DNA from: Varroa destructor
Taxonomy: Eukaryota > Arthropoda > Arachnida > Mesostigmata > Varroidae
NCBI RefSeq assembly: GCF_002443255.2
Contig: NW_019211455.1
Location: 7,101,959 to 7,165,958 of the forward strand
Length of the DNA: 64,000 nucleotides
Direction of reading: 5' to 3'
The translations under genes and the position numbers were made by a program. The notes below the pieces were generated by a model. That model did not search any database. It was not told where the DNA came from and saw only the letters and a list, made by a program, of their open reading frames with translations. Within the stretch, counting starts at the first letter, position 1; the number at the start of each line of letters is the position of its first letter. Shown here one piece after another: positions 1 to 64,000 of the stretch.

Positions 1-3000
1 AATCATTAGTCCACTTCTCTTTTTACATAAATGAGCCTCCAATGTCCTGGATTCAGAGAACCAGATCCCACGAAAGTGGACTGAGCGATAGCTAAGTTAC
101 TACAAAAGAAAGCAGCGAACGTCACAAAGCCACTCATGTTTGCGATGCAAAGCCCACTGCGAACGAAGTGGAAAATTAACAATGATGAATTCTTTTATGG
201 GATAGCGCATTTACATCAGACTCCTTGTACGCCTGGACCCGTTGATGATGCCGTTGAGAATATAAGGATTCTGAAATCTTTCTCCTGCCCACTTTGCCCA
301 CAAAGTCAATGCGCGTAAACAATTACTTGCGCAAGTCGCATAGCACGAAAGCGAGCCTGTACCAGTTAATGATTTAGTCAATAAATATCAACGAAGCAAT
401 CTATTAAGAACGGCAAAAGTGGTATACTTTAGTCTTTGTTTTTTGCTAGAGAGCCGTCATTTAGTGACCATACGAAATAGAAAATATTCAGACATTATTA
501 GACGATTTATTCGTTGACGGGGATCGTTCCCGCGGCCACACGGATCTGGCATATTAAACGTATTGGCTCCTGGCACCAAATTCTCGGATACCGCCATAAT
601 TAACGTCTATAAATATCTAATTGGCGGAGTTTTGATACGTCAGTGTAGCTAACATTGGTGGCCGATGCCGTCCTCTGTGCTTCGAAAGTTAGCCAATAAT
701 GGACGTCCGTGATATATGGCTGAGTTTACTACTTAATGTATCTCAATCAAGTGCGAGTTCGATCATCAGAAATAGAAAATGCGAACGGATCCACATTCAG
801 GGCAAGGTTGCTCGCTTATTTCTAATAGGACATGATAGGGTTTATCTTATCGTAGGCGGGCTGTAGTTTTACACGTTCCTAGAGCTAATATCTTATAACT
901 GATAGGTACAGGAAATAAATGGGTATGTTTAAAATGATTTCTCGGCTATTGTTTTAGCAGAGCGAGGTTTTCATAACGTGGATTTCTCGCTGCTGGTTAT
1001 TGTGTGTTAGTACGATCGTAGGGAAACGACACATCAACGACATGACACTTTAGCGTCCTGCATTACAGCCCCATAGAGCGTATGCGTCCTGATACGGTCT
1101 TGGATTGCGGATTCGATGATGATATTGGTTATGATTACTAATTGTGGCCACGATCAAAGGCAAGGTAACGAGATGTTTGCTTCGCAGCTATGTACAGTCC
1201 ATTGCGATAACTGGTTACGTATGGTTTATTTGTTAAAATAACTAATTTCTCCTCTCATAGGATTTAATTAAGTGTGATCAAATTCACCGTAGTGCAACTT
1301 TGCTTGGGCACGTAGCAGTTGCATCACAGAAACTAGTTTGAATAGGCTTCGTAGGCAATAAAACCATCTGAAGCTGTCTGCTATCATAGGATTTCCACTT
1401 ACTCTGACGCTGTTTCCGCTGATCATAGAACGGTTGGCTATATAAGAGTCGCTGCCTTTTCGTATTTTACTTTCAAAATGAAAGCTACTAGTAAAAAAAA
1501 ATTGGCTGTCACTTGTGCACGCCAGATTATAGTTGAACATTAATAGTACCATACAACATAATATCCACTATTATATATTTTTAGTTTCTTTTTTTTAATT
1601 TTTTTTATTTTGATTTTAGGTGCATGGAACAGTGTGCCTACACGAGTCTATTTCGAGACTGAGGAAGAATCTACTAAATTATAGGGCTTTCAATGCCTAG
1701 GTATTTCGCTATAAGTAACAAAGTACACGTTTGTCACTATACGCACATGTTACTGTAGTTATAATTGTATGCATTAGATTAATTGTCCTTGTTTTTTTTC
1801 CTTTCTAGTTGTCCTAATACGGCATAATGCTTTAAATACTTTAAAATGCTGAATGTGCTTCCTGAACGTATTTCGAAAACTCTGTTTATTCAATAGAATA
1901 AGTAGAAAATAGACACTGACATATTGATATGTTTTTATACAGGTGACATTTAGCACGAGCTAAATTTTTGTCCTGCCTTTTCCGCCTATGTACACATGTG
2001 AGGCAAGCTTGACTTTAAATGGTCGCTTTTACACACATTATTAGATGCCGCATAACCTTGAGCGGAGTAAATAACATTTAGGCTCGTAAATATTAAGTAT
2101 TAAAGGCGAGCGTGTGTTGCCTAGCTCCATGGACCGATAGTATTTCGCTACCAACTCAAGTCCTGCTTTAATTTAAACTAACGCACCTAAATTTTGCTAT
2201 TGATTGGTAGAGTAAGGCTTCTACCACAATGCTGTAGGCAAGTTTGTAGAAAAATATTGTGTGTATGATGACAAATTTGATACAAAAAAATTATACAAAT
2301 AGCATGTAACATCTAGAATAATACCGTTACTTTTCGCTATTGCGAACATGCGGATGAAAGACAAATGTCCGAAAGGAGCGCATGTTAATTATCTATATTT
2401 TTTTTTTAAAGTTTGGGATATCTTGACAATCTCATTAAAAGTTTACGATCGATTTAAAATTAAAAAATAAAATATTTGTAACCTGTTCTGTAATTTTGAT
2501 AAGAAATATAAGAATATCCTTTAGGTTTTATAAATAGCTGTAAAGCTCTTAAAAATTTTTTTGTCAAAAACAAAAAATTGCTTACTCATATTCCCCATAG
2601 AATGCGTAAAAAAGGATCAAAGCGCACTATACATGGTATATCTAATTGCTTTTATTAAAATGACTTAAGGTTTGAAAAGTGCTGAACAAGATTGCCTAAT
2701 CCAAATAGAAAACGCTGATCGTGACCTATCTATAATGTTTTCAGTAAAGTAGTTTAGTAAGCTAAAATTATTCAATGATCCAGCCATTAGGGTCATTTCA
2801 ATAGTTCCATGTTTAACTTATATTTATTTTCAGAATCAGCTTATTGATAAACACTATAATACACATATGGCATGGCCATAATATATAGCCTTGTGCATAT
2901 ATTTGATTTTATACACTGACGATATTTTTTCTAAGTTAAATTTGGCTAACAAAGTATAAACGGCTGAAACTGTAGCGCTTCCAATAGCACTATTTACCGG

Positions 3001-3449
3001 ATCATAATGACCAACTTTGAAGTCCAAGGGTCTTACAAGTAGCCTGTCAGCTACCTGCATAGCAATGCGGTAACGCACCGGGTAGTGTTTTCTCTGCTAC
3101 TATTAGGGATACGTAACAATTTAAGTCTGAATTCGGACGCAGATACGATTTGTTTCATGTTGAGGGCTAGCCATTCGAAGTAATCTCAAATGGTCTCAGC
3201 ACCGGACGTCGTACGCAAACGAAAAAGAACGCAATTCTGCCCGATTTACAACTGCACCGAGGTTTTTTGCATGGGTAATTTGGCTCCGGGGCATAGATTC
3301 TCAACATATGTTGACGTAAGATGCGGTAGCGGTCGTTGCCGGATGAATCGAATATACAGGTTTTTTTTCTGCTAGATTACAATCATGACAGTGAGGATAA
3401 CGTGTCTTTTTCTGCCCTTGCGCTTTTTTTGGCGCTAGCTAGCTACAGC
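1..3449. other. No recognised gene
   Basis: I see no conserved protein, RNA gene or clear repeat here. A minus-strand frame is open for about 90 codons from roughly 3100 down to 2854 (it includes the string LVRPLDFKVGHYD). It has no recognisable domain, and with this AT content a single open frame of that size is weak evidence. The sequence turns A-rich and more GC-rich near 3.2 kb, just before the LINE remnant. Confidence 0.4.
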
Positions 3450-3548
3450 TGCTAGACAGAACTATAAATAGGGACAACGCGCTAGCCTGGACAAGACGTT
3501 TGATCAACATAGATTTGTTTCGGGAAAGGACGCATCATAACTGTGATG

Positions 3549-4860
3549 CCTTCCAAGGGCAAGAAAAAAGAACCAGTAAACATGAGAACTAGAAGCCGCT
3601 CGATGCATTTGGATGCAACTCTAGTACCTCGGGACAGCAAGGAAACAGTCAGCTTTACTGCTACAGCCAACAATAGCTTGTATCCCTGTAAAACAAGAGC
3701 GAAATAACGGAGACAGAAATGCAACGCTAAAACTACTATCCTGGCTAAGCTAATGCGGGGTTTTACCATTGAAAATAGTTCAATTTTTCGATGAAAGATA
3801 TGATTGGTCTATAGGGACATTCAACAGCGGGTTACAGAGCTAAAACAAGAGATTAAGCTGCATAAGCGACGCAACAAGGGAATAACTCTGTGAGAACACG
3901 AGAAGGAAATTGGTACCTAAGATCAGAGAGGGCAACGCTGCGACAAAATCCGAAGTGCAAGACACGCCGTGCGAAGCCAGAGTGTGCTGACACGAAAAAC
4001 ATAGCAAAAGAAAGGCCTTTTCGAACCCGCATAGCTAGAAAAAGCAACTCGGTGGAACAACATCCCAGTTCAGTTCCACGAACCGAATGGTGAATTCATG
4101 GGTGATGTAAACAAGATCACTGTTCATGTAAGACAGGAAACAAATAAGAATAAATTTTCGGTTTAGCAGGTCCTGGTTACTCTTTGCCTACCAAACAAAA
4201 AGTCAGGGCTAATAGACTCTAACTTTATTAAAAAGTTTTAGAAGCGGTCATAACATGCAAGACAGTAGGTTTAAAGAGGAATATCTTACCTTGCCACAGG
4301 AAAAAACAAATCTGAAAAAAATTGGATTAAGTTGTCAGGTAGCTTGAATTGAGACTATCTGATATAACAAGCAAACGTAACAGGAACTCTAATCGAGTCG
4401 AAAAATACGGCTGGCGTAGTATAGTAAAGAATAAACAATAAAGGTATGATTCTACTCAAAAATGAAAAGGCAGTTTTTACGCGGAAGGTATGTCCTACCC
4501 AATATAATGTCACACTGGAGAAAACCTAGCAGCTCAAAAACGGAGACATACGATTGACTATGGTATTGGTACCTTGGCAGGGCTGATTCGAATTTCGGAC
4601 CGCAACCGCAGCCGAGGGGATTGTTGAATCTGAAACGACTACCCATATGCTAGGTTTCACATTAATCCTCGAAGTGGGTTTCACTTCCATGTTACCTAAA
4701 ATGGCAAAGAATTGGGTACGCGGCCAGAAACTGCCAAAATTAAGCTAGGGGAAAAAGAATGCTACAAATGCGGCACCCTTGTTCACGTGGAAGAAGGCTT
4801 CGACGCTACACTGAAATACTGTAGGTGGCACGCAGCAATCTCGATAGTCTGTCTTTTGCT
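3549..4860 (+). pseudogene. LINE ORF1 (gag-like) remnant
   Basis: This is the probable ORF1 of the LINE. An ATG at 3549 opens a Lys/Arg-rich frame (MPSKGKKKEP) that stops after about 50 codons. Further basic, coiled-coil-like pieces follow in shifted frames near 3830 and 3890-4090. At 4760-4801 the frame reads CYKCGTLVHVEEGF. That matches the C-x2-C-x4-H spacing of a CCHC zinc knuckle, but the last Cys is replaced by Phe, and a second degraded Cys/His cluster follows (YCRWH). ORF1 proteins of this group bind the element RNA through such knuckles. The boundaries are approximate. Confidence 0.5.
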
Positions 4861-5099
4861 TGGAGCGGGATAAAAGAAAGTAGGCGCGTGCAAATCGCAC
4901 GCGTCTTTAGCACCAGCTAGAGAATCGCAGAAAGGTGCAAGGATTGCTATTACAGAAGAAAAACGCGATTAGAAGACTATCACGCGAAACCTAGATGGAT
5001 GAATATGGCTACGCGGTTTCGTTTAGCCACACAAGTAGCAACTGCGTAAACAGGCCTGGCCTTGTAAATCAACGAACGCGGAAAGCTAGCAATAATAAT

Positions 5100-7110
5100 A
5101 GTTCAATTTGATGTTATACAGCTTATTTATAATCAAAGCAAAGCTGCTGATGCCCTGTTTCACGCCACAGCTACTAGACGCCATGTCGTTTATGAGTAAA
5201 TGAAACACAACGCCAAGCTTAGAGAAAAACGAATGGGCAATGGTGTGTTGCAGTTAGCGGGCCGACTGTGGTGCTGCAGACAGGATCTAGCATGGGCTCC
5301 TTATGGGTAGAGTGCAAAATTCTCATTGCTATTTTTCAGCAAAGTAAACATAGATCTTACGTGGACGCAAGAGTCTGCTCTTCTCTATTTGCTAACCAGG
5401 TAGCACGATGCCGAACTTTGAACGAAGAAGAGATTGTCAGAGTCACTACACTGAGTGCGAAGCAGACGAAGCCAAAAGTCCTTAGGTGATTGTCACGACT
5501 CAAGATACGAAATGATGACGCGCTCAAGACGGAGCACTCAAGAATGCACTAAGGTATCTAAAATTCGTTCCCAGTCTACAGACCCTTACCGCGCGAAGTT
5601 GTGAAAAAGCCGATTTACCCCGTGGCCCGCAATACTGGTAGAACGAGGAAATAAACCTAGGTCAACAGAAATATACTAGAACACGCCAAAAGCTGATGCA
5701 AGCAGAGGCATGGAAGAGCTCCTGCGATGAGCTAGCTTCTTTAATGGCAACACTTAAAAGATGCAACGCGGTTCTGAAGCCTGCGATGAACAGGAGTAAG
5801 GAGACATGCTGGGAACAGTTTCTGGAGACAACCGACAGAGCCCATTGGGCGACCCTGTTCAAGATGATTCGTGAAGAGATTAAGACTAAAAATAACGTTG
5901 TTCTCTTCAACAAAGCAAGAGGAAAAATAATGAAAAAGTTATTTTCTAGTTGCCAAGGCTTTAATAGATCGATTGGTGTACAAGTATCAACGTTGTTTGA
6001 ACGCATTCTGTGTGTGCCGGTACATGCGTATATGACAGCAAAAGAAAAAACTATGCCAGACAAGGCATTGACCCTTGACAGCATTCCAGCATTGTGGAGT
6101 TTCTTTTTAGGAAACTTATCAAAGTTGCCGCGAGAGTTTTGAAAAAAAGAGTTTTCTTTTTCGAGACCTGCGAACTTGATAGCGGTTGCTGATGACTTGA
6201 CTACCACAGTAAGGGCACTCAGATCAGAACTATTCGAAAGCAGGTGTAACGAAAAGTTGAGGCATGTTTATAAATGGATGGTAGATACCAGCCTGATCTG
6301 AGCCCCAGGCAAGGGCATGGGATTCTTACTGGTTGGAAGGGAAAAATGCAGGTGGAATATTTTTTTTTGAACGGCAGGAAATGAAAATGGTGAGGACGAC
6401 TAAATGCCTTAGATTAAAGGACGGAGAGCATTCTCATACCCGACAGGCAACGGCAAAGGCGACTGGGATTACTGGAGATTTCGGCAGAATGTCAACTGTT
6501 GAATCCAATGCCTTATTCAGAGCTCCAGCTTTGTTTACACTGGTGTCAACGATAGCAGGGATCACGGCGTTACTGCAGGAAGCCAGGGATATGCCTGCAC
6601 TTGTATCATTCAGGCGTACATGACTCTACTTCCTTTGTCTCGGTCTTAGCAGGAACGGGACCTCAAGGTTAACGTACGAAAAAACCCTATTTGTAGTCCA
6701 TGCAATCATCATTGTCTGGCTAGCGAAGTAAAAGGCAACTGCGCAAAAGCCCGGAACCGCGATTTAGGACGTCATTCCGACGATGGCACACTGGGTTGAC
6801 AGGCCCGAAAGGAAACTCAGATACAATATGACGCGGCTCCTCATGGGACATGGAAATTTCTATAATCGCCTACACAGAATAGGAAAGATAACTTGACAAA
6901 GATGCGTACGCTCTTCGGTGGAATGACCTGCCCGTCACACGTGGCCGGACCTCCAAACGAAAGCTTACTGAAGCGAGGGGCGTCGGTCTCCGTGGCTTAG
7001 CTCGCTACGTCTGCGACACAATGCTGAGCGATGGCACTGAGAACAATTGTCCGACAGAAATGTATCGACTAAAGGCTACAGAAAAATATGATGGAGTAAC
7101 TAACTAATTG
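5100..7110 (+). pseudogene. LINE ORF2 (endonuclease-reverse transcriptase) remnant
   Basis: Fragments in order: SKAADALFHATATRR near 5140, which resembles the N-terminal SKAAxDLL motif of R1-type endonucleases; SKETCWEQFLETTDRAHW near 5790, the conserved linker before the RT; and a degraded KAPGPDGIP box near 6050 (PDKALTLDSIP). Next come VADDL at about 6185, standing for the catalytic (Y/F)ADD; RQATAKAT and FRAPALF in the thumb at about 6440-6540; and the C-terminal WVDRPERKLRYN, LLMGHGNF and LHRIGK at 6785-6890, followed by a broken Cys/His cluster. Stops, frameshifts and the loss of most of the RT palm show that it is inactive. The intact family protein would be about 1000 residues. Confidence 0.7.
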
Positions 7111-7439
7111 GCCGACGGTAAGTCCAACACTAGCATGAGAATGAGGAGCACAGGGAGAATATGCAGGACGGTGCTACACAGCCGGGTACGTTAGAAAAAA
7201 TGTGGGTAGGGCTTTTTACGAGATTACCGCGGCTGACAGGGCGTGGAATCCCACAGAAGGATGAATCGGGACGCGACTAATGAATTTACAAGTCCACTAG
7301 CCATCCCCACAATATTTTTATTTGAAGCAATATTTGAACCAGTCTCGAACCAGAGCTCAAATGTACAGAGTCCAGGATTAAGTGAGCGAGAGCTCGACAG
7401 CACTAAGCGAATACCTCGGCAATGAAATGGAGTCGGCAT

Positions 7440-10400
7440 AATGCATTAGCCCTCAACCCCCTTGGAAAATCAGGTGTTGTTTTGTGTTTAATTATTAAAA
7501 ATAAAAGCTACAGATTGAAAGATTAAGAAGAAGACGGATGTAAGTAAAAGTAGTATGCGGGTGTCACGTAGGTATTTCGTGAGAAATTTTACAACAAACC
7601 TGTGAAGCATACATCGTCAGCGAGTAGGTGGCTAGGTGTTTTAGATCTATTTTTATGTATTAAAAAATTAGGTAAAAAGGTTATGAATTGTGATTTAAGC
7701 AATGAGTAAATAAGGGGTTCATATGTAAAGAATACGCAAATCGAGACGCGTGACTATAAGGGACGTTGAGGCAATGTTGAACAGAATGGAATAGCTTTAG
7801 ATATCAAGGTTACAAATATAAATAAATGGGCGAGAGCTCCACAGTGATATATTTTAGTAATAATAAAAAAAAATAAGATAACAAGGAGCCAAATTATTCT
7901 ATGAAGAAATTGGTGTTAACACTATGACTCTACTTTACGATAAATGGTTATCATTCCGCGAGAATCTCTAAATGTCTTGTGATTCAAAGTTTAATTGAAG
8001 TCTTCGTATATTTAGAATCATAACGGTGCAGTGGCTAAAGAAGGGCATAGCAGCTTCAGGAATGTACTGCAAAAGTGGGACTGATTATATAGAATTGTGT
8101 ATCGCTTCATAGAATTACTAGCAGCCAAAAATTGCATCTATGCAAAAATTAATAGCAGTCAAAAACAAGATGTTGTTTATTAACTTCCAAAAACATTTTT
8201 TATTGCTAAGAATAAAGAAGTAGATAAAACGTTTTGGAAGTGACAGGGTAGGAACACTATTAGCACAAGCGCAGTACATCAATCGCTTTTACGAACGGTG
8301 GAAATATCCTTTGTTTTTTTCTTCAGTATAATCATACTGCAGTCCAATAACGACGATCTCCTATATCACAAACTGTGCATTATTCAATTGATATAAAATT
8401 ATGCACAGGGAACATAAGGGAACTGATACATCCGTTTAATGAAGCTGTCATAATTAAACGGGTTTTTTCATGCCTTCAAATAACTGCCATGTAGTTTAGT
8501 AAGTAATTATTAAGTTTCTAATGCGCTTACATAAATATTCTATTTCGTCTCCGTACTATATCTTTAATTAGGATCTTTTTTGGCGCGATTATATTCCTCA
8601 CGTTGAATCAAAATTGAAAAAACTTCAAAATAGAAAAACGTAAATATACTGCTTTATTAAAAAGGCATGCTTTATTAAATGCTTGATTAAAACAACAAGG
8701 GGTGTCCAACGTCTATGCGAGTGTCTGTACTTGCTTAACGTAAACTTCTGCAGATACGTCGCCATGAACGGCCCGTTGTATTTGCCGACCGGCCTGCCAT
8801 TAGCCTCTCTAGTGAATGATAAGAATTGGGACAGATTTTTTGTCTCCACCTTCTTCAAACACAGCCACACCCTACCTATTCGTTAAATTTATTCTCGATT
8901 TGTAAGATTCGATGATCTGTAAGATGAATGCGTTCTAACGTACACCATTAAGGGATTATTATCAAGGTTTATTCCTTTTAATTTCGTGAGACAACAACTA
9001 GAAACAATTACAGTTGTTTGTAAATGGATATAGGATAAATTTGTTTCATCGAAACAAACGATCATTATTTTATCATTGGAATATTCGTACTACATTTGCT
9101 TTTATAATTGTATAGCGAAACGTGATTCGAGGGTGTATGCTTTTTCTCCAAATTCGTTGTGTGTTTAATATGGACCATAGGATTTAAGCAATCGTCTAAA
9201 GTTTTGCCTTCGATTCGTCGCGTCAATGATCACTTGACCGGTCCAGATTAACCGGATAGCTTGTCGATAAGTTTACCTTCGGTTAGAGGAACCTTAAGAT
9301 TGTTAATTAATTAATTGCAATGCCTCCTGAATAGGCCCACGTCTCAACCTTAACTTTTATATTAGGCGTATAGTTTGAGACAATCGCAAAGTAAATTTTA
9401 TAGAATTTTAAGTTAATTTATTGTGCATTCGGTAAAAGCACTACAAAGCTATATTCTATAGAATTTGGTTTATTTTTTCGATGACAGTATAGCGTAAGAC
9501 GTTTAAGAATGTACCCCTCAACCTAGTTGCAATATATACCTCTATATATATACCTCTATATTATATATAGGCTAATGAGGACAATTGACTGAGCACCTTA
9601 TTTACACAATTTGGTCAGTCTAGTAAATACAGAAATGCCGAACTGTCGTTCGTTAACGGTATTGCTAGCAACATTTGTATTGTTACTAATAAATAAATAA
9701 ATACTCAATGAAATGTTTACCTTTCATTGTTGAACCGTCGACAACTGTTGCATTGCGCGCCTGAAATTATAGCAGCCTCAATGATAATGGCGGGGAAACT
9801 TTCGATCGACGAATTACGCATAAGATGCCTAAGCTTATTACTTGTTCAAGAGTTAAATATAAGTAAAGGAAAACATTGAATGTCTCGAGTGAGTAAGTTG
9901 CGGAGCACATCTATTCTCAAGTCACCGTTTTTGATTCCCATAAGATTATGCGGCTTTGCACTGTTATAAATTATACCAATGAGATGTTTATAAACGTATA
10001 TATATATACAAGGAAACAATTACGCAAAAAAAGGACGTTAATAATCGCAGGAGCCAATGCGCATGCGGGTTCCCTTTGGAAAATTTTTAGTTAATTGAAT
10101 AACACTGATCTCAACGCGAACAACATCGACCTCTAACTCTTCAACGTTTTAGAGGACGATACACAGCCACGCTATTTGAAAGTATATTCTGCAGTCAAGC
10201 TGTGAGTGATTAGTACAACTGAAAGTAGTTTGTAAAATACTAATGTATAAAAAAAAAATCCCGCTAGTAAGACAACAGTGCCGGCTGACATTTCCGATTT
10301 TGGTAAATGCCAACTTGGAGATGTTTAAAAGGTGCAGACTGCGTTCGTCTTAGCCAGCTGTGTTTGATTCATGGAACGGTTGTACGTACAACTCTGAAAC

Positions 10401-12710
10401 GCTTCCGTCAAGAATTCAGGTTAGTGACATTACTTGTTCTGAAAACAAAATCGATTTCATAGAGCATCAGCGGCTTCTACTGGCAGATCATATTCTTTTT
10501 ATTACCTTTAAAGGCAACCTATTGTCAATTTAACAGCCAACAGGGCCAGTTCAGGCCAAATGCCGGGCTTATGAAATTTTTGCTACAGTTACTTTTGCCC
10601 TTTTTACTAGATTTTTTTCTCGCTAAAGTATCACATATTAACTGTTTTGTGGCCCCTATTAGGTAATGCTTGTCAACTTAATAGTTGGACCACACAAGGA
10701 CTTTGCATTACAATGGTTACATCGATTTCTGAGTTCGTTGATCTCGGGAATAGTTAGAGTTGACGCCGTAAAATTTCGCTCAAACGGACTAGAGATGCGC
10801 GTATAATTCTCTATAATCAGTGTAACCTTTGTAGATTTATGTACCAAACGTATGCGTGTTATAATTCGCTAAGTTTACGGAATAGTTACCGAATATAGCT
10901 CAAATGTTGTTCTAGAATAACTAAATCGGATTTTCTGTTGGACATTTTGAGCCAAGCACTAACGCGGTGGCTAGCTTCAAATTCTCATACGATTTTTCAA
11001 CAGTAGTAGTAAGAGTTCCGCAGTGGTAATAGTTAATTCAACCCTCTAACTTGTGCTATGCCGCCGCAGCAGCCAGATAACTTCAGTGAAAATCCGCTAT
11101 TTATTCAAATTCAAGACTCAATTGTTATTTAACTATAACAAAACTTGAGTATAATATAAATAATAATCAAGTTAAAAGTCGGTTCCATGATACCCGTTAC
11201 GAAAGGCAGCCTACTGCGTTTAGACTTTAAGAAACCATATTCTATGTGAGCGAAGCTTTTAATGCTGCTAAGATCCAGCAGAACGTAGTCTCCAGATCTC
11301 TCCCTGAACAATTTCATATCGCAGACTCGTGTAGAGTAAATATCGTTCATTGACTTGCGTTTATCGATTGTCCAGGTTATGAGCCACTGTTTTGCCTTTC
11401 GCTCACTCACGCTGATGCAAGACACAAGACTGGGTATGTCTAACAGTTCAGGTAAAAATGTAGCTTGCACGGCGGCTCTATCGAAACCGACTGAGAATCA
11501 AAAGAGTCGGACAACCTTCTTCCTTTTGCTGAGAAGTAGCGGAACGGAACGTACCGGCATACACTGTTATCGTCGACTCATTGCTACCACGCTGCGAGGG
11601 CGCTGTAGGCATGCTGTGGGTATCTGAAAGCGAACGCATAGGAAACGAATGAGCTTTAAGATCTTTTTCGTTTGATTATAACGGGGTTATAAAGTTAGTT
11701 TCTAACTTCTTTCCCATAAGTCCTGAGTTACTTTAGTCTAGGGCATTTCTGCATCGATGCTATTATTAGTATCTATAAAAGCCCAATGATCGTGTGATGC
11801 TTCATCATTGGTTTTTCTCAAAAACAAGATAATTTTTCTAAAGCACGAATTTTCTAATACAGTCAAGTGATAAACACTACCTTCTTTCCCTTAAATCAAA
11901 TCTGTAGAGGTTTTAATATTTTCGAGATGGAATATTGAATAAAAAAAATTAAAGCTCCCAATAATCAATTAGTCTATTGAAACTGAGCCAACAACGTCTT
12001 CTGTTTAGCCATAAACGCTTCATAGACACTATGTGTGTGAAAACGGTATTACTACACATATATGATTCGTATGTAGACCTGGATTTATCCTTCATCGGGA
12101 AAAAACGGTACCGTCAGTCGTATTAGTGAGGCGACCGCCCAGAACTCGTTGAAGCACGAAGTTACAACATTACATAACAAACATTTGTAAGTAACAAATT
12201 GCAGTACTTACACAAACGTATGTCGCTTGGTTTATAAAAACCTTTAATTCAACAAAGCACATGGTGAGAGCGCGTATGCTCAAATCAAGTCCTGATTTGT
12301 CATGCGACTTCAATCTACCTTCACACCTCATTGATTGACCACCGCTATCATTTTTTCATCCTTTCTGATTTCTCTGATTACTGGTCATATGACATTCGTA
12401 TTAACCTGCTAGGTAGGCGAGGAGGCGTAAACAAACAAATACGCCTAGCGCCTGCTAGGCCTGCACTTACTGAAAAGTTTTTATCCAACCGTGTGCTGCC
12501 AGATTAGGAACGTTAAGTCTATTTGATAATATCTATTTACCATATACTGCAGCTGGTGCCATTCCAGGCTAAATATCGAAAAGATTTATCCTAAATAAAT
12601 TTTTTATAATAAAGTTTCTGAGGATTCTCTGGCAAAATAGCTGCGCTTAGTGCATTTTGTGCCTTGGCCAATGTCATCTGGGTTCATCGCACGTAGTCCG
12701 CTGAAAGAAG
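7440..12710. other. Long stretch without a recognised gene
   Basis: There is no conserved domain, tRNA or clear transposon here. Two short open pieces have reasonable splice borders but no homology that I recognise: plus 8753-8886 after a CTGCAG, and plus about 10340-10417 ending CAG|GTTAGT. A CpG-richer patch at 9720-9900 holds an ATG with a 33-codon frame. All of these are compatible with chance. An imperfect AT tandem (TATACCTCTATA-like units) lies at about 9531-9571. A weak two-exon candidate at 11129-11612 is listed separately. Confidence 0.35.
11129..11612 (-). CDS. Candidate two-exon gene, function unknown
   Basis: On the minus strand an ATG at 11612 opens 19 codons that end in GCCG|GTACGT (exon 11555-11612). 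After a 64-bp intron with a TTGATTCTCAG acceptor, the frame runs on to a stop at 11129 (exon 11129-11490). The phases match and the joined product is 139 residues. It begins MPTAPSQRGSNESTIT and continues through FLPELLDIPSLV and a basic stretch. I recognise no domain. The intron is much shorter than the others in this window. An overlapping plus-strand frame (11355-11627) is also open, so the strand is not certain. Confidence 0.22.
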
Positions 12711-12713
12711 GTT

Positions 12714-12890
12714 TAAAAAAACCTTGTAAGTACTTCAAGCCTTGAATTCATATGGCTGTTAAAAACGCTTTTAGATCTATATTTTATAGGGTTTTATATA
12801 TATATATATATATATACATCTTGGCACCTAAGCGTTTTTAACTGCCATATGAATTCAAGCCTTGAAGTACTTACAAGGTTTTCTTTTTTT
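12714..12890. repeat. Long near-perfect inverted repeat with (TA)n loop
   Basis: The left arm is 12714-12772 and the right arm about 12828-12890. Over about 55 bp the reverse complement of one arm matches the other except for a few single-base differences and short indels. The shared core includes CTTGTAAGTACTTCAAG and TTGAATTCATATGG. The loop of about 55 bp contains a (TA)n run. The transcript of either strand would fold into one long stem-loop. The arms are so alike that the structure is either young or maintained by selection or gene conversion. It could be a foldback/MITE element or a small-RNA hairpin precursor. I found no second copy in the window. Confidence 0.85.
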
Positions 12891-15800
12891 ATAATCGAAT
12901 ACTAAGCATGTAACTACGTCACCTCAGGCATCTCTGCTGTAAGAGTTATTAACATCTACGCCAAACACTAGCGCGTAGCAAATTTTCGTAAATCTTGGAT
13001 AGTACATGTCAAGCATAATGCTCGGCATACACATCTTACCACGAACTTAAAAGTTACCTCAGTCACCTCTGCGCAATGGGCTGATCATAATGGCTCAGTT
13101 TTTATTCACATTTTGTTTTTGGTTCCGACGTAATTAATTTAGTAAGTACACCAAAAAAAAAAACTGAAGCCTACCAATAGTATCAATTGACCTTACATAG
13201 AAATACTGCGCGATTCAGCCGAAGTGTAACAGCTGATTACTTACACTTAGTTATGCCGAACAGTTCAAATCACCTCGTCTTTGGGATGTTATTTCCAGAA
13301 GAAACAGAAAACAACTGAGTGAAGTCGATTGAAAAATCAAGCGCTTGGAGGTAGTTGGACTTCAAATGGTTGGTATGCTTTAAGGTAGAGTTTATGATCT
13401 TCTAAGGCGACACTACCTTCTGTGTTACATGTTCCAGTAAATACATGTCGTTGGACTTTATCGTAGAATACAACGTAAGGCGGTGCATAATTATTTCTAC
13501 ATCTAATAATAAAAACGCTAAAAGAATTAAAGTTTTACATATTTTTTCACCATTTTGTTGTATGAGTTTCTTTGTCATCGCATTGTCTGACTGTGAAACT
13601 GTGTTGAGACAAATAATACTAACGAAATATTGACTATTACGATGATAAGCCGATGCTTTTGGCAAATCTTCAATGCCGCAATTATAGATTCAAGCTCTGG
13701 AGTCTTCTTGGACAAAAGAAGCGAGGTTTGCCTGCTCGGCCTTGTATCTATACAACATCTATATTTCTATTTTTCGGGCTTTTTTGAGGAAATATACGCC
13801 GTGCTCCAATTTACCCTTAATCGGACACTTGATTCCTCCCTTATACATCACTCTATGTCAATTCCAGTGTTCTTTTAATAGTGCTACAAACTGATAGGAA
13901 AGAGTGTCGCATACCACCATATCAGTTGACCGACGTTATTTCGGTTAGGTTCTGTACGACGTCAGACAAACGAGATTTATAGCGGGACCAAAAACGAGAC
14001 CCGCTTATCCTGCAGACTCAATTCAGTAGGATTGATTGCCTTTCGCGTCAACCTTCATTAGCCTTATTTTTTCTTCAATCGTTCGGGTATTAAGTAGATA
14101 GCCATTTATTCAACAATTCCTGGATAAACAGACGTAAAGTGCAATGTCCCTGAGGCCGTCTGCCATTGAGACTCTGATGTCTACTGACGAGTACTTACCT
14201 GTGATGTATTTCAGTGTAGAGCGCGCCAACTGTGTATGAAAAGCGTAACTTTTTGCTTCATCTGAACAGAAAACGCAAATTTTTTATTCACAATAAATAC
14301 GCCCGGAAGTCGGAATTCGGTAAAGATCTATGTGAAGAAGTAGGCTTGCCTCCGGATCTTTCTGGCCCAAATCGAAATTTCGCAAATGATACCCGTGACT
14401 TGAGCTTCTGGCGTGCGGTTTCATAAATCGTATGATTAATGGGAAGGAAATAACCAACCTCCTTTATGATCTAAGAACGTCTGTTTTTCATAGAAAAAAC
14501 ATACTGATACTAAGAGAAAAGTGAGCTAAGTGCTAATACAATGAAGGTGACCTGATTAACAAACCATCATGCGCACATAAACATCTTAACAGGGATGCCG
14601 CTGACTGCCAATCCCTTAAAAGGAAGCGAGATGAATTAACTTTTACATTACAGACTCCCCCCTGTTACTTCTAGTACTCGCGGTTATGCGGAAGCAGGTC
14701 AGAATGAATAATGATGCTATCCGTTGACACCTATAAGCAATAATTGTTTTTACAATACCGTTTTATTTATGAAACACGACAAAGCGCTTGTAGCTGACGA
14801 ACCAACGTGTTTGGAAATATATTGCATATACAAGAGTTGACCGTTGTTTATACAAGGATTTAACGCGGTTCGGTAGAATAAACGAGGTCGAATCCTAAGT
14901 CCATAAAAAAAATAGTATTTTTCTCTGCTAAAGCTTCATTTTTGTCACTTTAATTTGTGGTCTACAAACGACTCAGGTCAGTACTGTAAAAGCTGGATAT
15001 ATTTGTCTTGAACCCTGTAATGCGAAATATTACTGAGTAATAAAAGTTTTAACAATGTAGCTATAAGACCCGCGCCCAATCTACAAAATTCACAAATATT
15101 TAAAGAATTTCTATGCAAAAGAATTTTAGTCCATTATCCATATACATGAAGTATCCAACCTGCAAAAAACAAACAGAATGAGAAGAAGACACTGAGAAAT
15201 TCATCGCAAGGCCCTAGCCTCTAAATGAAAAACGTAGGCTGAAAGGCGAGCAGATGCCTCTGTAAAAGAAACTGTTGCCAGATACGCCTGTTTTATATAT
15301 ATGTGTATATATATCATGTGGAGAGACTTAATTTTCGCAATGTATTTATATGAATTGGAAAAATCCCGAAAGCGAATTCCCGCGGCAAATTCTCACCGAC
15401 ACTGTGAAGTTCTACACAGGCCTGAAACTTATGGCTAATGACATCCCATCAATAAACAGACCAGTAGATGAGGGTGGACACTAAGTCAGCTAATGACTAA
15501 GTAAGAGCGACAGTTCTAGTTAGCGTGACGCCTTTCAAATCAAGTTAAGTCATGCTTCACAAGGATGACCGTGTTCAACAACAAGTGTCGTGCCACCTAC
15601 TCGTAAGGTGCTGTATTTACAATGTTCTAAAGTCTATTGACTGCTCGAATAAATGACTAAAACATTTAGTTCTTGATGTTAGGACCGACCCTTCAGATTG
15701 CGCCTACCGCTTAGTTACAAGGTATTCATAGAATGTCTAGCTTCTCTAGCCGACTTCTACTTCTAGAAGCTTCTCCAAAGCAATTTATGAAAAAATACCA

Positions 15801-16689
15801 AGTGTATTCGAACTTCTCTTCTGCCATTGTATTTTCCCATTCTGCCCGTACAGCAAACTTGGCTTCCGATTTCAGCTCGTGTATAAGAGCATATAGACAC
15901 TTCGCTCAAGGAATCGCGCATGACTAGTGACAGGCGTGAGTCACGGAATATTGCGTGCCTGACACGGCCGCACTATCCAGCCGTCCCGGAACGATTACGC
16001 TGATCGGCTCAACAGTAAAATAGGAATAAAGTAGATGAAAAGTAGACAACCCGTAACTATTGAACAGAACACCCTGATTGTGTCAATTGTAGAAGTAAAG
16101 CTAACGCCAGTACACAGAAAATATCGTCTACAGTTGAGTAACGTCTAGGTACGTTAGCAAAGCAGAACGTATTATAAATTGGCATCGTGCGATGATCAAG
16201 TATATATTCCAACGTAACCGTTGTTATCTACGTGGCAAATTACATTTGAAGACGCCACTTCAGTGCCCGCCCTTGGTCTGGTTCATTCACTCAACGTGTG
16301 TATGCATTCATTGAATATACTGAATAAGCTAAGGTGTATTTCGGAGTATACTCTAGGGTAAATTTAAAAATGTCTACTTGGTCATAGCAACGGCTATTTC
16401 AAATATCAACGCTGGATACTGAAAGATGATTATATCTTCCGATGAGACTGCCATGCCAAGCACAATCTCATACATTATGAAAATAGAATGATTCATATGA
16501 TGCTTGTATGGTATCCCTGCATATATTTTCGAAATCTATATTCTCGGATATATATGGCGCAAGAAATATGCCTCGTAAAAAAAGGAAGAGATACTTTTAA
16601 GCTGATAAATTACTGCGATTTAATTGACGGTGGCAGTTCTCGATGACCGACAAACACATAAGACAACAGTTTTTAACTTTGTTTTTAAT
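12891..16689. other. No recognised gene
   Basis: There are several GC-richer patches (13.6-14.7 kb, 15.2-16.0 kb) with short open frames in more than one frame and strand. Examples are plus 14279-14426, which contains LPPDLSGPNRNF, and plus about 15370-15482, which contains VKFYTGLKLMAND. None matches a family I know. They may be old transposon remains or unannotated exons. The pair at 13417-14261 is listed separately. No RNA gene is seen. Confidence 0.35.
13417..14261 (-). other. Candidate pair of internal exons, unknown gene
   Basis: Two minus-strand blocks have good borders and compatible phases. Block one (14199-14261) follows TTTTCTGTTCAG, reads EAKSYAFHTQLARSTLKYIT and ends ACAG|GTAAGT. 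Block two (13417-13502) follows TTATTATTAG, reads VEIIMHRLTLYSTIKSNDM onward and ends GAAG|GTAGTG. Block one ends in phase 1 and block two begins in phase 1, so the join creates an Asp codon. I found no first or last exon that fits, and I recognise no domain. Chance is a real possibility. Confidence 0.18.
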
Positions 16690-17863
16690 ATGCCTGTGCC
16701 CGTTCCGCTGCAGGTGAGTGAGGCATGACGATGGCGATCGACTATTTTAGTTACTCTAATCTCGCTTCAACGATACGTTTCTGAATAGAAATTCCTTGTA
16801 ATCCAGCTGAGGTTTACGTTACGCGAGTAAGTATATTGGTCCTTATCGTTTTCAACATTTTACTGATATAATGAGTTTTGTTTGTTTGATATCTTCCCGT
16901 CGTTATCGTTGTAGTGAGCCACGAATATTCACGGTTGTTATTGACCGAGCTAGATGATTTTTTATGATATAAGTAGAGGTCAACACAAGGTTAAACTCCG
17001 CTTTACAATTGCAGATGGCGTCCCGTATACTTTTTTGCAGGCTTCTTCGGGGCTTTATTGCACGTCGGGTTATTTGGATTTTCCTTTTAACACTACTAAG
17101 TACAGGTTTGCCGCTCATTTTCTTAACGACGGCCCCAGAAGTTCTTGTTGAGGAGTCTAACGAGGTATACGACATGAAGTTCACCGTGACCCTGACTAAC
17201 GAAATATATTTAATTTTGTTGTATATATCTATGAAGATCATCCATGACAGGTTTCATAAAAGAATAAGCAATAAAAGTAGGACACTTGCTTTTTCGACAC
17301 TTATTTATTTTGTCTATTTTTGGTGCTGACACAAATGCAAAACATGTATTTCAATATCTATCAGTATTAATTTTTACTGGGATGAAATTGACCCGCCTTA
17401 ATACACTTGCGAAAGCTCTCTTGCCTAGAAGATTTTGGTAAAACCTGTAGTACATTACGTTATCGAATATTCTCGGATTAATATATCGGATATCTCATAC
17501 ATATTAAAGGTGACGAAGTTTTTTTAGCTCTGTACGCATTCTGTGAAAATAGAGCCGGTACTAGTTATCTCACAGTTTATCTAAATGCGGTCGAAGATTA
17601 GCTGCTTATTTCATAGTATATTCGTAAAAGCTCATTGTCGTGAACTGTAGATTAAAATTAATTTTTACAGTTCTTATACATGAATATGCCAGATCTACTT
17701 GAACAATGACGTTGTCATATCCGTGCCATAATTTACTTGAGTAAGAGTTAATTTCGATTATTGGACTTCTCTTAGGAAAAAAACAGTTCTTATTTTATTT
17801 TTTTTTTTAATTTTTATGAGCAATTATTGAAAAATAATCCTTAAACAGAGACTATTAAGGTTA

Positions 17864-17904
<41 letters not shown>

Positions 17905-19423
17905 TTCATTTTCAGCCAGTCATATTGTAAGCCACTTTGGGATAGTTGACAGGTTAACGTAGACTTTAAGCTTAGCCAAGGCTATTGTATAATAATACTG
18001 AGCGTAACGCATCAACCCACTTTAAGCCCTTAAAACATCCGAGAACTTTACTATTCGTGGCACAGGAGGCTGTCAAAAAATATCTATAAACGGGTCTATA
18101 GTCAAGCATTCATAAGCCCGACACCTTTCTTATCCACAAATCTCATCGTATTATTTATGCCTTTAGGTTTTAGTTCGGATCCATGCCAACCGTTTTCGGC
18201 CAACACTTCTTATGTGGACTTCAGTATGGCGCAAGACTTTAGCTCAAAGTGACCTAATCAAGATCGACTGCTTTGGTTCTAAGATCGCGTGCGATGTCTC
18301 CAGCGACCGTCGTATTGTTCACGAGGCCGCAGCTCTTATTTTCCATGGAAGAGATGTGTCTTTTTGGGACATGCCAAAAAGGGTAAGCTCTTACTGCCAG
18401 CTCGGGTTTCTCTAAAATAAGACAGACGCGAAACATTACAAGATATAAATAATCGTCTATCCTAAGTGGCAGCCATGAAGGACGGTATGAGCTGGAAATC
18501 TAGGCAAAGCAAGTGTTTTTCCATTGCTATTTGCCAGTCGAATCACTTGCTCCTCCTTAATTGTATTATATAGTAACAAACACTTTATGAAGCAATCTTT
18601 GTGTCAATATATTCCTTTACAGAAATACGTTGGCCAACCATGGGTTCTATGGAATCAAGAACCACCGAGCCAATCGCCAATACAAGTTTACAAACAGGGA
18701 AGTAATTTGTTTGACCTGGAGCTGGGCTACCGGCAAACCGCAGACATTTTCGCACCATATGGATTCTTCAGTCAGAAGAGAGCTGAGGCTTCGGATGAAA
18801 ACAGGGAAAAACTCGAAAAGCGCTTTATCAAACAGAATGGGGCCGTTTGGTTAGTCAGTGATTGTTGGACCGAAAGCAGAAGAGAAAATTATGTGCAGGA
18901 GCTCCAAAGATATTTTCCTGTTGACGTATATGGGGCATGTGGAAACCGCATATGTCCGATGAGTGCAAGCGATTCCTGCATGAATACGCTGAGCCAGAAG
19001 TACATGTTCTATTTGGCTTTCGAAAATTCGATATGTCCAGATTATGTGACTGAAAAGCTTTACCGTACACTTCAATACCCTATAATACCTGTTACTATGA
19101 CTGGAAGCAGAGGCCAATTTCTTGACTCTCTGCACGCGTTTGTTGACGCGTCGAATCTCGACCCGCTGTCACTAGCCCTAAAGCTTAAGAAAATCTCTCA
19201 AAACATCACCCAGTACGCTACGTATTTTGTCTGGAAGAAAAAGTACACAGCGCACAATCAAGTTAATCCGTTATGCCATATATGTGATAAATTTCGAAAA
19301 CAGTTAAATGGCGCAATGAATTATAAAGCGAGGAACCGAACGTACCTGACAGACCGGATGAATCATCGAGCATGCAAAACATGGAACAGTAATACTCAAA
19401 AATTCGAATCAATCGGCTTGTGA
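16690..19423 (+). CDS. Alpha-1,3-fucosyltransferase (GT10), type II Golgi membrane protein
   Basis: Transfers fucose from GDP-fucose to GlcNAc on glycans in the Golgi lumen. The exons are 17015-17164, 18167-18382 and 18623-19423 (388 residues, normal for the family), joined in phase 0 at canonical GT-AG borders. Exon one gives a short basic tail (MASRILFCRLLRG) and a signal anchor (VIWIFLLTLLSTGLPLIF). Exon two carries the stem and the acceptor-side motif with C-x4-C, SSDRR and IFHGRD. Exon three carries GQPWVLWNQEPP, the GDP-fucose-binding signature FYLAFENSICPDYVTEKL and a C-terminal Cys pair (CHIC). An upstream exon, 16690-16713, ends CTGCAG|GTGAGT and would add MPVPVPLQ in frame. Since ATG 17015 directly follows a splice acceptor, that exon is at least 5' UTR. 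Whether the enzyme is a core or a Lewis type cannot be told by eye. Confidence 0.93.
17865..17899. repeat. (GA)n microsatellite in fucosyltransferase intron
   Basis: A nearly pure GA run of about 34 bp lies in the 1.0-kb intron between the membrane-anchor exon and the stem exon of the fucosyltransferase gene. It is a simple sequence repeat with no other function visible. Confidence 0.9.
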
Positions 19424-19793
19424 GAAAGTTTGCCTGTTGAAGTTACTTATTAGATATTCGCAGTTACTCCTACGAAGCAGAAAACGTATACCTCACAGGT
19501 GTACGTTTGTATGTAAGAGATTCATATGTCGATAAGGTCATTTATTAATCCACTTTCAAAGCATTACAGCTGAATGATAAGCATTCGCATCTGTCGGACG
19601 ACAATGTCTGCTACGGCGTTGATTTAGTCCCTTATATACTAATACGTTATTCAGACTCCCGATTATAGTCGACTTAGAAATTATTGGACGCTTGCTGACG
19701 CAATGAAGAGTTGCTACGAACTCTCTTGACAAAGGAAAAGCTTACTACTGTCAATTGACAAGACGAATGTTTTTGTTTCTTCCAAATACACAG

Positions 19794-19883
19794 AGATTCG
19801 CTAACTGCACTGCACTGTCATTAAAGAACGGGATAGAAATATTGGACTGGTCCAAATCTAACAAACGTATTAGTCTCTTTTCG
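19794..19883 (+). other. Candidate internal exon, unknown gene
   Basis: A 90-bp block has a strong pyrimidine-rich acceptor (TTTTTGTTTCTTCCAAATACACAG) and a strong donor (TTTTCG|GTAAGT). Only phase 0 is open; it reads RFANCTALSLKNGIEILDW and then a Lys/Ser-rich end. It lies 370 bp after the fucosyltransferase stop codon on the same strand. No partner exon or domain was found, so it may be a chance arrangement. Confidence 0.25.
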
Positions 19884-20809
19884 GTAAGTCTGTCTGCGCT
19901 AAGGTTCTTAACGTATCAGCCATATACTGGTGCTCGAGACGAAGGAACGAGGTCGATTGTGGCACAGGCACCAATGTTCTAAAAACTTATTTAATCGCTC
20001 CCATGTCCAGCAGAATATACAGCAACCTGTTAGATAAGCAAATATTCTTCAACTTTGAAAGAGTCATGATAACTTTGATAATACCAACATTCTAGTAGGT
20101 GGAATTGGATCTCACTTTGGCATAAGTAGCTAGCCTTATGGAACTGGTTTAGTTAGTCTCCAACTTAATTACAAAGTCTGCCAGACCTCAGTCATGGAGG
20201 TGGTGAGAACCAAACACTTACACCATTAAACCCACTGTCCTTATGCTATAGGAAATTCCAAAAAAGATTCAGTGTTTAAACTAAGAGACTTTTGTTATCA
20301 CATAGCGAATCATAACAAGTAAGTATCGTTGTAACTAACTAGTACAATTTCGTTGATTAGTTAGTTCTAGCTAGTACTTAGAGTACATATGGAATTTATA
20401 CGAATCCTAATCTGATCCTGTAGAGTATAAATATTTACTGGCATCCGTGCTGCAGATGGATATTTATAAATTACATAAATACTACCTCTCAACAAACAAA
20501 ATTTTAGACTGAGTTTTTAAAGTAACATCGTTTTCTTGCCATTATTGGGCACTAGTAAGCTGCTATCAATATCAATAACAAGTTTTTGGTATCGTAATTG
20601 TTCTCTGCTGCATTTTACACCTGGAATATGACTGACCAATAAACCCGTTTCCTATAACACTACTTCGGTTATAATTGTATCTCTGAGGGACTGCAATATT
20701 CATTCAATCATCCACACGTGTGCACTTCCAATAAGGTTTTTTTAGAGTTGCATGCGCATATACAACCGTAAGCGGGCAGAGTATCCCGAGGTGAAAATCC
20801 TAAACTAGT

Positions 20810-21058
20810 TTAACTTCCAGGATATGAGCTGCCCATCCCAACAAAAATTTCCACTTTAAAACTTAAAAGATTATTAGAAGGAATCGGCTCTCGGTAACTT
20901 AGTTCTTTCTTGATATGGTCCAGCCGATTTTGACGCTGACGTTGCAGTTTTTCTAAGGTATCGCGTAAAGCTGCGCGAATGGCTTTTCCGTTCCATTCAT
21001 TGCTTTTACAGCAAGCAGGTACCCTCTTTATGGTTGATCTATGGCAAAGTAGATAAAC
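20810..21058 (-). other. Candidate terminal exon, unknown gene
   Basis: An 82-codon minus-strand frame without an initiating Met follows the acceptor TTTTTATTGAATAG and ends at a TAA at 20810. It holds a basic, helix-prone segment (GKAIRAALRDTLEKLQRQRQ) that looks like a coiled coil. It could be a last exon. No upstream exon and no family are recognised. Frames this long do arise by chance at this base composition. Confidence 0.2.
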
Positions 21059-21654
21059 CTATTCAATAAAAACCACAATGTATCTCCTGCAAAGCTGGAC
21101 CCGCTGTTGTCAGGATGGACATCACTTTTGACAAACAGTAAACTAATAACAATAAACTAAGGGCAGATATGTTTTATAAATGTGTCAGTAAGTGCTTAAA
21201 ACTTTGCGTTTGTTTGGTTTAGCCTAGTAGATACTCTGAAGTTATAAGAAAAGCTTAGTGAAGGCCATGGGGCTTTTTCTTGCTCTAGCTACAATCGTCA
21301 TATGATTTTCATTAAATTGCAATCTTTGGTTTCAATATATGTTTTGGCTAAAATAATGTTTAATAGGTTCTTCTCTAGAGAAGGATTTTGTTTCTTGCAG
21401 GTGTGTTCAAAATCTAGTCTCCGCAATATTTTTTTCTTGTAATTGCCTCGACGAGTGTTAGCGTTTCTCGTAGGGTACTTCAGGCACGTCACAATTGACT
21501 TTGGAATACTATGTATATTTTCCTATTGTAGGCCTCAATTTCGCACTATTTAAATTTCGATTATATCAAAGTATAGCTGTTGCGTAGCATTGCTGAATAG
21601 CTAATATATATATACATTTACTCTAGACCATGCCTCTATGTTTTACGGCCGATA

Positions 21655-21766
21655 TTGCCGTCAGGTGTTCCGTCAGACGGCTGGCTCCCAACACGAAACA
21701 AAGTCTGTCACTACTTGGGTTCCAAGGTAGACTACAACCTAGACCCGAAGATTAGCAGGCAAATAA
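21655..21766 (+). repeat. Dispersed repeat, copy 1
   Basis: This block contains GCCGTCAGGTGTTCCGTCA, then GGCTCCCAACACGAAACAAA, and ends GATTAGCAGGCAAAT. It aligns with diverged blocks at 21895-21986 and 45505-45614, all in the same orientation. On the opposite strand it reads GGTTGTAGTCTACCTTGGAA and GTTTCGTGTTGGGAGCC. One copy has GTTCGAAC, which resembles a tRNA-type B box, so a SINE is possible. No flanking duplication is seen. Confidence 0.6.
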
Positions 21767-21894
21767 GTTGTCACAAGGACTCTACCTGGAATCGCTGTCA
21801 ATCGTAAACGCCCACTGTTAGTGCTGCCAACAATCCAGTGGGGAGAAAAAGCAACCTGAATGTCTTCGGTCCGGGAACACATTTAAGTATTTTA

Positions 21895-21986
21895 TAGGAC
21901 AGTTGGCTCCCAGCACAAAATGAAGCCCTCCTAAGCCCGAGTTCGAACATATACCATTATGTTTTGCTACGATTAGCGGACAAATC
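21895..21986 (+). repeat. Dispersed repeat, copy 2
   Basis: This is a diverged second copy about 130 bp after copy 1. It shares TTGGCTCCCAGCACAAAATGAAG, in place of the copy 1 GGCTCCCAACACGAAACAAAG, and the end GATTAGCGGACAAAT. It includes GAGTTCGAAC, close to the RNA polymerase III B-box consensus. Confidence 0.5.
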
Positions 21987-22364
21987 TGTTATCTATAGAA
22001 TTAGCCACGATAGCTATCATGGAAACGAGAAAAGCCAATCTATAGAAAGTAGATTGCTCCGACTTGAAAATCGAATACAACGTTTTATACGACCGAGCTA
22101 TCTATCATAAGACAATCAGCCTTGTATGCAAAGGATGTTAATGTGTCAAACATACCGATAACGGTAAATACTAACTTATCATCTATATCTCTATATTAGT
22201 CTACTCTATTAGATTGTGGGGGTATTAAGCGATAATATATCTGAGTGAGGCCTATGGTATTTTTGTCTTTTTTCTGACACGATTCAACTGCAATAGTTAT
22301 CTTGCCTCTAACGTAAAATAGCGCGGGCTACAGTTACGCGTGTCACGTGTTGTATGATATTCAG

Positions 22365-23090
22365 CTTTCGGAAAAAATTGGCCAGCCATGGATTCTAGGA
22401 AACCATTAAGCGCGTCCTCATGCATCACGGCGTTTGTACGAACAAGGAAGCAGTTGATTTATTATGGAGGTAAGCTATGAGCCGACCGCGGATGCCTTCT
22501 CACCGTACGTATATTTCACCGAGTATAAACGGCAGACCTTAGCTGAGGACAAGATGCAAAGGCTGAGCTTACGCGCGCAGTTGGCAGCAGCCTGGTCGGT
22601 CAGTAACTGTTGGTCAGGTAGTCGAAGAGAAGAGAGGCTATGGGCAATAGCTCAAGATGAGTTTCCCCATTTCTTGCAAGCCCTTGAAGGGTTCAATAGG
22701 TTTCTGCATGCTTAGCAGAAAACATATGTTCTATTTAGCATTCGAGAATGCGCTTTATTCGATTGAGCTCACAGAAAAGCTTTACGGTATACTTTAGCAC
22801 CCAGTAGCTATCTAGCAGCCGGGCCCCATTTTTTGGCTACATCAATGTGTGTGTTCATGCATCAAAAGTACATTCGCAAATGCTTGCTTCGAATCCTCAC
22901 GCGATATCCCAAAACTTCGCAAAGTATAATAAGTTCTTTCATTGAAAATTAAATATTTCGTACATAACTAGCTCGATTTACACTGTAGAACTTGTGACCT
23001 AGTTCGACGAGAAAAACCGACCGTAGCCGAGTTGAAGCCAAGCTATCGACAAGATGGCCTTGATAATGAAAGGCCTCAATAGTAAACGAT
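22365..23090 (+). pseudogene. Alpha-1,3-fucosyltransferase pseudogene (GT10)
   Basis: A degraded paralogue of the upstream fucosyltransferase, corresponding to its third exon. Recognisable in order are IGQPWIL after a TATTCAG acceptor (22370), EPTADAFSPYVYF, AAAWSVSNCWSGSRREE, KHMFYLAFENA followed by LTEKLYG (22725-22795), and a late TCDLVRREK (about 22990). Stops interrupt it after the first motif, before the FYLAFEN signature, right after the TEKLYG motif and later. The signature itself is altered where the intact gene has ICPDYV. The frame shifts at least twice. The membrane-anchor and stem exons were not found upstream. Its divergence from the intact copy is considerable, so the duplication is old. 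The retained acceptor argues for duplication of genomic DNA rather than retroposition. Confidence 0.85.
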
Positions 23091-23099
23091 CGAATTTGA

Positions 23100-23892
23100 A
23101 CGTTTCAAAATTAGGACCAATTGCAGTCTAATTAAGAATCAGAGACCAATTATAAATTATCTAAATAAAGAAAATGCTTCAATCCATAAGTAAATGATTT
23201 TCTGTACCCGGGTCCAGGGGCGCTTCACTTTAAAAATGAACTTTACCACCGATTGATTCACACATCATCGTACCACTGTGGCATTTAGAATAATGCCGCT
23301 GACAGCGATCGTCTGCTCCATTTGATGTGCTCTCCTGTCTGACAAAAGTTTTTTGAGTTGATTCCTGTTTAACAGTTGCTTTGTTGGGCCAAAATACATC
23401 TGGCAATAATATTTCTTGGCAAATCTCCACGTTTATTTTATTGTATCAGTTGAGATCAAGTCCATTCTATTCGCAGTGCATCTGCTCCGTCTGAGAAAGA
23501 GACTCCATAACTTGTCGCTTGTTCCCTAACGCTGTGGAGAAGACCTGGCTTCTGAGCTCACCTCGACAGGTCTTAAAACTGTGTTAAAACGGTTCTGTGA
23601 ACACCTTCCTGACACAATCGTTAATTCATGCAGTTGAATTAAATCGATCTCAGTGAAGATGCCGTAGGACAATATAGAAGCCCCTATGGCTCCACTAAAC
23701 AAGTCGCATTTTAAAGAACCTCATTTTTTTCATACTGATCAAGAAAAGAACTCACTTAGACTGAATTGTTTTGATCTATTAGCTACAGTTTGGGAGCTTC
23801 AGGGCTTTATATATATATATATATACTCGAAACGTGCATAGCGACCTACATAAGAGATCTCTATAATTCTGGGCGAAGGTGTACAAATAATA
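23100..23892. other. No recognised gene
   Basis: A minus-strand frame at 23230-23430 is open for 66 codons (it contains QEILLPDVFWPNKATVKQ) but has no known domain. A (TA)n run lies at about 23808-23825. The 3' end of NitFhit probably enters this gap from the right. Confidence 0.4.
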
Positions 23893-23898
23893 TTTATT
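23893..23898 (-). promoter_or_regulatory. Probable poly(A) signal of NitFhit
   Basis: AATAAA on the minus strand, about 230 nt after the NitFhit stop codon at 24127. This gives a 3' UTR of ordinary length. Confidence 0.5.
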
Positions 23899-24126
23899 AT
23901 TTACAATTTTGTCACATCAGAATCAACTTGCATCGACTTATAAGTAATTCACAGTGTGAGAATAAAAGTACAGCGCCCTTTGCGTCCGTAACAAAATTAT
24001 TGAAGTTCATATTTTTGTTCCAGAAGTAAGTGTGCTAAATATAATTGCACTAGCTGCTTAACTATGAAGATTATATGCAGGAAGAACGAAGAACGACGTC
24101 AGTTTCATTTTTGCTGTTGGTGATAA

Positions 24127-27100
24127 TTAAGCCTGAAAGTACCTCCTCAACTTTAAAGCTTCCGCTGCCATTTCCTCTTGGCTTCTTGGGCGTTTCTTCG
24201 GCACGGGGTCTTGAAGCTGTGTGTTAAGAGAGACAGACGACAATATATATTGAAAGAATACGTACACCTATCATATCCGTGATGGTAAAAGTGCATAGGT
24301 TCGGACAAATTTTATCTCAGGTAAACATACAAGATGATATAGTGCACTTGTTCTATTAATTTTATCCTAGTATGCAGAAAAGAAGAACGACAACAACCGC
24401 TTTTGGATAAAAATAGTGAAATCAACATTATCGTTAGTTCTTCAAAAATTATTAGAAATCAGTGAGTGTAGATAGCAACTTAGGTGAAATTTAGCTTACA
24501 TATGCTACAGTAATTCATTGTATTTGTTTATGCCAAAGGAAAGCAAAAGGTAAATTTACGGTAGTACACGACGCAAACCTAAAAGAAGTTTACGACACTT
24601 TTTGAACAACTAGAAACCGACCTTTACCTAATCTACAAACGATTATTCTCTAACTGATAGCCTTACACTGAAGTCTCTTTACGTACTACGACACATTTGC
24701 GAAACACAGGGAGCCAATACAACGTGGCCACAGCTCAGCTTCGCTCTTCCCTATCAATTCCTCCTTAACAATTAAGCAATTTTTTTATGCCTGACATTCG
24801 TTTTCTTATACCATTTGAGAAATATAACATTTGAAAGCTATTGCGGTAGACTACCGAACCTGTAATACGGCTCGTTGGAACCCGGCGTCATGAACCTACC
24901 TCTGTATAAATGTCATTGTCATTTTTGAAATCGCCTATATGACGAGGAAGGATATGCACATGCAAGTGGTCTATGCTTCGTCCTGCCAGAGTGCCGTCCT
25001 ATAAGAGAAACAAAGCGGATTCCCAGTAATAGTAGCTCTTCTGCGATAGTCTTGAGAACGCCTGTCGGCTCAATAACGTTCTGTGCATTATTTGGTAAAA
25101 AAAATATATATATATATAGAAACTATTATAACTTTGTAATAGATGTAGCTCTTTCTGATGTACTTCTGACCACTCTATCTAATAGACGCTGCTTTTACTT
25201 AGTGTCACAATTTAATTAATTACTAGTTTCCGTTTTGTATCATAGTTATATTTTCACAGAGTTAACATATTGTTTTAATATATATACTAAATTGACCCAA
25301 GTCACTATAGCTGCTATCGACCATAAATGCCACATTATAATAATGATACACAGGGCATAGGGAAAACTCTAGCATGTAGTTTGCAGGATTTGAAGAAGGT
25401 GTGAATAAATACAGCAATAATAACTTGCGAACGTCACTGGTATTATTCTCAGTTTGAAAAACTGTTGTCTGTGGCGGCCTCTAGAGCCCAGTTCGCCCAA
25501 CTACGCCAAATGCTCTACACTTTAATGATTACTCGTACGTCGTTTCCTGGCATGAGACCTTCACGACGATTGCGGAATCTTCCTAAGCACTTAGGATGAA
25601 TTGGCAAATCAGTGATAATCGCGGCCTTGCAAGTGGCCGCTCCTATAGAACAATGTGTACTGCCTTTGCTCATCATAAAACCAGTAATTTATAAAGCCTT
25701 AGAGCAGATGTCACTGATGCGTCTTTGTTAGGGTTCATGAAAGACTTCTACGCAGAATAAGCCCAGCTGAAGGACACTTTTTTGAAGATTACGATTAATG
25801 AAATTATTTAATTAGCGACCTTTGGTCTTCAAGAATAATTTTAATTCTTTAATAATGTTTAGGATAGATTTGTTTCCAGAATTGTTATCCAATGATTTTC
25901 CCACAACATTTTGCAAAAAGGCCAATCTGCATACATCAAAAATTCCCTTAATAATTTACGTGATACGTTGGCAGAGGATTGTGTGGCAACAATGTAGACG
26001 TTTTCCTTTAACGTTGCTTTGCCAATAGTGACTAATTAATTACTGGTTAAGCTACCACTAAGAGCAGTCTTGAGACTTACTTACAGTTCATAATTCTGTT
26101 ATATGCATTTTAAGTAAGCAGTTCCTGTGTCCATTCCTGTTTTTTTTTTATCTTTATAAAAACATTGCGAACCTGAACAAGTTTAATGCAGAAATTAAGC
26201 ATTGGTAGTACGGTAAATTGGTAGTTCTGTAATCTTATGTCCTATAAATAAAACTAAGCAATCAAGCAGTCGACGTCCGATGACTTCTGCGAAAAAGCAA
26301 GGAAGTGAAGCCCGCAGAAATGATGATGTAGTCTTTTAATATGTATATGAGAGTACCTGTATTGAAATAGTCGAGTCTTCTGCCTTAAACTCCTCCTCGA
26401 CAGCTTTCTGAACTTCACTGATGAGCCAGAACATGTCTCTCGCTTCCTCGGGAGTGATATCTGCCAGTCGGATAGCACTTGCCCTCAAGGGTGCCACTAA
26501 GACGTCTGAGTGCAATCATCGCAAACATCAAGGACGATCGCGTTCAGGGCGTAATTGCGTGCTTACCGAGATATTTTCAAGAGAATTATAAAAAGCTACT
26601 AAGGATAACTCCCAAACACCGAAAACATTTATAATCACTTACGTCGGGGCTTGATTTAGATAATGGTGAACAATACTGTTCCGTTGACAATGCAGTTTGA
26701 GCAAATTCCTGTATCTGTACAATGTGCGTGTAGGTAGGAACCTGTTTGTTACTCAAATTGCTGACAAAGTCGCTAGTGATACCTGTATATTAATGGTGGT
26801 GGAATCCGCTTGATACTCTTGTTCGACGACTGCCTGTACTCGTTTCACTAGCTCGAAGAGGTCCATCCGTTCTACAGATGTCAAATCTTTGAGTCGAAGA
26901 GCGGGACGCAGAGGAGTAACCAAAACATCTGTGGCCCCCCAAAGCGCCCATTGTCAAGAAGCAACGGATGTGCAAGTTAAGGAAAATCACTACAATCCGC
27001 CTTGTTTAAGAAAACAACTACGAGAAAGATCTAGTATATATATTGAGATTAATTGCTTTGAGTTTTTGGAAAACTAATCTAGAAATTCATTGTGAACTTG

Positions 27101-30100
27101 TTTTGGTACCCAAAATCACCACTCGGATTGCACTGCAGGAAGTGACACAAACCAGTCGCGATATGGGATCCCGAACATTCGTCTATTCGTTCTGGGTATA
27201 GTTGCCTATAGCGGAACAAATATCCGCGCCAGGCAAAAGCTCTCCAGAACGTACAATTTTATCTGTAACATGTATTTACTATCTGAAACGAGTAAGAGTT
27301 GCTCGTTCAGTTCATGGATTACCCGGATAGGTACTACCCGTAACACACTTTCACAGATAATTTAACCACTTTCATGGATAATTTAACAAGTCTTATTAAC
27401 GTAGTAAATAAAGTCTACTACACTACTGTGTTCCGTACCCAGGGGATGCCTTATTACAGCTCTTGAAGATCTAATTAGTCTCTAATCTACACTTTTGCGT
27501 CTGTTTTGTATCAAATTTTGATCTCAATTTCAAAATATAACCTAAAATTTGCGAGAACCAGTGATCTAAGCATCCCGACTGATTCTAAACAAACCACTTC
27601 TAAAGCGGTTTCGCTATGAGAGATATAACCTGATTTATCTAGTTATTGTCCTCAAAAATTCTTGTCCGGTCCAACGTGTAGCTAATGATGGTCACTCTAC
27701 CCGTTGGTTTAATTTTTGTTCATAAGATTTTAACAGTGTACGACTCAGTGATTTACCAAATTCGCCCAAATAAACGCTTGAAGTCCATGTAGTAACAGAA
27801 CGAATCGATTGTGTACACATAAAAAATAACATGTTGTTGTCATCGTCAGGATTGATCGTAAAAAGCCTTAGTGTAAAGTTAAATGCACTCAACACAAAGC
27901 TACAGTATGTTGCAGTGTGTTCGCAAGACTTTCAAAAAGGATACGTCCGTTAAGAACGGGCATTTTGTTGACAAACGCCATCGATAACGCAGTTTTGTGA
28001 AAGAGCTGAGATTTACATAGCTGCACTTGGCCGAACTGGTAGGTCTCCTGGGAATCGATACCTGAACGGCAGGAAACAACGAAGAAAAACAGAAATGATT
28101 AACTTTACTATTAATAAATTTCCTTAGAATAATTGACATTCAGAATTAAATTTAGAAAAATAGACGGAAAAATGCTTAGAAATTAATAAATCCGACTAGG
28201 CATTAGCCTCTTGTGTTGCACTTCGTGTAAATGCAGAGATAGATAACCATTACTAATAGAAAAATTGGATGAGTTCATCGGAGTGCGTCAAATATTTAGA
28301 CCTCTGACTGCGAAGGCTGAGCGCGTTACTTCAAGTTACAAATGGACTTAACGCTGTGTATCTGGACGTTCAATAGTCAAAAAAATAAGCTACTTATATT
28401 TTCCTACAAAGCCTTTATGTTCGAACATATTATTGCAATGCATAAACAGGTAAAGGACTCGACAGCCATGGTCAGATTTCATACAATCAGGACGACACAC
28501 ATAATTAAAAGGCAAGCAGACCATCTTACACAGAATAAACAAAACGCACCGCTGTTGCTGTATACAGGAGCAGGCTCTCCGTAGAGGTCAGGCCTACGGT
28601 GGCAGAATACGGGCATTCGCTGGCGAACCGTTTCGAGATATCCCAAGTCTATGTCAGCGTATATCACCTGATTCGTCTTATCTGACGCCTGAGCGATTAC
28701 TCCCCCCCATGGATCGACTACCTTTAAAAAAGAAAATTGATTCTTTTAAACCTTCCCAGTGAAATTCCAGGTTAGTCTTAGGGTTTGAAATAAGCCTGCA
28801 CCATTGTTTTTACATAAATATTAAGTTGTCATAAGTAAATAGGGCGGACCTTAAAATTTAATAATTTCTAAACTACATGACATTAGCAGAGGAAATTTAG
28901 CTGGTGAATGCTCTAGTCTTTTACAAACTTGTGAGTGAAAACCTTGTGAGTGATTGTAAGAGAGATAGATTTAAAAAAAAAAACATTTCGAAGACCAATG
29001 CTTAGTGGTCAAGCTTTTTCTTCGATGGCCTGCGAAGCGATGCGAAAATTCATTGAAGACTAAAAGGACTTCAATATGAAATTTTCATGCATGCACCATA
29101 TGACCCCGATCTTGTATCAGAATATTAACTGTTTTGGCCTCCGTGTTAATTTAGTTTTAACAAAGGGATACAAAAAATCGCGTATGAAAATTGTTCATTC
29201 AGAAACCACAGAAGTTTTACAGCGATGAAGTTGTGGCAATACCAGAAGAATGACAAGAAATTATCGATCAAAGTTGTACATATTTAGTTTTGTAATAATA
29301 TATCAAAATATAATAAAATGTTTGCCTTAATTTTGGCTTAAGAACAACTAATACTTTTCCGACAACCCAATAGTTGCGCAATTTGTACTGCTAAAGGGAA
29401 TTCTGATTCTTTCAAATTTTTATAGGAATCAATGCATGATATCATTATTTATTACAGCCGTGTTGCTTTATACATCTGATAAATACGCATGATTTAGCTA
29501 TTATTCCTGCATGCGCAAAATTCTTGCGATTGCAAAAATGAATATTGGATCTTTAATTATTTGCAGTCATTTCTTATAGTGCATGCGTCATTCTTTATTT
29601 GGACATAATTGAGATAATCCATTGTATAAAGCCCCTCGATACTTATTATATATTCCGATCGCTTCCTAAGTTCTACAAGTTTAAAAAACCAACAAGAAGA
29701 CAGAACACGAATTACCTTTTATCGTAAATGCTACCATAAAGAATGTTGGTCGAAACGCGACGTAAATATAAACACCTGAATTAAAATATAACAAAACACA
29801 TTATGCAGATATTAAGCTAGTAAATACACGTACCATTGAGTGCCCATACGATGATCTCTTCGGACTGTGTTGGCCAATTTGGGCTGCAGCGACTACATAG
29901 CACTGTGTCTCTATAGCGCGCGCTCTTAAAAGAGCTTCCCAGTGAGCGTAGCCTGTGCTGACCGTAAACGCTGATGGGTAGGTGAGAATTTGAGCTCCAG
30001 ATTTTGCCAGACTAAGGGCGAGTTCGGCAAATCGCATATCGTAACAAATGGCCAAACCCACTCGACCAATCGGAGTTTCTACAGGTGCCGTTATCTGACC

Positions 30101-30895
30101 ACCCCTAACTGTAAATTGCGATTCTTTGATTCGGAATGTTGGAATATCGACATCGAATAGGTGCACCTTATCATAGGTAGCTGCTACTTTTCCTTCGGAG
30201 TCAATTACGATGTGGGTGTTGCTAATCTTCTTTAGGTCCTCCTCAGCTAAACGTTCGGGTCGAACGTGAAAGGAACCCAGCGAGATCCAAATATTGTTAT
30301 CAAAAGCGAGTTTGCAATACGATTTCATCAAGGGTCCGTTAAGTGGCTCTGCCAGCTCAAAAGCCTGATCCCGATTCTCACCCACAAAGTCTGTACACTC
30401 CGGAAAGAACACCATCTGAAACATTATATCACCAGATAAATACATTGATAACGTAATCTAATGCGCGTAGTAAATGGTAACGTCGCGTTCAGAGTGAGCG
30501 TTTTAAATGAATTAAGTATGTTCCAATAATAACTGTTAGTAAATGCTATTAAATAAACAAGTAATTTGGTAGTTCATGTTACTAAATTTCTTACTTATTC
30601 AAAGATTACAACATGTATAAAGAATAATCCGCCTTTCGTTCTTTCAAGTAGTTTTTCAACATCGATAAGCACATACCTTAGCACCATTGTTTTTCGCTTG
30701 AACAATAAGCTCAGAGAATTTATTAAAGTTCTCGTCCTTTTTACATGATGACGTAACTTGGCAGACAGCGATTCGGCCCAGTCGATTTTCAGCTGTGGTA
30801 CTCATTGCTCGAAAGTACGTGAGGTACGGCAAAGGACGACAGAAAGGATAAGTCACGACGGAGCTCAACGCTAAGCGAGGTACAGCCTTAAGCAT
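24127..30895 (-). CDS. NitFhit: NitFhit: nitrilase-like amidase fused to Fhit diadenosine hydrolase
   Basis: Minus-strand exons in order: 30677-30895, 29834-30415, 28550-28721, 27945-28061, then 26783-26928 (5A) or 26357-26505 (5B), 24900-24998 and 24127-24216. All borders are GT-AG and all phases match, giving 474 or 475 residues. Nit part: Glu79 in VFFPECTDF, Lys156 in YDKVHLF and Cys197 in AICYDMRF form the nitrilase triad; SYGHSMVVDPWG and HRRPDLYG close the domain. Nit1-type enzymes act as deaminated-glutathione amidases. Fhit part: YQFGQVQL, FVNKMPV, GHVLV and the histidine triad HLHVHI (His423/425/427), ending in a Lys/Arg-rich tail with EEMAAEA; Fhit cleaves Ap3A-type dinucleotides. 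The N-terminus (MLKAVPRLALSSVV) could be a mitochondrial signal, and a second Met at 31 could start a cytosolic form. The fusion matches the fly and nematode arrangement. Confidence 0.95.
26357..26505 (-). other. NitFhit: NitFhit alternative exon 5B
   Basis: A diverged second version of the same exon, 277 bp further downstream in the transcript: HVLVAPLRASAIRLADI, then MFWLISEVQKAVEEEF and ending ISIQ (50 residues). Acceptor TGATTGCACTCAG, donor ATACAG|GTACTC. The first codon is again His (C + AC). About half of its residues equal exon 5A, it has one extra residue, and it has lost the Pro after PLR. It has no stop or frameshift. If it were spliced after exon 5A it would read ACG TCT TAG, an immediate stop. 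Confidence 0.88.
26783..26928 (-). other. NitFhit: NitFhit alternative exon 5A
   Basis: Encodes 49 residues from the His completed by the preceding exon (C + AT) to Gln412: HVLVTPLRPALRLKDL, then FELVKRVQAVVEQEY and ending INIQ. Acceptor GGGGGCCACAG, donor ATACAG|GTATCA. It keeps the HVLVxPLRP pattern and the DL pair of ordinary Fhit, so it looks like the canonical version. Its length, 146 nt, is not a multiple of three. Confidence 0.9.
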
Positions 30896-33800
30896 CACTG
30901 AAAAAAAAGGCAACCAAAATACGTTGTTGAAAACAAAACTGGCCCTCGAATCACCGAAGTGAGTATTCGGAAATGCTATACTGATTTGACTCAGCGAGTA
31001 ATCACCTGAAGTAATATAATTTAAAGAATAGACAAATGGCGTACACAACAAAACAACAACGGGAAGAGACACGAAGCAACCAACTGTCTCAAGACGTAGG
31101 TTTAGCAGAATACTTTCAGTATTTCACTTTTACTCAGGTTATCTTCAAGTAAAAAGAAATAATTCGACCCTTTCGTTAGTGTGAGCCATTTGGACATGGG
31201 CAGTTATCGAGGCACGTAGAAATATTCTCCGACTCTCAAATGCACAATCTGCTATCAGAATATGTTACAACAGAACTTAGACTCAAAATAAAGGCTTATT
31301 ATTCTGAAGCATGTGATGAAAGCCCAGTGTACCAATTCAAGAGGAAGGCGGCCGTGAGAAGAGCGGCTTCAAGAAAAAGCGTGACTCTATACTTATTTGC
31401 ATAATTGCATCGAGCGTATCCTGAATTGGCATTGTCCCTAGAGTGTGTAGGACAGAAATCTAAAGAGAATATCGCCAACTGAGTAAGGCTGGTTGCCTTA
31501 CCCTATTCTCTGAAACGTTCCTTTAAAAAAATCACAGTACGCCGATGTTTGAAGAGATGCTACAATTCGTTAACAATATATGCGCTACTGACTCGGTGTT
31601 TTGTCTGTTCTAACGGTTGATAAATCACGCAACCACTTGTTATTTTTGCGGCTCGATATCCAGTTGGTATATAAACGGTTTCGCAAAAGTTTGTTTAAAG
31701 AAAATGATCAAATATCTTTTAGATTGTTTTTTTCGATTTTGCAGGTCGTTTTAGTTGATGTGTGATCCCAGTGGCTTAAAAAGTACCCGTACATACTGGC
31801 ATACTCTCCAAATAAATTTCAACGATTAAAAAAGTTTGGTCATCCACAAATACTGAAACTATATGTTTTCAAGACAGCATTACACTTTATCAGCATTATA
31901 ATTTTTATGACCACTGTGACTCTTAATGCATGTTTCGGGACAAAAAATTAAATTTTAAAAGCGAGTGTTTAAATATATATTCGTAATACCTAATAGAGAA
32001 CAGTGAGCAACCTTCTCATCCCTCTATAGGTAAAATGTGCTTAGCAAGGGTGCTGGCGGTAAGAGGTTTCAGCCCAGTAAAAAGCTGCTGATTAAATGTC
32101 AATAGACCATTATGACTTCATGAGCATCCCCAATAATATTTCTATTTATTACGAGTACTAATTGATGGGTATTAGTACCATTCAGTTAGCCCGTAACAAG
32201 CTCATACGTATAGACTAGGCTTAACTATCAACTTAAAATTCAGTCCACTGTCCCATGCGGCAAACGAATACATTTTTCTGTAGTAAAGGTACAAGGGAGA
32301 GCCTTTTAGGAGCAGATTTCCGTATTGTAACACACAGCTTAAGTTACTGACGACTAAATGATGGCGTAATTACAATAAAAATATATCGACATGCTCATAT
32401 TTGGTCGTTTTGTGGGTTCTGTTCAAGCTTGTTTTTGGATCACAACACTTGAGCACCCCACATGCAACAACCCATATTAACAGTTCTTCAAAAATATCCG
32501 TTTAGTAAAAGCACTCTGGATTCTATTTCAGTTATTTTAAGCTTTTTCACTAAAACGCATGTTCTATAAAAAGAAGGCAGTTTTTAAATTGAAAGAATTA
32601 AAGAGGCGTAAAGAAGAAAAGACAAATCATATTTTTCTGCTTGGTCTAAAACTTGGTAGATTGCAATACAACGCAAAATCTACGACTGAATGGTTTGTGT
32701 ATCTTTATTTTTTTACAATTTTTTCTATCATAATAGATGACAACATCATCAACATAATTTCTATAGCTTTCTATAATTATTTATAGAGTTAAACGGTAAG
32801 TCCTGTAGCACTTTCACTTCATCAAAAAGGTTCAATGGCTGTGACGATTCTGTAAAAACATCGTTCTTCACGATGCATGGTCTCTGGGGAGATGTTGCAA
32901 AGTAGATAATTCGTTTACACTTATTGTTTTTAGGTGTGTTACCATTATCGCCTAATTCATATTTTTAGCCCACTCACGAGTAGTTTGAGTACTGTATTCT
33001 TAGTAGGCTTTAGAAACTATCGATCGTCGAAGTTATATCAGACATTGCCTGATCTTGGAGAAATGCGAAGTAAAGCTGGTATCGAAAAATGCACTTTTTT
33101 GCCTGAAATGTTCTCTCGGGGCCTTATTTCGATTAAATTCTGTGTTTATTTTTCAGTACTAATCATACAGACTGATAGAAGGCGTCAAGGACTTTTACAT
33201 GTATAACTGCATTCAACCCGTGGCAAGGGACTGAGGACAAAAGCAAGTATATACAAACAGAACGCCAAAGCTTACCATACGACCATTCACTTATATCTAT
33301 ATTTTTCACCATATGTATATTTTTAGATATATCTATGTGAATTTAAATTCGATTTATTTTGAAAGCAAACAGATACATCCACCATGACTTGTAGATTCAG
33401 AAAGTGTAATCTTCCTTTGCGTTCGAATATCCGAATGCGTCTGCTTGCTTAACGTAACATACAACACACCATTCAATGCACACAGAAATAAATATTGATA
33501 TTCGCTTGTTATCACACGCACGGTCGCAGCGTTGTTCTTTTTCTCAGGCGCTCTCGTACCGTGTCATGACGGCCGTTCATGACCACATACGTGACAGTCC
33601 TACCTACAGATCTACCATCATTCATTTAGAAATTCGTACATACAGGTATATTTACAAATCGAATAAACTGTTCGAGAACTACACGACCTATAATTATTGA
33701 GACTATGGGACATCTAGATTGTGCAACAATACACCACAAAGGTTCATTAGTACGCCATTTCAAATAGCTTAAATATGAACATGTATAGTACAGGCGTATT

Positions 33801-34875
33801 TTACATTATTAGATTCAAGTGGAAACAACATTAAAGCAGCTGTAAAGTGCAGAAAGAACATTCGTTTTTCTTAGCCCAGGATCGCTGACTCGATTTTACA
33901 GAATGTGACTTATAAAACATCAGCACACTAATAGACGACCCTGATATAGACCTACAGCACTGCAGCAGGGACGACTGGATTATATTAATGTACAAGGTAT
34001 CGTATTTGTTTAATTTCTAAACGTGAAACTGCCTTGCACAAGATAAGTGCATAAAGCAGATGGCCTTTTTGAATAAACGTGAATTCAAGTTATTAAGGCC
34101 CACGTTTTTTGTATAGTAAATAATCTCTTACTCTTCTTTAAGGTTTCACCGCTTGACACTTGCTTAACATTGTAATAGGTTTGCTTTTTCGCTAGAAAAT
34201 ACCCAACACATACGCAGACATCCATAGAAATGGAAGACGTAGACGCAGAAATGGAAGGTCACATGCGAATCACTACATCATATTTTTATGGTGGATCTGT
34301 ATTATTAACCTTGAAAATTAATTTTCGTAGTGTATGCACGTGTATTTCTGTGTTTTGCATATGTACACAGTACACTTCATGTATTTCATCAATATAAAAT
34401 TATTATTATGATTTTGGGAGGTCATTCAAGTTAATAAGTTACATTATGCTGCAGCTTATTGGAAAACTGTATAAAACATGACCTGCGGCAAACAGTTCGA
34501 TCTATTTTTTCACAAGCTTCTCAGCAACATAAAAATCACGATCTTAATAGGCTATAACATCAATCATGCATAATTGTTGTAGGAGCCGAGTAACGAAACA
34601 AATTCGTACTGAACCAATTAGCATAAATAATAGGAATTATGTGTGGTTTCACAACTATAGCGCTTTGCGTTGACATACCGCTAAACCTTTGATTGCGAAT
34701 AGACATGACTAACGTCTTTTTCGTGCATGACAAAATAAGAACGGAGGGTCTATCATACAGAATAATCATTTGATATAATTAGGAAAATGGGTAAAAATAG
34801 TGAAATTGTAAGAGAATGACTTTGCATACAGTATACTGCTTGTAATCTGCAAGAGGTTTACCGCAACTATATACC
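30896..34875. other. Intergenic region, no recognised gene
   Basis: Upstream of NitFhit and downstream of the SUMO protease. The first few hundred bases should hold the NitFhit 5' UTR and promoter, but no TATA box or other site stands out. Short frames at 32559-32786 and 33476-33700 (both +) have no domain. No repeat or RNA gene is seen. Confidence 0.4.
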
Positions 34876-34881
34876 TTTATT
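34876..34881 (-). promoter_or_regulatory. Possible poly(A) signal of the SUMO protease gene
   Basis: AATAAA on the minus strand about 460 nt past the SUMO-protease stop codon. It is the nearest exact signal I see in the right place. Confidence 0.35.
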
Positions 34882-35338
34882 TTAAATTAACTATTTTCGT
34901 GATGCGACTGCAATGTAAGCCGATTATAAAGAAGTGTGCGGTGTCTTCGCCTTGTGTTTCGACCTGCCGCCGTTAACCATAACACCGGGTTCATCGAATG
35001 ATTTGCTTTTTAAAACTTCGACCAAGATCTATTGCCATGTAATACATTGGTAGTAAAAAATAGATTAAGTTCGTTAATACTTTTACTAGAATTTCTTACG
35101 TCGGTCAGCTGAAGGGCAAAGAGTTGAAAAAAATAATTTGTTTCATGTATTTCAAGTTTACATTTTCACGGAACTAGTCACAAGCTTGGTTACCCACTTA
35201 CGTATACATACTGTGGACCGAAACTCGCAAATTCAACAAGAAAACGTTTTATATTCTGTAGGGGACAATTCAGTATCGAGAAACAACACTTTTGTGACTC
35301 TTTATGCCTGTCCGCTCGTGTGCGGTAGCACTGGTTCA

Positions 35339-38300
35339 CTATAGAAGTCGTTTCTCGAGTATTTCAAACATCGTGCGCTGCCTAAAATATGCCATGTCTT
35401 TCTGCGTAAAATTGATCTTCGCGGCCCTCGTCACGTATTCAGCAAACCGGCAAGCAAACATTCCACAATCAGACCCGTTTTGCTGTTGCGGAATATCCTT
35501 ACGGTTCAAGGTCCTCCACCCGTCTACGTTGAGTTCAATTTTCTTTTTGTCACGGGACTCTTCCTGAACCCACATGAACAAAGACTTCAGACACTCATCA
35601 TTATCACCACCCATTGAATCATAGTACTCAATGGAGCTCAGCCTAAAGTCGATAACAGCTAGGCACCAGTGCATGCCAAGATGGACCGGTACAAGTAGAA
35701 TATCCTTAGAAAACACGTCCACTCGTTTCGTCCACCGCTGGACGCCTTTATAGCCTTCGGTACGTAGCCTCTCGTAGAAAAATGTACTAAAGCTATATAC
35801 CTTAGGTAACTTTTCATCTTTCTCGCTTCTGTCAGCTAACATTGCAAAATAGAAATTAATAATCGAATCATTTAACCAGTTCAAACCCTCAAGTTTATGT
35901 AAATCGCCCCGCGTGATTCGTAATTTAAACTCTTCGACAACTAATCGACTGTGATCAGCTATCCGTAAAGCTTTGTCAATGCAATTCCTCATCTCATTTG
36001 TTAAAGGTGGCGTCTGAGGCGATAGCACTAATATGATTGGCTGGGCTAGTTGACCTTGCACGTTTCGTCGATTTTCTGCCAATTTGGCAACAAGCCGTTG
36101 ATTTGCCGCTGTCTCACGGAACCGATCCTCCTCAAACTGATCGAGCTCCTTTTTTAACAGCTGAAGACACAAACCGTCTCCTAACACTTTCCTTGGCGAC
36201 TGTCGAATGGGTTCGCTTTTATCAATGGCATCGGTACTAACTGCAACTGGAGTCAGTTCGGTTTGAGTACTTTGTGATTTCTTTTCCCCGAGACTAAGCA
36301 AATCTGATATGGGCATGAACGTTAATGATGATTTATATGTATTTACTCCGTTCTCTCTCCTATCTGTTTTCCGTTTGAAATTGACCTAGAAACCAAAGAA
36401 AATACCCATCGTTGGTTAGTCTCGTGAAATTTAATTTGCATCTAGCCTTGCTTGTTTCAGAATACAGTTTCTTACAATAGATAAACTGACAAACTCTGTC
36501 ATAACATAGTCTACCACTTAAATATTGATTTACGATTATAACTTCTCCAGCGAGAATAATTAAGGAACAACAAGTTGCTAATCTGTCGGCTTACCGCTTG
36601 CTTCCTATAGATATTCGGCAAATCGCGTCTGAAAAATTCGAGGTAGCTTTTACCGTCAACATTAGGTATATGCGGCGGTTTGTGGTACGACGCAAATCGT
36701 GACCGATCTCTTGAGGACGACGCCGGCGTCGCTCTCTTAGTTCTTGGAGCTTTCGCGTCATAACCTTCCATTAATTTCGGCGAAGGCATAGCTACATCCG
36801 TAGCATAACCAGCAGTTTTTAAGCCGAAGGATCCAAGATGTCGGTATAAGGGCTTCTCTAACGGCGGATTATCACCGATGGTTTGAATACCATCATCGCT
36901 GCCATTACCGTTGGTCGTGTCAATACACTCGGTCGTTTCGATGACACGAGGAATGGGCGTCCGCGTTTGCTGAGCTGCCCACTGTCCGATCTGGTTGAGT
37001 ATGTAATTGTCCGTCCGAGGCAATATGGCCTCGGTCATGAGCGCCAACCTGTAATAGGGCCCGCTAGGACGGCCCGACTGTTCGTTCCCCATCGCCTTTC
37101 CCTGAAAATAGGACATTATAGCTCTTACTATGACGCTAAAAATACCAAGCAAATGAAGCTATTCAAAAATAATGCAATATTTAGGTCAGTAACTCTGAAA
37201 CTTTTCTTCCTTTTTAAAACTGTAACTCACGGACACAGTATAGAAAACGCACAAATATGAAGGAATTAATTACTGACAAATAAGCGTACAAATTATTATA
37301 AATGATATTATTATAAATTATATAACTCCGGTGAAAAAATGTTCAAAATTTCGCTCTACTTCAGCGATTTGGTATGTCATAGCAGTCTGACAACCCACAA
37401 ACGAGACGCCCCTTCGGAGAAACATAATACACAGTAAAATTCAATACTTCTTAATCTTAAAAAATTCGGCCAGTTTAGTGATCTAATTACATGAAATGCT
37501 ACACACAATATACTGCACAAATGAATGGATTATCAGCTATTCTACATACTTGTACGTACTCTGTTAATGCAGCTTTCACGTGAATTGAGCCAACATAAAC
37601 CGTTAACATAACTAAAAATTTGTGCGTTACTAAATCTGACAAATTCTAGAGGCAATTCAAAGGAAACTGAACATGTACAACTGATTTATTTTAATTTAAC
37701 GAAGGTGTTATGTGGGTGAAAAGTATATTTTAGATCGCAAACTGTCAAAATGCCATGTATTTATTATTACAGTGCCCAAGTAAAATTATAATGTACGTAA
37801 ATTAGCATCTAAAATTTCCTTAACTAATGCACTCTATCCAAGATGTGTACTGTTCTAGTTTCTTAAGTTAATCACCTGAGGACAACAACGGTTCTGTAAT
37901 TGCAGCTAGTTTTCGGGCGATATATATATAGAGTCTCTTTCACAAATTTCGTCATCTTGCTTACTTTTACTATAGAAATTTATCATTAAAGTGCACAGGA
38001 CCAACTAAAATATAGAAATTGAAAGCCTCCTACTTGTTTTCTTAAACAGTTAAAAACACATTTCGTAAAAAGATTACCACTATCTGAATAGAGCTTACAC
38101 TGAAAGAATATTTGATAGAAATAAATTTCTCCAATAATTTCAGATAGTATAAATACATAAAGAAACGCATATCACATAGCAACTTATGGTTCAAAATACC
38201 ATTTGGTTCGAAAAGAAAACGTCTAATATCGAGCGTATGTACATTTAACACCCGCTACAGCCGCCTCCCCTGACAACGGTAACACACATAGTTCGAAAAA

Positions 38301-38363
38301 CAACACAGGTGAGAAATACAATTCGCTCATTGGAAAAATAGTAAAAAAAGAACTTACCTTCAT
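35339..38363 (-). CDS. SENP/Ulp1-type SUMO-specific cysteine protease (C48)
   Basis: Cleaves SUMO from substrates and matures SUMO precursors, usually at the nucleus or nuclear envelope. The minus-strand exons are 38358-38363 (only Met-Lys), 36595-37101 and 35339-36385, joined in phase 0, for 519 residues. The N-terminal half is a disordered, Ser/Thr-rich region with no clear domain. The last exon holds the whole catalytic domain, from about residue 335: LNWLNDSIINFYFAML, then His410 in GMHWCLAV, Asp427 in EYYDSMGG, the oxyanion Gln472 and Cys478 in QQQNGSDCGMFAC. All catalytic residues are intact. The domain resembles the SENP1/SENP2 branch. The start is the least sure part: an ATG in exon 2 (AMGNEQSG) is an alternative that loses four residues. 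Confidence 0.93.
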
Positions 38364-38820
38364 GGGGCAGGCGAGCAAAAAAGCAGGACGATAATCCGTT
38401 GCCAGTCGCTTCTGCTGGCGGTTTACTTAAGGAAACCGTTATCTCACCAGTTTCCGAATTCAGAATTCGGCATTTGCGTAAACAAAAAGAGTGTCACTGT
38501 TTTCTAGTAGTCTTTCATTACAACATATTTTGTCGTGTTATATTTTCTGCTAGAAGAACCGACAGCAAAACATCGGACTCCTCGGCTGACACTGAATCTG
38601 CTATTACTTCGACCCATTAGCGTTACCATTTGTACACACAATTGCCAGAAGTAGCGGCAATCGAAACAAAACGTCTCCAAGACCGATATCAACATAGTTC
38701 TTCAGCAACAACAAGCTAAATTCGAAACCACTCGGAATAGATTTCGAAGCGGGCACGACGCCCGCCGACGTTTGAACATCGTTTGAAATCTTCCTCGGCA
38801 ATGCGTGAAATTACCTCGTA
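38364..38820 (-). promoter_or_regulatory. Probable 5' UTR and promoter of the SUMO protease gene
   Basis: The 5' exon ending AAG|GTAAGT at 38358 extends upstream through sequence richer in CG than its surroundings (38560-38810). The frame of the start codon has a stop about 70 nt upstream, which supports translation beginning at 38363. Short open frames here (38504-38695, 38604-38801) have no recognised domain and are treated as UTR. No core promoter motif is obvious. Confidence 0.4.
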
Positions 38821-40464
38821 GTTAAAATCATCGAGACTATATTTATATCAGCACCATAAAAAGTTTAAAAGACAAATAGCAATACAAAAAATATGACAAT
38901 TCTTAGAGTATTATATTAACTAAATATCCATTTATACAGTAGATAAAGAATGTTTATGATACTGTATGTCTAGTATGTTTTTCTTATATATATACATATA
39001 TTATCTTACTGTATAAGAGCTATTGATTAGTGCTGTAGATACGTATTGGCCGAATAAGTCTATGTAAGTTTTTCATATACCCCCGTTGTTTGTTAAGGGT
39101 CGCAGTGACTTTATCTCGATTCTACTTTGGTTAGGCTGGCAGGGGAGATTCAACTTCATAACAAATAGATGATGACGATTTGAATATAGCACATGAAATA
39201 CTTGCATAAGCAAAATACTTCCTGGCTTACGTAAGTTTTGCTATATTATTCGCTAAAGTACGGGTCAGCCACTGTCACAAAAATTTCAGACTATTTCATG
39301 TTAGAATGACAACAGGCGATGTCTTTATCTTGACGTCGCCCTTAAAAAATGCGAATCAATGTTTTTTTTTTCAAATATTTAACTGTTGAACTTCACCCGA
39401 TAATAATAGATCTCAAATAACACAAGCAACCTATTCTAGTCGGTGCCCAGCATTCGTCATATATCGTGCATGAACAACCATAGAATCTCATACTGAGCTA
39501 ACATTAAATTATTTATTAAATAAATTATCCTCTAAATTTGCGGAAATTTCGTAGGTTAATAGAAATTTAGGTTTTGTGTCAAAACGTACGTACTAAACAA
39601 AGTCATTTCTAACACCGATCGGCCAATACACGTTCCAGCCCATATGTATACACAAAACAGCAACAGTTCCACTTAACGAATCCTCCGAAGTTATTGATTT
39701 AGCTTTTCCTCTTGTAGTCAAAAGTATCCTTTAGTATCTACCTCTATAGATTTTACGATACGTCTAAAATTGAAGGCGAGTAAACTACGTAGATCACAGA
39801 CTTGTCTTTTATTGTCATTATTTTTTATTTCCATAGGTTTATTAAATTTACAATACGCAATCTAATTTAATCCTATGTACATAACACTGAATACAACATT
39901 TGAATCTTTCTCCCGTCTGAGGGAACAACCCCGAACCGTCTCTCTATTGATTATACTGGCCACGTAACTTCGTTCCTGACCGCATATACGCAAACAACTA
40001 AAAAGTCCGTCGGCGTAAACAAACATCCTTCCGCAAGTATCTTCCTCTATTTATTTGTCTGTTTGCGATCCTCTCTTACGCAAGTTATCCCGCAGGAAGC
40101 GCTCAACAGAATGACACAGTTTCAGATATGCCCATATACAGTACTACGAAACGTCGAAACTTATGAGAGCTTTACGGTTTGATAGGTTGTATTATAGTAG
40201 GTCTATTGATTTACTTAGTTTTGTCTTTAGTGTGCGTATAGACGGCTTTGTCTACGTGTAGGTATCTATGAACCCGGGAATGTTTATTATACGTTTCTAA
40301 TTTACTACTGTACAAACAATATCTTTGTTGGATTTCACAACTTCGCATGCGGGTCAATCAGAGTCTGAAGAAACATGTTTCCAGTGCGCTACACGTTATC
40401 GTATGTTGTTCGAAAATGTGCGTTCTTTACATAGCATCACCGCATGCGTACGACTGCGCTGTTC
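38821..40464. other. Intergenic region, no recognised gene
   Basis: AT-rich, with a short (TA)n stretch near 38985. There are no conserved ORFs, RNA genes or transposon motifs. The rightmost part is likely the 3' UTR of the SOSS-B gene. Confidence 0.45.
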
Positions 40465-40470
40465 TTTATT
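40465..40470 (-). promoter_or_regulatory. Possible poly(A) signal of the SOSS-B gene
   Basis: AATAAA on the minus strand, about 385 nt past the SOSS-B stop codon at 40856. Confidence 0.4.
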
Positions 40471-40855
40471 ACACTGCTAGAAATAGGTGGACGTTGTCCC
40501 CAACACTCCGTTAATTGATCCCCGCGCCGTAGAGAGTACCCAGCTAAATAAAGGCAAACAGCTTTGTGGAAAGAAGTGATTTCAAATAAAAAAGAAAATT
40601 CAATCCGGTAGAAATTCGGTTGTTACGAGTCGATTCATCGCGGACAAATGAGTATCCTCAGAGAACTTTTTTTGGCCGAAAAGGTGCTTCTGCCATCCCA
40701 GTCCATGTCACTGAGTTTTTGAAATATCTCGTCTCTTTTCTTCTTCGCGCTGTTTGTCATTGTCAGTTTAGTAGTAACCGTAGTACTAATAATAAATGTA
40801 ATAATAACAATTGGATCTCTAAATCTCTACTTCGATATGCCTACTCCAACTACTT

Positions 40856-41452
40856 CTACATTAGCTGCCAGTTTGGTCGCGTATTTCTTGTAGGTACTCC
40901 ACCGGGTCCCGCCGGCTGGGAGCTGGCATTTGGCGGCGGAGGTAGTTTTTGTTGCCTGGAATTTTGAAACGGCGGCCGTTGTCCCTGCGTCGGTCGAGGC
41001 GCGCCGTTGGGCGGACTCGAACGTGACTCCGGATTAAGTTTGTTAGCCATATATTGAAGGAATTCTGGGTTTGGTTCAGATAAATTTGGCGTTTCGGAAA
41101 ATACTAGGCAAAAGTCACCAATCTTTCGCAGGTCGCCGCCCTTTCCAGTGTACAATGTAAGCGAATTTTTGAACAACGACACGTAGCCTTTAGTTAGACG
41201 GCAGATGTCTCCGGGTTCCAAGAGGCGTCCAGCCTCGTTCCACACCGACAAATTAATACTGCCCGTCTTGTCAGCCACCTTACATGATCGAATCTCGTTG
41301 CCATCTTTTGTCGTCGACGCCTTGCCGACTTCAAGCACAATAAACACACAATGCAGATTCTTTAGGCCGGGCTTAAGGTCCCGCAAGTACGTTTGCGGCT
41401 CCAATTTCGCTGGGGCTACGTTACCACCAGGCGTCTGGCCGGTCTCCGGCAT
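40856..41452 (-). CDS. SOSS complex subunit B (single-stranded DNA-binding protein, NABP/SSB1 family)
   Basis: OB-fold protein that binds single-stranded DNA. With the INTS3-type and SOSS-C subunits it forms the SOSS complex at DNA double-strand breaks and works with the Integrator complex. One uninterrupted frame gives 198 residues. The OB fold spans about 16-115: [52 protein letters not shown] and [14 protein letters not shown] all match the family closely. The C-terminus is a disordered Pro/Gln/Asn-rich tail, as in other members. The frame extends upstream to an ATG at 41578. I prefer 41452 (MPETGQTP), which has a purine at -3 and gives the family's usual short N-terminus. The absence of introns is unusual beside its split neighbours. 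Confidence 0.94.
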
Positions 41453-42548
41453 TTCACAACACTCGCGAGGTACCCCGAGGCGCCCGACGATCAATTGGCG
41501 GGGTCCCTTAGTGCGAATAGAACACACGCGAGTCACAGAAAGCGAACTCAATGTAGCACAACAGTAGCTCTTAGGCATTCGTTTTCGCGTTCTATATGAA
41601 ACAACCGACTGCCTGTAGTCTCTTTCATTTCATCAATCATGTGACTAGATGAAGCACCAAGATAAACAGCTGACTATGGGCTGATTTCAACTTATTTGTA
41701 CTTCCACACGTATTTGGGACACATTAATGACGAAGGAACACGCTCAGTCAAAAAGAGATTGGCTCTGAGCGGCTCTTCGTGTTGGTAAAGATACATACTA
41801 CACAAAACATCGTGTCCTATATTGCTGCAAGTTGACCGAAACCCATATGGCTCATTGGCAGGTTCGCTTGAATGACTATGCTGGTGCATGCAATCGATTT
41901 GTAGTGTTAATGCGTACTACGTAATCAATTGTTACCTAATGAGAATTCGTGTGGATATTTAAACGTACCAAACATGCGGTGCTCCCAGTAAACGGTAAAA
42001 TAACGCGCGGAACCAGAATATCAAACTATAAAACTTGTGTTGACGTGGGAATGAGCAAATAATGCCCCATAACAATTAAACAGAAGCCACTAATCTAGCA
42101 GCTCTTGCTTTCGACTCCCTCAAGCGACATCAATTTAAAATACTTCCAAAAAATCATACTAAGCGAAGATAATACTATGTAGAGACTTGAAGCGTTGTAT
42201 CGCAACGAAATTATGAGCAAAAAGTTTTTTTTTATTTAAGGAACTTTTACTGGTAAACGTACCACAGATGCTATATTCGTACGACTGCTGTATTTTTAAT
42301 AGAGCGAATTAACAATTAGTCAGGTGAAACTGTTTCGTTTATATAACAAATATTGGAAATAAGTGTAATTATTGCTAAACCATTTAGAACGCTAGTATGG
42401 TTAGGAACCGAAAAACGTACAAAAATACATTTGTGGTACTTTCATGGTGTGATTGTTCGGCGTATGGCGCTCCGAAGCAGACGACGAGCCTTCCTGAGTC
42501 AACATCAATTCTTTTGCTCCGTGTGTGTGGCAGGGTTTGATTGACGAA
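41453..42548. promoter_or_regulatory. Divergent promoter interval between SOSS-B and RPL15
   Basis: About 1.1 kb separates the two divergent start codons, so both promoters must lie here. A splice acceptor (GTGTGTGTGGCAG at about 42533) just before the RPL15 ATG shows that RPL15 has a non-coding first exon further upstream. I could not place that exon. No TATA box or TOP-like pyrimidine start could be assigned with confidence. Confidence 0.5.
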
Positions 42549-43531
42549 ATGGGAGCTTACAAGTATATGCAAGAGATATGGCGCAAGAAGCAAAGCGAAG
42601 TTATGCGCTTCTTGTTGCGTCTTAGGTGTTGGTACTTTAGGCAGTTGAACCGTGTTCATCGTGCGCCCAGGCCCACCCGACCTGATAAAGCTCGTCGTCT
42701 TGGGTACAAAGCTAAACAAGGTGTGCTAACAAGTCATCACTTAGTGTTATTAAGTTTTAGTAGAAGTTTAACTATAAAATATTTAAAGTGGTTCGATAGG
42801 AGGTTGAAGCTCCTAGTATTTGATTTTAAACGCTCGCTTGGATTACAGGTCACAGATGAGTATTTCGAAGTGCTCGGTTCTTGCCTCGGCCACGTGGTTG
42901 CTATACTGTTTTGGTGTGGTTTATATATATATATGTCTTTCAATGATGATAAGTATCACCACCTTACTGAGAAATCGTGAGGATTATTTGATTCATGCAC
43001 TACCAACTGATGCTTCAGTTTTCCAATATGAATAATATTGTATACACGCAAAGACTAACTGCTGATTTACTACTTATTTTATATGCAGGGTTTGTCATCT
43101 ATCGCACCCGCATCCGCCGTGGTTGCCGCAAACGCCAGGTGCCCAAGGGAGCTACGTATGGCAAGCCTCGCAACCACGGTGTCAACCAGTTAAAGCCGAC
43201 TCGCAATCATCAGGCGATCGCTGAGGGGCGCGTTGGCAAACGCGTGAAGGCCCTTGTGGTGCTAAACTCATATTGGGTGGCTCAGGATGCCACCTATAAG
43301 TACTTCGAGGTTATTTGTGTTGATCCATTCCACAAGGCCATCCGACGCGATCCTCGCATGAATTGGGTGTGCAAACCTGTGCACAAGCATCGCGAACAAC
43401 GTGGCCTTACATCGGTTGGCCGCAAACACCGTGGTCTTGGCAAGGGTCGTCGGTACACGAAGACTATCGGTGGGTCTCGCCGTGCCAGCTGGAAGAGGAG
43501 AAACACCCTCCAGATGCGTCTTAAGCGCTAG
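42549..43531 (+). CDS. RpL15: 60S ribosomal protein L15 (eL15)
   Basis: Structural protein of the large cytosolic ribosomal subunit. Exons 42549-42720 and 43089-43531 are joined in phase 1 (CAAG|GTGTGC, ATGCAG|GG) and give 204 residues, the usual length of animal L15. It starts [19 protein letters not shown] and contains [45 protein letters not shown] [10 protein letters not shown] and KPVHKHRE, and ends with the basic [17 protein letters not shown] tail. Only the ends vary from the family norm. The intron is 368 bp. The gene is divergent from SOSS-B. Confidence 0.97.
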
Positions 43532-43596
43532 AGAAAATGGTAGTACTCTCCTTCGTCATATGGTTGTACAAATACAGCTGGTAATTGGTCATCACC

Positions 43597-43602
43597 AATA
43601 AA
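43597..43602 (+). promoter_or_regulatory. RpL15: Poly(A) signal of RPL15
   Basis: AATAAA 66 nt after the RPL15 stop codon, followed about 30 nt later by a T-rich stretch (GTGTTTTTTTTTCG). Short 3' UTRs are typical of ribosomal protein genes. Confidence 0.7.
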
Positions 43603-43997
43603 CAAACAATTGGTGAAGAGTTTGAAGTGTGCGGTGTTTTTTTTTCGAGAGTGTAACGCCTAATGAGAACGTAGTTGTGAGATCAGGCTAATGGAGGGAA
43701 AATAAGTAGGAAGTTGCCACACGGCAATGTGCTCCAAAAAGCTGTGTACGCCATTTCCACAAGGCGAGGAAATATTTTGTAACACAAAAGTAAGCCGAGC
43801 TCTACAACCGAGCCTAAGCAACGTAGTATGAAATAAGCAAATAGCTGAGCTGTGTTCATTAAAGTTGTATCGGAGTGATGTTATTCTAATGTTTAGAGAG
43901 AGACATATGGACACCAAGGCACTAATGAGAAGCAACTTCCGTTCTCTTTAAAGCACATAACGTTTCAATGTTTCGTAACAGTTAACGCGTCACTTAC

Positions 43998-44126
43998 CGG
44001 AGGATAACTGCATGTAGTTTTAATTGGTATAGAAAGACTCTGGAAATGTGGAGTTCAACCAGGGGCTCTGTGTTGTCTATTTCGACCAAGGAAGGCTTCT
44101 GACTGACGATGGTCAATCGTCCTGCT
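43998..44126 (-). other. Candidate internal exon, unknown gene
   Basis: A 129-bp minus-strand block ends in a perfect donor (CCTCCG|GTAAGT) and follows an AATAG acceptor. Its open frame contains IVSQKPSLVEIDNTEPLVEL. The plus strand is also open across much of it, and no partner exon or family was recognised. Confidence 0.2.
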
Positions 44127-45504
44127 CTATTCTATTAATAATTAGAAATTAACCAATAATTGCAAATAATCATTTCACAGAAATCTAGTACAAAAAAACG
44201 TCAGGTACAAACGTTGGACTTCGCCGAATCTTCGTTGAATGTTACCTCGAAGACCGCCTGAAAAGTAATATTTGGAAATTCAAACAGTTGTGTTTTATAT
44301 CGATTATGTTATTGAACGAAAAGGTTAGGTTCCTATACTTAAGAACCTTTATATTATACATATATATAAGTTATATATAACTTCTATTAGGTCATTACTT
44401 AGACACAAAGAATAATTGGGTTAGTGAATACATATCCATGAACATACGATGGCTTTCGTCGGGTTAAGAAAACTTTTGAACTTTTTTCTGCTGGGTTGGT
44501 CATTTTGAACGTTTTGATTGACGAAACTAGACAGTAGTGCTAACTGCTGGCGTTGGCTCTCATCCAAATTCTAAAGCTGCCTGTTTACCCTTAGAGACTG
44601 ATATGACATGATTTTATTTACAACAGAATATTTGTAATGTAGACTATTTTCGTCTTATTTGAATCTTGTGCGAATGTTTGTGTATACCGACTCAATTACG
44701 TAGTTCGTAGCCAATAGCCAACTTAAAACTTGTACTTTCGAAAAGTACATCGAGTCTTGTTTAGCGGTATGAATTCTATCGTATAACAGATATCCGCATC
44801 TGTGCTCCATGAACGAATTTCTCTTTCTCATCAGGGAGTTCTCGCTAACAAGCTTATTTTTTATCCTTTATTCTCAGACGCTATAATGCTTTTATCTTTA
44901 GATAAATACATTTACCGTATTGTCAGGTAATCTAAGATAGCCTATATTTTCAAAATAGTGAATTCTCATGTACGTGTAGTTAAAAGTACAACGTAGCAAT
45001 TATAATACAGAGAAGGTAATTGTCTCGAAGGTCGTTATCCCGTATAATGAGAGCTCTATTTCTATACTACAAGCGACAAATTGTTTTTTGGAGAATGATT
45101 CGTACAAGCTTTTGTCATCTTTTTTATTAGAGCTAGCACTTTAGCTCTTGGCGAACGTATGTTTTTTCCAAATTCTGTTAAAGAATTTTTACGGCCGGCT
45201 ATTTTACAGCGAGGTCTATAGGAACATAAAATATCTAGTTAAACACTTTTATGTGACTGTACACGGGATGAATACACATTCGTTTTCGTTCGATTTAGTT
45301 TAAAAAGGGTTAAATGAGCAAAATAGTGTGAAAACCTTAATAACCGGTAAACTTGCGGTGCAGGCCGTGGTCAGATTAATTCCAAGTGTTGCGCTCTTCA
45401 AAGCCTAAACAATAACTTCGATTTGCTCTCGAAAAGGGGGTCCAAAAGAGTCGTATATTTTCATTCATTTTATGGAATAATTCTTCCGCGGTTTACGTTT
45501 GAAA
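44127..45504. other. No recognised gene
   Basis: AT-rich intergenic sequence. A short AT palindrome-rich stretch lies near 44350-44385. No ORF, RNA gene or transposon motif can be supported. Confidence 0.45.
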
Positions 45505-45614
45505 CCGCCGTTAGGCATTTCATCAAACGTTTAGCTTCCACTGAGAAACAAAGTTTGTCTATGCTTGGAATCGTATCCAGATAGCCATGTGTCCTATGGT
45601 TAGTAGGTAAATAC
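45505..45614 (+). repeat. Dispersed repeat, copy 3
   Basis: Matches copy 1 at 21655-21766 along its length: GCCGTTAGGCATTTCATCA, then AGCTTCCACTGAGAAACAAA, and the end GGTTAGTAGGTAAAT. It lies directly next to the 3' end of the mariner fossil. It could be part of that element, although the other two copies have no mariner sequence beside them. Confidence 0.55.
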
Positions 45615-45635
45615 TTTACCACAGCAGTTTGCTGC

Positions 45636-46199
45636 GAATGTGTCAATTAGACGTGCCGTCTGGTTCATAGGAGGCAATTCTCAGTGACTTAGACCCTTGC
45701 AGTTACACAAAACGCACAATATATCCTTTTTTAATTTTTTTAGGCTGGATTTTAGGCCTTGGTCTCTCTCCAGAACCATTCACTCAAATCCCTAGTTCAT
45801 GTAGATGTATAAATACCACTTCTGATCGTCGATGACAACGCTGAGAAGAAGTCGGTCATTGTGCTGAAAAGGCCGTAATTCTTTGGTGTATACAAAGAAT
45901 CCATTAGGAACCCAAGCTTCGAGTCTTTGTCAAAACCTAATGAAGTTGAGGTGATTTGCGAAGGTCGTGTGGCAGCCCATCTTTCCGACTAATTCCTGAG
46001 TTGTTTGTCGGCTGTCTTTTTCCAAAAATGCAGGGTCGATAGCGCCGGGGGGCACGCTCTAGATCCCGGACACCGTTCTCAAATCAGTTTTGAGCATTTC
46101 TCTTAGCAATAGTGCTGTTGCCTTAGATAAATCTAATATTTCGGCAGTGCTTTATGCAGAGGAAACGCATAAAACACAAGGTGTTAAAGATGCACTTTT
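45636..46199 (-). pseudogene. Fossil mariner transposase
   Basis: The minus strand reads a mariner-family transposase with stops and at least one frameshift. The N-terminal helix-turn-helix region is near 46100-46199 (HLVFYAFPLHKA). It is followed by TIAKRNAQN with a stop where Trp is expected, then FENGVRDLERAPR, which matches the FxxGxxxxxDxPRxGRP box. After a frameshift near 46030 come DSRQTTQELVGKMG, AWVPNG, VVIDDQKWYLY (first catalytic Asp in the place of TGDEKW), ILCVLCNCKGL and ELPPMNQT. The second catalytic Asp region (HDNARPH) and the rest of the C-terminus are missing. A plus-strand frame at 46090-46335 is only its antisense. No terminal inverted repeats were found. Confidence 0.85.
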
Positions 46200-49100
46200 G
46201 CCACCTAGAATTTACATCATTGAGGGATTCATCCGAGTTGAAATTGGGAAAAATTTGGGAAATTGCGTGCGTCAATATATGCGTGGAAAAAAGTTTTCTT
46301 TCAAGAAAGAGCAGAAATTTAAAGATCTTTTATAAATATTTTCTAGTTTTGAGCATTTTGGCTAATATCTAAGCGAATTATTTATTGCGGTTGTCGTAAA
46401 GAATATTATTTAGCAACTGGTAAACAATAAAAAAAAATTCGACGTGTGCAAGTTTACTTCATAAAACAGCTGACAAGTACTTATTGCTTAAATTTTACGT
46501 TTGCTTTATTATTTTAATTCAATATGCTGTGGCATTTAGCATTCCATTAACTGCAATAACAGCAATACGGATACAATAATCGAGGAAAGTTTGCTGTCTA
46601 ACATTGTATGTAATGAAAGCTGCAAACAGAATAGCTAACAATGATTGTTTATTAACCTACTACCTTGCCTATTAACCCAATTTTTTTCATCTTCATTGGT
46701 GGTAGCCTCTGTTGTATAAAAATCTGGATCAGTTTCCTCTCAATCTAACTTCGATTAATGTCAAATATTTTTTTGCCCTAATCGAGAACCAATGTATCTT
46801 ACAGTTATAGCATATTATTATTTGGAATGGAAATAGTGGTAAAAAGTTGAATGATAAAAGTATTTTTTCAACGAAAGGGGAATTTAAAACAAAAATAGAT
46901 AAATATATGCATTGTTATTGCTTTTGGCGAGACATAGCAATAGTCATAACACACATGCAGATATAAGTTCTGCAATACATATGTTTTCAAAATGGTTATA
47001 CTCAGGTATAAGTGTACCAAAAAACTTCAAATAACCTGGAAGATAATAATTTTAGGTAAAAAAGAAATATGAGAAAGGTGGGAGTTCGAGATCTTGAAAC
47101 GAATAATTTGTAGGGTAAATCTTACATCATTGATACACGCGCTTCACAGTGCCCACCACCTTGTTGTTTCACATTTTTTTGTCCAAAATTCATCGTTTTA
47201 AATAAATGGAAAATACCAATGTGTGCCTTTCTTTGACTTAATCAAGGTATACTTAACACTGCTGTTGGCAGTAGGCTGATGGCGCTTTCAGTGGAAATTA
47301 ATTTAATAGTTTATTGTCACTTATCTTTCACTTATCCCAATTCTAAAGGTTATGCATGTTAACTGACCTAACACTAATCAACAGTTTATAATAGAGGGCT
47401 TTGACACATGGTAAAAGGTATAAATAAATATATTATAGAACTCTGAGATAATACTATGAAGAATAGGCTGTAAAATATAAATACTTTATTTATAAAATTA
47501 TTTGGTTATTTCATCTAGGATTGGAAGAACACGAACGAGTCTTTAGGTTGCTGGATCAGTTCCTATGATGATATAGTCGTAACTAAATCGACCTCGAGGT
47601 AGTTTGAATTCGAAACTGGCCGTAAGCACACTTCGTTTCGTGTTAAGAGTCAGCTCTGTGAAACAAAAATTAACAACAGTAAAAAGAAATGAAAAGTCGA
47701 AGTATTTAAAATTTGCTGAATCGTTAGTTGACTTTTTGATTGAACTAAATATTGTCCTACCTTTCTGTCAATGCAACAAGATATATTCGAGACTTCACAT
47801 AAATCAGCTCCCTCTATTACTTAAGTAATGTTGATCTACGATATACAGAGGTAGTACCCTTTAACAGTACTATACTCGTTTTTCTCAATCTTACCGAGGA
47901 CACAATAAAAATCAATTTTGAGTTTCTGATGAACGAGAAGTCTGATAATATCTAGATTGGTCCAAGATGCATCAACAAAATCAGTTGATGTTAAGGGTTC
48001 CATTAACACGGTCCATAAGTAATCAGCAGTGGTTGATTAAAAAAGAGTTCAATTCTTTTGAAATGTATGGCAAAATCGTAACGGTTTTTCTTAGAAATAC
48101 GTTAAATCGTTTTTTTTAGGTTGTGGGCTAATTATTTAACAGATTCTGCTTATTAAAGTTGCTCTGTTATAACAATAAATTACAACGGCATTTCTGAAAG
48201 TTCATTTTGGTCGTAAACTTACACAGGTCACTCCAGCTAGCACGATTAGTTTAGTTGCCATTACTGACACTGCTTTACTTGTTTACTCTAATGGTCCTAT
48301 TTTAAAGCTTGTTATAAGGATTCTAATTTAAGATGATTCAGAGCCATTTTAGGGAAATGGGAGAAATGTAAAGATTGTCTACGTTAAGTACTTTTCTTTG
48401 TTATTTAAGTTGAGCACAAGAATGTAAGTATCACCTTTTAGCAACTCAGTGTGACATGGAAAAACTTACCTCTGTATTATTAGATTTATGTTGTGCGGAG
48501 ATAACCTACAATTTAAAATATGTGTATATATAATGAACTGTCAATTAGAATTGCAAGCAATAACACCGTACGTTTCCTGCTGGAAACAGTAGAAGTATTA
48601 CAATATTGTCCTACACGTATTACGAGGAACCGATCATAATGATACCAAGGCATAACTTGTGCATCATCAATAGTTAGCCTTTAACAAGCTGAATTTTTTA
48701 CTAGCACTTTTCCATTTATAATCCGATTGTGTAGCTTGCATCAACAGTAATAGGATAGAATATTCGTATTGCTCATACAGTTTTTTTTTTTTTAACTAAA
48801 TAAGGAATTTATATTGGGTTTTAAAAAGTGGCTATTTGATTTTTGAAAAAAGTATGATAAAGCTCTTTCTTATTATAGATATGTATTCTTTCTGCGGCAA
48901 AATTTGTTTTCCAGTTAAATAAACTTTTATTCTTAGATTATATGAAGCCCACTTTGTGATGGATTCAGGCTGGATTAATTGATTCTACAGCGCACATTCT
49001 TCAACATGACAGCCTCGTGTGAACGTGATTTTTGTTGTGGCGTGTTTACAAAGTACGTTGAAAAGGAATATTTTAGTAATAGGTTTATGCCCCGTAACTC

Positions 49101-52100
49101 ATCACAGTTATACACATATACTTAAAAAGCAATCTTGTGGTATAAAGCGTCATCCAATGTAAGTATGAGTTAGAAAACGTTCACCCCATTATTAGCGAAT
49201 GCGCGCCGTAGCAGCTAATCTACTGCGCGATACGAATAATAACGCAAACATGCAACAATGTAGGTAACGAATACAAATCTGAGATCTTTTAATAAGTAGC
49301 GTTAAGAATGAGTAGGGAAACGTAGGGCAATATGGGCCACTAAGTTTTCCTAGCAAAGGGGTGTTGATTTAAAAACTTTAACACTATTAAACTTGCGGAA
49401 CTTTTTTACTTAATCACACTTTAAGATGATATATAGAATAGTTAAGTTTTTTGCATTCTATTAAACTTATATTACTATTAAACAATAAAGAAGCAAAGTA
49501 GCCACTTTGTTTCGCCTGCTTATAAAATACATTTTCAAATGTAAACTGAATATCAGTTATTTTTTTATAGAAGTCATTGCGTCGAGTGATGTAAATGTAG
49601 TAAATGTAGCTCATTCTGAGGGCCATTGGGGCCAATGTGAGGCAGGGCTTTATGCCTACTTCACACTGGTGCTGAATATGACAATATGTGAAATCGGATG
49701 GCACAAATGCAAATTCGACAGAAAAACGGAAAGAACTAAGCGTCCTCAAAACACCCCGTTGACTTAACAGGCCTTAGCTTAGTAGAAATGCGTGCGTGTA
49801 TATGTAATAGCTTTCATTATTTGCACAAGTTAAACAAAGGCGCCGCAGATTAATATTCACTGTAGCAAATATCGGTGTTAAGCACAACTTCCGAAGAAAA
49901 TATTTGCGATTTCATTGGCATAATACAGCGTTCGGACAAAGCCATATTACCGACGTATGCACTATATTACGGCTAATCATGATCAGAATTTACCGCGGAT
50001 CATCTTTTATACCGGAATCAGCATGACCACTATTGTTGTACTGGGATCAATCAGGTATAGTTGGCTTTAGAAAATTATGCGCATATTGTTGATCGTTCTC
50101 CCGTCATTTCAGACATGGGCGTGCCACTAGCTGGGCCATTAAAAAATCGGTTTGGCACTGCACAGTAAAATTTTAGCTGGATATATAAAAGACGAATCAT
50201 AATCTTATATATATATATATATATATGATAACAACTTTTTGTACAAAGAAACATATTTTCGCTTTAGTTTTGTAGAAGTACTGGCTCATTCACGTAAAAT
50301 AATTGGTGACCCGTATAGCCCCTACACCTATAACGCATATAACATTATGAGTCAACATAGCAGCAGCTTTACTTACCGTATGTAAAAACACAGTCACTTT
50401 CTTGACGAAAAAGAAACAAACATTAAGCTAAGAAAATTGAAGCAACACGCACACAAAGCAATTGATAATATATAATACATACTTCGTTATTACGCGAATA
50501 ATTCAAGAGCCGTGACTGCATTTGGTCATGGGTACGCACGGTCTAACAAATGTGTAGCATTATTACTGCTACTGTACATAGCTCCATCATAATTTAATTT
50601 TATTGTAGGTGACCCCTAGATACTATCGGATTAATATATCGCTTGATTCGACTGATGTAAGGGACGATAATTTATAGAGCAGTGGATATTTAATGTCACC
50701 CATCAGATACAGTTGTGCTTTTATGATGCAAGTAATCGACACTGAATTGCTCTGAGCTCATGTTTGCATTTTTATTCTAAATCGAAACTTCTTCTTTCTA
50801 AATCTAAACGTAGTATATTAGTTAACGCTAGTAAAAAGGAAAACTTTCGTACAAAATACCTTTGACAATAAACAGAGCTTGATATGCGAAGCCTCAGAAA
50901 TGATTTGGATCCATGCCTAATATACATTTATTTATTTACAAAAACTCACCTTGAATATACAAAAACACTAATAAAAGGCTCTAATTTCCATTAAGGAAAG
51001 CTAAAGCCTAGAAAGGAATCTTGACGTGGTAAAAGCCTCGCCAGTAACGCGCATAGGATGCGCCCATATTCGCCTCGAAAATGGATCCACTATACGGACG
51101 ATGAAAATGTAAAACTCACGATATTAGTCACCGTTATTACCGTTGAAAACAGATAAACCTGTCAAAATTTAAAAGCGAATTGAAAGTGTTCACTTGTTCC
51201 ATTGTGGCTACTACCTGTCTCTATGAGCACCTGTAAGGGAGACCAGTATGCAGGTTTTGTATCCTTTTAACTTCTCTTCTGGAGAAAATCAACCTTCTTC
51301 GCAAAGGGATCCATTTTTAGAAAATGGAAAGCTCACGAGACGCTGCTAGAACGATGAACGGGATCGTTTGACAATCGGATAGCAGAAAGTTCAATTACCC
51401 TTTCAAAAAGCGTAGACAAAATAAACTGATGGTATGGAAAAAAGATAGTACTATCTACATAGAATAGGGCCTATCTACGTAGAACGTTTGTGTGAAAAAT
51501 ACAGTCTTTGCTATATACATATTATATCGTTCTACGTGACACTAAAAATGCGTGTGATGAGAAGTACGTGAAGCATTTGGCATGCCTAATTCTAGCATTA
51601 ATTAGAGCGGTTGAACACTATCCTTTTGGTCATATATTAGAACATCCGTATATTGTCACATGATGGCCTTATTGATCATTTAGGATGAGCCGCGCAGGTT
51701 CGCTACATTCTCTGCAATTTTCAGCTTTACAGTAATGAAAAATTAGGTTGAAGCGTTTCTTGCTGTGCGTCGTTATCAACCTATTATGTAAACCGCCCGA
51801 TCGTTTACTGTTTCACACTCACAACATCAATAGGGCGTACATGAGACCCAGCTTCTCACCGGAGCATATTATTTTTTCATGTTTATTTTAACGCTTGGCC
51901 TCAAGTATCCCTTCACCACATTTGCAATAAATTGATATATAATATGTTATGCATAGGTATGTACGTGTTTGATTGACTAAGATACGGTGCGTGTTATTGT
52001 CCATGTATTCTTTTGAGTCTTTGTATCACACTCTTAACGAAACAAACGACCGCTCTGGAGAAACAACTAACATGGCATTTTTTACTTAAGAAATTTTTCT

Positions 52101-55100
52101 TCGAATCAATAAAAACGTGTCTATATTGCTCGTAAATGTCTTGGATCATAAAACAAATAAAAAATAGTATTCTTCACTGTAGTATTGCTCGCTCTCATTG
52201 AGGCCTAAGTGTTCACTGAAAGACAACTGTTCAACATGTCAAATCACGATAAACACTAGCTTTGTAGAACCTGTTAATCTTGAAGAGAGACCATAGTAGC
52301 GTCTTGGTTTATACAGATATAAGTATCCCATAGCGAAATTGTTTAGGCATTTATTCGTAAGGATCTATACTACTGAACTTTCCTGTGTTTACATTAAACG
52401 ATTTGCAACACGATTTAATGAATTCCGAAAGCATGACACTGCACATTCTGAATTTCTGAGCTAGATTGTTGCACATGAATAATCGCCGATCCTAAATTGC
52501 AGACGAGCGCTATAGAAGCGACAACAAATAATAGAGTCAACTTAAACATTTAGCGTCATGCAAGTTGATAAATGAAGTTACTGATTAACCGTCCCTGTGA
52601 AAATATATGGCATCAGTCAAAGTAAACAATACACAAAGCTAAAGACGCGAAGCCCTTGGTGGTATCTGCTAATCATTGTGGGGCATTTTGCGACTGCTGA
52701 ACACAAAGCCGAGACTAGGGCAATTATAAGGAAATTTTCTCGTCTATTTCGGAAATTCCAGAAGTATACTCTGGGTAAATATTCATTCATTCATGCATTC
52801 TAAATATAAGTTCCTCAAAAGATCCTGTAATTGTTGCATGTATGTTTTAGACTGCGAGGAACGCTATCTCTAATAGTATTTTGAAATCGGCAGTTCTTCC
52901 TCCAACCGTTTACGGGACTGGCAATTACTACGAAACGACATAGAGGTTGCGTATTATAAATTCTATAAAATTAACTGAACGTCGCGTAAGCATAGTAAAT
53001 GGATTTGAGGACAAGTGGTTGAAATAACATAGGTATAGTCCTTGTGATTGCTTAGTGGGTAACGTAATTGTCGCACAGAGAGGTACACCTAAATAGATAA
53101 GCGTTTATCAGGTTACACTCGAGAAAGGCTCTGTACCCGGCAAAAAGTTTTAGCGAGGTGTAGGACCTCGCATACGTCACCGGAAGTTGGGACAGCTTTT
53201 GAGAAGGTCTACGCCAATAGCCTAACGACATATGCACTAACGAAGCAAGTCTACCTGGCCAAATGAGAACTTCCGTTTTTGAGCGGGTGTGAAATCACAA
53301 CACTAAGGACACAGTTATCGCGTGCGGTAAATCCAACCGTTGTTGCAAGGACTCAGCACTAAACACCAACACGGAATGTGAATGGAATAATTACTGTTGA
53401 GCGGTTTAGAAAATCAATATCGTAGGCGCCAAACGTTACATACGACGCGCTCAGAAGTCGATAAGGCGATTTGCTCAGCGTCGCTGAAGTAAATGTTCGG
53501 TGATTATATTTCGCACGATAGGGCAGACGGTAGAAAATATCTTCTCCACTAGGCTTCGCCTAGAAGACTCGACCATTCACATAACAGGGGTCTAGGCACT
53601 GACTGCTACACTAACTTACCGTTCTAAAACAATCGATATTTAGATACAAGAACAACGGTTTTGATTCAGAAAATGATGTACATTTACATATTATAAATCA
53701 TTTTAGCCTCATTTGATATTAGACGAATAAAAATCAGTTAAGAAGAGTAGTTATCAGCAAACGGAGCTTTGTACAGATATAAACGAAGCCACGAAATGCA
53801 GACCTCACGGGCCGCAAGATGTTGATTCACCGCTTGCTGTGCGTTATACTTGTAGAGAACGAGCGTTTCGACCGGAAAAGACCGGTGAACTTCCAGTTAA
53901 GTCGTTAACATTCGATCGATATATTGGACCCTTCAAATTACGGAAGACGTGTTAAACGTTACCGTTGAACGCTATCCATTTCCATCCGAGCAATTTCACT
54001 ATACGTATGTACCGTCTTAATTCTATTTACTTGAATCCAACGCGAATAGTAAAATCGACGAAACGAACAGCTATGAAACGGGCTTTAACGAGGTGTATGT
54101 GTGAGCATATATGACTTATTATCCGTATACACAGTTGCTTTATTTAATCTAAACTAAGTTTGAGAACACTTTCAATGCTTTTTTTTTTTTAAATAAATAC
54201 CGTTCCTGTCTGCTGTTTCGATTTGGTCTACGAACCAATGGAGGGAACTGTTATTTAGGTCTTTAGGTAGCGCCGACGCTGACATTTGTTGATTATTATG
54301 GATCCAATTAAAATGCGAAATACACTTTGTATTAGAAAGAAACACTTAATCCAGTTGAAATAATAAATCAATTCATTGATTGTTGCAGGATAAAGCGAGC
54401 GAGATTAACAAACGTTTTCTGCCAGACTAGCTTCTGTACCGAGTCGTCGCCCTTTGGAGTTGAATTTTAGTTGGGATATTAAGACTGACCAGCACTAGAA
54501 TATACCTCAGAACTATCGACAGTTGATAGTGTCGAACTGATGTCCTTTCGACACCACACACCGTCACAATCTGCTTGCCACCTTGTTAGATGTATCTACG
54601 ATACCACGTTTTCCCCCTACGCGTGACTTTGACCGTACCAATTGGTGAGCACCTACTGCGTGAAGTCAAGCCGTTCGAAACTACAGTCATGGATAAATTA
54701 ACGGCAATAGTAAGAATATTGATAACCTTTAATAACTCATATTTTCCTCAGATGAGATCAATGTGATCGAAGCAAATTGGTATTTTAACCTCTGCTATTT
54801 TATCGTAAACAGCATTCCGTATAATCGCTCGACGCGAAGAAAGAAACCCCTGTTGCTATCATAATAATGCCACTATGAACACGGTTAGAAACTATATCGC
54901 AAATTTTGCATGAGAGCTATGACGTTGCTTATTTACTTATTACTTACAGGCATGGCCGCTAGAGGTGGCTTGAATGAGCAATGCAAACCCTTCGAAAATT
55001 CTAAACTAAATACATAGAAAGATCAGTAACTTGACGAAAATGAACAGCAAAAATGCTTCAGGGAGAGACATGAACTCCTGAGCGATTGGTGCATCAGCTT

Positions 55101-56602
55101 AAGCGGACATTATAAAGTTTCGTGCGAATAAATTTGCATTTTTCCCGCATTTTTCAGGGAAAATTTCATCCCTGTTGAGTATAAATAGGAGTAAAACGTA
55201 GTAACCAATGGTTTAAAAAAAACCAATATATTTAAAAGCCGTACATCCTTATAACAACACAAAACTAAATCATATAGAGTATTTCTGAGAAGAGATCTAT
55301 ACTCTAGTCTATTTAGTATTATTGGATAGGGTTAGAAAACTATTTTGGATTTTTCTTCTACCTAAAAGCCAACATTTAAATAATACAGGAAGTATTACAG
55401 AAATGAGATAAATATCAAAAAATTTGAAAAATATATGTACTGCTATTAGTTCTTCACTTGTTTAATTTAATCGCACGTGTCATTGCTTTTTGGTTAAGCT
55501 CGTCATTGAAGCACGTCGAATATAGACTGGTGGATATTCTACGTAAACTACGTAAAAATAATGACGTAAACATTGGCCGAAGGTAGCGAAAAGGAGATAC
55601 GTCCTTGACGAAATTGATTTGCTGCCCATTTAAAAACCACTTAAATTATTGTCAAACTAGCGTATTTTTTCGCTAACTCATACCTTTGATAACAGCACCA
55701 CTCGATAGAAAAATTATTCGTAAAAGTATATGAATTGTTAGATGTTTTCATGTATTCATAAAGATACTGGTTTAATAATTCAGCTTTCAGGTCTTAAACT
55801 GTCACTTTAGGTACAGCTATGAGAACAAATTCCGTTAATCTGGTTCATTTACTAATGATAGTTGCATTTTATAATATAACTGTTTAATAATTCCTGCTCC
55901 TGATATAGCCAGCCTTTAAATAATGTTACATTTGGTAATTATTTTTTCTTTCCACTTATATATTAATTTTGTTTAATTTTTCGTTGACGGTAGCCGGAAC
56001 AAGGTGAACAGTTTATTCCTCCTTACCTAGAAATACGTTTCATAAAGATATTGCAATCGATTTAAGAATGTTTAGTTTACATTTAGCTGGAGCTTCTTCG
56101 ATTTGGAATCCAACGTCGGGGGCGAATCGAGCGACAAATGTTTCAATCAATTTATTATATACCTATTACCAAAAGTCGGTATAAGTATCATTGTTTTATT
56201 CGCCCATTTTCCTTACCGATGGAATTTCAAATAAGTGGCTTTGTCCTTACTAACCAATATACCCGCCCGTGACACTGTGAAAATGTCTGTTCGCGTGTCT
56301 TCGATGAGCCTAAAGCATAGTCCTTGTTCCGGAGCGCATTGTTCCTTTCTAATCAACGCCAAAATTCAAATAAATTATATGGCATTACTATTTAAACAGA
56401 GCTGGTTGGCTTAAGTTGCCTTTACATTATAGGACTGTAGTAACCACTTAACAATAAACGAAATCTGTATCTAAAAGCCGTTTCTGAGTTCGACGTCTGG
56501 GGTCTCTGATGTAGAAAGGCACAAAATTTGACGATCCTTTTGGTCTCTTCACTCAAACCATTGCAAGGGAATTGGGCAGTAATAATAGGCTTCATGATAC
56601 CG
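46200..56602. other. Long AT-rich region, no recognised gene
   Basis: No conserved protein domain, tRNA or snRNA is seen in 10 kb. Short open pieces with plausible splice borders exist: plus 51250-51350, containing PFNFSSGENQPSSQRDPF; plus 54387-54430 after GATTGTTGCAG, reading DKASEINKRFLPD and a stop; and plus about 54952-55016. They have no homology and are within chance. A (TA)n run sits at 50205-50226. Confidence 0.35.
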
Positions 56603-56922
56603 CTATGATTCCTGGAGCGCATGCCGAGCCAAATTTGAGAGATCCACACAGAACTTTGTCATTGGTGTCGTAGACCTCTCCAGCAGTCCTTCAGAGGCAA
56701 CTGCAACTTTCGTGGTCAGCGGTTCCTTTGCATCTCTTTTTGACTTGAATCTCTGTGGGCTATATATGAAAAGAAAAAAGGAACTTGTTGCCTTAATAAT
56801 AATAATTCACAATTTGTTAACTTGGATAGGGTACCAACCATACTTACCCATGAAGATGACTGAAGATCTGCATGCACGGCAAAGGTTGCAAGCACCTGCG
56901 TTACAAGCGTAAAACTCATCAT
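56603..56922 (-). CDS. Candidate small secreted protein, two exons
   Basis: An ATG at 56922 (minus) opens 25 codons, MMSFTLVTQVLATFAVHADL and five more. They end in the very good donor CATGG|GTAAGTATGG (exon 56848-56922). After a 95-bp intron with acceptor TATATAGCCCACAG, the frame continues in phase 0 through 49 codons to a TAG (56603-56752). The product is 74 residues. The N-terminus looks like a weak signal peptide with possible cleavage after AVHA. The mature part begins basic (RFKSKRDAKEPL) and has one Cys. I recognise no family, and a further downstream or upstream exon cannot be excluded. Confidence 0.35.
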
Positions 56923-59900
56923 ATTATCGTTAGGCGTGCACCTACTACTGGCGTTGTTGATTGTTTCTTTTGCATAAAGTTGTATTTGTGCAACTAGACT
57001 TATATGGATCAAAACCGGTGGAAGATACGAATTAAAATCATTTCCTCTTCTTGCAACTCTCGATTCTGGCCATCATTCCAACAGTTTGACATCGTCTTTC
57101 ACGTATAATTAATAACTATTCTACTTAAAATGCTTAGGATCAAGAAAATAAGTTTCTTATCGTGGGTCGAAACGTTGTAATAAAGATTGATGTCGATTAA
57201 TATGGTTACTTTATGGGCCTGAACCTCGCTTGTAGTAGTGTTGAAGTAAAGGTTTTACCTAGCGGCAGGCACAGTTTGGGTATTTATCTTAATGAGTTAG
57301 AATGATTGACCTACGTGTCGCCCTACACTAACAGAATGCATTGTTGAAAAACAAAAAAAATTAATGGTGAATGCGATCTGAGTCGATGTTCCTTTTACGC
57401 ATAAATCGGGAGCATACGTTTTGGATGATGAATATCTCAGGCGCCTCTGGTCAAACTTCGTTTTAGACAGACCTTTTTTAATTCTCTAGATTAGCTTGTA
57501 AGTTCTAGGACATTAGAGTAAAAGCATAGGCGGAGAAACCTTAATAGCAAATACATGAAGAGAGATCTTAGAGTCCACACGGTCTTAAAATTAATGATAA
57601 TGATTTTCTAATGCTTTAATCGCACAATGTATGAACACTGTATATTATCCAGTGGTATAATGATCCAACAATGTGGAAGGCTGGTCATTAAACTTTTAGA
57701 AATTTATTTTTAGAAGAATTTTAGAAAGTAAACGGCTTAGAAAACTTGATACTTAGCTGTTTGGACATCATTTGAAACATTTGTTTATTTGTAAATATTA
57801 TTATTATTTATAAACTTTTCGAAAAGATGCGCCAGCAAAAGTTTGAATAAACTCCTCTAGATTATATCAAGTGTTTCAGTGTAAATAGGCTAAAGTCAAC
57901 CTTTTATCAATCTTAGATAAAATTTGTTTTCGAGTTCCCTTGATGCGTCCTTGATAGTTTAGCGGGTTACGGGATCGTACCGCAGCATTACAGTAGGTAA
58001 ATTTGCTCAGTTCAGCTGCTTAGGTTTGGTAAGTGGTTTAGGTCTATTATGGGGAAAAAGGGTATACATTTGTATGCATACAATGCCAAGTCATATGCGC
58101 TGGGTAAGATACACTGCGGCACATATTTGTTAATAATACTATTTATCTCTATTATTTTATGCGGACTGCCGTAAAGGTTCGTTGGGCCGAATAGCAGCAA
58201 CCCACCCGAAAAAAAAATATAGGCTATTGACGCGTCACTTTATGACTTGCTCTCTCCGTATAGGAAATAGCGCTGGGATGCATCATGTTTTGCTAATATC
58301 TGCTTAGGAATCCGGTCCATCACAGTCCTCTAAGTAACTGGCTTCAAAGCAACTTAAACGATTAGGCTAATATTTTGCTATAAAAAGGGTATAGATAGCA
58401 TATAATATGTCCATGCAATTATTGAAAAAAAATAACTTGCGCATAGCAAGTTATATACATAACGATAGTTTGGATAATATCTGAAGTACGTTCGGGTTGA
58501 GATACAATGAATCTATCCGCTTAGTCTGCCACATTTCCGGTTCACATATCTTGTCGCAGCGTCACAGTTTTGTTAATAGCCATCGCACGCAGCACCTATG
58601 GCCTCGTGCAAATTGGACCCTGGCAGTGTCCCTCATGAGCACTGGTCCAGCAAAACTCGGATCCCTCCAGAGAGAAAAACAAATGCATATCCGCCTGCGT
58701 ATTGCCGATTCGTATAAACATAGTTGAGGAGCGGTGGCCTTCGGTCGTTGTCACGGCAACGATGAACTAACAGGCTCACAGAACATCATAAACCCTTACT
58801 ATCTGAGAGAATTCTTCCAGTAACAGTTGGGTTTAAGGCAAGAGAAACAAAACATAGTACGTCTTCGTGTATGTCAACAAAGATGTTCCCGGCATATAGC
58901 AGACATCAGCTTACTCCACTAAGGTGCAAACTACTTTTAAAGAACTAGCACATCGTCTAACCATTATCGGCAAAAGAAATGTACCAGCAGGTATATTTAC
59001 AACGTTAAAATCGCGATTGTCAGTCACTTTTAGCCTATTTTTTAGCTGTTTCTTTTGGCTTCACTTGTGTTATAGAGTATGAGGCCACGCAATGTTAGCC
59101 CAATTTGCCCGATCAGTCTTTCACGCTTTATACCTTTTTTAGTACGCTAATTGCGATTTCATCACCAAATCGAAAACTGAGTAATTTATTAGCGAATAAG
59201 CAGGACCATGACTTATATTTGCTGTAGCAAGACTTCACAGGAGCCTGAAGTTTACATGTATCAGTATTTTCCACTCCGATCGGAATTAACGTATGTGAGT
59301 GTTAATTTTTTGGCAATGCGTTCTATTATTGATATAGCCTCTGGTCAAGCTATCGTTGCCATTGCGGCTTCATTTATGTGTTGTTTCGATGAAGGATGCT
59401 GCGGCTGTCGGTCTCGCAACGTTACTGCTGAACTAGACTGAATCCTACTATGCGGTGGCGCGCCACTCAGCCCTTTCTAGTGCCGCATTAGGCATCGAGC
59501 GAGATACTATATCAGATAGGACTTCGCCAAATTACAGTGGGGACTTGCTACTAACCCCCTTGGGTGGTAGCCCCGGTGACCAACGGAGCACCGACAATGA
59601 CCAGCAACCCCAGGCGACACCACCTCTTTTTGAACCTCATCTCACTGCCAACCTCCTGCTTCATCTCAGTTAGCGCCAAACCAACCATGGGCAATGAAGG
59701 CCAATCGCAGTAAGCCCCATGGTTCGGCGGCTTGGCCAGTGTGTTTTGGCTCCAAAGTGGCATAAAAAAAGACAGTTGGAGTCTGATCACAAAGACCACA
59801 GCAGAATAACTGATTAACGTACTAACGGAACAGCTGAAACTGCTCGTAATTGTTCGCGTAAGTTCGTGCTACTGACCTGGAGCAGCTCAGCACAGCTGGT

Positions 59901-61587
59901 ATAAAAATTTACGCCAACCTCAAGAACCTCAATTTACGTAGGTCCCGATTTACGCTGCTCGATTTACTGATGCCTATATAGGTTTAGTAAACAAAAGTGT
60001 TACTAGCAGCTACTTAGAAATTTCTCGTCAAATCGTATTTCTCCATGGGGCGTATATTTGGTGCTGGAAGTCTCTGCAGCCACTGTGGAATACTCATTCC
60101 ACTTCGGTGCACTTCCCATCAATGAAGTACACTCAGCTAATATGAAGCCACGACCAATTTCAGCACAGGTAAGTAATTGTCGGAAGCGTTTTAACGTCTG
60201 TTCAACAAACGGACAAAGACTATTCGTGTTTTGTTTAGAAACTAACCTGCTGTCCTAGTACCGAAAAATCGGCTATCCGAACATGCTGCGCCTACAGTGG
60301 ACGCTTTATACTGAAAAAGAATTTCCTAGAAATTACCTGATTTTTGAGCAGTTAAGTGTTTTGACGGAAGTTCTAGAGAGTATACCGAGTTCCTGTGAAT
60401 CGACCGATGTTAAGACGAGCATTAAGAATTCATAAATACAGATTGACATAGGGCATAGATATGACATCGATACCAGCCAAACACTATACTAAATGAACCG
60501 CTTATTTGTAGAAATGTCTTGCTGGTTATCGTTAAAGGGCGGAGTTGGAATATTGTTTACGGATATTGTTTACTGAATATGAAACCGTCAACAAGTTAGC
60601 CTCCGCCTTCTATTAACACAGCCCTTTCCGAGACATCACGGATAAATCGGCTACAGCTCAACGTCAAACAGAAGTGCGCGACTCAAAAATTGACAAGTAT
60701 TGGAAAAAATTTTACGAATAAAAGTTACATAACGGGAATAAGAGGTCATCTGTACTGAGCTTTTTTTGTGATTTAATAAATTAATACCTAAGTTGTAAGC
60801 AATTAATGATAAAAAGTTATTTATTGTTAGTCGTACTCGGTGTAGAGGAAGTTGCCGGAAAAACACGCTGTCAAGTTACCGCTTATTAACTATTGATTTT
60901 TATCGGGGAATAAGAATATTTTGCAATGATCTTTGATGTTCTGTTGGCGAAGTCCGCTGTTTTTCAGGAATTCAACGATAAATATAAAACTCGTATAGGT
61001 ACCTATGTAATGCTATCTATGGGGGTACGGTTTTATACAGAACTACACGAATCGCCTAAGTAATGCGCTTTATTTACACCTCAATATAAAATCTATGTTA
61101 CACCTTAGATTGCCGCACACGCTCTGCTTGTTGTCATTATACTCTATGAGATCGCTGACTAGTTCAGTCTATGTGATGAACGCTATTGCAAGAAAAAGTT
61201 CCAGAAAGGTATTATATGTAGCTATTCTTCCTTTACAATTTTTCTTAGATCGTTTGCGAGGTCTTTTCAATAATTTTTGTATAGACTCAATTATATTGTA
61301 TAACCGCAGACGACTAATTAAAATGATACAACTTAACCTCGGGAAATGTACGTTTTAATTTATTACGAAAACTGCCCTTCAAAGGTGAATAAGTGACTTT
61401 GATCGACCAAGCTTGAACCTGAAGTCCATACTCTACGTTTGTTCTCTGATAAAGCATTTGCAACGTATAAAATCAGTAAGTTGGCCAAAGACATATTAAA
61501 AAGATTGCTGTGAACCTTGTGCAAGGGTTATCGCATGTCTTCTAGAAGAAACCACAACGTTTTCATAAAAGTGGATTAGTTTTACGC
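56923..61587. other. No recognised gene
   Basis: GC-richer patches at 58.5-58.75 kb and 59.4-59.8 kb hold short open frames. One is plus 59479-59673, rich in Asp, Ser, Pro and Gln and preceded by CCCTTTCTAG, which could be a last exon. None has a known domain. The candidate exon at 60007-60168 is listed separately. Confidence 0.35.
60007..60168 (+). other. Candidate exon with perfect donor, unknown gene
   Basis: A 54-codon open block ends in CAGCACAG|GTAAGT and can begin after GTTACTAG. It includes ISPWGVYLVLEVSAATVEYS and ends MKPRPISAQ. Internal start ATGs are possible. I recognise no family and found no matching next exon. Confidence 0.28.
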
Positions 61588-62993
61588 TCAGCAATCTTCA
61601 GGTTTAACTTTTTCATCCGTGAGTTTTTTAACGAATTCAGTTTCTGATGTTGGCCTATTTGACGTTGGTTGAAGGCCCATTCGATCTACGTGCGTCGCCG
61701 GGGCATTAGCCCTACCGTCTTCAAAGACAGAACGTTGCTGAGACGTTGGCCGGAAACGCCGAGATCTACGTGCATCTAGGGAATATGGTCAACAGGTCTG
61801 TTCATTAGATGTCGACCGATAGCCAATTCAATATATGGTACGTCACCTAGACGTCGACAAAAAACCGACTAAAAGAGCCTTTACCAATTCGATTTTTATA
61901 CATTCTTCATGCTAATTGTTCCCTTAAAATTTTTTTTTCATTTTATAAAATTCTGAAATTAACTTGCTTGGAAAGATGCCAGTTTTCGGGACTAAGATCT
62001 AGATCTCAAGCTAGAGATAAGTTACTGCTCTCCGGACAAAGGAGCAATAACAGACTTGCACGATAAGAAGGGCGATTTTGAATAGCAGATAATACTTGGC
62101 CAAGCAAAAAATAACAAACGAAATTTTTTCTCTATGGAGGGAATCCGAATCGTTTTTTGCTTTGATTTGGCTCATTTTTACGACGACGAGGCAGTTTGTC
62201 TTCACAAACCTATAGCCAGAAAGAAGAAGAAGAAGAATTTAAAACCGTACCGATCAATTCAGATGAACAGTGGTCTTCTATTCTAGACGAGCGGGAATGG
62301 TCCAGACTGGCGCTAACGTGTGCTCTGTGCTTGAGTCCCCAGTAGCTATCAAACGCACTATTCAAAAACAGCGCGCTCCTTTTATGATACTAGACCTTAA
62401 GCTTTATGACCCGAACAACTTATCACAATCTACAGGACGTTAATAACTTTGCTTGCGGATGCACATCTGTATGCTTTGCGATTGATGAAAATCGATCGGA
62501 TCCGAATACATGTGTTAGGGATACGTCAAACTGACGGAGCTTGGTTGCTTCATAAGTCCAATTATCGGCCTGTATTGGCGTACGGCTAAAAATGGCTAAA
62601 AAATTAAGTGCATTAGCATTTTTTACGTATGACTGAGACACAACACTCTTCAAGAAAATAGCCAGAAAAACAGGACGTAGCGGTCCTCATTCAGTCTTTT
62701 TGTGTAGGCTCTCGATTCAAAAAAGTTTAGCTGTGAATAGGGTGCGATTCGATTTGTATGATCCGATGCAGTTACTTTTACATAACGAAACGAATAGAAC
62801 TGTTAAAAGCTGGTTTGATCGAGAACAATTTTTGTCTAAACAACGACATGATTCAAGAGCGACTTCGGGACAACTATTCATCATGTTTTTTTGCATTTAT
62901 CTTGTATCCCGTCACGAATACGCTAGACATTGGCTGTGACGTATTTTATTTACCATCTAGCTCCGAAAAGACTGACTCGTGTTCCTCTGTCTG
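61588..62993 (-). CDS. Candidate four-exon 3' part of an unknown gene
   Basis: Four minus-strand blocks join with matching phases. They are 62954-62993 (QTEEHESVFSELD, donor GATG|GTAAAT), 62525-62585 (after TTTTTAG; VRQYRPIIGLMKQPSSVSL; donor TTGAC|GTATCC), 62251-62357 (after TTTTTGAATAG; AFDSYWGLKHRAHVSASLDH and on; donor ATCG|GTACGG) and 61588-61775 (after ATTCCCTAG; ARRSRRFRPTSQQRSVFEDG and on to TGA). The last block is the strongest: 61 open codons, Pro/Thr/Ser-rich with a repeated PTS. A possible poly(A) signal lies at 61359-61364. The product is at least 131 residues, charged and probably disordered. No Met start was found; the 5' end may lie beyond the window. I recognise no family. 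Confidence 0.35.
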
Positions 62994-63078
62994 CTAAATC
63001 TATTTCATAAGAAAATTCTCAATTATTTAGCATAAAAAGTACATAGCCAAAGATATCGAGAGCACAGATACTGTTTTC

Positions 63079-63135
<57 letters not shown>

Positions 63136-64000
63136 TGTGCAGCAATTGAAATAATAAACAACACCTTATTCGATAAATGTTCGTTGATGAAAATGTGGAT
63201 TTTTTCAAATATATGTACAGCTCGGACTTAGGGACTAGCCTTATCTATAATAGAGGATATGTAATAGCATATGAGCCTGGAATCATATCTTGTCAGGCAG
63301 TCTAATTAGAACTTAATTACAACAATGAGCAATACATATCGGTGACGCATCTATTTCTTATTTTTATCATTATCCTATGTGATGCAATGACATGGGATTT
63401 TGTAAGGACAAAAGCTCGTAGATTGATTCATCCAGCCTGTAAGTCGCATTTAGTGATATTATTTGCACCTATGCTGTTAGCAGGTATACAACTTACTCGT
63501 ATAGTAATGACAAGCAAACAAGTCACTGACTAGGCCATTGATTAAGTTTCGGGACAGTAAGTAAGATATCGTAGTTATATTTCCTTGAAATTACCGACAG
63601 CGGCAAGTTGTTGCTGCATTTGCTGAGTAAGCAAGTTAAACAAAGGTCTTTTATGTGATTACAAATCGTTTTCTTTTATATCGTTCACGGTTACACTGCC
63701 TCGTTTCGTTCGTTAAGTGGTACAAGTTCTTCGTACGGTTTCTTTCTATGCGTCTCCTATGTTAAGTAGACTTTTCTGTTTATTACGATATAATACCGCA
63801 TCGAGCAATTGTCTGAACAGTTGGTCTAAGAAAACTCATAAAGTTAGCGCTAGCCAAGTATTTTATGTGTGCCAACATGCCGATCCCTTTGTCTGCCGTA
63901 TAGTAGGACAAGTCGTGAAATAGAATAGTAATACGTATTCTCATGAGAATGTAATGGCTTCATCTATGGATCTGTTCTTCTCTGTAACCTTGTAAGGTGG
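62994..64000. other. No recognised gene
   Basis: AT-rich sequence with the microsatellite at 63088-63132. Frames at 63342-63533 and 63717-63923 (both +) lack any known domain. If the candidate gene at 61.6-63.0 kb is real, its earlier exons should be here or beyond the edge. Confidence 0.35.
63088..63132. repeat. (TA)n microsatellite
   Basis: A pure TA run of about 45 bp follows a run of eight A. It is the longest simple repeat in the window. Confidence 0.95.

Follow-up and report, generated by a model that had tools for sequence, protein, structure and literature searches.

Results

The window, a stretch of 64,000 nucleotides of the Varroa destructor genome (an assembly of 366 Mb in 112 contigs), carries on its minus strand a complete NitFhit gene (Table 1). 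Spliced translation of this gene predicts a protein of 474 residues with exon 5A or 475 residues with exon 5B. The 5A isoform is letter-for-letter the last 474 residues of P0001, a V. destructor protein that NCBI names NitFhit-like isoform X2 and on which PF00795 and PF01230 are annotated. The nitrilase-like and Fhit (HIT) domains lie in one chain that also includes the HxHxH triad (HLHVH, in exon 6), the combination by which a NitFhit fusion is recognized, and the best match to 1EMS extends over residues 40-470 with an E value of 1.8e-125. P0001 itself is 756 amino acids long and fuses part of the coding sequence of the upstream gene, presumably a Ulp1/SENP-type protease, to NitFhit exon 1 (minus strand of the window, approximately 37107-36589 and 36385-36055, then 30897). 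Because the donor of this junction lies within an exon of the neighbor (after 36055) and the acceptor is located two bases ahead of the NitFhit ATG, P0001 is best regarded as a RefSeq chimera of two adjacent genes. A search of the genome for HIT domains produced six matches, of which even the best resembles this Fhit only weakly (E 0.015), and the absence of the window's own split Fhit exons from these matches indicates that the search is insensitive to genes of this kind. A scan of viral contigs returned 39 distant HIT or nitrilase relatives, which are uninformative for exon structure. Contig L010, filed as viral, includes at positions 790-1602 a Nit-domain relative with 37% identity in its best segment (query residues 41-313).

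Table 1. Features of the V. destructor NitFhit gene (window positions) and minor snRNA loci of the genome (G000 contig positions)
Feature	Position	Strand	Evidence or remarks
Complete NitFhit gene, start to stop codon	24127..30895	-	Spliced translation; identity to P0001; 1EMS match
Constitutive coding exons	30895-30677, 30415-29834, 28721-28550, 28061-27945, 24998-24900, 24216-24127	-	Spliced translation
Exon 4	27945..28061	-	Ends after first base of histidine codon (phase 1)
U12-type 5′ splice site GTATCCTTT, exon-4 donor, intron common to 5A and 5B	27936..27944	-	9/9 to RTATCCTTT
U12-type branch-point motif TTCCTTAAC, upstream of 5A	26976..26984	-	9/9; branch A to exon 48 nt
Weaker branch-like motif CTTCTTGAC, upstream of 5A	26953..26961	-	7/9; branch A to exon 25 nt
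Exon 5A, 146 nt, probable conservative copy	26783..26928	-	14/14 conserved columns kept
U12-like branch-point motif GTCCTTGAT, upstream of 5B	26527..26535	-	8/9; branch A to exon 22 nt
Exon 5B, 149 nt, probable derived copy, one additional residue	26357..26505	-	11/14 conserved columns kept
Exon 6, HLHVH histidine triad	24900..24998	-	Acceptor with good pyrimidine tract, 14/17 pyrimidines
U11 snRNA	G000 C3:37846574-37846707		76.9 bits (Rfam cut-off 39)
U12 snRNA	G000 C2:12868303-12868446		53.2 bits (Rfam cut-off 53), barely passes
U4atac snRNA	G000 C2:45731178-45731294		62.8 bits (Rfam cut-off 53)
U6atac snRNA	G000 C1:60996308-60996396		53 bits (Rfam cut-off 33)

A preliminary description of this DNA had proposed two alternative exons between exons 4 and 6, each encoding the segment from the GHVLV histidine to the Gln that precedes DG, and our analysis arrived at the same coordinates. 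The phases agreed as well: both exons run from phase 1 to phase 0, rebuild the histidine as C+AT or C+AC, and end in CAG. Both have an AG at the acceptor and a GT at the donor. They are adjacent, homologous, equal in phase, and splice-compatible at their ends, as expected of mutually exclusive exons. The alignment of the two peptides has a score of 123, compared with a mean of -15 (SD 9) and a maximum of 23 in 2000 shuffles. A tblastn search of the window with either peptide found the other copy at E ~9e-12 and no third copy, the next best match having an E value of 0.63. As had been predicted, inclusion of both exons places a TAG at the third codon of 5B, and skipping of both shifts the frame, with a stop after 26 codons; a frame broken by including both or neither is a common, not universal, property of mutually exclusive exons. 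Steric blocking between 5A and 5B was also considered and is unlikely because 277 nt separate the exons.

The 5A and 5B peptides share 26 of 49 aligned residues, and the exons differ by 19, 13, and 29 nucleotides at the three codon positions. By the NG86 method dN is 0.42 and dS is 2.5, the latter being saturated. When neutral drift of 5A to the observed divergence was simulated 2000 times, 336 of the products were stop-free and none retained 26 identical residues (maximum 23). The dN and dS values and the drift simulations together indicate that the pair diverged under protein-level selection, at least for much of its history. The duplication is old, for although so many residues are shared, no repeat of at least 16 nt, among those reported for positions 24000-31200, connects 5A with 5B. 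A recent duplication was rejected for this reason and because synonymous sites are saturated.

P0001 contains 5A, and the segment in the NitFhit of Tropilaelaps mercedesae, P0002, is of the 5B type: of the 24 columns that distinguish 5A from 5B, P0002 agrees with 5B in 10, with 5A in five, and with neither in nine. Conservation reaches 85% or more at 14 columns across 31 other relatives, a set that includes many closely related ticks. P0002, like 5B, keeps 11 of these columns, and the two deviate at the identical three columns, with an added residue, a change of L to I, and a change of S to D at a column that is S in all 31 other relatives. The exon-5 tree, built from 21 of 34 peptides after one column of the 50, to judge by its filling that of the extra residue, had been removed, paired 5B and Tropilaelaps with support of 96/89. 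Since AU tests did not reject placements of Tropilaelaps with 5A (p 0.077) or of 5A with 5B (p 0.149), the tree supports this pairing and goes no further. The NitFhit-like proteins P0017 and P0018 have the one-residue insert of 5B, lack the S-to-D change, and are not grouped with 5B in the tree; therefore, the insert could have more than one origin and by itself is no proof of ancestry. The departures common to 5B and Tropilaelaps, together with the tree pairing, suggest that the duplication most likely predates the Varroa–Tropilaelaps split, 5A being the conservative and 5B the derived copy.

A protein database clustered at 90% identity, where such an isoform could be hidden, showed no Varroa protein of the 5B type. 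The P0001 cluster has 10 members and, as the two isoforms should be about 95% identical, it would conceal one carrying 5B. A search for short Varroa proteins with a 5B Fhit domain gave one distant protein. Judged from their sequences, 5A and 5B both look like working exons.

In the AlphaFold models of P0001 (5A type) and P0002 (5B type), the exchanged segment consists of a strand, a long helix, and a strand. The pLDDT of this block is 87-95 over residues 361-420 in the P0002 model, and 88-95 over residues 641-690 and 77 for residues 691-700 in the P0001 model, which is poor as a whole (mean 63.0), chiefly in its N-terminal part. Among PDB structures, the P0002 model is matched best by 1EMS, the C. 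elegans NitFhit. As the histidine triad is encoded by exon 6, which both isoforms contain, and as both copies of exon 5 retain their first His and last Gln, the two isoforms should share their catalysis and differ in a tuned helix-bearing Fhit segment.

The donor of exon 4, which serves the intron in front of both copies, agrees at all nine positions with the U12-type 5′ splice-site consensus (A/G)UAUCCUUU, as given in the available part of a published account (PMC8199999), and at only three of six with GTRAGT. Its motif occurs once on the minus strand of the window, at exon 4 itself, and five times on the plus strand. In first-order random sequence, 10 of 117153 GT sites showed a match of this kind, as did 3 of 7361 in the window, the exon-4 donor included. 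U12 introns also have a branch sequence resembling UUCCUURAC near the 3′ end, which is matched at 9/9 positions upstream of 5A and at 8/9, weak alone, upstream of 5B. The perfect motif, TTCCTTAAC, has one copy on each strand of the window, and reading of the sequence found no AG between it and the 5A acceptor. Among 20000 random 60-nt stretches, 21 contained a perfect match, 654 one of at least 8/9, and 5463 one of at least 7/9; of 7367 real AGs, 13 were preceded by a perfect match and 220 by one of at least 8/9. By these counts, which are descriptive because the motifs were sought after the donor had been noticed, the exon-4 donor and the 9/9 motif are unusual, the 8/9 motif of 5B is only suggestive when taken alone, and CTTCTTGAC alone is uninformative.

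The U12 branch point is usually found 10-20 nt from the 3′ splice site, with an optimum of 11-13 nt (available portions of PMC8199999 and PMC3584512), whereas the distances at this locus are 22 nt for 5B and 48 nt for 5A, or 25 nt if its 7/9 motif is used. For this reason, the intron is called U12-like here and is not filed as proven. Acceptors of U12 introns have no polypyrimidine tract; the 17 nt before the AG include seven pyrimidines in 5A, 10 in 5B, nine in exon 2, and 12-14 in exons 3, 4, 6, and 7. The acceptors and donors of 5A and 5B had been described as good; by the yardstick of the major spliceosome they are not, given the tract of 5A (7/17) and two donors that each match GTRAGT at three of six positions. 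Since both donors are poor U2 sites and that of 5A matches the U12 consensus at 6/9, the contrast between U2 and U12 types is not clean. Pairing energies with the Varroa U11, U12, and U6atac did not single out the exon-4, 5A, and 5B sites: 270 of 2000 random GT sites paired with U11 no worse than the exon-4 donor did, and ahead of both 5A and 5B the most favorable U12 pairings fall off the consensus motifs. The U12-like intron also contains, at 27346-27387 of the window, a 21-nt unit in direct tandem (two copies, 90% identical).

Each of the four minor snRNAs was found at one locus of the Varroa genome with a score above the Rfam cut-off, which at the snRNA level is what a genome with a minor spliceosome should contain. 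The same four models matched none of 14 control genomes. The Varroa U12 copy has GUAAGGGAAAU in place of the Rfam consensus GUAAGGAAAAU, in a region that we take to pair with branch points.

Discussion

Exons 5A and 5B are a real pair of tandem alternative exons and very probably mutually exclusive, as the preliminary description had proposed. The presence of 5A in P0001, the 5B-type segment of Tropilaelaps, and the purifying selection on the pair argue for this proposal. By ordinary standards, the splice sites of the two exons are weak. A minor-spliceosome basis for the exclusion is likely but unproven. The mechanism that we favor, and consider probable with considerable room for doubt, is one in which the exon-4 donor, read by the minor (U12) spliceosome, would be joined to one of two acceptors, that of 5A or that of 5B, and the U2-like donor at the end of each would then be joined to exon 6. 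A junction of 5A to 5B would require a U2-type donor and a U12-type acceptor, a pairing that the two machines do not make. Any 5A-5B joining that escaped, or the skipping of both, would break the frame and in this way provide a second safeguard. The outcome would be a pair of NitFhit enzymes that share their catalytic core and differ in the helix-bearing segment of Fhit. It had been claimed that the reading frame itself enforces the choice. The part of this claim that stands is that both or neither break the frame, but with a front intron that looks of the minor-spliceosome type, the frame is probably only a back-up. With respect to the choice of copy, 5A is the first in order, and its branch motif is the stronger of the two but unfavorably distant. 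We infer that both acceptors are handled by U12 splicing, that Varroa produces both isoforms, and that the two have different functions.

Exclusion could also come about through the reading frame and the decay of mis-spliced RNA only, with all introns removed by the ordinary spliceosome and the U12-like motifs being remnants or chance matches. We consider this unlikely, although the frame logic alone would suffice to leave single-exon proteins and the branch distances are unusual for U12 introns. In the accessible part of a survey of minor introns (PMC10639083), the Acari show an extreme though incomplete loss, ticks being better off, and such poverty of minor introns in mites counts against the U12 reading, as does a review whose available text describes alternative splicing as apparently almost lacking from U12-type introns (PMC3584512). 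The available part of a human survey also reports that frame-breaking clusters are far commoner than U2/U12 ones (PMC5740500). Against a purely frame-based exclusion stand an exon-4 donor that is perfect as a U12 site and poor as a U2 site, the 9/9 branch motif ahead of 5A, and the presence of all four minor snRNAs in the genome.

Two other explanations concern 5B. Varroa may use one copy, most likely 5A, with 5B a relic there, while Tropilaelaps kept 5B; we regard this as improbable. It would fit the single Varroa database protein seen, which has 5A, and the single Tropilaelaps one, which is of the 5B type, as well as the departure of 5B at three of the 14 conserved columns and the failure to find a 5B-type Varroa protein. 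However, the 90% identity clusters would hide such an isoform, and 5B is open, in phase, has its AG and GT intact, and keeps the other 11 columns. In the simulations, neutral drift left the exon stop-free in a minority of cases and never with as many residues, a result with which a recent loss of use is compatible. That 5B is mainly a poison exon, its joining to 5A bringing in a stop that lowers NitFhit output, is very improbable. The TAG on double inclusion is what such an exon needs, but the idea requires a 5A-to-5B splice across apparently mismatched site types, and the conservation of the 5B type at the protein level in Tropilaelaps points to a translated exon.

The mechanism based on the minor spliceosome also has consequences for Tropilaelaps mercedesae, for which the accessible part of the minor-intron survey indicates an apparently complete loss of minor introns (PMC10639083). 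If minor splicing was lost there, the corresponding intron of NitFhit must have been converted to another type or removed, and retaining 5B alone would be a natural outcome. A more speculative scenario, and a rather unlikely one, is that an exon duplicated just behind a minor intron became an instant either-or switch, because the U2-type donor of one copy cannot be joined to the U12-type acceptor of the other. Keeping this switch may be one reason why Varroa, unlike Tropilaelaps, retains a minor spliceosome, Tropilaelaps having settled on 5B. The 5B segment in the one Tropilaelaps database protein is what settling on one exon predicts.

If the favored mechanism is correct, one animal would have two natural versions of a conserved Fhit enzyme in which the helix-bearing segment is swapped and the histidine triad is constant, a clean natural experiment on the role of the exchanged segment. 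The locus would also offer a compact test of how the type of a splice site can by itself impose an either-or choice, in a group for which very few minor introns are reported, and it would yield a sharp prediction for a sister lineage in which these are said to be lost. The two intron positions are also those of human FHIT, where one intron interrupts codon 35 after its first base and the other follows codon 83; should the former be of the U12 type as well, the minor intron would be ancestral.

The NitFhit proteins of ticks, spiders, flatworms, and C. elegans resemble that of Varroa in having Nit and Fhit in one chain and an exon-5 segment that runs from His to Gln. They differ in that the listed protein records of NitFhit from other genera (proteins, not genes) include no second version of exon 5. 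Open PMC full text yielded no paper on mutually exclusive exons with NitFhit, in keeping with the earlier remark that no description of such exons in a Nit-Fhit gene was known, and none on FHIT with a U12-type or minor intron. Among open PMC papers on NitFhit with exon, or on Varroa destructor with mutually exclusive exon, none was on the topic by title and abstract start.

The closest known systems are exons 6a/6b of the JNK genes MAPK8/9 and exons 11/11a of TMEM87a/b, in which, according to the available parts of two articles (PMC8329584, PMC3584512), a mix of minor and major sites bars exon-exon joining. As proposed for 5A and 5B, adjacent alternative exons with mixed sites are present and one is chosen. 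In the human survey, as far as its available part goes, U2/U12 acceptor incompatibility accounts for five of 629 clusters of mutually exclusive exons (PMC5740500). The enforcing principle of these five clusters would be equal to that of 5A and 5B, with frame-breaking as a common second safeguard; known here without gene names, they may include a geometry like that of NitFhit, and no mite gene is involved. Exclusive exons enforced by U2/U12 incompatibility are therefore a known kind, the gene and the lineage appear to be new, both being different from those of MAPK8/9 and TMEM87, and the geometry is perhaps new. In the parts of the MAPK8/9 accounts available, two 5′ sites of the U12 type are in competition with two 3′ sites of the U2 type, and the U12 side is behind the exons. 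Varroa NitFhit would be the mirror image, with one U12-type 5′ site for two U12-like 3′ sites and the U12 side ahead of the exons.
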